Assembly (NCBI GenBank): GCA_033060915.1
Contig: CM065378.1
Span: forward strand, 17,660,001 to 17,724,000
Length of the DNA stretch: 64,000 nucleotides
Reading direction: 5' to 3'
Source: Euryodendron excelsum
Lineage: Eukaryota > Streptophyta > Magnoliopsida > Ericales > Pentaphylacaceae
Part shown: positions 1 through 64,000 of the stretch, in pieces
How the letters are laid out: each line of letters begins with the position of its first letter
How positions within the stretch are numbered: position 1 is the stretch's first letter
Position numbers and translations under genes: made by a program
Notes under the pieces: model-generated
Seen by the model: only the letters and a program-made list of their open reading frames with translations
Told to the model about the DNA's origin: nothing
Databases searched by the model: none

Positions 1-668
1 AGTGAAGTTGATAGTTTGGACTTTGCAGTAAAAGTTGGTTCTTTTTCATGAAAAGCTAGCACTTCTAAACATTGTCAACAACCATGAATATGTTCTTTGA
101 GGAACAAAAACAATAAACATCTTCTTGCAATGTAATTGAATGGTTGAATTACAATGGCTTGATGTATACATCTATTGAATTACCAAAAATACAGAAAAAT
201 ATGTACATATATCATGCATGGGGAGTCAAATTAACCGGTCATTGCATATACCAGGGTCTGTTGGAGAATTACATTATTAATTGGACCAAATTGGCCTGCA
301 GTAAGGCATGCAACTAGAGTTCGGAATGTAAACTTTAGACTTGAATTCCTTGTAGTAATAACATTTCATTTATTAACTAGTACTGGGAATTATTTTACGG
401 ATTTATTCACTTGAACATTTGGTAATAAGATTGAAGTACAATTGGAATTTGCAGCACCAAATGCATGGAAGCTCACATCCTAACCATGACTAACCTGTCG
501 ATCGCCATCATGATGATGGAAATTCAATGGAATGAACGGCCCAGATCCCTCGATAATTATCCATTGCAAAAAGGCTTTTACCATGTCATAGTAACTTGGG
601 CACCTCAAGTACTAAAACCGAATAATGCCCTCCAAAAACCACCCCTTTTCCGCATATCTCTTAGCACT
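1..668. other. Gene-free 5' flank
   Basis: AT-rich sequence upstream of the SWEET gene. Short open frames occur on both strands but none resembles a known family or is framed by convincing splice sites, so I see no gene here. Confidence 0.5.
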
Positions 669-981
669 TAGGCTTTGTTTAGAATTAGGAATAGGTATGG
701 GACAAGGAAGAGGGAAGGAAAGAGAGAAGAGAATCGATTTCCTTCTTGTATTCCCTCCTACTCTAAAAAATCGTTAGACAAAAACCCTTCATGAAATGAC
801 AAGAAATTATGAAAAAAGGAGGAGAAATTGTACATAGAACTAAAAATTTCTTGCATATCCTCGTCGCGCGCGTATTTTCTTTTCTACTTTGTTTTCCATT
901 GTAACCAAACAAGAAACAATAATTACTTTGCATTTTCTTTTCTTTTTTCCTCTCAATAAGTCCATGAAACAAACACCCTAA
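669..981. repeat. Possible MITE-like element
   Basis: The two ends are imperfect inverted repeats: the left end reads ggctttgttta and the reverse complement of the right end reads gggtgtttgttt. The interior is non-coding and rich in purine/pyrimidine runs. The flanks read ctta and taag, which does not give a clean target duplication. It could be a decayed class II miniature element or a chance inverted repeat. Confidence 0.3.
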
Positions 982-1221
982 GGAGGTCTAATTTGGGTTT
1001 TGAGTTCCATTCTTAAGCTGGGCACCTTTAATTGTCTCAAAGACAGCCAAAAAACTGCACTGCATCCAAATCGTCCTTATTTGAAGGCAGATAAGTTTGA
1101 CATAGTAAAAAGTGATTGTAAATTGGCTGTTACCCTAGACATACCATGAGAAGGATCACTTGCTGTCTGAAACTTGTGCGCTAGACGCTAAGGTTTTGAG
1201 AAACCTTGGAGCCACTGCCGA

Positions 1222-1224
<3 letters not shown>

Positions 1225-1254
<30 letters not shown>
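1225..1254. repeat. (CT)n microsatellite
   Basis: An uninterrupted CT run lies upstream of the SWEET start codon. Pyrimidine-rich dinucleotide runs are common in plant core promoters and 5' UTRs. Confidence 0.9.
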
Positions 1255-1258
<4 letters not shown>

Positions 1259-1452
1259 CTCTTCGTTAACTCCACTTTTTTCCATGTGTTGTTCTAAATG
1301 TAAAGGACGAATACATGTCAAGCAGAGTGACAAAGAGTGTGCATATGAGATAAGACCCAATCCGAATCTCTGTTCCCTTCCTCTTTCTTATTTATGGCCT
1401 TCTGTCTTTCTCTATCTGCACTGCTCAACAAACTCTTCCCGTAGTGCTTGCT

Positions 1453-1454
<2 letters not shown>

Positions 1455-1484
<30 letters not shown>
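1455..1484. repeat. (CT)n microsatellite in the SWEET 5' UTR
   Basis: A pure CT run ends eight bases before the SWEET ATG, so it is very probably transcribed as part of the leader. Confidence 0.85.
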
Positions 1485-1487
<3 letters not shown>

Positions 1488-1491
1488 AGCC

Positions 1492-1650
1492 ATGGTGTCT
1501 AGAGATGCTGCTCGAACAGCAGTTGGCGTTCTAGGTGGATGAGTTTGATCATTACAACACAAGAAACATGTTTAATTTCACTTCTTTGATTGTTGTTAGC
1601 ATCTTGATTGTTCTGCCACTCTCACACACCCAAACCCACTAGCTCATATG

Positions 1651-1705
<55 letters not shown>

Positions 1706-3173
1706 GTTTTCGGGTTTGAACGTTTCTCAGAACTGATGTGAGTTTGCTTTGTTTGTTTTCAGGAAACATCATTTCATTCATCTTGTTCATGTCACCAGTG
1801 TAAGCTCGATTTCCAATATTTTTTTAAGGGCATGCAGTAATATATATATATATATAAAATAAGCACTACCCCTAGATTTTTTTACATTAATTGACACCTA
1901 TCACTTAAATACCTTCATTGACTTCAGATTATAGTTATGATAATTAATTTGGTACATAAAAAATGAGGAAGATTTTGTGTTAATTAATATTGTCAAATTT
2001 CAGGCCAACTTTTGTTCAAATATGCAAGAAAGGGTCGGTGGAGCAGTACTCAGTAGCCCCATACCTTGCAACCTTAATGAACTGCGGCCTTTGGGTGCTG
2101 TACGGTCTGCCGATGGTACACCCACATAACTTCTTGGTCATAACCATTAATGGGATAGGAATTGTCATCGAGCTAGTGTATCTCCTCCTCTTTCTCCATT
2201 ACTCGGACCGGAGGAAGAGACTGAGAGTGCTAGTCTTAATGCTCGTTGAGCTCATAGTCATCGCCGGCCTCGCCCTTCTCGTTCTAATTCTGGCCCATAC
2301 CACCAAGCTTCGGTCTACCGTTGTAGGAAGCATAGCCATGCTGGGTAACGTCGTGATGTACGCTGCGCCGTTGTCGGTCATGGTTAGTCACCCCATCCCC
2401 CCACCGTCCGTGCAAATCTATATAGATATATATGTGTATATAATCTTTAGCTGGCCGGCTTGTACACAAAAAAAAAAAAAAATCTTAATTATTATAATTT
2501 AATTAATTTACTACTGATAAAGAATAATTTTGGTGATGCAGAGACTGGTGATTTCGACAAGAAGTGTGGAGTACATGCCATTTTCTGTTTCCCTGGCTTC
2601 CCTTGCTAACAGCATTTGCTGGACTATTTATGCCTTCATCGGTTTTGACCCCTTCATTATTGTAATCTATCTAATCTCTCTCTCACTCTCTCTCAATTTG
2701 TGTAAAATTACCGATTTGATCCGAGCTCTATATAATTTAAAGAAAAAAAAAAGTTTTTCATATAAATTGTACATAAAATCCAACTAAAAATAATGTGTTG
2801 GTATTTTTACGTAATAAAAAATTATTATAATGAGTGTTTTATTTCAAACTATATAACTATAACTTTATGCGCCGTTTTGTACATAGATTCTTATAAATTT
2901 TTTAGTTGTATATTATTATCCTAATATAAAAGAGTCTAACTGCTTAAACGGATCCATGGTTTTTCATTTCAGGCACCTAATGGGTTGGGCATGTTGTTTG
3001 GGTTGGCCCAGCTTGTACTCTACGCCAGATTCTACAAATCCACGAAGAGTGAGACGGTGGAACGGCAAGCCAAAGGCGAGATGGGCATGGCTGAGTCGAC
3101 TCTTTTTGGAAAAACCAAAAAGACAAGCAGTACGGCCCAGAATGCTCATGTTTCTGAGATCAACGGGTATTGA
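1492..3173 (+). CDS. SWEET bidirectional sugar transporter
   Basis: This is a uniporter of the MtN3/saliva (SWEET) family, which moves mono- or disaccharides across plasma or vacuolar membranes. Exons read 1492-1534, 1763-1799, 2004-2382, 2542-2661 and 2973-3173. All junctions are GT-AG, phases agree, and the sum is 780 nt or 259 residues, normal for the family. The start gives [15 protein letters not shown], typical of SWEET N-termini. The first MtN3 repeat (about residues 10-95) carries SPVPTF and [13 protein letters not shown]. The second (about 130-215) carries [15 protein letters not shown] and NSICWTIYA and ends in PNGLG. The hydrophilic tail is cytosolic by family topology. The long third exon has no intron where I recall many SWEET genes having one. 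The overall sequence looks like clade II (SWEET4-8), but I cannot place it exactly. No disabling change was seen. Confidence 0.93.
1652..1703. repeat. (GA)n microsatellite in SWEET intron 1
   Basis: A run of about 26 GA units sits in the first intron. It is purine-rich on the sense strand and likely length-polymorphic. Confidence 0.9.
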
Positions 3174-3509
3174 CTAATAAAGCTACTCTGGTTTGTCTCA
3201 CGTGTTGGGCCCATCAATCACCCACATAGTGGCACTACACTTTTACCCCCAAATTTATATTTTAACTATTTATTTCCTTGTTGCCCTTTAATCTTTGATC
3301 TTTCACTTATGGCTTTAAATGGCTATCATCATGTATGAGACAAAAAAAAAAAGAAAAGAAATAGCAATAAAGATAATAATACGACTGTTGACATTCTCGG
3401 GGTCATATTTACGGGCACAATCCTCTGTTATATATATGCTTTGATCGTAACACAAAATCATATGTAAAGTCCCTACTCTATTCAGGTTTCTAAACAATTT
3501 TTATTTTTT

Positions 3510-3541
<32 letters not shown>

Positions 3542-3875
3542 TTCCCAGCTTGTTAAAAGTTGTTAATTTATAAAGGAAATACCATGCTGATATATGCAAA
3601 TGTTTTTGATTCTGCAATTAATTTTAAATGAGGAAAATCAGGCAAAAAAATGTTCAAATACAAAGACAGAATATGAAACTTCTCACAGCCACTTTAAAGT
3701 AGAAATTATTTGTAGGAAAATCTGGCAAGAAAATGTTCTAATACACAGTCAGAGAATAAGGAACTGCAGACAGTCATGCTAAAGTATAAAATGTAATATC
3801 ATTTCTACAATCAAAACCTCCAGTTTTTAGTTGCTCGGAAACTTAGATGCTATAAGAATTAATGCAGTCTTGTAT
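3174..3875. other. Convergent spacer between SWEET and NLP locus A
   Basis: It holds the 3' flanks of both genes and a short GA run near 3514-3541. Much of it is duplicated at about 25.9-26.5 kb, which shows that SWEET and the chimeric NLP gene were already neighbours before the duplication. Confidence 0.7.
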
Positions 3876-4328
3876 CTATGATCTTTTCCTCTTCAGTCCT
3901 CCGCAGCTTTTACGTTTATTCCTGGAATCTGCATCCTTATCAAGAACCAGTAGATTGATTACTTGATTGCCCACTGAACTCGAAAATTTCAGACAATCCT
4001 GCAAGTCCTCATCACAGGCTATTAAGATCCACAGGTGATCCCCGTCCTCGTACTTCACTTTGAAGCTTCCAAGCTCTAACTCCAGTCTCTTTGCCACTTC
4101 TTTCTTCAATTCAACAAATCCAGATATCAAAGAGAGATGAAATTTTATTATGTCTTCTCGATATGTTGCCTTAAACGTCCTCATATCTTGCCTCGCTGTG
4201 AGCTGTGGCGAAATAGTACTAGTCGCGGCTTGCCTCGGAGCTGGATCATAACACAAAGGCACTCTCGATGCTATCTGAGGTTGTGTAAACACAAGAGCAT
4301 TGGGATTTGGATAAGTAGCCGAAGGAGT
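3876..4328 (-). pseudogene. PB1 domain of locus A, beyond a premature stop
   Basis: This is the continuation of the locus A frame after the TAA at 4331-4329. It stays open for about 150 codons and ends in a basic tail GLKRKRS. It encodes a PB1 domain, the module by which NLPs pair with each other: it opens TFKATYREDIIKF and keeps the acidic stretch KYEDGDHLWILIACDEDL. Paralogue B has a serine codon where A has the stop. Either the domain is lost to translation, or it is made only by readthrough or as a separate product. The absence of any other lesion suggests a recent loss or a sequence error. Confidence 0.75.
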
Positions 4329-7300
4329 TTATTCTTTTTGTTGAAATGCCAATTTAGAGGGACCCCTAGCTGCTTCTCCACTTTTTTCGCAAATAGATAT
4401 TGAAATCGGCAAATCCATAGCAGGATTATTAGGAGGGAAAGAATCATAAGAAGGGTCTTTTATGTTCCCTTCTTCTTTTGAACCATTCTCCACATTCGAC
4501 TGGTTTGAGCCCTCGATAAAATTTGGCAGCAACTCGTTGTGCTCCTGAACGTGCCCAACTATTTCATTCTCTATCCCAGCTTGTCCTGGTTCAGGGGGTT
4601 TAGTGCCTGATGAGTTCCGATGGTTGGATCCAACAGCAACCGGAAGTGAACTGGTAGGACTGAGTGGTTCTTCTGCCGCTTGGACAGATTCATTTACAAG
4701 CTTTGGCTTGAAGAGAGAGCCATTACCATTGTTTTTCCTGCAATGTGGCCACCGAACGATCCCATGGTCCCTATGGATGATGCGCTTAAATGTGGATACA
4801 CTAACTGCATGAGCAAGAATATCTAGATAAGAAAACTGCATTTTTTTCATTGCTTCTGCAAGAGAACTATCCAGCTTCTCCTTGATGAATTAGTATGGTT
4901 AAAAACAAGAGCAAGATTGCAAGCAACATTTAATTAAGCGTCGAGACTTACCACCGAAGTAATCAGCAGTATCTTTACGGCTACGACCAAAATGTTGTTG
5001 GAGATCCGCTAAACTAATAGAACTCCTCGTAGTAACACATTTACTTGCATTTTTCTTCTTTGAATGAGATACTGTAGGGGTGCTCTGATCTTCCCTGACA
5101 CCATGTGTTCTGCTGTCTGTAGCATTAAACTCCGCCGATGATTCTTGTTCACATGAACCAAGCTGCACCATCTCGCCTCCGGTTGGTGAGGCTATTGGCC
5201 GAGGCGAAGATCTAGCAGGTCGACAAGTTTGGATACACAGAGGCCTCGAATCAAGATTCTCATCCATAGACGGACTGAAAACTTCGACCGATACTTCCTT
5301 CGTGGTTGCATTTGCCCCAACATGTGTTATGCTATTTGCAGCATCAAATTCCACCAATGATTGTTGTTCTGATGAACAAAGCTGCGTCATCTCTCCTCCA
5401 GTTGGTGGGCCTATAGGCCGAGTTGAAGATCTGGCAGGATAGGGAATTTGGATACATTGAGGCCTTGGATCAAGATTCTCATCCATAGATGGACCGAAAA
5501 ATTCAACAAACACTTCATTCATTGTTGGATTTGCCCCAACAAAATGTGTTCCACTGGTCGTAGCATCAAATTCCACAAAGGATTGTTGTTCCGACAAACC
5601 AAGCTGCACCATCTCTCCTCCAGTTGGTAAGGCTATAGGCTGAGGTGAAGATCTAGCAGGCCAGGGAATTTGGGTACGTTGAAGCCACGAATCAAAATTT
5701 TCATGCATAGATGGACCGAAAAATTCAACAAACACTTCATTCAATGTTGGATTTGCCCCAACAAAATGTGTTCTGCTGTTCGTAGCATCAAATTCCACAA
5801 AGGATTGTTGTTCTGACAAGCCATGCTGCAGCTGCACCAACTCTCCTCCATTTGGTAAGGCTATAGGCTGAGGTGATGAATCAAGCTGCACAATTCCGAC
5901 TTAGAAATGAAGCTCCTTGATAACACGATATTGATATGCAGAAGGGGGAGAGGACTAACCTGATGAGCAGTCCATGCTCTTAAACTTCTAAGGAACTGTG
6001 TCACTTCCTCTTCAACTTGGATAGACGGAAACACTTGTGTCTTTAGTGGTAAGTTCAAGGGGTGAATCTGCCTATTATCTGTAAGTCCAATAAACTGTGC
6101 GTCTTCGTGAATACTGTGTAACCTAAAATTGATTTTACAGATCTGATCAACAGTTCGCTGCTGAAGTGCAGTATCTCCTCGCCACAGACGTGCTTCAAAT
6201 ATGAACTTATCCAGCACATTATCAGCCTCATATGCTACAGTCTTGAGTTTCCCAAGCAAATGCCGCACCATGTTCATTTCTACTATTTGCTGGTTCTCAG
6301 CATCAGATAATAGAGCATAAGCAGTTTTCAACATTCTACCAAGCCGTTCAATGCCAACTAAAATGCGATTTGTCTGGCTTCCCTTAGCGGTAACTGCAAG
6401 GAGAGAAATGCTTGAGAACTCTGAATTCTCATAAAAGATAACAGAACTGCAAGATTATTCATCGGCAAGTATCATATATATATATATATATATATATATG
6501 TATAGTGGAGAAAAAGGTACCATAACCAACGGAGGTTGATTTAGTTGGTAAATATCGGCCACTTCGCTTGAAGACGCCTAGATTTGATTCTCGCTGCCGT
6601 TCCCGTCTAGTATGTTTCAAAGGCACGTAAGTCCAATTTGATTCTCCCAGCCATTCCCATCTAGTAGGTATCAAAGGCATGTAAGTCCCATATACGTCCG
6701 GCTCGCGTCTTGCCCTGGCCTTGGAATGGGGATAGCATCCCCTAATACTAAACCTTTCTGAACCAAAAATAAATAAATAAATAAATACCATAATAGAAGA
6801 GAACCGAAACCAGAAATTTTGCAGGAAAAGCAAAAAAGACTAGACATCCATAGTTTTTTTTTTTTTTGGCTAACCGGGAGTCCTGCTAGACATACATAGA
6901 TTATCAATAAAGATGGACCATGAATGAATGGTCGACTCCCCACAAAAGTTTTTAAAAAAATTCATGTTAACTGGCAGTTCAAAATCGGCGCAGCCAGATA
7001 ACATACCAAAACAAATCAACAATTTCACTCAATTTTTTTCCCATTGGAGCATTGGAAGCTGAATAAAGGAAAAAAAAAATCAAATATAAGAACAAAAATA
7101 AAAGCAAAAGCCGGAGAAAAAGTAGGCAACATTCAATTCAAACCAACCTAAAGAGTAAAGCATAAATGGCATCTGGGAGTCCAGATTCTAACAATGGGAG
7201 GGGGGCATGAGAGAGAGAGAGAGAGAGAGAGAGATACCGCGGGGGGAGGCGGACGGTGGAGACATGTTGGGAATCGGCAAGGAAGCATCGAAACCGATGT

Positions 7301-7445
7301 GGCCGTCGAAGAACTCCGGTGACGCGGTCTGATCATGCCGTGGCACCACGCCGATACTCCAGGCGGCGGGTGTGGGCGGAGGTGAGTACATGGGCCAGCT
7401 CCTCAAGAGCTCCAGTACAGAATCTTGTTCATCTTGCTGGGACAT
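4329..7445 (-). CDS. Chimeric NLP-like gene: Rx_N-like coiled coil, tandem repeats, RWP-RK (locus A)
   Basis: Exons on the minus strand are 7445-7238, 6393-5960, 5885-4952 and 4804-4329. All have GT-AG borders and matching phases, giving 683 residues before the TAA. Exon 1 gives a leader starting MSQQDEQDSVLELL. Exon 2 (residues 70-214) resembles the Rx_N coiled coil of CNL immune receptors, with LLSDAENQQ, LKTVAYEADNVLDKF and a KINFRLHSIHEDAQFIGL tail. Exon 3 holds tandem ~75-residue repeats, then the first half of an RWP-RK domain (SSISLADLQQHFGRSRKDTA). Exon 4 completes it with VSVSTFKRIIHRDHGIVRWP. RWP-RK proteins bind DNA in the nucleus; the family member nearby (C) is an ordinary NLP. 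The GAF-like region of NLPs is missing. The canonical RWPSRK core reads RWPHCRK. Whether the gene is functional is unknown; the product would be an NLP lacking sensor and PB1 but carrying an NLR-type coiled coil. Confidence 0.75.
5100..5879 (-). repeat. Intragenic tandem repeats, ~75 codons each
   Basis: Three full units of 76, 74 and 73 residues begin at 5879, 5651 and 5429. A partial fourth unit begins at 5210. Each starts near SSPQPIALPTGGEMVQL and contains SEQQSFVEFDAT and FGPSMDENLDPRP. All units are in phase. Gene C has one diverged equivalent just before its RWP-RK domain, so the repeats look like an amplified NLP linker. Confidence 0.85.
6526..6785 (+). mobile_element. SINE in intron 1 of locus A
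   Basis: The insertion is bounded by perfect 8-bp duplications taccataa at 6518-6525 and 6786-6793. It contains box A-like (tagttggtaaatatcgg) and box B-like (agatttgattctcg) motifs of a tRNA-derived pol III promoter, and ends in an A-rich aaataaataaata tail. The paralogous intron in pseudogene B (about 29160-29190) has an uninterrupted empty site, so insertion came after the A/B duplication. Confidence 0.8.
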
Positions 7446-8321
7446 TTTCGGTGCAATCTACCCAGCAACCCCCATCCGCTTCCCTTGTTATATAGAATAG
7501 AAAACAGAGAGTCGAAGAAAGGTAATCAAAAGGTTGAGGGTTCAGTGCGTCTGATCTTAATAATAATAATAATAAAAAGGTTCGGGGTTCAGGGAACCCT
7601 TTTCTTCATTCGTTCATGTATTCACTTCTTCTTTATTATTAATTCTGTGTTGACTAAGAAAAAAATAATAACTTGTGGAGGAAACATAACATAATTAAAA
7701 AAAAAGACAAATTAGAAGGACATCTTGAGATTTCTGATAATAACAGATCGTTCTTTCATAATTGTCGAAACCACACTGACCTTCTCTATGAGTTTTATCC
7801 CACTAACGGCGTTAATGGGGAGAGTATTTTTACTATTTTACCGCTTTAAAAGAAAAAGTCAACAAATTATTTTTCCAGCTCATCTTCATCGTCAACGTGT
7901 TTCCATTACGATTTTTCTTTCTAAATGGTCAGATGCTCGCTTCTCTCTCTCTCTTTTTCGCAGGGCTTCTTTCTCTTAAAAACACCAGTCCGCCACCATA
8001 ATTTTCTCAATTTTTCATCTTCTTCTTCTTTCTCTGTCTCGCTCTCTTTGTAACTTTAATCATTACCACATCCATCACATGAAACCCAGTAGTAGGTGTC
8101 ACCATACCATTCATGGCCATAGCTGGACCAACCACTATCATTGCCCTGTTCCCTCACCAAACCACCTCCCACGCAATGATGAATTTAGAAATTTTTATTA
8201 ATGGTATCATATAGAAACTTAAACACAAATTCTAAAATAAGAGATTAAAAAAATAATATATTAATGCTAAGCTTTTTAACCAAAAAAATTAAAAAAAAAA
8301 ACATGTAAATAAATGTACCCT
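7446..8321. other. 5' flank of locus A, no gene
   Basis: AT-rich sequence. Parts match the flanks of D exon 1 (24.0-24.2 kb) and B exon 1 (29.8 kb), including the ttcttcattcgtt region, so the promoter was duplicated with the gene. A short TAA-type microsatellite lies near 7556-7575. No coding sequence was recognised. Confidence 0.55.
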
Positions 8322-9080
8322 TACAATTGTCCTCGACTATATTTTAGATTCTGAAATTGTTGCATAATGACCTCATTATCAATATTATTAAATACATCAT
8401 TCTCAATATATGTTACCAAATAATTATTCATCCACTGATCTCTCATTCAGTTTTGCAATATGTTCTTTATGAATTTCATTGCTGAAAAAGTTCTTTCTAC
8501 TGAACCCAAATCATCTACCTCCTTAGTATGCCTCTTTCTCTGCCCCTCGGTATCATTGGTCCACATCATCAATGTGATAAATACAAATATATGTGAAAAG
8601 GAAAGTTTTCTTAGTAATAAATCTTCATATTTGTCACATTGATAATATGAGCCAATAAAATTGAGGAAGAAAAGAAAGAGGCATACTAAAGAGATATAAT
8701 ATCTTGATTCCTTTCTACTGTTGTGGTCACGATTGATAAAATCAACTCTAATTTTATAAGCAAATGGACTAGCGGATATATTATATCTTTATTCGTTTCT
8801 ACCAACTTTTTAGCAAGATTATCAATTCCTTATAGTTTTGCAAACGCATTGTTGGAGTACATATCAATAATGTAATTCTGAAGTTGATTGTCAAGAATCA
8901 TCAAGTCTACCGCAGAAAAATCAGATGGATAAAATTCAACAAGACGTATTAACTTTTTCTTATCAAAAGCAGAAAATGAATCATTAGGACTCAAGCAAGC
9001 CACACAAAAAAGCAACTCAATATTCCTCTCTGTAAAATGATTATTAAACTATTGAAACTGCATATCTATAATTGTGTAGA
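8322..9080 (-). pseudogene. hAT-type transposase C-terminal remnant (TTF/ZMYM1-like)
   Basis: Minus-strand reading gives IDMQFQ, then a stop, FTERNIELLFCVACL, FSAFDKKKLIRLVEFYPSDF and LDNQLQNYIIDM. After a frame shift come LELILSIVTTTVER, then RTFSAMKFIKN, and finally MNNYLVTYIENDVFNNID, ending KYSRGQL and a stop at about 8322. These match the hAT dimerisation region of plant TTF-type/ZMYM1-like transposase proteins. The frame is broken by stops, by a frameshift and by a foldback insertion. The N-terminal part is gone, ending at the chromovirus boundary. It is a dead DNA transposon fragment. Confidence 0.75.
8519..8694. repeat. Foldback (MITE-like) insertion inside the hAT remnant
   Basis: The two halves, about 8519-8597 and 8614-8694, are imperfect inverted copies. 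For example, left ccttagtatgcctctttct pairs with right agaaagaggcatactaaag, and atcaatgtgataaata pairs with the complement of atatttgtcacattgat. It interrupts the transposase frame between VER and TFSAMK, so it arrived after the hAT element. Confidence 0.7.
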
Positions 9081-11128
9081 ATAACTCAACACGATAACAA
9101 GGGCAACAACAAGAGAAAGAAGCCCGATGACAAGGGTAAGAAGTTTACTAAGAAGGTTGAGACCGACACAGTTGGCATAGAGGCTAAAAAGAAGAGAGTG
9201 CCCACCAAAGGGTTGATGTTTGTTGATGTCAAGATCAATGGCAAGCCCATTCGTGCACTGATTGACACCAATGCCATCCACAACTTTGTTGCTGGACTGA
9301 GGTGGAAAGGCTGGGGTTATCTTTGGAGAAGGACTCTAGCAATATTAAGGCCATGAACTCGGCAGCGTAGCCCATCTATGTTATTGCATGAGCGGTGCCT
9401 ATGAAGGTAAGCTCATGGAAAGGAAAAGCCAACTTTACTACAGTGCTTATGAATGATTTTCAAGCCATCCTTGGGTTGAAATTTTTGAGAAATGCGAAGA
9501 CGACGGTGATGCCATATTCAAATTCAATGTGTGTGATGGGTGAGAAGTTGTGCTTGATCTCAACCATGTCAACCACCAACCGCGAGAAGTTCATTTTGGC
9601 AATGCAACTGAATCAAAGGGCTAAGCGGGGTGAACAGACTTAGGTTGCTGTGTTGAAACTGGATGAGTTCCTTGCGGAAGGGCCGGTACCCACACCAATG
9701 AAGAAGGTATTGAGGCAATTTGCAGATGTCTTTCTGGAGAAGTTGCCATAAGAGTTACCTCCTCATTGGGGAGTTGATCATACTATTGAGTTGGTGCATA
9801 GGGCAAAGCCACTAGCAAGGGCTCCTTCTAGAATGGTTATACCAAAGTTAGAAGAGTTGCAAAAGCAGTTGAAGGAATTACTTGATGCAGGCTTCATTAG
9901 GCCATCCAAGGCTCCCTATGGTGCGCCTGTGTTGTTCCAGAAGAAGCATGATGGTAGTTTAAGGATGTGAATAAACTACCAAGCTCTCAATAAGCTCACA
10001 ATCAAGAATAAGTATCCTATTCCGGGGATTGCGGACTCTTTTGACCAATTGAGTAAGGTAAAGTACTTCACTAAGCTGGACTTGAGATCGGGGTACAACC
10101 AAGTGAGAATTGTTGAGGGTGATGAAGCCAAGACGACTAGTGTCACTCGTTATGGCTCGTATGAGTTTTTAGTCATGCCATTTGGCTTAACAAACACACC
10201 AACGACCTTTTGCACAATGATGAATGAAGTTCTTGATGGGTACCTTGACCAGTTTGTGGTGGTATACATTAATGACATTGTGGCCTACAATGCTATGATG
10301 GAGGAGCATGTGGAACATTTGGCTAAGGTCTTTGCTAGGTTACGGGAACATAAGTTGTATGTAAAGCTTAAGAAATGTGAGTTTGCTAGAGAAAGGATTA
10401 AATTCTTAGGTCATATTGTTGGACATGGCAGAATTCGTATGGATCAGGACAAGGTGAAAGCTATTAAGGAGTAGCAACCGCCAACCAATGTGTCGGAGAT
10501 GCATTCTTTCCTTGGTTTGGCCAACTACTATTGAAAGTTTGTTGAAGACTACTCAAAAATAGCGACATCGTTGACTGAACTATTGAAGAAGGGTAAGGCC
10601 TACATGTGGACTGAAGAGTGCCAACGTGCCTTTACCGAGCTAAAGGAGGCTATGATGAAGGATCTTGTGCTAGCTCTGCCAGATATTGGTAAACCATTTG
10701 AGGTGCAGACGGATGCTTCAGACTTTGCTTTAGGAGGTGATCTATTGTAAGATGGACATCCTATTGCCTTTGAAAGTAGGAAACTTAATGATACCGAATG
10801 TAGATGCACAACACATGAGAAAGAGTTACTTGCAGTTGTGCATTGCTTGTGGATTTGGAGGCATTACTTGTTGGGGACACGTTTTGTGGTCAAGACTGAC
10901 AACATGACAGTTAGTCATTTCTTGACACAGCCCAAGTTGAATGCAAGGCAGGCACAGTGGCAGGAGAAACTGGCTGAGTTTTACTTTGCATTGGAGTACA
11001 AAGCTAGTGCCACTAATCATGTAATTGATGCTTTGAGTCGGCGTGGAGAGTTAGCTGCGTGTCACTACATGGGTACTCTTTCCGCTATCTCTAACAAAAT
11101 TCAGGGACAAATTAAAGCCAATCTAGAC

Positions 11129-13013
11129 TGTTGGCCCAAAAGACAACCCAAGAGGGGGGATGAATTGGGTTTTTCAAAGATTAATGAAAATTAAGATTAA
11201 TTAAAATTAATCTACACAATGTAATAGTGATCAATCGATCTATATGTAATGCGACGTAATTAGTAGAGGAAAAGAAAATAGAGCAATAGAAAGAACATAA
11301 AGATTTACTGAAGTTCAACCACAATCCGTGGTCTATGTCCTCACCCCAAGATCTCCTTGAAGTCTTCCTCCACTATGTAATCTCCAATTACAAATGGGTG
11401 CTGATTGACCAAGTGCTTAGCTCACTATATACAAGAACTTCTACCCAAGTTCTTCAGCCACCAAGTGGTTTTGTTCAAGCTCCACTCAAACTTATAAGAG
11501 TTTTTCTTTCTTAAGAGAACTCTTAAACTTTCACTTACAAGTGTATAAAGATATACAAGTAACTCACAAACTCTTTAACAGGAGTAGATTATATAATCAA
11601 AGCTCACAAATTGAAGACAAGATGAATGTTCAGAAATTTCAGTTGATCAATCAGTGGATTCTTGTTTCTTGTCTCTCTTCTTATTATAAATACAGCTGGA
11701 AGCTTGTATATAAACCCTTGTATTGATTTCATCTGTTGGAAGTTGTTGGGGCTCATTTAATGCACGTCCAGTCCGTTATAAAGTTAGAAAAACTAACCGT
11801 TATATCCCAGGAGTCGACTCCAAGCTTAAAAAGTTGACTCTTTTGGTTCTGTATTTGTCAGATATTGTCCAATGTCTCCATGAGTCTACTCTTCATGTTA
11901 ATGAGTCGGCTCATTGATCATTCTGTCCTCACGTCATTTTGCTTATGCCTTCATAAGGAGACTCTTCAATTCCATAAGTCGGCTCTTTGCACAAAAAACT
12001 TGCTTCAGTCATCATGAGTCGATTATTTATATTTAAGAGTCGACTCTATGCTCATTTAGTCTTCAAGTTTTTTGGTTCTGTCTTCATGGGTTGGCTCATT
12101 GCCCAGAAATCTGCTTTCTGATTTACAATGATCCAGTTCATCTCAGCAATAGAATAAGATCTTCAAGGAGTCTTCTCTTCGGGGTATGATGATCAATCAA
12201 AATTCTTTAACTCATTAGAGATAACTTCTATTCAATTTGGATTGAATCATTCATTTGGTATTCATTTCTTCTTGATTTTCAAACTGTCAGAGCTTCATTA
12301 AATCAACTTTGATCTATTCTTCTTTGTTTGCCAAGCTGCTTCTTTCATTGTAGAACATCACAATGCTTCATTGTCGATTTCTTCTCTTTGCTAACAATTC
12401 TTCTTTCTTCTTTAAAATCACTTCAATGAGACTTTTGTAAGCTTGATGAAATTTCTTCATACACATTATCTTCATTCTTTCTTTATATCTCAAAAGAATT
12501 CTTCACTTAGATTCCATGTAGAGATTAGGCAATCAATGTGAATCTCCTTCTTAAGCAAATTCCAATCACACTTTCTTGAATTTGACCTTTTGCACATTTG
12601 ATGAAGTTTTCTCTTGAGCATTTTCAATATCTTCCTAATCAAATCATCTTTAACTGACTTTAGCACAATCTGATGAAGTCTTCAATCTTTCTGAGTGCAA
12701 GAGAACTTTACTGAGTCTATGCATATTTGATGAAAGTCTTATTTGAACACCTTCAATCTCTTCGAATGCAAATAATCTGTTTGAAGTAGAAATAGGCGTC
12801 AATGCTCTGTTTAGTTCATTGCATAGCTCTTGGAATTCAATGCTTGATCTAGAGTTTGTTGTGCTTCTACTTTGACAAATATTAGACTTAAAATTGAACT
12901 TTAAGTCTAAATTATAAACTTTATTAATCTGCACACTAAGTAAATGCATTAGTAAAATAACACAAGGTTTAGTTATCATCAAAATCAATAAGGGAATCAA
13001 CCTTGAGTCAACA
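11129..13013. mobile_element. Solo LTR (1885 bp) nested in chromovirus 1
   Basis: It begins TGTTGG and ends TCAACA, a short terminal inverted repeat typical of LTRs. It splits the pol frame between NLD and KDIVAENLV. Flanks are tagac (11124-11128) and taaac (13014-13018), a 5-bp duplication with one mismatch. It contains no coding sequence or primer-binding site. Near its start is the motif aagacaacccaagagggggg, and the middle has several degenerate gagtcgactc motifs between about 11810 and 12100. It is most simply a solo LTR left by recombination of a longer element. Confidence 0.8.
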
Positions 13014-13632
13014 TAAACAAGGATATTGTGGCTGAGAATCTTGTGAACCTTGTCAAGAAGGGCAAGACTCGCCAATTTTGGGTACAAGATGGGTTATTGT
13101 TGACAAAGGGCAATTGCATCTTCATTCCTGAAGCGGGTGATTTAAGGAAGACACTCATTCGGGAATGTCATGATTCACTTTGGGCAGGACATCCAAGATG
13201 GGAACATACACGTACTTTGTTGAAGCAGGGATACTATTGGTCCCAAATGAAGAATGATGTAGAGGAATTCATGCGAACATGTCTCATTTGCTAATAAGAC
13301 AAAGTCAAGCATAAGAAGAAGGCAGGGTTGCTTGAATCGTTACCAGTGCCGAGTCAACCTTAGGAGAGTGTGTCGCTCGATTTCATCACTAATTTGCCAA
13401 AAGTGGGGGAGATCGCCACTATTCTGAATGTAGTGGACAGATTTTCCAAGTATGCGACTTTCATTGCTGCACCTAAATATGTGTCAGCTAAGGAGACTAA
13501 TCGACTCTTCTTTAAGCACATTGTGAAATATTGGGGTGTGCCTAAGAGTATTGTTTCTGACTGGGATATACGCTTTACGGATACTTTTTGGATGGAGTTA
13601 TTTCGGCTTCTCGGGTCAAAGCTTGACATGTC

Positions 13633-14313
13633 TGTACACACAAAATTTTTGTCCAAGAAAATAAGACAGAAAATCGTAGTAGCAAACTGATTTTATTATT
13701 TTTGAATGAGTGGATTACAATCTCTAAAACAATTTCTAATCAAAGAAATTAATCCTTTGATTCTTCTTTTCTAGAATGTTGACTCGAGGGCTTGAATCTT
13801 GATCCCGAATCGCACGCCGTGTTCTTCTCCAATTTATGCGAAGAAGATGATTGAAGGAGAAAGTTCTTTAGGACTTTGATGTTTGATCTGCAGAGCTCTC
13901 ACTTGCTTGTGTAGGCAGAAATCTTGTCTTCTCTGTGTGTGTCCTCTTTTTTGAAGTGTCACCCTTTATTTATAGTTGAGGGTGGAGAATTTTGATAAGC
14001 TTGAACTTTCTCATGATAATTATCTCTATTTAATTTTTAAAAGATAATAATCAATGAGAACATTTATAGACACGTGTCCAACTTTAATTGGAGAAAATAT
14101 GTGTCTTCTTTCTTGTAGGTCCCATTTAAACAAGTGGCACACTTTGATTGGCTTAAAACTTGTCATTTAAAGGCTGCATTATTCTGACACGTGGCGGTAT
14201 TTTATTCGCTCCGTCTTGTAAATTTTGACACATGGCAATGTTTGATTAGTCAAAATTTATGACTTTATAAAACACTTAGCGAATTCTGATTGGCTAAATT
14301 TTGCGTGTCTACA
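13633..14313. mobile_element. Solo LTR (681 bp) nested in chromovirus 1 integrase
   Basis: The element starts TGTACACAC and ends GTGTCTACA and is flanked by a perfect 5-bp duplication atgtc (13628-13632 and 14314-14318). Removing it restores continuity with the matching region of chromovirus 2 (LDMS to SSYYPETNGQT). It is non-coding. Confidence 0.88.
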
Positions 14314-15367
14314 ATGTCGTCTAGTTATTATCCAGAGACCAATGGTCAGACGAAAAGATTCAATTGCACGCTAGAAGAGTATCTCAGACATTATGTGAAT
14401 ACTAGTCAGAAGAACTAGGTACAACTTCTAGATGTTGCACAGTTGTGTTTCAATTCTCAGAAGAGTAACTCTACGAGCAAGAGTGCTTTTGAGATTGCAA
14501 CCGGCCAACAACCACTATTGCCCCACACAGTGGATGGACCTTATGTTGAGAAGTCACCAAGTGCATTCAATTTTGCCAAGGACTATAAGAAAAACTTGGA
14601 TATAGTGCGGGTTTATTTGGACCATGCAACTACAAGGATAAAGAAATAGGCTGATGAAAATATGAGACTTTTGGAATTCAAAGTCAGTGATCAAGTCTTG
14701 ATGAAGCTCTTACCTAAACAACGGAAGTTTTTGAGGGGTAGAGATAAGCAACTAATACGAAAATATGAAGGACCAGTGACCATTTTGAAGAAGATTGGGA
14801 AGTATGCTTACAAGATAGATGCTCCTTCATGGTTGAAGATACATCTGGTCTTCCATGTCAGTTATTTGATGCCCTATTTTCCGGATAAAGAGGATAAGTC
14901 TAGAAATGAGTCCCACAGAAAGATTATTATTGCCAAGGCTGATAAGAAGAAAGTTGATCAGATTCTTGCCCACCGTACCATCATAGCATCCAGGAAGTAG
15001 ATGTTGTAATACTTGGTTAAATGGAAAGGTCTTGGGGACGAAGAAATCAGTTGGGAAAAGGAGGTGGATTTGACGGCTTTCGGGGAGGAACTTTTTTCCA
15101 AGTTCCAACTAAAGTCCTGGGCGCCTAACACGGTAGGAGACAAGCCCAAGTTTATAAAATGCTTCTTATGTAGCAGTCCCCATAGGGTCTCTAAATGCTC
15201 CCATTGTAAGCACCCCATTTTTGCCCGCTCGGCAATCTCCGACCTGACCGGATGTAATCTTCAAACACCACACCACGTGCAAGCTCAAGATAAGCCTTCA
15301 ATCTCCAATCCAGTCAACTGGTCGTTTCTCGGCCCCACAAGGACACGTTGAAGCCATAAGCACCATC

Positions 15368-15715
15368 ATTCCAGGCAGCTTTCTAGACCAGGCGGTCCTA
15401 GAAACCAACGCCATCCAGGTAGCTTCCCGGGATCGGGTGATCACGGGGACCAACACCTCATCAAATTCCAGACGGTTCATTTCTAGCGCCCGTTAGCCCG
15501 CCAATGTAGAATATCCGTCATTTGATAGTTCTCCGAGACCAGGCATTCTCAGAGGCCAATACTACCCTTCTAGGTAGCTTTCTGGGACCAAGCGTTCTCA
15601 GGAACCAACACCACCCCTACAGGTAACTCTCTAAGGCCGGGCGTTCTTAGAGGCCAACATCGCATAGGTAGTTTTTCGAGATCAGGCGGTCTCGGGAACC
15701 AGCACCTAGGTCAAC
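15368..15715. repeat. Degenerate ~48-bp tandem repeats in the long LTR
   Basis: About six imperfect units share the pattern caggtagctttc...gaccaggcggtctc...gaaccaacacc. They lie within the first 510 bp of the solo LTR. Confidence 0.65.
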
Positions 15716-18264
15716 ACCTGTGCCTGCTAGCCTGACTCGGTGAAAAATGACGAAACCTGTCCCTTGGGCCTCCAGGCACGTTTTGAGAAAGTTTAAAATT
15801 TCTCAAAATGGTAAGTCCACCCTTCCAAAGTGTTGTTAAACTATTAGGCGTCCCCCGCATGCCATTTGGTCCAATTCCGGTCCTTTCCCGGCTCACTCCG
15901 GTCAAAATGATCGTTTTGCCCCTAAACACCTCAGCATTGTACAAACCCTGTTGAACGGTAAAAAATTCTCCTAAAACCATCCCTGAACAACTCGGTACGC
16001 TTAACACAACACACCAAACTATTCCTAACCATTTCCAGCCAATCTTGGCCCAAAATAACCATTTTGCCCCTGGCAATCCAAACATGCCCCGAAACAGCGT
16101 CGGTCTTAGGATTTCGAGCAAAGGGTTTCACCATACACCCTTATTTAACCCAAGGAGGACCCTACGACATTAAACGCTCATGACTCGATAAAAGTCCCCT
16201 AGAGACGCTCCATCTAAATTGTCTTTTCTCCCGATTCCCTAGTTATAACACACCGTCAATTGACTTGAGAAATGCGTAAATCAGGGAATTCTCGAAAGCT
16301 CGTTCATAGATCTTTCCATCGATACGACTTGATCGAATAGATCGCTTCCTGAAGCCCTTCATCGTATGGCTCATGCCCTGTTACTTTTGACAACCCCCTG
16401 AAGCGTCTCACAGACGCTCCACCAAGGTTGACTTTTTACCCAATTCTCTTATTAAAACGCACCGTCAAACAACTTGAGAAATGCGTAAATTTGAGAATTT
16501 TCAAAAATATTTCCAAAGTACCATCCATCGGTACAGTCTGATCGAAGAGGTCGCTTCCTGAATGCCTCGATCACACAACACGAAACAACTACTTTTGAAC
16601 AATCTCGAAGCGTATCACAGACACTCCCCAAAAATGCTCTTTTATACACGCTTCCCGAGATAATATCCTATATTTTCAAACACAATTCAAACTTTTCAAA
16701 AACATAAAAGACCACGAGAAACCTCAAGAGAACACCGTGGGTGCAACCGATTCCCTAAAAACTTTCCCGGTTGGCTCAATTATCGAGGTAAAGTTTGGAC
16801 GAACCTTCCCGATGATGGAGCGTATACTACATGCGCTCAAATTTTGATCAGATCGACCAACTTTCGATCAACAGTCGAGATTTAACCAGTACACAGGGTG
16901 CCACGTGTCATTCTGGCAATGGAAAAGTAATCCTACATGCACCAGGTCAAATTTTGGCCAGCACATGTAGCACATACGCTAGGCCTGTTCCAGATTGCCT
17001 ATAAATACCAAACCCCCCCTTTGTATATTCCATCTCGGAAAGTGATGCGAAGCTTTGCGGGAATCACTCAAGAACTGCGAATCTCTATACACACTTCGCC
17101 CCTCCAACACTAAGGCTAGATTCCGCCATCCTCAAGCTTATACACTTCACTTATAAAGCCTTATACACTATCAAACACTCACTTCTAGCCCTTCAAGCCC
17201 TCTTGAAGCCCCTCAAGCTTCAATCAAGATATCCATTGAAGACTACAAGTGTGTTGAAGGCAAAATGTGGTATTTCTTTTACATTTGTGTCGTCCCCCAC
17301 TATTCTCTTCTCCCTTCTAGCCTACTTAGGCTATTCTCTATTTTAATCCCCATCTACAACCCCCCATTCTTGTATGCTTAAGCCAAGAGGGCTCTTAGAT
17401 CATGCCTAGAGGAAAGCAAGTGAGAGCCACCGTGTAGGGAAACCTCTCACTAGTCTACTTTAAGATGATCTGGCCTAAGAGCCCCTTGTTTATGTAGTGA
17501 AGCCTAAAAGCCTTGTATGTGATCATGACCCCTTGCACATTACTATTTTGTTCATATCTTGTGTGCTTGGTTTCATTTTTATGGCTATCACCATGTTCTA
17601 CGATGCTTACATTATCCTTAGGTCTATGTCATTTACAAGCTCTATATTTCTTTCAAAAATTGTTTCAAGAGTTGGCTCCTTGAGGTTTAGGATGAGACTT
17701 TAGAAATGATGCCTTAGAAGATCCCATACTAACCCCCTAACTCCCATTTTAGCATCATGGCATTTTGACTTGCATAAGGATTGTTTTCTAGCTCTCTAAA
17801 TTCCAAGGTTTCCACTCTTTCAAGATTAGTGGTTGGGATGGCCCCATGGAACCTTCTCTTGGGTGGTCTTCTTTTTGTTTGGCCATAGGAACCCTCTCTT
17901 AATGGAATGGTTCCCTTGAAAAATGGTTTTCAAAAATCATTCTCCAAAGATGATTTTCAAAGATGCATTCTCTCCATCTTTGTATTAAAAATGGGGCCTT
18001 AAAAAGTTGTCATCATCATATTGATTTTTGGGCCCCTTATACTCTTGTCAAGATTATGATTATAATGGCCATGAAGAAACCTGCCTTGGAATGGTCTCTA
18101 AACACCAACCATGTAAATCATACTCTTGGTTAGAGTAAAAATTTTCATGGAAATGATCTTCAAAATGGTTGTCTACCAAAGTCCATTGCATAACATGCTT
18201 TGTTTTTCAAAGCTTTTTCCAAAAGTGCATTAAACCAACTTTCAAAACCATTTTTCAATCCAAC

Positions 18265-18435
18265 CCTAGGTTAACTTGATCCTAGTTCACTCACCTTAGG
18301 TTAATCTAACCCTAAGTTATCATAACCTTAGGTTAACTCAACCTTAGTTAGGTCACCATAGGTCATCTTAACCCTAGGTTAACCTAACCTAAGTTAGTTA
18401 ACCTTAGGTCACCCCTAACCCTAGGCCAACCCAAT
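18265..18435. repeat. Degenerate CCTAGGTTAA-type array
   Basis: Around a dozen variants of taaccctaggttaac / accttaggttaa follow each other with 5-10 bp spacing. The core is itself palindromic, so the array reads alike on both strands. It lies in the long solo LTR. Confidence 0.65.
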
Positions 18436-18925
18436 CATAGATTAATATGCTTCAAGGTTCTAACTCATGAACCCTTTTTAAATGATCTTTCAATTTTAAA
18501 CTATACCCATTACTCTTTTTTTCAAAACTTCCTACTCTCTTAATTTAAAAAAACCAACTCCATAGACTCTTCTAATGTTCTTACACTCCATCTTCGAGGC
18601 ATTTCAAAAAACGTTTTCAAAAGGTCACAAACCTAAGGGGTCCCTAGCCCTCTCATGGTTAGGGATTCCAAGGACAAGTAATAAATCAAGAACAACCTCT
18701 AAGGTTGTCCATATTAGGATTTCAAACCCTTAGTCCTTTCCAAAAGCCACTTTCAAAAACTATTTCATCAAAACATTCCAAAATCATGCCTCAAAGGTTT
18801 TCAAAACAAGACTTCAAAAACACTTTTAAGTTCTCTTGAGTCATACCAAAGCATTTTTTCAAAACTCCCTTAAGTTGATCCAAAAATATTTTCAAAACAC
18901 TCCACCATCCAATTTCAAGTCAAAG

Positions 18926-19125
18926 CTTCCAAGACCACAAAGAGTCTTCAACTTCCAAGACCACAAAGAGTCTTCAACTTCCAAAAATCTCAAAGTGTCT
19001 TAAACTTCTCCAAAGACCTCCAAGTGTCTTAAACTTTTTCAAAGACCTCCAAGTGTCTTAAACTTTTTCAAAGACCTCAAAGTGTCTTAAACTTTTCCAA
19101 AAACCCCAAAGTATCTTCAAACCTC
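18926..19125. repeat. ~29-bp tandem repeat array
   Basis: About seven units of the pattern acctccaagtgtcttaaact plus tttcaaag. Divergence between units rises towards the edges. It lies in the long solo LTR. Confidence 0.75.
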
Positions 19126-22100
19126 CCAAAAGCTCTAATGCACCTATTTTCTATCGGGCTCTTGCTCGAACTACTATTAACCTGATTCTCGCCAAATGAG
19201 ATACGTAGGCAACTTAGAATGGTCTGGTCATAACTTTTATTTCAACTCCAATCCTTTTTTCAAAAATTTTAATCAATTCAAAGTTTCTATTCCAAACTCT
19301 TTTAATACCCCCATTATTTTCAAACTTCTTCCAAAAACTTGCATCATGCATCATTCATTCGAAAAGTGATGACTAAACCCCATTTTTAAAGTTCTAAAGT
19401 GGATATTAAGTAGACAATGGTAACCGGTTATTCTAGTGAGTGAACAAAGGGTGATTAGACATGTAGGTACCGAAAGGGCGGGATAGGGTGATGATCTTAG
19501 GATATCTTCTCTACACGTAACCAACCCCCGAACCATAGATTTTCATTTTTAAATTACCAAAATGGAGTTATTTTTCAAAAGGGCTTAAATCTTTCCAAAG
19601 GTCGCCAAACAACCTATTTTCTTTAAAAACCCTCTCTTGAGGGAGTTTTCAAAATCATTTCCAAAACTCTAAGTTTAATCTTCGGATTAACACTTAGTTT
19701 TAGGTGCCCTAAGTCACCTTAATCAAGTTAGATGGCGACTCCTATTTTTTTGAAAAGCCCTTAGTCAAACCAATTTTCAAACCTAGTCGCACTTGTCCTT
19801 CTAGGAAGATGAGTTCTAGTGACAGAGTTTCGTGCTTTCTGTCTCCAAGCCGAAAGGACCTTGGACACCCAAAAACTGGGGTGCGACACCCATAGATAAG
19901 TATTAAATGCCTTACAAGCTTCTTTGTTTAGTGGTGATGCGCAGGAACAGGACGAAGAAGAGGAAGCTGAAGGAACCTTGCGGATGGGTGCCATACGCTT
20001 GCTTAATGCCTTAAAGAAGCAAGTCGAGACAAAGAGGGCCTCGCCCAAAGGCCTAATGTTCGTGGATATGCACGTCAATGGCAAGTTGACCAGGGCCATG
20101 ATTGACACTAGTGCCACTCACAACTTCGTGTCGGATACGAAGGCCGCATGCTTGGGCCTAAAGCTAGACAAGGACTCAAGCAAGATGAAGGTCGTGAACT
20201 CAGCAGCTCGTCCCATCCAAGGAGTAGCCAAATCAATGCCAGTAAAGTTATAAATTTGGGAAGGACATGCCAACTTCACCGTCGTTCCTATAGATGATTT
20301 CCAAGTGATTTTGAGCATGGAGTTTCTGAAGGACACCAAGGCCATTACAATTACCTTTACTAGCTCATTGTGCTTGATAGGGGAGAAACCATGCCTTGTT
20401 CCCGCCGTGGCTCAACACTCCAAGGATAGGTTTCTCTTAGTGATACAACTAAAGAAGGGGTTGAAGCACGGTGAACCAACATTTGTGGCAGCATTGTTAG
20501 TGAATGAGGAAATGGAACAAGGACCCATGTCAGCAGCTATCAAAAATGTTCTACATGAATTTTTGGATGTGATGTCCAAAGCACTACCTCCATGGAGCCC
20601 CTGTGCTTTTCTAAAAAAAGCACGATAGAAGTTTACGGTTGTGTGTGGACTATCGGGCTCTTAACAAGGTGACGGTGAAGAACAAGTACCCCATCCCATT
20701 GATCGCGGATCTTTTTGATCAACTTTGCAATGCTAAGTTCTTCACCAAGCTTGATTTGCGATCGGGCTATTATCAAGTGTGTATAGCGCATGGGGATGAA
20801 TCGAAGACCACTTGTGTGACTCAGTATGGGGCATTTGAGTTCTTGGTTGGTGATGCCATTTGACTTAACTAACACCTTAGCCACTTTTTGCACATTGATG
20901 AACCAGGTGTTTCATGACTACCTAGACAAATTTATGGTGATCTATTTAGATGACATAGTGGTGTACAACTCTAGCCTCGAGAAGCACGTGGAGCACTTGA
21001 GGATGGTGTTCAGGAAGTTATGGGAAAATCACCTCTATGTTAAGGAAGAGAAGTGCTCTTTCGCACAGGAGTGCATAAAGTTTCTTGGGCACATCATCGA
21101 GCAATGACAAATTCGGATAGACATAGACAAAGTGAAGGCAATTCAGCAATGGAAGGCCCCCATTAATTTGTCTAAGCTACGCTCTTTCTTAGGGCTAGCC
21201 AATTACTACCGGCGGTTTGTTGAAGGGTATTCAAGAAGGGCTGCCCCCTTGACTAACTTGTTGAAGAAAGACAAAGCTTGGGTTTAGTCAAGGGAATGCC
21301 AAGGATTCTTTGCTGATCTGAAGGAGGCCGTGATGAGTGATCCAGTGTAGGCCGTACCGAATGTGTCGAAGCCCTTTAAAGTGCAAACTGATGCTTCAGA
21401 TTTTGCCCTTGGTGGAGTGCTACTTCAAAAAGGCCATCTAGTTGCTTATGAAAGTCACAAGCTAAGCGACGCCGAAAAGAGATACACTGCCCAAGAGAAG
21501 GAGCTACTTGCGGGGGAGCATTGCCTTCGGGTGTGGAGGCACTATTTGCTAGGGTTTAAGTTCGTGGTGAAGATTGATAATGTGGCCTTTAGCTACTTCT
21601 TAACTTAGCCCAAATTGACCCCAAAATAGGCTCGATGACAGGAATATCTTGCTAAGTTTGACTTTAATCTAGAGTATAAGGTGGGCTGCACCAACCAGGT
21701 GGTGGACACACTAAGTCGTAGGGCTGAGCTTGCTGTTATCAAGTTGGTGGCAAACCTTATGGCTGGCAAGGTTGCCACAGGCATGCGAGAAAGGATCAAG
21801 GAAAACTTGCCAAAGGATCCTATGATGCAAACCATCATACAGCCAGCCAAAGAAGGGTAGACGCGCCAGTTTTGGGTTGAGAACGACAAGCTTATGGCCA
21901 AAGGGAATCGGGTTTATGTACCCAAAGCTGGTGACCTACGAAGGGCACTCCTGCGGGAGTGTCATGCCACCTTATGGGCTGGCCATCCAGGGTGGCAACA
22001 AACAATGGCACTATTAAAACATGGCTACTATTGGCTTCATATGAAAAACGATGTGATGAATTATACGAAGACTTATCTTATCTTCCAGTAAGACAAAACG

Positions 22101-23256
22101 AAGCGAGCCAAGACGGTTGGGTTGTTAAAGCCACTTCCCACTCTAAAGAGGCCTTAGGGAAGTGTCTCACTTGATTTCATCAACAATTTGTTGAAGGTTA
22201 GAGATCTTAGCACTATTTTGGTGATAGTGGACCGGTTCTCCAAATTTGCCACATTCATCCCAACATTAAAGTATTGCCCGGCAGAAGAAACAGCTCATCT
22301 ATTTTTCAAGCACATTGTCAAATGTTGGGGTGTATCCCAAAGCATTGTCAGTGACCGAGATTCAAGATTTACAATGACCTTCTAGTCAGAACTCTTCAAG
22401 CTTTTCGGTTCATAACTAGACATATCGTCTGGCTATCATCCACAAACTGATGGCCAAACGAAACTTTTCAACGGGCTACTTAAAGAGGATTTACGCCATT
22501 TTGTTAATGCCGACCAAAAAAATTGGATGCAACTACTTGATGTAGCTCAATTTTGTTTCAATTATCAGAAGAGTTCTTCCACTGACAAGAGCCCTTTTGA
22601 AATTGTTATCGGTCAGCAACCACTGATGCCCCACACAATGGATAAGTCCTATACCGGGAAGTCTTCGAGAGCCTACAACTTTACCAAAGAATGGAAGCAG
22701 GGGAATGAAGTAGCAAGAGCTCACTTAGAGAAGGCTTCCAAGAGAATGAAGAAATGGGCAGATAGGGAAGAAGGCCGCTTGAGTTCCAAGTTGGAGACCT
22801 TGTGCTAGTGAAGTTGACGCCTAAACAACTTAGATTCCTTCATAACCGCGACAAATGCCCAGTGCGAAAGTATAAGGAATCTGTTTCGGTTGTGGCCAAG
22901 ATTGGGAAAGTGTCTTACAGGGTCGAGCCTCCAGCCTAGATGAAAGTGCACTCGGTGTTCCACGTAAGTTGTCTCAAGCTCTACCATGTAGATCAGAAAG
23001 ATTCAACTCGCAATATCTCTACAAGAGCAGCCATCAACGCTAAACCACCAATGCTAAAATAAGTTGAAGACATTCTCGTAGATAGAGTGGTCAAGGCAAG
23101 GCGCCCACATCTAGAGTACTTAGTGAAGTGGAAGGATCTTGAGGACGAGGAGATCAGTTGGGAGAAAGCAGAAAACTTGCAACCATTAGTGGACAAGTTC
23201 GAGGAGTACCTTGCTTCAAAGTCTATAAGGACATTGGCCGCATAAATGGAGGAGAG

Positions 23257-23925
23257 TGTCACGAACTACACTTCAAGGCAGGGTCCATACCCTCATTTTT
23301 CAGTCTCGTGTCAACTCTATTATGTTTATACATATTGTATAGAGTCTAAAAATGTAGATTTAGTGTCGGATGCATGTGTATATTTTTCCTTGTCAAGGGA
23401 TGCGGTATCCAAATTGATCGTGTCTTAGTTTTATCGAGGAGAGGTGTTGTAATTTTTTCGAAGGACTAGAAAATTAGTTTAGGACTATATATAAATGTAT
23501 ATAAAATAGTTTTGCCAAATTCTTTGTTTATGTTTTTATAGACCCATTATGACTCCTCGAAAGGGTATTACGTTTCATAATGTCAGTTTTGAAATGGCTT
23601 AAAAAGCATATATAGGGAAGAATAGTAAGGTGAGTCTAAGTTCCTAGCTTATCGTTGTTGGCTATCTAAACTCTCCACTTAATTATAGTATGAAATTAGT
23701 TTGTACATGCAATAAAAGTGATATTGTTACTTGCAAATTGTGTGTCATTTGCCTTGATTGTTGCTCTACTCATTCTGAACTTGTTACTTCAAAGTTGCTC
23801 ACTTGTGCACCTTTAGGTATGTTTGTTGGCTTAATTTGCGAGGTGTTCCTTGACTGACTTGCTTAGTACCGCCCAATACAAGTGTCACAAGACCTAGCTT
23901 TTTTAAAAAGTGTCAACCCGTGACA
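23257..23925 (+). mobile_element. 3' LTR of chromovirus 2
   Basis: It starts TGTCACGAAC immediately after the purine tract and ends CCCGTGACA, so the ends are inverted repeats (TGTCACG/CGTGACA). A TATA-rich stretch lies near 23486-23510. The matching 5' LTR is absent from the window. Confidence 0.8.
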
Positions 23926-24034
23926 CATGACACCTCCCCGTCGGTACACCAGGTGGTGGCCCCCGCGGGAATGAGAACATGGGCCAGTTCTTCACGGACT
24001 CCAGTTCGGAACTTTGTTCATCATGCTCGGACAT
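23926..24034 (-). pseudogene. Truncated exon 1 of a third chimeric NLP copy (D)
   Basis: From ATG at 24034 the minus strand reads MSEHDEQSSELESVKNWPMF, clearly related to exon 1 of A (MSQQDEQDSVLELLRSWPMY) and B. The frame runs about 33 codons and is then cut by the chromovirus LTR a few bases on. No other part of copy D was found, so it was lost when or after the retroelement inserted. Confidence 0.7.
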
Positions 24035-25445
24035 TTTGGGTGCAAATCCACCCTCACAACCGCCACCCACTTCCCTTCTTTACATAGACACTAATAAAGA
24101 AAAAGTAGAGGGTTCAATGCACCCTTTTCTTCATTCGTTGGTGTAAAAATCTTTCACTTCTTTGTTATTATTATTAGTGATTTATTGACTAAGAAGAGAA
24201 AGACAATACACGGTGTTGACCCTTCATGATCCCTTTTCTTTTCAGAGGGTTCAAAATCTTTAGCAGCCCCACCTGCTTTTTTGTAACTTTCTTTTCCATC
24301 ATTCACATCCGTGGTGGGGCCGTGTAAAAATTTTGAACCCTCCCGCAGAAAAGAAAGGCATAGATGCAAGTCTCTTGCGTACGATACACTTGGGAGTTGG
24401 AGTGAAAAAAGAAAGTGAATAAAATAATTAATAGCAATAACAAAAAAACAGGTAAAGATTTTGAACAATGATACTATGCCTTCCCTTAGTCCTTCCTCTA
24501 TTGCTGAGATCCTATAGGCTATATTTCCTTCAAGGGTCCAGGGCTCAAATCCATTATGTTATAATTATAAATATATATAGTCTAATATGATATCTGAAGT
24601 GCGCTAGTCCTTAACATACTAAATTATATCATCTTAGCATGTGATAACCCAAGCTAAACTAGTATAGGTAACCAAACACTATGGTGTTTTCCAGCATTAT
24701 GTTGTAAATGGTCAAAAACATGTAAATTTGGGTACAAGTGCTGTTTCAGGGTTACATCCACTAGTCCTTGGCATACTTAATTATATCATCTTAGCATGTG
24801 ATAACCCAAGCTAAACTAGTATAGGAAACCAAACACCATGGTGTTTTCCAGTATTATGTTGTAAATGGTTTCTTGTTCATCAAATACATGTGATGGATGT
24901 AACCCTGAAACAGCACTTATACCCAAATTTACATGTTTTTGACCATTTAGTTCAATTTTCGCTTTATTACTCAACATTCAACATGCAAAACCATCTTGAC
25001 TTTTGTTTTTTCGTAGCCACTTTGAAATATTTGACAACCGGCACCAGTTAGGGCCGTCGTAGAGGGCCCTCCTTTAACCTCACTAGTGCCAATTTAGATT
25101 TGAAAAGCGTCAAGACTCGGGTAACAACTTCACAAGGACTCGAACACGATATAGAAATAGGGCTTCTAGTTTCCAACATGCGGATTTATTGAACACTCTC
25201 TCAAATAAGAGGGAACACTCTTCCCTTGTCGGAGTGGAGCAATCGCTCGATCTCCATTTATTTTCCAAAAGAAGAAAAATGCACTCTCCACAAAACCTGG
25301 AGTCATCATTACAAATGGGGAAATTTTTGTACAACTTTGAATAGGCTGTCATAAGCAAAATCTTTATAACTTCACTGCTAGAATATAACTGATCTACAAG
25401 AATGGTGCTATGGTGATGTTTCTATCTTTACAAACCTAATCCTCC
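24035..25445. other. Duplicated spacer (first copy)
   Basis: It is largely collinear with the second spacer at 29812-30930. For example, gagtgccaatttagattt-type sequence near 25085 matches that near 30588. It includes nested direct and inverted repeats (24603-24950) and a short foldback near 24225-24355. No gene was seen. Confidence 0.7.
24603..24950. repeat. Compound direct plus inverted repeat
   Basis: A ~105-bp segment containing gtgataacccaagctaaact occurs twice in direct order (about 24603-24708 and 24761-24867). Each copy is followed by one arm of a ~55-bp inverted repeat. The first arm (24706-24760) reads aaatggtcaaaaacatgtaa, and its complement ends the second (24894-24950). The second spacer has a single copy of the ~105-bp segment and lacks the inverted arms. 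Confidence 0.8.
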
Positions 25446-25862
25446 TTACTCCACTGAACTATCACAGGAGCTCCCAAGGTTGGCCATTACATCATGAACC
25501 AACGGTCTGATTATATTGCTGCTTGACGATCTCGATATATCCATGCACTCCTGTAGGTCTGCGTTGCAGGCTATTGAAACCCATTCATTGTCATCGTCTA
25601 GATATATACTTGAGGTCAAAGGTAACTTCAGCCTCTTTGTCACTTCCTCCTTCAATCTGACAATACCAGAATCCAAAGAAAGCCGAAATCTAACGATATC
25701 TTCTCTGCGCGTTGCTTTTATGGTGACAGTCTTCACTTCTGGCCTGGTTGAAAAATGTGGCACTCTGTCGGGAGTAGCTGGAGTTTCTTAAGGAACCAGT
25801 TCAGAATGTGTAGTGCTTGACCCACCATATTCTGGGACCCTTTCATCCAAAAGAGCCTCTGC
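25446..25862 (-). pseudogene. Fragment of an NLP7-like 3' end (PB1 domain)
   Basis: It closely matches the last part of gene [21 protein letters not shown], then [38 protein letters not shown] and a stop. It differs by a small rearrangement where C has [13 protein letters not shown] and by a stop in the upstream part (VP-stop-ETP). Homology to C ends abruptly at 25862 and SWEET-derived sequence starts at 25863. No RWP-RK part is present. Non-functional. Confidence 0.85.
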
Positions 25863-26110
25863 AAAGGCGAGGTGGGCATGGCTGAGACGACTCTTTTTGG
25901 AGAATCCAAAAAGACAAGCGTAAGGCCCAGAATGTTGATGTTTCTGAGATCAACAGTCTTGAAAAATACAGCTACTCCCGGGCTGGGCCCATCAATAACC
26001 GACACAGTGGCCACTACACTTTTGTTTGCAGGCACAATCCTCTGGCATATATGCTTTGATCATAACACAACAAGATCATATGTAAAGTCCCTACTCTATT
26101 CAGGTTTCTA
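25863..26110 (+). pseudogene. Fragment of the SWEET last exon and 3' UTR
   Basis: It starts at aaaggcgag, equivalent to about position 3072 in the intact SWEET gene, and continues through the stop region and 3' UTR (gatcaac, then gggcccatcaat). A one-base deletion (gcgtaaggcc against gcagtacggcc) shifts the frame. It is plainly a duplicated 3' end with no upstream exons. Confidence 0.85.
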
Positions 26111-26543
26111 AACAATTTTTATTTTTTTCCAGAGAGGGGTTCCCAACTTGTTAAAAGTTCTTAATTTATGAGGGAAATGCAGGCTTTATAATGGAAGTAC
26201 CATGCCGATATATTCAAATGTTTTTGATTCTGCAATTAATTTTAAAGAGGAAAATCAGGCAAAAATGTTCAAATACAAAGAGAGAATATGAAACTTCTAT
26301 TTTTTTTATGGGTTTAAAAAAATATGAAACTTCTTACAACCACCATAAAGTAAAAAAACATATAATATTAATTCTAGCAAATCTGGCAAGAAAATGTTCT
26401 AATACACAGACAGAGAATAAGGAATTGCAGACAGTCACGGTAGAGTAAAAACACAGTAATATAATTTCTACAATCAAAACCTCCAGTTTTTAGTTGCTCG
26501 GCAACTTAGATGCTATCAGAATGCAGCATTGGACTTATCGTAG
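26111..26543. other. Duplicated SWEET-NLP spacer
   Basis: Collinear with about 3510-3875. No coding sequence was recognised. Confidence 0.7.
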
Positions 26544-29500
26544 CTATGATCTTTTCCTCTTCAGTCCTCTGCAGCTTTCACAGCTGGAATTGGCAGCCCT
26601 ATCAAAAACCAGTAGATTGATTACTCGATTGCCTATTGAACTTGAAAATTTCTGACAATCCTGCAAGTCCTCATCACAGGCTATTAAGATCCACTGGTGA
26701 TCCTCATGGTCCTCGTACTTGACTTTGACGCAGCCAAGCTCTAACTTCAGTCTCTTTACCACTTCTTCCATCAATTCGTCAAATCCAGATATCAGAGAGA
26801 CGAAATTTTATTGTGTCATCTCCATATGTTGCCTTAAACGTCCACATATCTTGTCTTGCTGTGAGCTGTGGCAGAATAGTACTAGTCGCGGCTTGCCTCA
26901 GAGCTGGATCAGAGCACATAGGCACTCTCGATGCTGTCTGAGGCTGTACTGTAAACCCAAGAGCATTGGGATTTGGATAAGTAGCTGAAGGAGTGGATTC
27001 TTTTTGTTGAATTGCCAATTCAGAGGGACCCCCTGCTGCTTCTCCACTTCCATTGTAAATAGATATTGAAATCGGCAAATCCATAGAAGGATTATTAGGA
27101 GGAGAAGAATCATGAGAAGTAGGGGCTTTTATGTTCTCTTCTTTTGAGCCACTCCCCGCATTCGACTGGCTTGAGCACCCGATAAAATTTGGCAACCCGT
27201 CGTGCTCCTGAATGTGCCCAAATATTTCATTCCCTATGTCAGCCTGTCCATCAGTTGATATTGGTGGCTTGCAGGTGGGTGACATATTCTTTTCTCCCAG
27301 TGGTTCATCAGGGGGTTTAGAGCCACCTGGTGAGTTATGATGGTCGGATCCAACAGCAACTGGAAGTGAACTGGGAGGACTGAGTGGTTCTTCTACGCCG
27401 TGGACAGATTCATTTACAAGCTTTGGCTTGAAGAGAGACCCATTACCATTACACTTGTTTTTCCTGCGATGTGGCCAACGAACGATCCCATGGTCCCTAT
27501 GGATGATGCGCTTAAATGTGGATACGCTAACTGCATGAGCAAGAATAAGTAGATAAGGAAACTGAATTTTTACATTGCTTCAGCAAGAGAAATATCCAGC
27601 TTCTCCTTGCCAGAAGAATTACTTTACTATTGGTTCAAAAACAAGAGCAAGATTGCAAGCAACACTTTACTAACTGTTGAGACTTACCACCCAAGTAATC
27701 AGCAGTATCTTTACGGCTATGGCCAAAATGTTGTTGGAGATCCTCTAAACTAATTGAACTCCTTGTAGTAACACATTTTCTAGCATTTTTCTTCTTTGAA
27801 TGAGATACTGTAGGGGTGCTCTGATCTGCCCTGACATGTGTTCCGCAGTTTGTAGCATTAAATTCCACCGAAGATTCTTGTTCAGATGAACCAAGCTGCA
27901 CCATCTCGCCTCCAGTTGGTGAGGCTATAGGCCGAGGCGAAGATCTAGCAGGTCGGGGAATTTGCATACATTGAGGCCTCGGATCAAGATTCTCATCAAT
28001 AGATGGACCGAAAACTTCAACCGACACTTCCATCATTGTTGAATTTGCCCCAACAACATGTGTTCCGCTGTTTGTAGCATCAAATTCCAACAATGATTAT
28101 TGTTCTGACAAACCATGCTGCAACAACTCTCCTCCAGTTGGTGAGGCTATTGGCCGAGGTGAAGATCCAGCAGGCAGGGGAATTTGGATTCATTGAGGCC
28201 TCGAATCAAGATTCTCGTCAATAGATGGACCGAAAACTTCACCCGACACTTCCATCATTGTTGAATTTGCCCTAACATGTGTTCCGCTGTTTGTAGCATC
28301 AAATTCCAACAATGATTTTTGTTCTGACGAACCAAGATGCCCCATCATCTCTCTTCCAATTGGTGGGGCTATGGGCTCAGGTGATGAACCAAGCTGCACA
28401 ATTCCCACTTAGAAATGAAGCTCCAGGATCATAACATGACATTGATATATGCAGAACGTGAAGAGTACTAACCAGATAAGGAGTCAATGCTCTTAAACTT
28501 GCAAGGCACTGTGCCACTCTCTGTACAAGTTGGATAGACGGAAACACTTGTCTCTTTAGTGGTGATAAGTTGAAGGGGTAAGTCTGCCTAACATCTGTAA
28601 GTTCAACACTGTTATATGCAGCTTCCTCCACTCTAAGTACGATGCAGTTTGCTTCTTTGTGAATTTTGTCTAAAGTTGAATTGAATCAACGGATCTTATA
28701 AGCAGTCTTTGAAAGAAATACCAGTGCGTTTGAGAGGGAGAATAAGAATTGGTCCTTGTTCTTCTTCCTTCGTTTTTGTAACTGCAATTTTTGCCGAAGC
28801 ACTTCAAAGTAGTCATCCAGCGCATCTGCAATGTCATATGCTACAGCCACGAATTTCTGCACCATTTGCCAGTTCTCAGCGTCACATAATAGAGTATAAT
28901 CAGTTTCTTCTACAAAGCTGGTTAAACTCTCTCATGAAACCGCACCATGCGAGATTCAACCCTACAAGGTCAAATTTGTCAGGATTTCAGTACCATGAGA
29001 AGAGAGAAATGCTCGAGAACTCTGAACTCATCATACAAGATATGAAGATAACTGCGTTATGAGGTTAAGAGGGAGTCTATCCATCGGCGAGTATCATATG
29101 TATAGTTCGATTTATAAATAAAAAAATAAGTTCTCTGAGACAAAAAGTACCATATACGTGTATAATAGAGAAAAAGGAACCGTAACAGAAGTGAACCAAA
29201 ACCAGAGCTTTTGCAGGAAAAGCAAAGAAGACTAGAAATACATTAGATTATCAATAAAGATGGACCAAGAATTATTAGTCCACACAGAAAATTTAAAAAA
29301 ATTCAGGTTAACCCGCAGTTCCAAATCGACGCAGCCAGATAACATACCAAAACAAATCAACAATTTCAGTTCAATTTTTTTTTCCCTTTTGAGCATTGGA
29401 ATCTGAATAAAGAAATAAAAAGAAAAAACTTTAAATAGAAGAACAAAAATAAAAGCAAAAGCCAGAGAAAGAGCAGGCAAAATTCAAGCCAAATCAACCT

Positions 29501-29811
29501 AAAGAGTTAAGCATAAACGGCATCTGGGAGTCCAGATTCTAACGATGGAGCGGGCATTAGAGGGGAGAGAGAGAGACGGAATTACCGTAATCTATACCAT
29601 ATGAGAAGTCGGGTGGTGGAGACATGAGGATGTTGGGAGTCGGCAAGCAAGCATCGAAACCGAGGTGGCCGTCATAGAGCTCCGGTGGCGCTGTCTAATC
29701 TTGCCATGGCACCAGGCCGATACCGCAGGCGGTGAGTGCTCGCGGAGGTGAGTACATGGGCCAGTTCCTCACGAGCTCCACTACAGAATCTTGTTCATCT
29801 TGCTGCGACAT
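26544..29811 (-). pseudogene. Chimeric NLP pseudogene (locus B, paralogue of A)
   Basis: It has the same architecture as locus A. Exon equivalents are 29811-29586, about 28990-28473, 28393-27688 and 27530-26544. Exon 1 begins MSQQDEQDSVVELVRNWPMY but has a TAG after VPWQD. The coiled-coil exon keeps LLCDAENWQ, VAYDIADALDDYFEVLRQ and FLFSLSNALVFLSKTAYKIR, then TGA, then FNSTLDKIHKEANCIVL. The repeat exon holds two full units and one partial, with two more stops. The RWP-RK region reads SSISLEDLQQHFGHSRKDTA plus VSVSTFKRIIHRDHGIVRWP and HRRKNK. In PB1 a frameshift separates IKFRLSDIWI from VVKRLKLELGCVKVKYED. At least five lesions make this a pseudogene. It complements A: it keeps the longer coiled coil and a sense codon where A has its premature stop. 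Confidence 0.85.
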
Positions 29812-30930
29812 TTTCGGTGCAAATACACCCCCAGCAAACCCCTTACCCACTTTCTTCCCTTTTCAATGATCCCTTTTCTCATTCTCTCATGTGAAGTCTT
29901 CCGTTTCTTTATTTATCAGCAAAATGCTATTCTTTCAAAAAAATTCTACAGAACTTTGCATGATTTGACAGCAACAACTATGTAATTCAAAACCATCCTG
30001 CTTTTTTGTTAACTTTTTTTCTTCATAATTCCAAGACCCAAAAGACTCTGAGCAATGATACTGTATCAATGCCTTTCTTTAGACCTTCCCTTTCTTCAAA
30101 TGGTCCAGGGTTCAAATCTGTTAGATCCCTTCTTCAGAGGGATCAAAATTTTTAGACGGCCCCACCTGTTTTTTTTTTCTTCTTCTTATTATCATTATTT
30201 TTTTTATTGACTTTCTTTCTTCACTCCAGGCCAGTGTATGGTAGACCCATTGAACAGTCATATGCTATTATGCCTTCCCTTAGACCTTCCCCTTCTTCCT
30301 ATACGTCGAATATGACATCTCAAGTGCGCTAATCCTTGGCACACTTAATTATACCATCTGAGCGAGCATGTGATAACCCAAAGCTAAACTAGTATAGGTA
30401 ACCAAACATCACGGTGTCTGCCAGCGTTTCGAATAGTTATTAGTTCCTGTCCAGGTGATATTACTCAATAATCGACATGCAAAACCATCTGATCTGAACT
30501 TTGCTTTTTCTTAGCCACTTAGAAATATTGGCAACTAGCACCGGTCAGGGTGCTGTAGCGGACTCTCTTTAACCTTACCTCACGAGTGCCAATTTAGATT
30601 TGACTAGCGTCCAGACTCGAGTAACAACTTCACAAAGGACTCAACAACCTGTAGAAATGTGCCTTCTAACATGCTGATTTATTGAACACATTAAAAAAAC
30701 AAGGGATAACTCTTTCCATGCGGGAGCGGAGCATTCGCTCTCCATTTATATCACAAGCGAAGAAAAATGTACTCTCTGGAAAACCTGGAGACATCGTTAC
30801 AAACGGGGAAATTTTTGTACAACTTCGAATAGGCTGTCATGAGCAAAATCTTTACAACTTCACTGCTAGTATATAACACTACAAGAATGGTGCTATAGTG
30901 AGGTTTCCATATTTACAAACCTAATCCTCC
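29812..30930. other. Duplicated spacer (second copy)
   Basis: It runs between pseudogene B and gene C and matches the first spacer at 24035-25445, with small indels and without the compound repeat. No gene was seen. Confidence 0.7.
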
Positions 30931-33900
30931 TTACTCTCCTGAACTATCACAAGAGCTCCCGAGGTTGGCCATTACATCATGAACCAACAGTCTGATTATA
31001 TTGCTGCTTGACGATCTTGATATATCCATGCACTCCTGTAGGTCTGCATCGCAGGCTATTGAAACCCACTCATTGTCATCGTCTAGATACTTGAGGTCAA
31101 AGGTACCCACCTCTAACTTCAGCCTCTTTGCCACTTCCTCCTTCAATCTGACAATACCTGAATCCAAAGAAAGCCGAAATCTAATGATATCTTCTCTACG
31201 TGTTGCTTTTATGGTCACAGTCTTCACTTCTGGCCTGGTTGAAAAATGTGGCATTCTGTCCGGAGTAGCTGGAGTTTCTTTAGGAACCAGTTCAGAATGT
31301 AGTGTGTTTGCTCCACCATATTCCCCACCATATTTGGGGACCCTTTCATCCAAAAGAGCCTCTGCTGGGGTACACAGATTTCTCAAATCATGTGAGCTTC
31401 CTGCATCCTCAATCAGCGTTCTTCCAAATGACTCTGGGGGATGTGTTGTGACAAGAGCATCAGGAATTGAGAATGCTGCTGAGAGATTTACTTCTCCTGC
31501 TGGTTGGCATGCCAGTTCCAATGAGCTGCCTAATTTTATGCATTTCTCATGGATAGGAGAAACAACTGCATCATCTGGAGGGGAGGATTCATTTCCAGGG
31601 CTGGGTCTATCCGGGCATGAACCATGGGAAGTAGGGGTCCCAGTGCTCTCCTCTTTTGAGCCACTCCCTGTTTTGGACTGGCTCGACTCTTGGCCCAACT
31701 CAGATAGGAACCCATTTTGCTCATGTATGATTTCCCCTTTACCTACCATCCCATCTCCAAGCATCTGACTTGCTGCCTCAGCCTTTCCCCAACTTACTGG
31801 TATCTTAGGGATTGGCAATTGATTCTTTCCTGTCATAACTTTAAATGGTTTAGAACCAGCTGAATTGTGTTGAGTGGATTCATTTAAACTGGCAGGCCAT
31901 GAGATGGAACCGACAGGGAGAGGAAGTGAACTTGCAGCACCTGGCACAGATTCAATTACACGCTTTATCTTAGAAAGGGAGCGGTTAACCTTGTTGATCT
32001 TCCGAGATGGCCACCGAGAGATCCCATGCTGCCTACATATACGCTTCATTGTAGTAGGACAAACTGTAAAAGTAAGAATTGTGATGAGAACATTCTACTT
32101 CTGTTACAACTGCAAAGATCAGTTCATCTTTAAAACAAAAAATCCAAAATGAAAATAAAATAAGCAAGAGGACAAGCAACAACCATTGAATTTATAAGCA
32201 TACCGCCAAGACTCTTTGCAGCATCTTTAAGACTCCCAGCAAAATATTGCTGAAGTACCTCTAAGCTGATTGTTTTCTCAGCTTTTCCACGTTTTCTCTC
32301 CGATTTTTTGCTCGTGTCTTCATGCTCCAGAAAGGAAACAGCATTTTGGACTCCACCTGCACCACCAACACTCCCTCCACTGTTCATAGCATCAGCTTCG
32401 ATCCTTAGCAGCGGCTCCAGTGAATCAAGATGCACCATCTCTGCTACATTTGGTAAAGCACCAGAGCCAAGTGGAGATATTACATTTTGGCATATGCTAA
32501 CATGTTCAAGTACTGAATCACGTTTCTCATCTGTGCAAGCTTTAATAATTTCAATGCATTTCCACTCTTCTTCAAGTTCTTTACCAGACGCAACTTTAAG
32601 ACTCTGAAAGTGCTGCTTCATGGTTACCAATAGTGTGTCCAAGAATGTCCATTGTATATTGCCCCTGATGTTAGGGGGAAGAAAGAACTCTAGAATATAA
32701 TCATCATCCCCAGTGTGAGTGCTCTGTAAGCAGATTGCAAAAGAGCTAGTTAACCCAAACATACGTGCATAATGAACTAAGGGGTACTCAGTTTTGCCAA
32801 ACTGAGTAATATCTTCACAGAAGCATGAGTTTTGGGATGCAAATGCCCGCCCTGCAACCCCCTGACCCTTTTGTAGGTGATGTTCAGCACAGGCCTCCCT
32901 GAATCCCCACATGTGAGCATCTACAATGTAGAAAGCTACATCAGTTGTGGACATGCAGACTTGTCCCATGCAGCTGCCATCAAAGCTACTGCAGCTCTTC
33001 TTCAAACCGCCCCCATAGGCTACAACACTGCGATGTCTGCATGGAACCCAGGTCTGAGCCAGAGGTAGTTTGTGAGTTTCACATACCACTGTCAATATCT
33101 CCAAGATTTCAGCCAGCGCATTTTGGCGACCTTCATTGCAAATCTGGTTTGCAAGCACATTAATTTCACGCATTCATGTGAACAGAAAATTGATTTTCAA
33201 ATTATAGTTGCTGCTTACCTGCATGGTTGGATGATCCAAAATCTCTGAACTTTTCAAATTCACTGCCTGCAGGTAAACTGAATTATGTAAACTGAGGAAT
33301 CTTGAAAGGTTGGCATGAGAAATAATTACGAAAGAGCATACAAGTAATAGTACTAAATGGAAGCATCAGGCACCATCTCATGAAGACCAAGATGGATATG
33401 CATGGTTCATGCCACTAGAATTAGTTATATTTACTCCATCATTTATCTGATTCCAGTAAGAACACAATAGCTTTTATCTCTCCAGCTGATGAATCACTAA
33501 AACATCAAAGAAAACATGAATAAAAGAGGCATATCTGATCACAGATCTTGTTTACCAATCAAGTCCTACAAACCCACAACATTAGAAAATGAAAGAAGAC
33601 AAATGCAAGAGCAAGACTGCCAGTAATGGAAAAGTATGGAAACCGGTTGTGTAAATGACTTCTACACAGTTCAAGCCAGGGAGAAGTGTCTCTTGTTGAA
33701 GATAATGCGCATGGAATTTTGTGACATATAACAAAGAAGGAGCTGTTTCTACCCATTTAAGTAGACAATACTAAGATTATGAGGACACCAATCATCCAAA
33801 ATAATAATTTTACTAAAAGCCATGTCCTCATATCAACAGTTGTCATCATTGCAGACCATAATCTTTTCTGCCCATTTAGGAGAGATGTGGAGCAGGAGAG

Positions 33901-36900
33901 ACCTTATATACTAGCCAGGGCAATGGCAAACCTCAGAGGCCTGGTATATCCCTATTTCCCCAGGACAGCCCATGGGGGCCCTCCTTTACAGTAACACTGC
34001 TTCCACATCCAATAAGAGGATAATGAAATTCCCACACCCTTTTTGTAAAATTTCTCAAGCATGATTGAGGTCATGGGTTTGACTTGCCCTCTCCCTCCCA
34101 TGGCTTTGGCTTCCAGTGTACGCAAAAAACAAATTAACAAAAAAAAATCCCAAACCAACCTACAATTCGATTATGTTCAACTATCAAGACATTACCCTTG
34201 ATGATAGGAAGTCTATACCTATTCATTAAGTGTTGAATCAATATGTGTGATCATGTCTAGGAAGCATGAACACTTCTAAAAGAATGCCGTGTCTGTGTTG
34301 GACAGGTTTCGGATACATATATTTCTCGGACAGGCCAATTAGTGTATCCTAAATTTTTGTTGATTTATTTTTCTATGGACACGCCCAGAACACGCTGGAG
34401 ACACATATCTATTACTTAATCGCACATGAAACACATTGTAAGTATACATTGTAAACTTGTTTTCATCATATTTTATGCTAAATTATGATTAAATTAAGGA
34501 TTGAACATGTTTTTCATGTTGAATTAGTATTATTTTTTTATATTTTTGGAGGTTTGTGGATGTAACATTTATATACATAGCTAATAAAATATATGAAACA
34601 TATATTTTTTGCCGTATCCCAGCCGTGTCTGTGTTCTCATTTTTTTAAAATTATCGTGTCTCGTGTCCATACGCGTGTCCATATCCATACGTGTATCAGT
34701 GTCCATCCTTCATAGAATCATGTTATGTAAATACCTTGGCACAAGGGTAAGGTTGTTGCATTACGACCAGGGCGTCATGAGTTCGAAACCCGAAGATAGC
34801 CTCTCAAGCGAGGGGCTAGAGCTGCCTACATCTGATGCCTCCCAGATCCTCAGTGGCGGTAGCCCCGTGGACTAGATTACCCTTTTTTTATGTTAGATAA
34901 ACATCACAACTATAGTCCTCCCTAATTTAATATATGTAAGGCCCGCACTAATGTATATATGTATAAACATTATAGACATAGGCAATTATCTGCTTTCTGC
35001 CATATCAACAAAAAAGTGATTAGATGCTACAATCAACAATCAAGATAAATAAATAAGAAATATTGTGAGGAGAATGGTTAATCCAGTGGTAGTGGCAGCC
35101 CCACCCATGCCTGTGGTCATAGGTTTGATTCACCCTTCCCCTCCCCATCCCCCAAGGGCTTTGGCAATCCGATGTACCTAAAACAAAAAAGAAATATTGG
35201 AAAAAGGAAATATTGTTCCTCGTGTGTCAATCTCAACATGTGAGAGAAGATTGCAAAAGAAAAGTAATAACATCTATATTGCCCATTGAGGGAGATCTTC
35301 AAAATCCAAGTCAATATCCTTTTTTTATTAATTTCCAAGAGAACGCTTCTGGATATATGAAATGTCCAATATATGTGATCCGTCATAAAAATGAAATACT
35401 CAATATATACAATCCATATGTCTCACCAACCTTGTTTGTGACTAGTAATAGCCAATCAAGGTGCCCAGCAATCCCTTCTAATAAACTTAGTGACTTGTCC
35501 TGCTGTTCTTATAATAGTAACTATGAAACAAGTAATGATGAAGGAAGACGCCACTCACTAGCATTGACACATTTCTACTAATCCATTTTTCATTACATGC
35601 ATGATGCAGCCTAGTTGTGCAAGATTCTTACAGAAATAGCAAATTGAGTCATTACAATTCTACTATGAATCCTTTTTTTTCTAATTAAATTGCAATATTT
35701 ACTTACTTTTAGATCTTTTTATGGTTGTAGGGATGAAATTTTGGGGTTTTAAGTTGTTACGGTATTGGGCAGGGCAGTTTATAGGGTGAATGAGTTATGC
35801 ATTTGTGCTTCCTCTCATATTCTCTTTTCTTCTTTTTGGTTCTATCCATCTTTCTCTCAAAAAGGAAATAAACAGGAAGAAAGAACATATTTATTCGCTC
35901 CTCACATGTTTGAATAAATACTCATGAGAGCTTGGTTGTATCAGGAAACCATTAAGACTATGCTTTAAATCGACCATCAATATAACTAATTATGATTGAA
36001 TAAATAGAATGAACAATATAATTTCTCAAAATGATCCCTGTAGCAACTCATATTTCAGGATAAGCCGATTGCAGAACATAACAGGAAACTGAAATGCAGA
36101 ATATGCATGTAGGAAGGGGATGAGGGAACCAACCTGAAGTGCTTTGCAGACTTTGTCAACTTCAGGAGCATAGTGAATCTTCTGTGAAGTCATTATGAGC
36201 TCAAGTACACCAATGCAGGACTGCCCAGAAGCTTCAAACACGGGCAAAGCTAAGGTTCCTCTAACATTGTAATGCAGAGCATGATTAAGACGTGGATACT
36301 CTTTGCTTGAGTAGTACTGCACATTTGGAGACCATTCCGGTAATTTTTGCCGAAATACACGGCCAGGAAGCCCAAGGTCTCCATCACTCTCCCCATCGGC
36401 AGAAAACATATACATCACAGAGGCCATTCTATACTGATGAAGCCCATTACTGTGTGGGTCAAGAACGAAGGGTTGCCCAGAAGTTGTGAGTACATACCGA
36501 CCCCCCTTTTTCACAGGTGCCCAAACCTGAGCTAGAACATGTTCAGTTGATTCTTTTAAGTATCGAAGTGCCTGGGTCATCCTCTCCTTAATCACACAAG
36601 ACCCATCTGGATAATCTAGTGGTGTCAATCCCAAAAACGGTGGAGGTAGCCTTCTTTTATCACCAGTTCCAGCTGGACTTTCAGCTATTGAATTAGGATT
36701 ACCTGTATTGTCTCAAAATTCTTAAATTAAAAGCATATAAATCAAACTCTAATAGAATAAGCAAGCAATGCAACTATCAACTCTAAACAATACTGCTAGT
36801 GATTCAAGGAAACAAGTGATATATGATCTGAAAACAGCCAAGATACTGTAGATAAACCAAGCAAACAAAATGAACAATATTCAGATAAACCAATAAATTC

Positions 36901-37861
36901 CAGCTTCGAAGCCCAAGATACCTGTAAGGGAGTAATTCCCCATTAGAAAGGTAAACTATAAGTTTGCAATTGAAACTTGAAAGTCCAGGGAGTGGCAGAG
37001 GGAAAAGAGAAAGCCTTTAGCACTGTGTTTGATTTGTTTGTTTGTCTAGAAGCCAGAAGAAAATGAAAGGAAAAAACAGAATTGAAGCTTTACCGCCCCT
37101 CCTCTTTTGATGGTGGTGGCTGTATAATTCTCCAAGGAGAAGCTCAACTGTCTAATTACCACTACAAAGGGGTCAGGGGCCATCGTAAACATAGATATAG
37201 GGTCTCATATTCCATTCTGTTATCTTCTCTGTTGGTTCCTAAGCATTCAAACAGAGCTTAATAAAGATAAACAGATAAAAAAGAAGCTATTCCTTATAAC
37301 TAGTAAAGTTCTGTGCTAAAACGCATAAGTTATGATTAGAAATAAAGCAACCCATATAGCGAATTTTTCAGCCTCTAAGAAATAGAAAATATCTGAAGTA
37401 ACAAAAAATTATAGGTTTTTCGAATATATCGATTCAGAAAAAACCAAAAGTTAGCGACATTAAATTGAAAAAACGATCTAATCAATGAAAAAATTAAACT
37501 AAGCAGTCTCGCAACAAATAAAATACAAGCCAAGACTTCGATAAAGCTCACTGGATATAAGTCTTGAGTAGTCGGGGAGTCGAAGACCTCCGGCGAGCGT
37601 CGACGCAGCATTTCCGGCGAGTTTATCGTCGTTATCGTCCGAAAAGGTCCAGAGTGGAGAGCACGGTTGCTCGGAGGACGATAGAAAAAACGGCGACATC
37701 GGGTTGGAGGAGAACATCTGATCGAACGGCCAGGGAGCTTCCAGATCGAGATCGAGATCCATCAGACACTCTCTCTCCGGTTCCACCACCGTGTGCGGTG
37801 TAGTGGTCAGCTCCCTTGCCTTGGGAGGGAAAGTCTGGTTTTCTTCCTCGGCTTCGGACAT
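30931..37861 (-). CDS. NIN-like protein, NLP6/7 type (gene C)
   Basis: A nuclear transcription factor of the family that activates nitrate-responsive genes in plants. Minus-strand exons 37861-37552, 36702-36134, 33266-33219, 33143-32204 and 32063-30931 join in phase with GT-AG borders to give 999 residues. An in-frame ATG at 37897 would add 12; I chose the inner one because MSEAEEEN and the following [13 protein letters not shown] and [11 protein letters not shown] resemble NLP7 N-termini. The N-terminal half has the GAF-like regulatory region ([48 protein letters not shown]). The RWP-RK domain (about 599-650) reads [20 protein letters not shown], then [17 protein letters not shown]1 (about 902-985) starts [13 protein letters not shown] and has the acidic YLDDDNEW motif. 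The 48-nt third exon lies between a large intron carrying SINEs and a 75-nt intron. No lesion was found; it appears functional and is the likely parent of the fragment at 25446-25862. Confidence 0.94.
34060..34137 (+). mobile_element. SINE fragment in NLP C intron 2
   Basis: It has a box B-like catgggtttgacttgccc followed by ccatggctttggcttccagt and an A-rich tail. It matches the 3' part of the SINE at 35066. No box A or target duplication was identified, so it is probably truncated. Confidence 0.45.
34285..34715. repeat. GTGTCC-rich foldback repeat (copy 1)
   Basis: Ends rich in gtgtccgtg / ggacacg motifs in opposite orientations surround an AT-rich centre. Related sequences occur at 55792-56095 and 58490-58760. 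It is probably a dispersed MITE family. Confidence 0.5.
34735..34890 (+). mobile_element. SINE in NLP C intron 2
   Basis: Box A-like tggcacaagggtaaggttg and box B gagttcgaaaccc are spaced as in a tRNA-derived promoter, and the body ends in a T-rich stretch. Flanks tgttatgtaaa and tgttagataaa may be a diverged target duplication. It lacks a foldable acceptor stem, so it is not a tRNA gene. Confidence 0.65.
35066..35188 (+). mobile_element. SINE with 11-bp target duplication in NLP C intron 2
   Basis: Box A-like taatccagtggtagtggc and box B-like ataggtttgattcaccc are followed by a short A-rich tail. It is bounded by perfect duplications aagaaatattg at 35055-35065 and 35189-35199. Confidence 0.8.
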
Positions 37862-37897
37862 TTTGTCGAAAGATTTTCCCGGAATTTTCGCTCTCAA

Positions 37898-38036
37898 CGT
37901 CGCGACAGATGGAGAGAGAAAAGATGCGAGACGGAGAGTTGGTTAATTGCAGCCTGTGATCCCATTGGAATTCGAATCCAATTGTTGTACTAGTTTCAAC
38001 ATGACGGATAAAACAAAAAGGGGATATGATCCTCTG
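37898..38036. promoter_or_regulatory. Leader and presumed promoter of NLP C
   Basis: This is the 5' flank of gene C, reading leftward into it. It is GA-rich near 37908-37935. No specific element could be assigned. Confidence 0.3.
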
Positions 38037-38265
38037 CTGTACGATTCTAAATCATTATGAACCAACTAAATTAACTAGAGCTATTAGTCTGTCTTCGTGG
38101 ATTAAGAGTTTGATTCGTAAGAGTTAATCATAAAAAAAATTTTGTTGTGCGATTTTAAATCATTATGAACCAATTGAATTAACTAGAGCTATTAGTCTAT
38201 TTTTTGTAGATTAAAAATTTGATTCTTATTAAGTGTAAGAGCTGATCGTAAAAAATTTATTTAGG
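38037..38265. repeat. Two-unit tandem repeat (~110 bp)
   Basis: The segment with aaatcattatgaaccaa and ttaactagagctattagtct occurs twice in direct order with about 90 percent similarity by eye. The rest of the stretch to 39.09 kb is AT-rich and without recognisable genes. Confidence 0.65.
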
Positions 38266-39094
38266 CTATGCTTAAAACTTGAATTTTTGTTGAGAAAAAA
38301 AAGGTGAAAAAATTGTGAATAAAAATAAAGAGTATTTTTATTTATTTTTTTCATACTTTTTTTGTTCTTTTTTACTAAAAATTTGAATTGCAAACGGTGC
38401 AAAAGCTGACCTTCGAAAATGATTATTTCATAAGCAGAAGGAGAATCACATTATTTTCATATTTTCCTTTTTATTTTCTTTGTTCTTTCTTTCGTTTAGG
38501 AAAACTTCAAGTAAAACTTCTCCTCGAAAGTGGAGATTAAAAGAAAGCTTAAATTTTAATTATATGGTCTACTAACATATAATCCTTTAACTGTACACTC
38601 ATCAAAATTACTTATACAAGGATATTTGCGGGTGTTTATATACAAATAATCCTCTAACATTTACTTTAAAAAAGGAGGTTTCTGATGCCAATAAAACACC
38701 AATAGAGTAGAGGACTCACCTTCCAACATGTATAAACAAGCATTCGAAGTGGGAATGCACAATACTGAAAGTTACACCCAACTTTCTTTCCCTGGTTATT
38801 TTGCTGATTCCACTAGGTTGGTGATGTTGCATCTATATATAATTTAATATAAACCAAGTTGTATTTAACAATATATGCAATCAGTGAAAAAGGCGAAAAC
38901 TGTTATTTGTTTCTTTCACTTCAATATGATTTGATTAGCATTTACAGGACTATTGTCTATACAAATTATATAAACTTAATGTATTGATGATGAATTTTCA
39001 ATACTTTAGTTGCAATTTTTCTTACTCTTGTAATAACGAGTGGGTGATGGGTTTTAATCTATCTTATAAAAGCACTATTATGTTATTTTTAAAT

Positions 39095-39547
39095 TGAGAT
39101 AATTACACTTTATCTCTTATAGTTTAACTTAAAATTAGATGATCCCCTGTGATTTTGGACTAAAGTACAAATAGATGGAAACCGTTAGATTTAACGAAAA
39201 TTCTATTATAAGGATATTTTTGTCATTTTATCTTTAACTTAGAACATTAAAAAGATAATTTGGCCCATTTATGCCAAAATAAAGTGTTGTCTATCGATTT
39301 TTTTTTTGTTATTTCACCAAGTCGTCTTTTGGATATTCTAATTTGAAGATGTAAAATGACAAAAATATATTTATGATAGAATTTTAATTAAATCTAATAG
39401 TTTTCATTATCTTTTTGGCATAAAAGGGGGTCAAATTATCTTTTTAATGTTCTAAAACTTCAAGGAGGTCATGTGTTCATTTTTAAATCATAGAAGTGTC
39501 ATTTGATTTTGACTCAAATCACAGGAAGATAAAATGTAATTACCCAT
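39095..39547. repeat. Large foldback element (~450 bp)
   Basis: The halves are imperfect inverted copies. The left half reads ataattacactttatctc, and later gttagatttaacgaaaattc. The reverse complement of the right half reads taattacattttatcttc, and later attagatttaattaaaattc. The ends resemble taattacactttatc-type MITEs. No transposase is present. Confidence 0.7.
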
Positions 39548-39935
39548 AACAATTTTTGTTAAATTTAACAATTTTTATCAATTTACATTTTAATTCAAAG
39601 CCACAGAAAATCATCTGTTTATTTTTAAAGTTTAAAGAATTATTTGGTTTTGGGTCAAACCACTTTTTAAATTTCTTACAATAAACTTGTGGTCAACGTA
39701 TATAAGACATGGAAGGCTAGTGTGGGTTGAATCCCCCTTTTTCAGGCTTTGGTTGTCAGAATTTTTTAATATCACCGGCTAGTATAGCTCCTTAATTTTG
39801 TGTTTCTAAAAAATTAAATGGATGGAATACTTGATTTGAGAGTAGACCAAAAGGTTCTGTTTTACGGGTTGTATTCTCCAAAATTATAAGAGCTTAGTAT
39901 AACTTAGCTACTTGTGATCATTTGGGACATTAACA

Positions 39936-40081
39936 GGATTTTGGAAAATATACATTAACTCACCCATAGAGCCCATTTATTATGTAATAGGATACAATAT
40001 TAGAAGAGGATTTTGGAAAATATACATTAACTCACCCATAAAACCCATTTATTATGTAATAGGAGACAATATTAGAAGAGT
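39936..40081. repeat. 72-bp direct duplication
   Basis: Two nearly identical consecutive copies of a segment starting ggattttggaaaatatacat and ending aatattagaagag differ at only a few bases. Confidence 0.85.
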
Positions 40082-40357
40082 CAAATCCAAAACGTACGAA
40101 AAAAAATGTGGTTCCTCCCAAAACTTGCCCTTGACCACAAAGGCTACTCATGCGAAGTTACGCGGGCTAATGTTAATTGTTGAATTAGCTTCCATCTTTC
40201 CATTTTTGAAGAACTATGGCCAAAAACATGGCTACTTGGAGGGCTTTTCAGCCTTGAAAGCCTTTTAGATGAATATACATCGACACGATTTTTAAACATG
40301 CCAATTCTTCGAACTCGGTGTTTGGATAGTATCAATTTAAAGTTAAGAATTTAAACT

Positions 40358-40575
40358 GGGGCCTATTTGGTTGGGTTTTTTTTTAACCTTTTTAGTTTAG
40401 TTTTTTTTTTTATAGGCAAAAAAAATTAAGATTTTAAAGCTTTTTTGTTTTTTTTTTGTTTGCTTTTCTACTTCTCTTATCTTGTTAAAAGCAAAAAAGT
40501 TTAAAAAAAATTTAACTTTTTTTACTTATAAGCCAAAAAAACTTTAAAAAAACTGTACCAAATGGCCCTTAGCTT
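40358..40575. repeat. MITE-like element with T/A-rich interior
   Basis: Left end ggggcctatttggttggg and the reverse complement of the right end, aagggccatttggtacag, form an imperfect terminal inverted repeat. The interior is long T and A homopolymer runs that can pair. Confidence 0.5.
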
Positions 40576-42973
40576 TGCAATGCTAGCTGGACATTACAAG
40601 GAAAAACAGAAAAAAAAAAGTGGTCTACAATGGCAAATACGACAATAATCAGCTCTATGTATACATCAATAAGACGTTTTTAACTATAACTGAAATGTGT
40701 ACTCAAGCAACTTTTCATTTAACTCCATCATAAATACTCAAGTTACAATCGAATAATCTTATAAGTGCATCTAAGCTCGTTTTCGAGATGACAATATCAA
40801 TGAAAGTAATAATTAGAAGAGAAATCGTTGATTTGAGTTGCAAATGGGCGAGTTTGGACGGGTTTGGGTTGGATGGTTATAAGTTACGGGTTAAAATGAA
40901 TTAATTCAAATATGTCCAATTAACAAACGAATTGAGTTTGGACGGGCTTAGTTAGACACATGTTAAACCTATTAATACAAAACCAACCATTTCCAATATA
41001 TGATTTTTTTTTTTTGTTAGATGAGATTTTTTTTCATTTTTTAACATTTGTTTTTAATCATGGACAATGGAGATTTCCGCCAAATTAGGCAGCTAGGGTT
41101 CAAGTTGCCTAGGTACGTGTTAGCTTTCTATGCATCCACGTGTTTTCCACTAAAATATGATGAGTTTAACAATTAATGTCGTTAAATAATGTCATTGTTA
41201 TCCTTCCAGGTCGCTGCAAAATTCATGGAAGAGTCGGCTGATCATGACAATCCACTAGCAATGTATCTTGACCTCAATCAAAACTTTTCTGATATTCCAT
41301 TTCAATGTGGACTCTCTCTCTCTCTCTCTCAACAATTCTTTTGTAGAATGCACCAGGTTTGCAATTTCACTTTTCTCCTTGAGTTTCCCTGAAATTGGAA
41401 TACAAAGTTTTTGAAACAAATTTAGAAGTCTCTATCTTTTTCTAAAATTTAAAACCCAAAATCTCTTAACCAAATCACAACATTAGAAGTCTGTAGAGCA
41501 ATACATATACATATATATCTATTGTGTATGAAATACATATATATACATAATTGTTGAGTTCCTCTGTAGAGCAATCCAACTTGGGCGTCGGGTGAGAGAA
41601 ACAAAAGTCTCAGAAGAAAATATTTGTGCGAGTATGAAGCTATGTATGAAATATATATATATATATATAGCGCCTATACTAACCTGTTTATAAAAAAATT
41701 CAATTCTATAATATTTGACCATTTATAAATGAATATATAAAAATTAATTCAATTTTTTTTATGTTTCTTGTGTGATACCCATTATTGACCCATTTCAACC
41801 TATTTAGAATAACTCATTAGACACTCAACTTCAATCCGTTCTAACCCGCTTCCACTTCCAAATGAATGCTCATATAATCACTCAATTACAATTCATTTAT
41901 AGATTTGGGTGGGTTTGGAAGGTTTTTAAGTGGGTGGATTTGGACGGATTCATAAATTTTGAATTGAAATTGCAACCTCTAGAATCAATGGTTAAAAAAA
42001 TCGAGTGATACAACTGTCATTGGTGCTTGATCACACAAAAACCACCCAATAAAAAAAGGAGAAATCTTTAGCATAAATTGTAAGGTCAACCAATGTATCC
42101 CAGTCAAAAGTTAGAAAGTTCACATCATTTGCAATCTAATTAGTATTATACAAAATATGATGTGGATTGCATTTGTACAGAGTATATGAATATGAATGTT
42201 TATTTTCCCCAATACAAGTACATCTAACATCTTAAACGTTGAGATGGTTGATACTACATAACATGGGAAAAATGTATAATTATCAAAAAAATAATAAATA
42301 ACTGTAGGACGATCTAGGAACTTTGTTGAAACTGAGAACGGGTCAAGGTAAAAAAAGTTTATATCTTTTTTTTTAATCTTATATCTTATTATAAATACTT
42401 AAAATTAATAGGATCTAACCATGTTGTTGTTAATGTAGGGGGTCCAATTCTGCACAATAAGGCAATTATCTGGCTTTGATTTTGCTGACAATCAATATTG
42501 GGCCTTATTCATGTGATACTATCAACTCATAAGCTCGCTTATTTAAGTAGCTAATGTTATTTTTACTAACTATTTTTTTAGTTAATGATAAAAAAAAAAG
42601 TCACAAACATAAACTAAAAACTTATAAAAAAAGAAGTTTTTGAAAAAAAGCTAATAAAAATAAAGAATACTAGTTAAATAAGTTGGTAAATAAATCAAGG
42701 GAGTAGGGAGAGACTTGGTCCCCCTAAATAATTCCGTTTAGTTGAATTGGGGCTGGCTTGGTCTTGGGCCCACTCCGCTGCCTTTTATAAATTAACGGAA
42801 CTTTAATATACACTATACAGTCGTCTTTCCGCGGCAAGTCCTCGCCTAATCTCTCTCTCTCTGGTATGCTCATTGAACTTCAATCACTGTAAAAATAATC
42901 TCTGTCATTATATTTCTTGCGCATATATATATATATATATACCAATATGTTTGTACACATATACCTATATATG
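40576..42973. other. Gene-free AT-rich interval
   Basis: It contains short microsatellites near 41655 (TA) and 42930 (TA), a foldback near 42515-42645, and an open stretch near 41206-41330 (VAAKFMEESADHDNPLAMYL) that I could not link to any gene. A CT-rich segment near 42838-42865, ending in a possible donor ctg/gtatgc, might be a leader exon of the SRP19-like gene. Confidence 0.45.
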
Positions 42974-44986
42974 TGCTGGGTTTGTATAGTTTGCTCTTTT
43001 TCTAATTCCACATCGATTGGAAGTGAAAAGGGAGCAAGGGGAAAACTATTTAAGAAATGCTAAATTTTCTTGGTTAAGTACACCAGTCAATAGTTTAGCT
43101 AATAACTTTTGACTTTAGTAAAATTCCTCTCGAAGAGGTAAAAGTTAAAAGTTAGCTAGTAGGATAGCTTAGTGGGTGTCGGCAGGATTAGGAGGGAAAA
43201 TTATGTGATAGTAATAATTTTTCACATAGTGTATTTTTCTTCTGGGTTGGTGGTTTTTCTTCTATTTTGGGAGTTTTTTATGTAAATCCTTGTGTTGTGT
43301 TTTTTTCTTATTTATTTTAATATTTCTACCTTTTCTATTTCCAAAAGGGATGTGTTTGGGAGGGCCAAAATTCCCGACAAGTGGTATCAGAGCTTTTTTG
43401 GTTGATTTGTTTATTTCTTGAAAATTCTTCGTATGCTCTGTGGTTGCAGTTTTGACTGATCTTCCACATCAGAAAAGATTTTCTTGAAATTATCAGAGGT
43501 TCCTTTTGGTGTTGTTATTTTTTTGGTGGGGTGGAGCTTTGGTGTGGTAGTGTGGATACGTACAGTCTAAGGAGGTTTTGTCTAGGAGATTGGGTCTTAA
43601 GCGGGACCAGTGTGACCCCTCTAATATTTTCTGGGAATCTTGAAATTCTGTCTAAGAAAGATTTGAGTCTTTCCTGAAAACTTACTTAGTGGGTACTATT
43701 CATATGTACGGTAAAAATTCATCAAGCTGATGTACAAAAACAGAGGAGAGAGAACAAAAAAAAAAAAAATTATTGGTTGATGGAGAACAGCGTGCTGATA
43801 TTTTGAAGACGATGTGGCCATTATTATTGCAGGGATAGAGCCGTTATCATTGCTGGTGAAGGAGCAGGTTTGCAACAGACTAGTTTGCATTTGCTTTGTT
43901 TTGGGCAATGATCCAGTGTGGCAGGATCCTTTAGGTGAAGGTTTGGTCAGTTTCGGAATTCATGGAGGGAGGTGTCCCTAAAGTTTGTAGGCGCTGCGGA
44001 GTCACTGGTGGGTGCAGTATTGCACTGTTTTTGGTTAAATTGGACAGAAGCGGTCAGAGATCAGGGGTTGATCGGTAGCATCTGGGTCAATTGATGGCAG
44101 AAAACCAGTCATCAATCAAAAGGGCACGATTCTGATTGGATGAATTGGCAACCTGTACAGGCTGGTAGAGATCAAGATGAACAAATAGAGCAAGAGTTGC
44201 TACAACATGCGTAAAAGTACATGGACAAAATGTACAAATGTGTAGGCGAACAAATGCAACAGATGTTAAATGTTCATAAGAAATCCCTAGGGGCAGGTCC
44301 ATAAGTTTGCACACGAGCATTGGTTTGGTATTGATGCAAGGTGTGTGGTGGAAATTCATGTCGATGGCTGATGAACTTCCAGGAAAGCCAAATGTGGGAG
44401 TTGCACCATAATTTTTCAACAAGGTTGTTTTTCGACATGGGCTGAAGTGAAATGCTTGGAATTGGTTTATTCTGAGTGCATATGCTTTTATGGTGGAGCA
44501 TGATAGTAGAAGGTATAAAAATCTTCATCAAGGTGGAGTGTGGCTGTGGGATCAGTCAAAGTAGCATAGGTGCAGATTGCTGAGTTTGTATAGTTTGGTC
44601 ATTTCCCAATCCCACATCGGTTGGGAGTGGAAAGAGGGGGCAAGGGAAAAACTCTATTTAAGAAAGGTTAAGTTTTCTTAGTTAAGTGTACCAGTCAATA
44701 GCTTAGCTAGTAAGTTTTGACTTTAGTAAAATTCCTCTCGAAGAGATGAAAGTTAAAGGTTAGTTAGTAGGATAGCTTAGTGGGTGTCGGCAGGGTGAGG
44801 AGGGAAAATTATGTGATTGTAATAATTTTTCACATAGTGTATTTTTCTTTTGGGCTGGTGGTTTTTCTCTTATTTTGGAAGTTTTCCACGTAAATTCTTG
44901 TGTTGTGTTTTTTTCTATTTATTTTAATATTTCTGTCTTTTCTATTTCCAAAAGGAATGTGTTTGGGAGGGTCAAAATTCCCAACA
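42974..44986 (+). mobile_element. TRIM-type LTR retrotransposon, complete
   Basis: Two ~407-bp LTRs (42974-43379 and 44578-44986) share tttgtatagtttg, ttgactttagtaaaattcct and aaaaggaatgtgtttgg-type sequence. The first is followed by the primer-binding site tggtatcagagc at 43382-43393, complementary to initiator-Met tRNA. The LTRs end TG...CA and the whole is flanked by a perfect 5-bp duplication atatg (42969-42973, 44987-44991). The internal region is only about 1.2 kb and shows no gag or pol, so it is a non-autonomous element that must borrow proteins from others. LTR divergence is moderate. Confidence 0.93.
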
Positions 44987-45200
44987 ATATGTCGATTCCG
45001 ATGTACCAAACAATAATGTATGTACATGTATATTGCTCTTGATCTTTCTTACGGTTCAGCGTGGTTGAATAGATCGGGTATCTGATCTGATTAACAATCT
45101 ATGTTCTGTGGTCCAACTCTCCAGAATCTTGGTTAGGTTAAATTTATCATGATCTAGCGTTTTTGGGTTTTTGATTAGTTTACGTGTAAAATTTTGATAG

Positions 45201-46854
45201 GAAACATCGATGGTGACATACCAAACATAAAGAAGTGGGTTGTATTATACCCCCCTGTTTACATAAATTCAAAGAAAACAATAACTGAGGGTCGGCGAAT
45301 AAACGCAAGCAAAGCATGTGAAAACCCTACTTGTGCTGAGATTGGTGATTGCTGCAGCCACCTTAAACTCCCCTTTGCAATTGAAGTTTGTTGTTGTTAA
45401 CAAAAAAAGTTCAATCAGCTTTGGTATATTTTGATGTTAATTGGTTTTCCAATGTTGGGTTTGAATGATTTCATATATTTCTTTTAACTGCTTGTGAGTT
45501 TGTAACAGCTTATTTGAGTTGTAATGTGTCTAAATTCTTGGAGATTGATAAGGCCTATCCGCGTGATTTCATGCAAAGAGGGAGAGTGAGAGTTTTGTTG
45601 AAAGGAGAGGACGGAACTTCAAACAATCCCAGAGTTTTGTTGTAATTTTTTTTGGGTAACTAATGGATTCAAAATATGATACACCATGCTATACTTGCAA
45701 CAAAATCATCCTCAATCACTCCTTTGTAAAAGACCAACTTTATTTTCATGAATCTTCAACAAGACATGATACTATGTGATTGTTGTCCTTATAAAGGTTG
45801 CACAACTTTCAAATTGTCTTTTGTTAAACTTTCAGTATAAAGGTGAGCCTTTGAAAAAGCCAACGAGTTTATTATAGGTCCTCAATATTGAATTTCCCCC
45901 TTCTATCCCCCACCCCTCCTACGCTCCCTCTGTTTGTCTGTGTGTTGAGTAGGGTTGTAAAATGAGCAGAGTCGAGTCAAGTAATAGGTTGTTCAAGTTT
46001 GGCTTGAACATTTAACGAGTTTTAAAATGTGTTCAAACTTGGCTTATTTATTTTCCACACCGATCTAGATGAGCTCGAAAAATTAACGAGCTTCAAAATT
46101 TATTCCAGTTTAGCTTATTTACATAGCGAGCCAATCTTAAACGAGCTTTTAATAAGGTAAACACGAGTCGAGCTCGAGTAGTTTGAGTCGTTTTACTGCG
46201 CTAGTGCCGAGGAGGAGTAAGGAGAGCTGGTATGCAGAGGCAAACTTGGAACTCAAGTTCCATCCAGAATTCGACCTTGATTATTAACAAGCTGGTTCTT
46301 AAAACTGAGTTTCTGCATCTCCGTTATTTTTCCCTCAGCTGTCCTGAATTTTGTTTCACCTAGTTTTGGTTGAATGTTCTTGCCGTCACTTTAATGCTAC
46401 TTGTAGGTCTTCATCCATTTTATATTCACTCCGAGTGTTCCTTATCTACATCTTCATGTTAATTCTGGGCATTTCGTCTTTATCCCCGAGCATTCTGTGC
46501 TGGATATGAAGATCCACTTCAAGATGGTACAGACCAGCATGAGGCCTTAACTAATTTTTAGCTTTTTTGTCATTTGTTGATGCAGTCTTTACAGTGGTAG
46601 ACGCATTATCCTTTATTATCCTTAACGGGGCCCCTTGACTGAGAATATGTTTTCTGTGAATGTAAGTAACATTGTGTTTTCTTCCTCTTATGGTTAGTTA
46701 TTTATCTTATAATTGTATTCCAGGGAAACAGCTGATGCTTCATGTTGCACAGTTTGTCCCCAGACACCCTGGGAGGACAAAGAAACAGGAGCCTGCATCT
46801 ACCTCAGGTACCGCACCTTTGAAATCTGGGAAGGGTGGGAAAAAGAAGAGATAG
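45201..46854 (+). pseudogene. SRP19-like gene (19 kDa SRP subunit), start codon missing
   Basis: SRP19 binds SRP RNA and helps load SRP54 in assembly of the signal recognition particle. Exon equivalents are 45201-45385 (IPNIKKWVVLYPPVYINSKK, RINASKACENPTCAEIGDCC), 45544 to about 45633 (IDKAYPRDFMQRGRVRVLLK) and 46724-46854 (KQLMLHVAQFVPRHPGRTKK, ending GKGGKKKR and TAG). Three features suggest decay. The codon where homologues have the initiator ATG (before DGDIPNIKKW) is ATC. There is an extra proline codon in a C-run. The second exon lacks a good donor and the few residues that should precede RKQLML. A complete TRIM element lies just upstream. An unseen upstream exon could rescue the start, so function is open. 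Confidence 0.8.
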
Positions 46855-48168
46855 CTTCATTATTTCACATGGATAGTGCCATTTTTTTTTGTAGTCCACC
46901 CTTTCGTCAAGCGATTTGTAACTGATTTATTTGCACATTTGGTTTCTCTGGTAGCACAATCCAAGACTAGTCCATAGAGTGGTGAAAACTGCCACCCCAC
47001 ACCCTGCCTTTTGCTGCCGACTGCCCTATCCTGGATTACATGATGGGACCTATGTAGTTTCTGTTTTTGAGCAGTAATTCTTTGTATACTTTATTTATGC
47101 TTGCTTGAAAATACATAAGCAGCTTAATTTGCTAAAAGAGGTCCAGGCAACATTTGGGTACAATTTGGATTGGGTACATAGTAGCATTTTGCTGGAAATT
47201 TAGAAATTGTCAAGCAAAACCCTTCCATTCTAAGTGTCTTAATTTACTACAACGCAGAAGTACGGGACATCCATTACTATATATGTTACTAGGTCAACAC
47301 ACCAGTTTCTTATATGTTCACTTCTTAGAGAAGTGGCTTCAAAGGTTCTACTGAACTGCGAAAACAACGGAAACTCAAATCAATCGGAATTGCAGACTAT
47401 AGAAGCATTCAAGTAGTATGTGTAATACCAAAGTCTTTGGGAAAGAGTTCACCACTGAGACAAGGTGAAATCCAGTGGCTAAGCGAGCTAGCACAAATTG
47501 AATTTTCATCCAGTAAACATCACAGAAGATATCCCCGAGACTAGTATTTCATGATTGTGGATCCAAAACCTTCTCATATTTGAAAGGAAATAGCATTTAC
47601 AGAAGCAAATGTTTGTTCTTCACTACATTACAAAAAAGAGAGAATTGTAGAGATCATGCATCAAATCCCCATATACTGTATACAGGTTACATGACTACAC
47701 CTTCAAAAAGCACTTCAAGTTATCTTTTCATCACCTAAGCGGATAAATAGCATTCCAAAATTTTTTTTCTCTCTTTTGGATAGAAAATGAACATTCATTC
47801 ATAACTTAAAGAGAACCCATAGGAGTAGAGTTTTAGTGAAGAAAAACAGAAGGAAAGAACATAAGCCACAACCAAAAGGAAAATAACACAGGACCAGCAC
47901 CACCCATTAGGTCCGCAACTAAACCCACCATAAGAAGGCTGGCAAAAACTAAAAACTATGACCATCCTGAGAGTAAATCTTCAGGGAGCAATCACCAGAG
48001 AAAGAAACAAAAACAACAGCCAGCCACTTGAGATCAAGAAGAGGAGCTGGACAAATGGTTGGTTCAATAGATGAACCATCTAAGGAATCGTAGAGAAGGC
48101 AAATTTTGCCATGAGATTTGCTCCACGAAGATGCGGCTCCTACCAATATACAAACAAATGTCTATTGC
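46855..48168. other. 3' spacer between SRP19-like gene and kish
   Basis: It contains the 3' flanks of both convergent genes. An open frame at 48146-47949 on the minus strand lies in the presumed kish 3' UTR and resembles nothing I know. Confidence 0.5.
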
Positions 48169-51063
48169 TCAGAAGAATATTATTGACACTCCCATCGTAA
48201 AGCATCCAGCAGCCACCCAAGGGCTCAAACGTTCACCTGTTTCAAGTATCAACATTAGTCTCCGCAACATGCAGACTGACCAACAAGAAAGGACTATACA
48301 TGGGCATGGTTAGATACATCCCAACATGCTTGCCGTTTCAATAGCTTAGATTATCACAATTAGTGAAAGTAGGTCAATCCATGAAATGTTTCAAAAACGA
48401 TCATAAGGATTGCTTGAGCTTGATATTGAAAGTGTGGACCAATTGTTCCCTAAAACATTTATTCCCACCCCTGCTCCCTGGAGTTCTCTATGTTCGTGTA
48501 TTTGCATATGTCAAAAGCAGAATGGATATGCTCGGTTCATTGAGGGGCTTGGGCAGTTCCCTCATAGGACAATCTTTTGAAAGAGTCCAAGCAATGGTGC
48601 AAGGTGGCAACATAAATTTTTTCATTTTTTTATAGAAAGCAACAAAAGAAGGCTTAAAATAGAGCTTGATAACTCTGCTGTAATGTATAATTACAATAAC
48701 ACCATGTAAAGTGTAAGTGCAGTGTTGCATGTTATACATGCTGGGCGAGCAATTCAAAATTCAATAAGCCTACCTATTCTAGCTGCCTTCCAAAAGAAAC
48801 CACGAAAGCTGCCAGAGAGAGACACCAATCAATATCAGCTTGATGCAAATATTATCAAGTGAAAAAAAAAAAGAGCAAAAGGCTTAAAAAAGTTAGCAGC
48901 AGAATCATTTAGGAAGACTTAATTCAACTAAAGACAAGGAGAAAAAGGATTGAATGATGCCACCACATTGTAATATTAATACTGAATTTTCATCAACACA
49001 CAATCTCACTCTTGTAAAACGGTTTATTATACAATTGCCCTAGCTCTATTATACGCACTTACCCAAAAAAAAAAAACAGTTTATTATACAAGAAACCAGT
49101 AAATGATTAGTTGAAAACGGTGTCATTGCCTTGGATCTATTGTGCACAGGTGCAACGTTTGCACTAAATATCCTACCAATAATGGCGGGAAGAGGCATAC
49201 GGTAATAATAAGGGCAAATGTTTAGACAGTTCCTAGAGCTCCAAGTCAACACCATATATCTACATCAATCAAGATGTTGATTCTATACTAGTCTTTAACA
49301 ATATCTTCTGTATCTCAGCTTATCACAAACTAAATTAATTTGCCATTGGTGTTCTTCCTCGACATTTTAAATATCATAGTTGAGTTTCAGAAAGGACATG
49401 CTGTGGGATAAGGCTAAACTTGCACATGAAATCACATTGTATCATATAGGGAAAGCAATACATAGGAAGAATGGTATTATTACCTGGATCAGTATTAACC
49501 ATGTTGATTGTGTAATTTTCTTATCATTTGTAGACAAAGTATATATGAAGCTGGCCAAAGTAATAGGGTGAGGTTCTGTATCTCCATTTAAATTGCTAAC
49601 GATTCATAAATGTGATGTATGCATCCTGTATTGCCATTTCGTCCTACATAGGCCAAATTCCAACTATCAAGGTGCCAGAACCTTTTTACTATCACAATTC
49701 ACAACTCACGACTTTCTGGCCTTCCTCTCATCCCTCTGATGGTTAATCACGTCACACCTATTCACTGCAATCGGAATTCCACAAATACAAACTATGTTCT
49801 TAGTGGAGGCCAAAATGGAAAATGGCTTCCAGCATTGGGCAATCGAGAACCTGGGAAAATACTGGTCAACAATTCGTAGTTCTCCATCTCATCCATGAGT
49901 AACTGCAAACTTTTTGATAAAAGGACTATTTTGCAAACATATCTCCTCACGCTCCAAATATATATATTTTTCAATAAGTCCCTCGCATTTCAAATATTCA
50001 AGTTAATAAACCAAATTTTCATATTATCCACCATTGAATTTGTCCCACATACAATGACTTCTTAGGAAAGCAATTCTATTATCTTTAAGAACTCTAATAA
50101 GGTCAACTTAACTTGACAAAGACTCAATCCTAGCACCTTCGAAGTTTGGATCTTCTAAAAAAAAGAATATAAATCATATGATAGTAACTCTAATCACATA
50201 ATTCTCCTAGGTGACATCCAGTAGTATTGTATTTATGAACCTCACATTCATCTATGCATGGAGAAGATACCATAAGCAAGCTAGCCTTGCATGACCTTGT
50301 TGATGACACAACCCAAAGTAAGGTTGCCAATGAGTTGGCTACTTGTATCTTGTTCAACCATTTTGCTATGTCTAGGGCTATGTCATACGTTATCATGTCT
50401 TCCCTTACCCTTTCTGTGCACATCCTTCCAGGCCAGCCTATGGTGCCTTAAAATGAACCAGGCTCCACAATTGGTCCAGAATTGGTCCAGGCTCCACAAC
50501 TGATGCTACCTAATTCTTTCTACTGCTAACTGTTCTTACCTTCAGCCATCTAAATCCAAACTGCCATCTTGGCTACCAGTAAAATCTTACAAGGCCAAAC
50601 TTATTGCAAAAGCCTCTGAAAATCTCTTTCTAGATTCTAATTTATTGCCTCAACCTACTCCAATCTCATCTATAATACTGTTTTCAGCTATCTTTTCCTC
50701 CATTGACTTCACCAAATCATCTTTCCCCCAATGATGCACAAGCAATCTTTCATGCGCATCAAAATATATATATATATATATATGTATACAAATATGTAAA
50801 AGAGGTGGGGAAGGAAGGTACCCTGTTTTCTGTTCCAGGAGAGTGGGAAACTGCATCTTCAGGTATGTGCACGTACAAATCACCAAAAGCACCACCGTCA
50901 GAAACGAATGGAAGTTGAAAAGAGCCGACTGAGAAAAAGAAAAGAAAAAAAGAGTGAACCAAACCACCATCAACATTGAATTTCACATCTTTGATTTCTG
51001 AGTCGCAAGAAAGAACAAGAAGAACAAAAATAATATAATCATTCATCCATTTATAATCACCAT
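48169..51063 (-). CDS. Protein kish (TMEM167-type secretory pathway protein)
   Basis: Kish is a tiny conserved Golgi membrane protein needed in the early secretory pathway. Exons are 51063-51061 (the ATG only), 50928-50822, 48808-48774 and 48236-48169. They sum to 213 nt and encode exactly 70 residues. Junctions are GT-AG and in phase: ATG/gtgatt, ctcag/TCG, ACAGG/gtacc, ggcag/CTTT, ATAG/gtagg, aacag/GTGAA. The protein reads [19 protein letters not shown] (first membrane span), [33 protein letters not shown] and ends in a second hydrophobic stretch [11 protein letters not shown]. It matches the plant kish family nearly residue for residue as I know it. The start codon is the last triplet of the first exon, so a search limited to long open frames misses the gene. 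It is divergent from the DUF2439 gene, about 550 bp apart. Confidence 0.93.
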
Positions 51064-51498
51064 ATCTTCTGATTCTCCTGCAACTGAAACTGATTGTTGT
51101 TTACCCTCTCTCTCTCTCTCTCTCTCTCTCTAGCTTCGTTTCAGATCTACACAAAAGAAGATTAAAAGCAAAGAGCAAACGCCAAATGGGTTAAATCGGT
51201 ATGCAAATCTGGAAAGGCTTTGCTTCGTACTCTTGTCTCCTGGAACGACGTCGTTTGCAATAGAGAAGCTACAACTAGAAGGGCTTTTTTATAAACCTCG
51301 TCCCTAACTAATCAGCGATATTGGTATCCTCTTCTGGTGTAGGAACGTCCTTGTTCCGGATAAACATTGATGCTTTCAGTGCATCCAAACAGACCTTTTT
51401 TGGAGCATTACATTCCCGCCTTAAGGAGCAAGGAGCTCGTACCGTCGTACGCCATAGCAGCGTATATCTATCTTCAACTCCGTCACTCTCTGGAGGTA

Positions 51499-51534
<36 letters not shown>

Positions 51535-51613
51535 ATCTTCAAAGCCGAGTTGCCTTAATTTCTAGTTTCGAGTTTGCAATTGGAATTTGAATTTGTGATA
51601 TTGTGTTGTAGAA
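51064..51613. promoter_or_regulatory. Probable bidirectional promoter/leader region
   Basis: It lies between the kish start and the DUF2439 start on opposite strands. It contains two CT runs (51104-51131 and 51502-51530) that fit pyrimidine- or purine-rich plant leaders. An acceptor gttgtag lies just before the DUF2439 ATG and suggests a leader intron. No TATA box was assigned with confidence. Confidence 0.5.
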
Positions 51614-54600
51614 ATGGGGGATGTGAAGAGATGGTCCGTAACCTATACAAAGCACATCAAACAGAAGCGGAAAGTCTATCAAGATGGTTTCGTAGAGCTT
51701 CACGACTCAAGCCACAGGGTATTACCATGACCATTCAATTTGCTTCTTCAACAATTCGACCATTCAATTACACCGTTTCAGCAATCAAATCAGGCACTAG
51801 TTTTCAGTGTGGGTTAGGTTGGATTGCAGCGTTGTGCATTTATCGGCCATTTTTGTGATAATTTTCTTGCTTCCTTGATATGCCACAGATCATGCTCTAT
51901 GATGATTGTGAGAAACTCCTAGATAGCAGGATTGTGAAGAAAGATGATGTTGTCAGATCCGGCGAAACACTGGCATTCAATGCTTATCTTGTTGACATAG
52001 GGGAACTTGATGGAGATCATAAGCCAACATCTAATTTGAGTTTTCAGGAAAGAGATAAGAAAATTACTGAGAAAGATGGAGATGGGTTCTTTCATGGGAA
52101 AAAGTTCAAGGATAATTCAGTTTCTGTTGGTATCACTTTAATCCTTTTTAACACTTTGGACCTTTAGCCTTCCTTGCTTCGCACTTTTCTTCTCTCAAAG
52201 TTTTCAATCAAATTACACTCTTTGGGTGTTCCTAATTCAGTTTTTAAAAAAAATCCAGGGAAGAATAAAGCACCATCAAGTAATCAAAGACCATCACAAA
52301 AAATTATTAAAGGTTGGTCCGATAACATTTGTTGTGTCTTCATTTTTTATTTGCCAATTAAGTTGCTTAGTCAGTCTGCTTATTTTGGGTTAGGTGATAC
52401 AGGATAATAGTTTCTAATGTAGGTAGTTCATTTGTAAGTTTCTCTAAGTTGTATGGGCAACCCATCATTTGGTGAAACATGTTGTTCATCTGCTCTCTAT
52501 AGTCTCTATTGAGATCGTGATTCTGTATGCATGCGCATATTCTTTTTAAGTGACAGTGGAAAAGGTTTTTTTGATTTTTCATCTTTTGTTTTGCAATATC
52601 TCACCTTTCTTAGACTACCGTGGCACAAGCTTGTCAATGTGTTAGGTTTCTACATCGCTTTGTATCTAGCCAGCACATTAGGTCAATTAGCTTATAAATT
52701 AATGTACCTTTAATGGTTTTCTTTATTTCAGAGTTTAAGAAGAATGAAATGAACAAGTATGGAGCACCAAGGAATTGTCCAGATACAACAAAAACCAGCT
52801 ACACTGGTCAGTTTGTACTGTTGTCTATAATGGTAGCTAATTCTCTAGGTTATTTTGACCAAATGCACGAAACACACAATTAATCCTCCTTATTGCTAAT
52901 GCTAGTTTTTGATTTGTTGATTTTGTTCTGTTCAACACAATAGTGAGCCTCAAAATATTCTGCAATTGTCAGACTGACAAGTTTTAACCGGCTTAGTAAA
53001 TTGTCATCTTGATTCTTGTTGGTTTAAATTTGTTTTACATAGTTTGCTCCCTCTCTCTCTCTCAAGCACATGCACATGCACATGCATGCACGTGCACGCA
53101 CACACAGAAAGGAAAACAAAATAAAATAGACAGAGTAAAGGAGTATTTTGTTTTTCTGAACAAAGGAGAAACTGAATTCTGCCTGAGGTGGAAAACATGT
53201 GCAACACTGTATCAGGCAATTCATGATTTGTCCTTTGGATGTAATTTATGGTGAACTAACACATTTGGAGAGACTTTAGTATGATAAGGTGGAAATAATA
53301 GAATAGTAACTCTAGGAATTCCCTTAGCCTATTGAAAACGATCTCATTGCATAATTATCTATGATTGTTTATCTCTCTAGCATGACCATTTGATGAAATG
53401 TGGAGGAAGTGGGTTAAATAGTTGATACTACTGGAAGGATTCCTCTTTGGCTAATAAGTGCTATAATTGGCATTCTTCTGATTGGTTTAATAGGCATTTT
53501 CTTTTACCGTATTCTGGATTGGGTTCATCCCTGTAGTAGTTGGATCAATGTTGCATGCAATATTTAAAGACTTGATAGCAAGTTACAAAAATGCTTGGTA
53601 ATTACTTTTATCTTACTGTATGCAAAGTAAGCATTCCATTAAAAGTTCTCTCATTGCCTAGATACCCAATTGAACCCAGCTGAGGCTTATCCGAATTACT
53701 GGAATTAGCCACATGAATATGATTCATGTGATTAAGCTTTAAAACCAGTTTTCTTGAAGAACCAAGGCATAGTAAATCTTAACATAAATATTTTTTTCAT
53801 CAGTTTTGATAAACAGGTTATTTGAACATATCATACTTGGATTTTGTATTCAATCAAGTACAGGTACCATTGAAACACTGCGTACAACTGATTATTTTAT
53901 TTTTATCCAATAAATCAATAGATGTGGAAGCACCGCAGTATAATTACTTAGGATCTCTAACAATTTATAGTGGTTTATTAAAGTGAAAAGCTTCCAAACT
54001 TAATATTTCCTTTTCTCTTTTGCGTTTTTCGTTTTTCAGATAATGTGTCAGACTTCACATTTTCTTCAAAACATCTTATGCTCACTCATCATTACATTAT
54101 AGTTTTAGCTAGAATTTAGTTTCCTAAGGACAATTTTACTATCATTTACATGTATTACATAACAAAAATATGGTGAGAACGAACTGATAATCGTGAGATT
54201 AATTTTTAATTCAAATAAAAACAGAAAATTTCTCCCTGGAATGCCTTTAGACCCATAACACTAACATATTTAGTATTTCAAATACTATAACCTGGCTGGC
54301 TATAGATTATCTGTACTTTATGCATCATAATACCAAAGCAATTGAAACGTTGGAACATTCAGGTGGCAGTGATCTTACTTGTCCTGTTATTTTTGGGTTG
54401 TTGGTGAGGGCAATTGACGTGTCTTGTTTATTATCTCACTACCTGTGTCATTTCCCCAGCACGAAGATCTTATCGATTTGTCTTGCATGGATAGGAGTTT
54501 CATGCTTTTCCCTTGGGATCCTTTATTGTTTTCTTCATCTTCTTCTTTTTTCCTAGTTGACATTTCTCTTTTCCATTGTAGAATGGCAGGTGCTGTATAC

Positions 54601-57600
54601 TACACAAATAACTCAAAAGGCCAAGAAGTATCACGATGGAATCTTAAGAGTTGCAACTTGTGGGTCCCAAGGGAGGCAGGTTGAAATAAATAGGTCCTAT
54701 CAAACAATTTCGTTATTGCCATGTCATTTTTGTACATTATTGACAATCTAGACATTGTAGTCGATTAACTTAATGATGCAACATAGCCAAAGAATAAAAG
54801 GTAATTTATAAATCACTGCAAAAGTGGTATAAAGGACAGGACATGCGATGATGTGAATTGCTGGTGCTTATTGTTCTGGTTTATCAGAAAGGTTGAATGT
54901 AAACCTATATTCTTGATACAAAAGTAATAGCATATGACGCATGCAATATTGTTTTGATGGTTAAAGTCATAATGTCTATCATACTAATGCTGTTTTGAAT
55001 TTCCTTTTTTTTTTTTTTTTCCAAATCTTCGAAAGAGAGAGACGAAGAAGCAGTGTGAGCTTATTAGGATTTCAATTACACAAATGGATGCACCAAAATG
55101 TTCCTGTGCACAAAACACACACACTTCGAAATTGGGGGATGAAATGGTGTGGTATGTTGAAAGGAGTGGACCACTGACAAGAGATTGGATTATTATAGAA
55201 CATTTATCCTTCCTCATTTTTAAAGAGTTCCAAAGACTAGTAAAAGATAGGGAATATCTGAAATGCAATGATTTTATGTGGTGGCTAAACTGACCCCCTG
55301 TATTCTCATCAGATTACTAAAAACTGTTAGAGTGCTCTAGGCTGTAGAGACTTATTGTAATTGCTAAATTTTTCTAAGGCAAGTGAGGATTTTTTTTTTC
55401 TTTTTTATTTCATATTAGTAAGATGTTTCAATAAGAAGCATCCATGGGAGCAACCCAAAAACAAAAGGATAAACCAAAAAAAACCGTCAGAGCAACAAAT
55501 CCTATACACTAATTCCAACTCTATCGTCTTGCCAGTAGCAGGATTGATCCCTCTGGGAAGCCAATTAGACGAAATAATGCTTTTCAATCTATACATAGGC
55601 ATCTCAAAGTTGGTTGCTATGCTTCGTCAACTGAAAATGAACCTTGAGAGCTATTTTTTGACTTTGAACTTTCCTAGCAATCCTTGTGGTTCCTCCCCAT
55701 GATTTAAGAAATTCAGGATTTGTCAAAGAAAACATGTCCGTAGTCGATATGAATTATGTTACCTAGACTATTCTAAATTTGTGAAATACTCGTGTTGGAT
55801 ACTCGACACTCGGACAAGGGTATCAGATATGTGTCCGATATGACTAGTTGGACATGCATATAACATGTATAAGTAATTGAGTTTACTATAGAACTAAGCA
55901 TACAACTTCCATTTTATACATGAAATGTTATATTTTAGCTTGTAAATATCATTTTATCTTAAAAAAAGGAGCATAAATATTTAAAAAACATGAAATTGAA
56001 GCCGTGTCCGAGTGTCCTTGGACATGAGAATTAGATGAATCCGACACTTGGACACGTACCCGCATCCAACACCTGTACCTGAGTTCAAGTGACATAGGTT
56101 ATTAGCATGTGAAATAAAATGTGAGGTTATGGACTCACACAAGATTGAGGATTCCAGTTGACCATCTACCGAATGTAATTATCCCTGTCAGTTTTCAAAA
56201 TCCACAAGCATGACCCTCTCAGGCGATACGTTATTATTTGTTGTTTTACCTGTTTGCATTTGTTATTGTTGTTTATTGCCACTTTGGCTTTCTGTCCTTA
56301 CCAAAGCACAATTCATGCTCAAACTCCCCCTTTTTTTTTTTCGGTCATCATTCAGGTTACACTATATGATGTAAACAGGAGACTCTTAGATAATAGGTTC
56401 CTTAAGAAGGATGAAGTGGTTGGATCTGGTGAATCACTGGCTTTTGATGGTCATTTGGTTGACATTGGAGAACCTGAAGGAGACCATAGGCCTCTATTGG
56501 ACTTGAAAGGTCAAGGAAGAATTTGCACTGGAGGTGGCAAAACAGGGTTACCACATGGACAACTTGCCCAGCACGATTGTTGTGTTGGTATGATAATTTG
56601 TCCTATGTTGATTAGAAGCAGCATCTAATCTTTTTGTGCCATGCGCTAAAGGGATTTTAGTGTCACTAAAATGTTTTTTCCATCAGGTGACAGATTGTAG
56701 TTGTTTCTTTTTCTTATTTTTGTTCACTAACAGAGAATGGAAATTCCAGTTCAAATAACAGCATGTCACCAGTGAATTGTCACAAAGCAGTTAACACTAC
56801 CATGAGAGGTCAGTACAAGTAGATGCATCTTTCATGATTGTTCAATAGAATGCTTGAAGGTAGTTTCTCATTTAAAGTCCTAATCTTTTAGAGGTCAAAT
56901 TTTTTTGAATCTTGTATTAATAGGTTTCTCTCGCTTGCATGCAGTTATCAACAGCACTTTTTCCTATCTTTCATGATTGTTCAGTTTTCGTTTCTTTGAT
57001 ATTGCCTTTTCTGAAGTCTTTAAGAAAAAAAAGTCATTCCTCTATAATTGCTTACATGCTTATATCCTTTTCAATGCAGAATGGCATGCTCTATACACTA
57101 CTCAGATAACTCAAAAGGCCAAGAAGTACTACAGTGGATTCTTCAGACTTGCCTCATGTGGTTCCTACCAGATGCAGGTTGGTTCGTGTGAATTCTGCAC
57201 TCCCCACCTCGATGCTATGTTTGTTACAAAGGAAAAATGGAAGGATAGAATGTGTAATGAGAGCATGGAAGGGAAGGAGAGGATACAATTTCCAGGGGAG
57301 CCACAGATTGACAATCATCCAAAAGTGGATGGAAAGGAGGAAGGAAGATACTCCCCCTCTCATTTAACCTCCTGAAATGACATTTTTGGCCCTCAAGTTT
57401 CATTACTTCTACTTATCAAGAAACAAAAAAAAAGTTTCGTTACTTGTTCTATAAAATGAGGGTCAGAATTGTAAAATAATTTAAATCATCCACTTGGAAG
57501 GACAATCCCATCCTTAAGGATCCACTTTCTTTGTCCTCTCTTCCCTTCCCTACTGTTTCCTTTCCTTTCTACCGAACATAGCACAAGTATTTTTGCAAGT

Positions 57601-60600
57601 TATCTTAGTGGGAAATAATCAGGCAATTGATCAGTTGATTCAACTAAAGTTCTGCAGACGTGCCTGCTACCAAATAATGTATAGGGTAATTTGTACGCAA
57701 GTTGTGAAGGGATGTGAAGAAGCTCAATTACAGACAGTTGAGGAATCTAATTTATCTACAAAGCCTGCTATTTTTTTTTTTATCACATCTTATACTTCCA
57801 GTTAGTTATATTGATACTGGTATTACTGTTTGTATAATGGACAGTGTTCATTGCAGCTATGGCTCTTCATCCTCATAAGATTTTTGTTTGTTTGTATTCG
57901 AAAGCTTGATATACATTGTTGGCCCCATTTCCTAATAGCTTGAGCTTTTGGGAGAATTGGTGATCAAATATGGTATAAAAGCTTGGTTTCTAGGAGATCC
58001 TGCATTCAAGTCTCGTTATATGACTTTGTCTCCCATTATATGTTGTGCACCCCACTCAGTTCAGTTTCTGCATTTGTCCATTTTACTTCCCAATGCACCA
58101 TGTTAGTTTGGTTTGTGCTTTTGTCTTCCTTCCCAAACGTGGGACAAGGTTCACGTGAGGGGGTTGTTAGACAGCTTGATATACATTGTTGGGGCCATTT
58201 CATACAGCTTTTTTGTTTGTTTGTTTGTCTTTCTTGTTTAAATGTGTATCATTTGTATGGTTCCAACTAATAGTTCCATGCTCAAACATAATTATATTGG
58301 CCAAAAAGTTATACACAGTATGTATGCTCAAAATGTAGTTAAAAATACTATTTGAAAATCTATTTTACTTGTTCTTGCTTTAATTAATTGAAAAGCACTT
58401 TAGACTTTTGATAGTAAGTGCTTGAGATAAAGTGCTATAGCCCAGTAACCACTTTTCTGGTGTAGCCTTATGTTTTATGGACTCGGGTAAAATAGTGTCG
58501 GATGAGGATATGTGTCTATGTGTCAGATTTGTCTAATTCTCATGTACAAGGACACGGAGACATAGAAAAATATTCATATTTCTCAATATTTTTGTTTTTA
58601 TTTTTCTAGGATAGAATAATATTTACATGGTGCTATACATGTATGAATTACTAAACATTTTTGTTTGGTAAATATCCAATAATACATGTCAAACACATAT
58701 CTATACCTATACCTTTACCAAAGTGTCAGAGTCTAAATGTCAAGTTTTCTACGTGCTTACTTCATACATTTTAGAAGGGTCCATGCAACATAGGTGTTGC
58801 CCTCATGTGGAAAATTTGTTGATTGGCCTTTGTTTACCAGGGACTTAATTTCCGTGGCCTGCCTCCATTGCTATGTAGATATCTTTACACTTGATAATAA
58901 TAAATTTCCTCAAGGCTTTACCAAGGTAGGCCGGTCAATATAATTAAGCGACTCAATCTACCTATTCATGAATTATGTCAGATGATTCCACAGCATGGAA
59001 AGCTCTTGCACTATATGTATATGATGAATTTGCGAGGTTTATGCATGTGCAAAAATTAAGAACTTGCACCATGAACAATAAATTGGATTAAACATCAGAT
59101 GTTTTCATGAAAACACTCTCTACCACTAACCATTTCCATTGGCCAATTAGACGGTGATGAGAGGAATCTTCGAGTTTTTGGTGTACCTGTCCTCTCTACT
59201 TGACTAATCCTGTTAGTACATCAGGCTACTTTACTAAATGAAGATGGAACCATTCTGGACCGTAAATTTCTCAAGTTATCTGAAGATGTGAGAAGTGGGA
59301 GGACATTTGAACTGTCAAAATATTTGGTGGAGGTTGGTGAGCCACTGATAAGACCTGAAGGTATTGATTTGCTCTCACAAGCTAATCTTTATGTCTCATT
59401 TATCATATAGTTGGACTTACATTGGTCAGTCGTTACATGGCATCTCAAGGTATTGCATTGACTTTGGAGTGGTACTTCTTTTTTCTTCTATTACCCTATT
59501 TTCTGCTTTCAGAGGTTATAATCTTCCCTTTGGTTTGGATGTGTAGGAGAACCTCCAAAAAATGATATCTCTGGAAAAGATGTGGAATCAGATTTTAGTT
59601 GCTCTAGTGTTGACAATTTGAAATTGGGTAGGAGAATCCCAATAGAGAAGCCTTTACGTGATGGTAAGCTGATTGCCCAAATTAGTGCATCACATACAAA
59701 AACAGGTCTCTCCCATATGGTTGTTTCTGTTATTTTTTGTTTCTTTTATTTTGGTGCATTGGTTTTGCAATGTTTATGTCATCAAATTCCCCATGTTTGC
59801 CCACGTTATGTATGATAAGAGGATAAGAAATAGTAGACAGCATTTCACCACTAGGTTCGTAAAGGAATACATAGATTATGGTGGATTTACCACTTTATTT
59901 CTGCTATCTAGGTTAAATGTGATGATTTCAAGAAAATAGTGCGGATTTTTCTAGCCTTTCAGCTGCATATGAAGCCTCTCCCGACATTGTTTGGTGCACT
60001 TTTTATGTTGCTTGGTATAGTTGCTATATTGTCTCATTGTTGATTGGAATTTGACCATTTTTCCTGTCCTGAAAAGATGGTTTTACATGGGACAGGAACT
60101 TGTTGGTCTGGACATCAGAACTCTTACGATTATTAGAAGTCTTTCCAAGAAATTCAAAGCATTCTTAAAGGTCTCCTCAAGAATCTTAAAACATTTTTAC
60201 ATTTACCACAATTATACAAGTTTTGTATATTATGTATAACCAAGTCATGCTTGAATTGAATTTCCTAAGCTATACTGTAGCAACTTGATGTTCACTTTGA
60301 ATCACTCATCTACTTGTGATGTATTCAAGGAACATTGAAGGATTGTTTTGCAGAAATTCCATTGAGATGGAGAATGACACAAAAATCTGCATATACACGA
60401 ATGCATAATACAATCCACTTCACCAGAATTGGATTACATATCCCCACCCCCACATTTCTAGTGGCATTTGTCTGTTCTCATCTTGTCACTCTGCTGCAGA
60501 TAAGTTATTGTGTAGCATATTTGTTCCACTTCTGCAGCCAATGAAATTTTGTCTATTCTAAAAAAATCTGTTGTATGTGTTTCTTCTCCTATTCTCCTAT

Positions 60601-62107
60601 TTGACTGCTCTCAGAGGTCCTAAGCTTCCCTTCTAAAACTATTGGTTTGTATCTGTAGGAGAACCTCCAAAAAATGTTCTCTCTGGAAAAGAAGTGGAAT
60701 CAAATTTTAGTCAGTCTAGCATTGACAATTTCAAATTGGGTAGGAGAGTCCCAATAGACAAGCCTTTACGTGAAGGTAAGCTGATTGTCAATTGGTGCAT
60801 CACATACAAAAACAGGATTTCCCGTATAGTTTTTCTGTTATTTCTGTTTCCTTTTCTTTTGTTGTATTGGTTTTGCATCATTTATTTCATCAAAAGGCCC
60901 ATGTGTCTCAAATTATTTGTGATAAGAGTGTAAAAAATAATGGACAGCAGTTCACTACCAGGTTCATGAAGGAATATGTAGGTTCTGGTGGATTTAACAC
61001 TGCATTTCTGCTATCCAAGTTAGATGTGATGATTTCAAGAACATATGGAGGCCTTTTTCTAGTATTTCAGCTGCATATGAAGCCTTATATCTTAACATTG
61101 TTTGATGCGCTTTTTATGTTGCTTGCCATAGTTGCTATGTTGTCTCATTGTTGATTGGATGTTGGCTCCTTGTTTTCATCACCACACAGTTATACAGATT
61201 TGAAGTAGTGGCCTCATGTCCTAAAAATATGGTTTTTACAAGGGACAGGAACTTTTTGGTCTGGATATCGGGTACATGCCACTTCGCACCATTCAAAACA
61301 TGTGAGGTTGAGCCTGGAATGACCCTAATAAACAGATACATGACAGAACTCATACCATTATTAGAAGTCTTTCCAAAAAATTGAGTGTCGTTAAAAATCT
61401 CCTCAAGAACCTTAAAACATTTTTATATTTACCACAATTATACGGGTTTTGTTTGTCCTGTATAACTGAGTTATGCTTGAGTACAGTTTCGTACGCCAAA
61501 ATTACTGTAGCACCTTGATGTTCATTTTAAACCACTTGTCTATATGTGATGTATTCTAAGAACATTAAGAATTGTTCTGCAGATATTCCATTGTGATGGA
61601 CACTGACATCAAAATTTGCATTAGTTACGAATGCTTAATACATTTCCACTTTACTATTAGACAACTTATTTGCACCCTCCCATCTCTATTGGCATTTGCC
61701 TGTTCTCATCTTTTCACTTTGCTGCACGTAAGTCATCCCTTTGTCATATTTGGTCCACTTTTGCAGGCAATGAAATTTTGTCTATTCTCAGAAAATCTAT
61801 GAGTCAGGAGGGCAGTGTCTCCATAACAAGTGCATCTGCAGAGCAGTGCCATGCTTCACAATCTTCAAACATTATTCAGTTTGATCTTCAGAATCAGGTA
61901 GACATAAATCTTCTACGAAACTCCAACTGTGAGAGAAGTGAAGCAGACAATCAAAATAAAGAAACTACGAAAAGGCATAACCCAGGAACACTTCATGATG
62001 ATCTTGCAATTGAGATTATCAAATCAGCAAATTCTGAGAACAGAGGAGAATCACAGCTCAGATATGTCACTCCATCAAGTTTCTCTCTGGGGTATGTATA
62101 TGCTTAA
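51614..62107 (+). CDS. Triple DUF2439 (ZGRF1/Mte1/Dbl2-like) domain protein
   Basis: Twelve exons join in phase: 51614-51718, 51889-52129, 52259-52312, 52732-52806, 54582-54679, 56356-56587, 56734-56808, 57080-57177, 59225-59360, 59547-59663, 60659-60775 and 61767-62107 (TAA). The product is 562 residues. DUF2439 domains start at [40 protein letters not shown] and [20 protein letters not shown]. Each continues into an LYD-type strand with KKD/S-S/G-x-GE and a VDIGE or VEVGEP motif. The same domain occurs in human ZGRF1, budding-yeast Mte1 and fission-yeast Dbl2, which act with FANCM-type helicases at recombination intermediates; a role in genome maintenance is inferred. No helicase domain is present in the window. 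Exons 10 and 11 are duplicates. The stop in exon 12 follows a possible donor (ggg/gtatgt), so the true 3' end may lie further on. Confidence 0.85.
55792..56095. repeat. GTGTCC-rich foldback repeat (copy 2)
   Basis: It is located in intron 5 of the DUF2439 gene. The left end has gttggatactcgacactcgg; the right end has acacttggacacgtacccgc and ccaacacctgtacctgag, roughly inverted. The centre is AT-rich. It resembles the copies at 34285 and 58490. Confidence 0.55.
57215..57585. repeat. MITE-like element in DUF2439 intron 8
   Basis: Left end ctatgtttgttacaaaggaa and the reverse complement of the right end, ctatgttcggtagaaaggaa, form a terminal inverted repeat of about 20 bp. The subterminal regions are also roughly inverted (gaagggaaggagagg against aagggaagagagg). 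It is non-coding. Confidence 0.65.
58490..58760. repeat. GTGTCC-rich foldback repeat (copy 3)
   Basis: It is located in DUF2439 intron 8, with gtgtcggatgaggatatgtg at one end, acacatatctatacctatac near the other and an AT-rich centre. It is more decayed than copy 2. Confidence 0.4.
59500..61800 (+). repeat. Tandem segmental duplication inside the DUF2439 gene
   Basis: Two head-to-tail units of about 1.1-1.2 kb. Exon 10 (59547-59663) recurs as exon 11 (60659-60775). Downstream intron sequence recurs (gtgcatcacatacaaaaaca in both). The start of exon 12 (aatgaaattttgtctattct, 61769) has an unspliced-looking copy at 60540. The duplicated exon is 117 nt, so inclusion of either or both keeps the frame. 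Confidence 0.88.
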
Positions 62108-62569
62108 TGTATTCTCATCTATCAGTGGGAGACTTAAGCCAAAATTCTTGTAGTCATTTAGCAAGGGATTTTCTTCTTTGTCATGAGAGTAAAATTGCGG
62201 CAAATTTCATTGTTCAACTGTACTTTAGCTACCAAAAAATCCATTGCATAGTAAAGATAGCTTTAAAGAAAATTTTGGTCCAGGAGACCACATAAAACAA
62301 ACCCTTTCCGTATTATTTTTCTTAATATATAACTAATTCCTCTTGTTTCTTGCTACATGCTGGTATGGATATATCTCTGCTTTTGGAAGAAAATTTCTTT
62401 CCTTTTTTTTGGTTTTTTAATGTCAATTCAGTTCATCAGGGTAGATGAAATGAGCCCACTTGTTTTTCTGAATATATTTAGGAACTCAGCGAATCTCACC
62501 AGTTTTAGGTGATAAGTCAGTTCTTTATGACAACTCCATGTGTCTTATAAGCATATTGATTTATACCTA
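62108..62569. other. 3' flank of the DUF2439 gene
   Basis: AT-rich sequence up to the copia LTR. No further exon of the DUF2439 gene was recognised. Confidence 0.5.
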
Positions 62570-64000
62570 TGTTAGAGCTTATTATTTTTCTACTTTTTCT
62601 TATAAGGGTAGTCTTGTAATTTGGTTACATATCTGACTAGTATATATGAAAGCTAACGTATAGGGATTACTTTATGTAACCCTAAGCCTATTTTGTTTCC
62701 TCTACTTTCTCTTTATCTCTCTTTCTTCTTCTTCATCTTCCTTCATCTAAACTTAAGGTTCACTTCAACCTAGTATCAGAGCACCTCGATCCTCACCTTA
62801 AACCTATAAAAAAAACATCACAGAAAATTTGCTTGCTGCGAGTAGGGCTGAAGTCATCATTCGTGCGAGTGACGTCATGCAGGCATCATATTGACGGTAA
62901 GGTCGCCAGAGGTCGAGACCCCCCTTTTCCGACTCATTGGAACGTACTGATTCTCATGGTGAATTTTTTCATGATTTTTAAAAATTATCTGGTACATCGT
63001 TTGAATTTTTGGCCCTAATTTTTTGATCTGCAATTTTGCGCTTCACCCAATGTTTTTGCTGCTTGGAACCTCTTCCATGGCTGCCAAAATGATGCTCTAG
63101 AGGTCCTTTGGTGTTTTCTTGCTCATTTGTTGGACTTTGTGGGTTGTTTTGGGTGGTTGGCTCTATCCCTGGGGACTGGTTTGGCTTTGTTGGTTGCTTT
63201 GCTGGCTTTGTTGGTGCTGATACAGTATTTTCCAGGCTCTGTGGTGGTTGCTTTGGCTATTTAGCTTGTGTTTGGACTTTGTTGATTGTGTTTTTGCCTC
63301 CCTTGCTGGTTTCTTGTTGATTCCCTGGTTTCTTTTGGCTGTTTTGTGCACACTCGTGGGTGTCTCTTGCGGCCTTGCTTCTTGTTGGTTGACTGTACAA
63401 TTCCCTGTCTTCTATGGTTACTTAAAAGGCTTTCGAGTCCAAAATGCATGACCCCAAATCTTCTCTGGTTAAGGAGGATGATTTGCCTCGATTTATTACC
63501 TCCAAGCGATTGGATGGCTTGAATTATCTTGCCTGAGCTCATGCCCTAAAAGTCTTTCTTCGTGGCAAACCCAAATTGAAATATATCACCAGTTTTCCTC
63601 CTTCACCTAATGACCCCCCTTCTAATGACTGACTGGCTGAAGATTTCGTTGTTATGGGGTTCTTGTGGCACAGTCTGGAGCCCAACATTGCTACTACAGT
63701 CGAATTTTGTGATTCGTCTTAGAAGATTTGGGATTCACTAATTAAATCCTTTTCCCAGCAGAGTAATATGTCCGAGGTTGTTGAGCTGTATGAAAAGATC
63801 TTCACCACTAAACAATTTGGGAAGTCCTTGTCTGATTATTATAGTACTCTTAAGAATTTATGGGAGTAGTTGTTGCAACATCGCCCATTTACTCTTGATT
63901 TAGAGCTATAGAAGCGACATTGGGAGTACTTTATGATTGCCTCTTTGCTTTCTGGTTTGGATTATGATTTCCGTGGCTTTAAGGATTAAATTCTTGCTAG
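62570..64000 (+). mobile_element. Degenerate Ty1/copia element, 5' part, runs off the window
   Basis: A short 5' LTR (about 62570-62769, starting TGTTAGAGC) is followed by a primer-binding site tagtatcagagc at 62771-62782, one base off the initiator-Met tRNA complement. After a ~650-bp leader the gag (UBN2-type) region starts near 63445: MHDPKSSLVKEDDLPRF, FLRGKPKLKYITSFPPSP, LPRF, FGKSLSDYYSTLKNLWE and YDFRGFKD. At least six in-frame stops interrupt it, mostly where tryptophan or glutamine codons are expected, so it is inactive. Pol and the 3' LTR are outside the window. Confidence 0.85.

Follow-up and report, generated by a model that had tools for sequence, protein, structure and literature searches.

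Has an NLP-type transcription factor gene taken up the coiled coil of an immune receptor, and, if so, is its product a working regulator? Integrated domains are familiar as parts that NLRs have gained, and the locus considered here would run the other way. It lies in a 64,000-nt stretch of the Euryodendron excelsum genome (contig CM065378.1, positions 17,660,001 to 17,724,000 of the forward strand), which we refer to as the window. There, the initial annotation had placed an Rx_N-like coiled coil between an NLP-like leader and a linker-RWP-RK-PB1 body at one locus (A), with a paralogue of the same order (B) nearby. Coordinates below are those of the window (Table 1).

The predicted gene model of locus A has GT and AG borders at every intron, and the single consistent splice phase first proposed for it holds, with the four exons joining into an open frame of 683 codons. 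Exon 1 ends with one codon base over, exon 2 is 434 nt long and exon 3 opens a new codon. Because of the length of exon 2, skipping it would shift the frame, and exon 2 is therefore needed for the frame of the predicted product. An acceptor near 6446 was considered as an alternative start of exon 2 and rejected, as it gives the wrong phase. Intron 1 of A also carries an insertion of about 220 nt with an imperfect direct repeat (6760-6530), possibly a small mobile element, which is not in B.

Table 1. Features of loci A and B and of the adjacent NLP gene, in window coordinates.
Feature	Position	Strand	Basis or remark
Locus A, whole	7445-4329	minus	Four GT-AG exons giving a 683-residue open frame
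Locus A exon 1, NLP-like leader (MSQQDEQDSVLELLRSWPMYSPPP...)	7238..7445	minus	Open frame and GT donor
Locus A intron 1 end, resembling sequence shortly 5' of the CNL start codon	6394..6450	minus	Word match and alignments
Locus A exon 2, captured CNL coiled coil, then NLP-like tail	5960..6393	minus	Pfam and DNA alignment
Coiled coil of locus A exon 2	~6393-6055	minus	
NLP-like tail of locus A exon 2	~6054-5960	minus	
Locus A exon 3, linker (four units of ~75 aa), then RWP-RK first half	4952..5885	minus	Pfam RWP-RK match
Locus A exon 4, RWP-RK second half (RWPHCRK) and C-terminal linker	4329..4804	minus	TAA stop at 4331-4329
PB1 domain beyond the in-frame stop of A	3879..4328	minus	Pfam E 1.8e-16; open over 150 codons
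Locus B, broken tandem copy, order as in A	26544..29811	minus	tblastn within the window and DNA alignments
Locus B leader	29811-29606	minus	
Locus B coiled coil	28966-28573	minus	
Locus B tail	to 28472	minus	
Locus B linker	28396-27686	minus	
Locus B exon 4	27531-26998	minus	
Locus B PB1	26994-26547	minus	Frameshift near 26795 (2-nt difference)
NLP6/7-type gene beside B, apparently intact	30931..37861	minus	GAF_NLP, RWP-RK, PB1; exon borders approximate

Both domains named in the initial annotation were recovered by Pfam at the residues expected of them. Rx_N (PF18052), anticipated at residues ~75-185 of the A protein, matched at 84-141 (E 9.2e-10; 38.9 bits against a cut-off of 27.7; E 6.3e-11 with exon 2 alone), and RWP-RK (PF02042), anticipated at ~500-550, matched at 503-546 (E 7.8e-11; 42.2 bits against a cut-off of 29.3). 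The Rx_N match spans profile positions 27-83 of 93; little of helix 1 is left in the coiled coil, and a loop of 18 codons is missing. A stretch that resembles the EDVID motif of CNLs, EADNVLD, has been kept. In the 683-residue protein, Pfam searches to a maximum E of 10 gave no match to GAF_NLP (PF22922), NB-ARC, LRR or PB1. A single-sequence structure model of exon 2 comprised four helices at low confidence (mean pLDDT 66, pTM 0.60); Foldseek returned no match to it at E 0.001, and the best 50 rows were unrelated helical proteins mixed with Sr35 (two entries) and NRC3 (one). A search of PDB sequences matched the NRC2 coiled coil weakly (E 0.0028), and one with the RWP-RK part returned nothing useful.

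The origin of the coiled coil is clearer at the DNA level. When exon 2 was searched against the genome, 111 of 130 scored candidates matched, and the best after A itself include seven loci on contig C11 (E 7e-11 to ~2e-6) and one on C23; the corresponding piece of B scored E 7.6e-6. Four of the seven C11 loci have open frames of 1200-1300 aa, and a fifth has one of 1393 aa. Ten CNL-type loci of the 111 matches were compared with A and B as DNA. Locus A is 76% identical to L012 over 159 ungapped nt (E 6e-30), 75% identical to L015 and 73% identical to L014, the locus on C23, while B is 68% identical to L015 over 430 gapped columns (E 2e-47). L015 encodes Rx_N (E 1e-18) and NB-ARC (E 2e-52); the frame of L012 is broken after 153 codons. 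A and B align with the CNLs from a point shortly 5' of the CNL start codon through the whole coiled coil. The alignment stops short of NB-ARC, at the HPF codons; the VGRD with which NB-ARC begins follows a few residues later. Beyond the HPF codons, A and B share sequence that is not CNL. Since both this junction and the sequence after it are common to A and B, capture occurred once, before the two copies split.

The upstream side of the captured piece is legible almost base by base. Immediately before the exon 2 acceptor of A lies an exact 17-base word common to L012 and L015, where it stands ~40 nt upstream of the CNL ATG; in 200 shuffles the longest shared word was 14 bases, and B has 11 bases of the word. 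A has no counterpart of the CNL start codon, which appears to have gone in a deletion between TCTCT repeats. The CNL sequence SLLAA is written TCTCTCCTTGCAGC, and the matching CTCTCCTTGCAG in A is the acceptor of exon 2, from which A reads on in the CNL frame. Relative to L015, A has lost 13 codons around helix 1 and the 18 codons of the loop; the latter are missing as gaps of 2 nt and 52 nt, which together remove whole codons and so leave the frame of A intact. Whether there is a third gap, of ~36 nt, varies with the alignment. As far as these alignments can be read, the captured piece is the end of a CNL 5' leader together with the coiled coil, and it pre-dates the A/B duplication. The original proposal that an NLR coiled coil was grafted in place of the sensor region of an NLP is borne out by homology to a donor-like CNL family, with approximate break points.

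Locus B repeats the order of parts that was claimed for it, as a broken copy. Four in-frame stops interrupt it, one each in exon 1 and the coiled coil and two in the linker; its PB1 is frameshifted, and it lacks an AG where A has the exon 2 acceptor. An Rx_N profile match had been expected for exon 2 in either paralogue; it was found in A, and the coiled coil of B gave no Pfam match to Rx_N at E 1, although its CNL origin is visible in the DNA. The linker consists of units of ~75 residues, four in A and three in B, the 219-nt gap between the copies being one unit, and its first part in A resembles the region that follows the GAF domain in NLPs. Similarity between A and B begins only near 7473, and the 75-nt comparison of the 5' flanks gives 43% identity. 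Because the copies share the 3' junction and differ by ~7-15% elsewhere, an assembly accident is unlikely, as the initial annotation had argued.

The picture of an intact linker-RWP-RK-PB1 body did not survive. An in-frame TAA precedes PB1 in A, where B has TCC at the same codon; the PB1 domain of A sits behind this stop, so that the product as read lacks it, and B is broken. The RWPxRK signature, itself of recognized importance, reads RWPxxRK in both copies (RWPHCRK in A, RWPHRRK in B) and is one residue longer than the RWPSRK of the neighboring NLP. One further residue has been added just before it (IHRDHG in A and B, CRQHG in the neighbor). That neighboring gene matches GAF_NLP (E 1.2e-77 and 2e-8) and the second half of RWP-RK (E 1.3e-10), and its PB1 was recognized by similarity to the PB1 of A (E 1.5e-25). 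Among the 120 listed of its 1154 database matches, the best (76% identical) is a Davidia involucrata protein with all three domains. Between A and B, the minus strand holds an NLP6/7-type PB1 end fragment and a leader-only fragment (MSEHDEQSSELESVKNWPMFS) at 25542-25778 and 23951-24034, which are further remains of tandem duplication. Elsewhere in the window, the plus strand carries a reverse-transcriptase fragment (9971-10471; PF00078, E 4e-31) and an exon of a SWEET/MtN3-type sugar transporter (1984-2499; PF03083, E 3e-20).

A query of linker and RWP-RK found no third copy of the chimera in the 1.06-Gb genome at E 0.1. Of its 15 matches at that level, five fell in A, five in B and one in the neighboring NLP; the remaining four were weaker and lay on C21 (two), C22 (one) and C23 (one). 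The genome has at least 34 RWP-RK matches, and in the stretches around 20 of these neither the leader nor the coiled-coil exon of A matched at E 0.01. The GAF part of an NLP matched in 15 of the 20, which are therefore NLPs of the usual kind. Of the at least 34 matches, C21 has nine and C5 has four, and 11 of these 13 have a GAF part close by; they form an expanded set of NLP genes.

Outside the species, a protein search with A identified 12 relatives, 11 from Camellia and one from Vaccinium, the last without an RWP-RK match. By Pfam, Rx_N is absent from all 12. A CNL coiled-coil profile run on a set of 14 sequences scored A at E 7e-19 and the best of the relatives at E 0.83. Other parts of A are widely present in the Camellia proteins: an A-like leader in nine of the 11 (E 4e-7 to 3e-3 in a set of 12), an SSPxPIAL-type linker and a Pfam RWP-RK match in all 11, and a Pfam PB1 match in four. 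Searching with residues 70-213 of A, none of 164 candidates, all of ~376-1195 aa, matched at E 0.01. These relatives thus have other parts of A in common with it and lack the coiled coil.

Whether the chimera was ever translated can be approached through the differences between its two copies. In the coding exons up to the stop of A, leaving aside the coiled coil and the exon 2 tail, all 11 A/B indels are multiples of three; of the 11 counted in introns and the 3' flank, four are (Fisher p 0.004). This count omits gaps at segment ends, a 3-nt gap in the 5' flank near 7459, the coiled coil, the exon 2 tail (3 and 6 nt) and the PB1 part (three of four multiples of three), and takes intron 1 in its 5' part only. 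Looser alignments add end gaps of 1, 2 and 11 nt, give 228 in place of 219, and make five of 16 noncoding gaps multiples of three. Within the coiled coil, some A/B indels, including ones of 31 and 5 nt, break the frame, and B has a 5-nt gap relative to the CNLs. At 0.06 changes per site, simulated neutral change starting from A, over an assumed branch length, left all 683 codons without a stop in 1.1% of 4000 runs; at 0.03 it did so in 10.5%. From the frame-keeping indels and the 683 open codons of A, we infer that both copies were protein-coding for part of their history.

Amino acid change between the copies is close to neutral. Identity is 87-88% in introns and 85-93% in exon parts outside the coiled coil, where five regions pooled give a pN/pS of 0.94. 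By region, dN/dS is 1.19 in exon 1, 0.93 in exon 4 and 0.79 in the PB1 part, and it falls to 0.36 at the end of exon 3 with the first half of RWP-RK (p 0.04 for one of several regions tested; pN/pS of that half, 0.38). All 16 differences in the exon 2 tail are nonsynonymous. For the coiled coil, five pairs of CNLs have omegas of 0.27-0.45; comparison with CNLs gives 0.67-0.90 for A (five CNLs) and 0.57-0.85 for B (three), and A and B compared with each other give 1.44, a value not distinguishable from 1 (p 0.25). By these omegas, the captured coiled coil has not been constrained to its immune-receptor sequence. The lesions, one stop in A and at least five in B, do not differ significantly (p 0.22 for 1 of 6). 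Frame-keeping indels apart, a near-neutral pN/pS also fits a pair of long-dead genes.

How then should locus A be read? The chimera of an NLP-like gene and a CNL coiled-coil exon is real. It has practically no chance of being a coiled-coil-rich NLP N-terminus mistaken for Rx_N: the low-confidence helical model and the lack of Foldseek matches at E 0.001 would suit such an error, but the DNA homology to CNL-type loci in two copies (E down to 2e-47) contradicts it, and Rx_N in A lies above the Pfam cut-off while the coiled coil is absent from the 12 relatives. A more serious objection is that both genes are dead and in frame by chance, exon 2 never having been spliced in. The state of B, the near-neutral change in A, an acceptor lying in former CNL coding DNA and the out-of-frame coiled-coil indels all speak for this, yet chance would also have to explain a junction common to A and B, an exon 2 that restores the phase between exons 1 and 3, indels that keep frame in the other exons, and a tail with its donor running on in the same exon as the coiled coil; we regard it as quite improbable.

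At the other extreme, A may be a working gene for a PB1-less RWP-RK protein whose coiled coil serves dimerization or contact with CNLs or helper NLRs, coupling immunity to NLP targets or acting as a dominant-negative NLP. The 683 open codons, proper borders on all four exons, the low ratios in the first half of RWP-RK (with the multiple-region caveat given above) and the retained EADNVLD stretch would agree with this, but near-neutral change in the pooled regions, an unconstrained coiled coil, the altered RWPxRK signature, and the loss of helix 1, the loop and PB1 make it unlikely. A bolder version, reverse domain integration, in which a nutrient-type transcription factor swapped its sensing region for an NLR coiled coil with an acceptor made from NLR codons, and the product of A is a live regulator dimerizing with, or held by, coiled-coil immune partners, strikes us as doubtful, with a small chance of being right. 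The earlier suggestion that the product may link immune coiled-coil partners to RWP-RK targets likewise is not supported, amino acid change being near neutral and the coiled coil unconstrained. A dimerizing PB1-less regulator is possible. Most likely, A is weakly constrained and is following B into decay, and does not work as an immune-linked regulator. On the simplest reading, the chimera has no strong use: one of its copies has died and the other has already lost PB1.

We therefore favor, as the probable account, a lineage-specific chimeric gene that once was coding and is now relaxed or decaying. The capture and its route into a spliced exon are established to the extent that DNA allows. 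A piece of a C11-type CC-NB-LRR gene, from upstream of the start codon to the end of the coiled coil, lies within an NLP-like gene without a recognizable GAF, ahead of the linker-RWP-RK-PB1 body. Its SLLAA codons supply CTTGCAG, the splice acceptor in the only frame-keeping model found, so that exon 2 is predicted to keep the coiled coil in the frame it had in the CNL. Tandem duplication of the chimera produced A and B. If A is translated, a helical segment, possibly an oligomerization part, would replace nitrate sensing, followed by an RWP-RK domain with an altered signature and no PB1. The locus matters as a case of an NLR piece that moved into another gene, its capture still legible at the base level, including coding sequence turned splice acceptor. 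Expression of A, if it occurs, would make the locus a natural experiment on the ability of a coiled coil lacking NB-ARC to rewire a transcription factor; otherwise the locus is still a clear two-copy record of the birth and decay of a chimeric gene.

In the open-access literature, judged by the titles listed and with supplements aside, we found no description of a fusion of an NLR coiled coil with RWP-RK, and no paper on RWP-RK with an NLR integrated domain. The term 'RWP' does not occur in the main texts of PMC4759884, PMC7422411 and PMC12787737, and PMC10011142 uses coiled-coil in an unrelated sense.

Among known systems, NLPs of the NLP6/7 clade resemble A in the position of the RWP-RK intron, the PB1 downstream, traces of leader and linker, and a tandem neighbor; A differs in having a coiled coil where they match GAF_NLP, a PB1 behind a stop, and RWPxxRK rather than RWPxRK. 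The NLP-like proteins of Camellia (e.g., LOC114290060) share linker, leader, RWP-RK and, in some, PB1 with A, but are without the coiled coil, and nine of the 11 have two RWP-RK stretches (P0010 and P0011 have one). The CC-NB-LRR receptors of C11 (L015 and the similar L012) have the source-like coiled-coil sequence from upstream of the ATG, whereas the A protein has no NB-ARC and part of its coiled coil is deleted. A further parallel is that of the NLR-IDs, in which transcription factor domains such as WRKY are fused to NLRs (e.g., RRS1-WRKY; PMC4759884), likewise joining immune-receptor and transcription factor parts. In A, which lacks NB-ARC, the direction is reversed: here it is the transcription factor-type gene that took the NLR piece.
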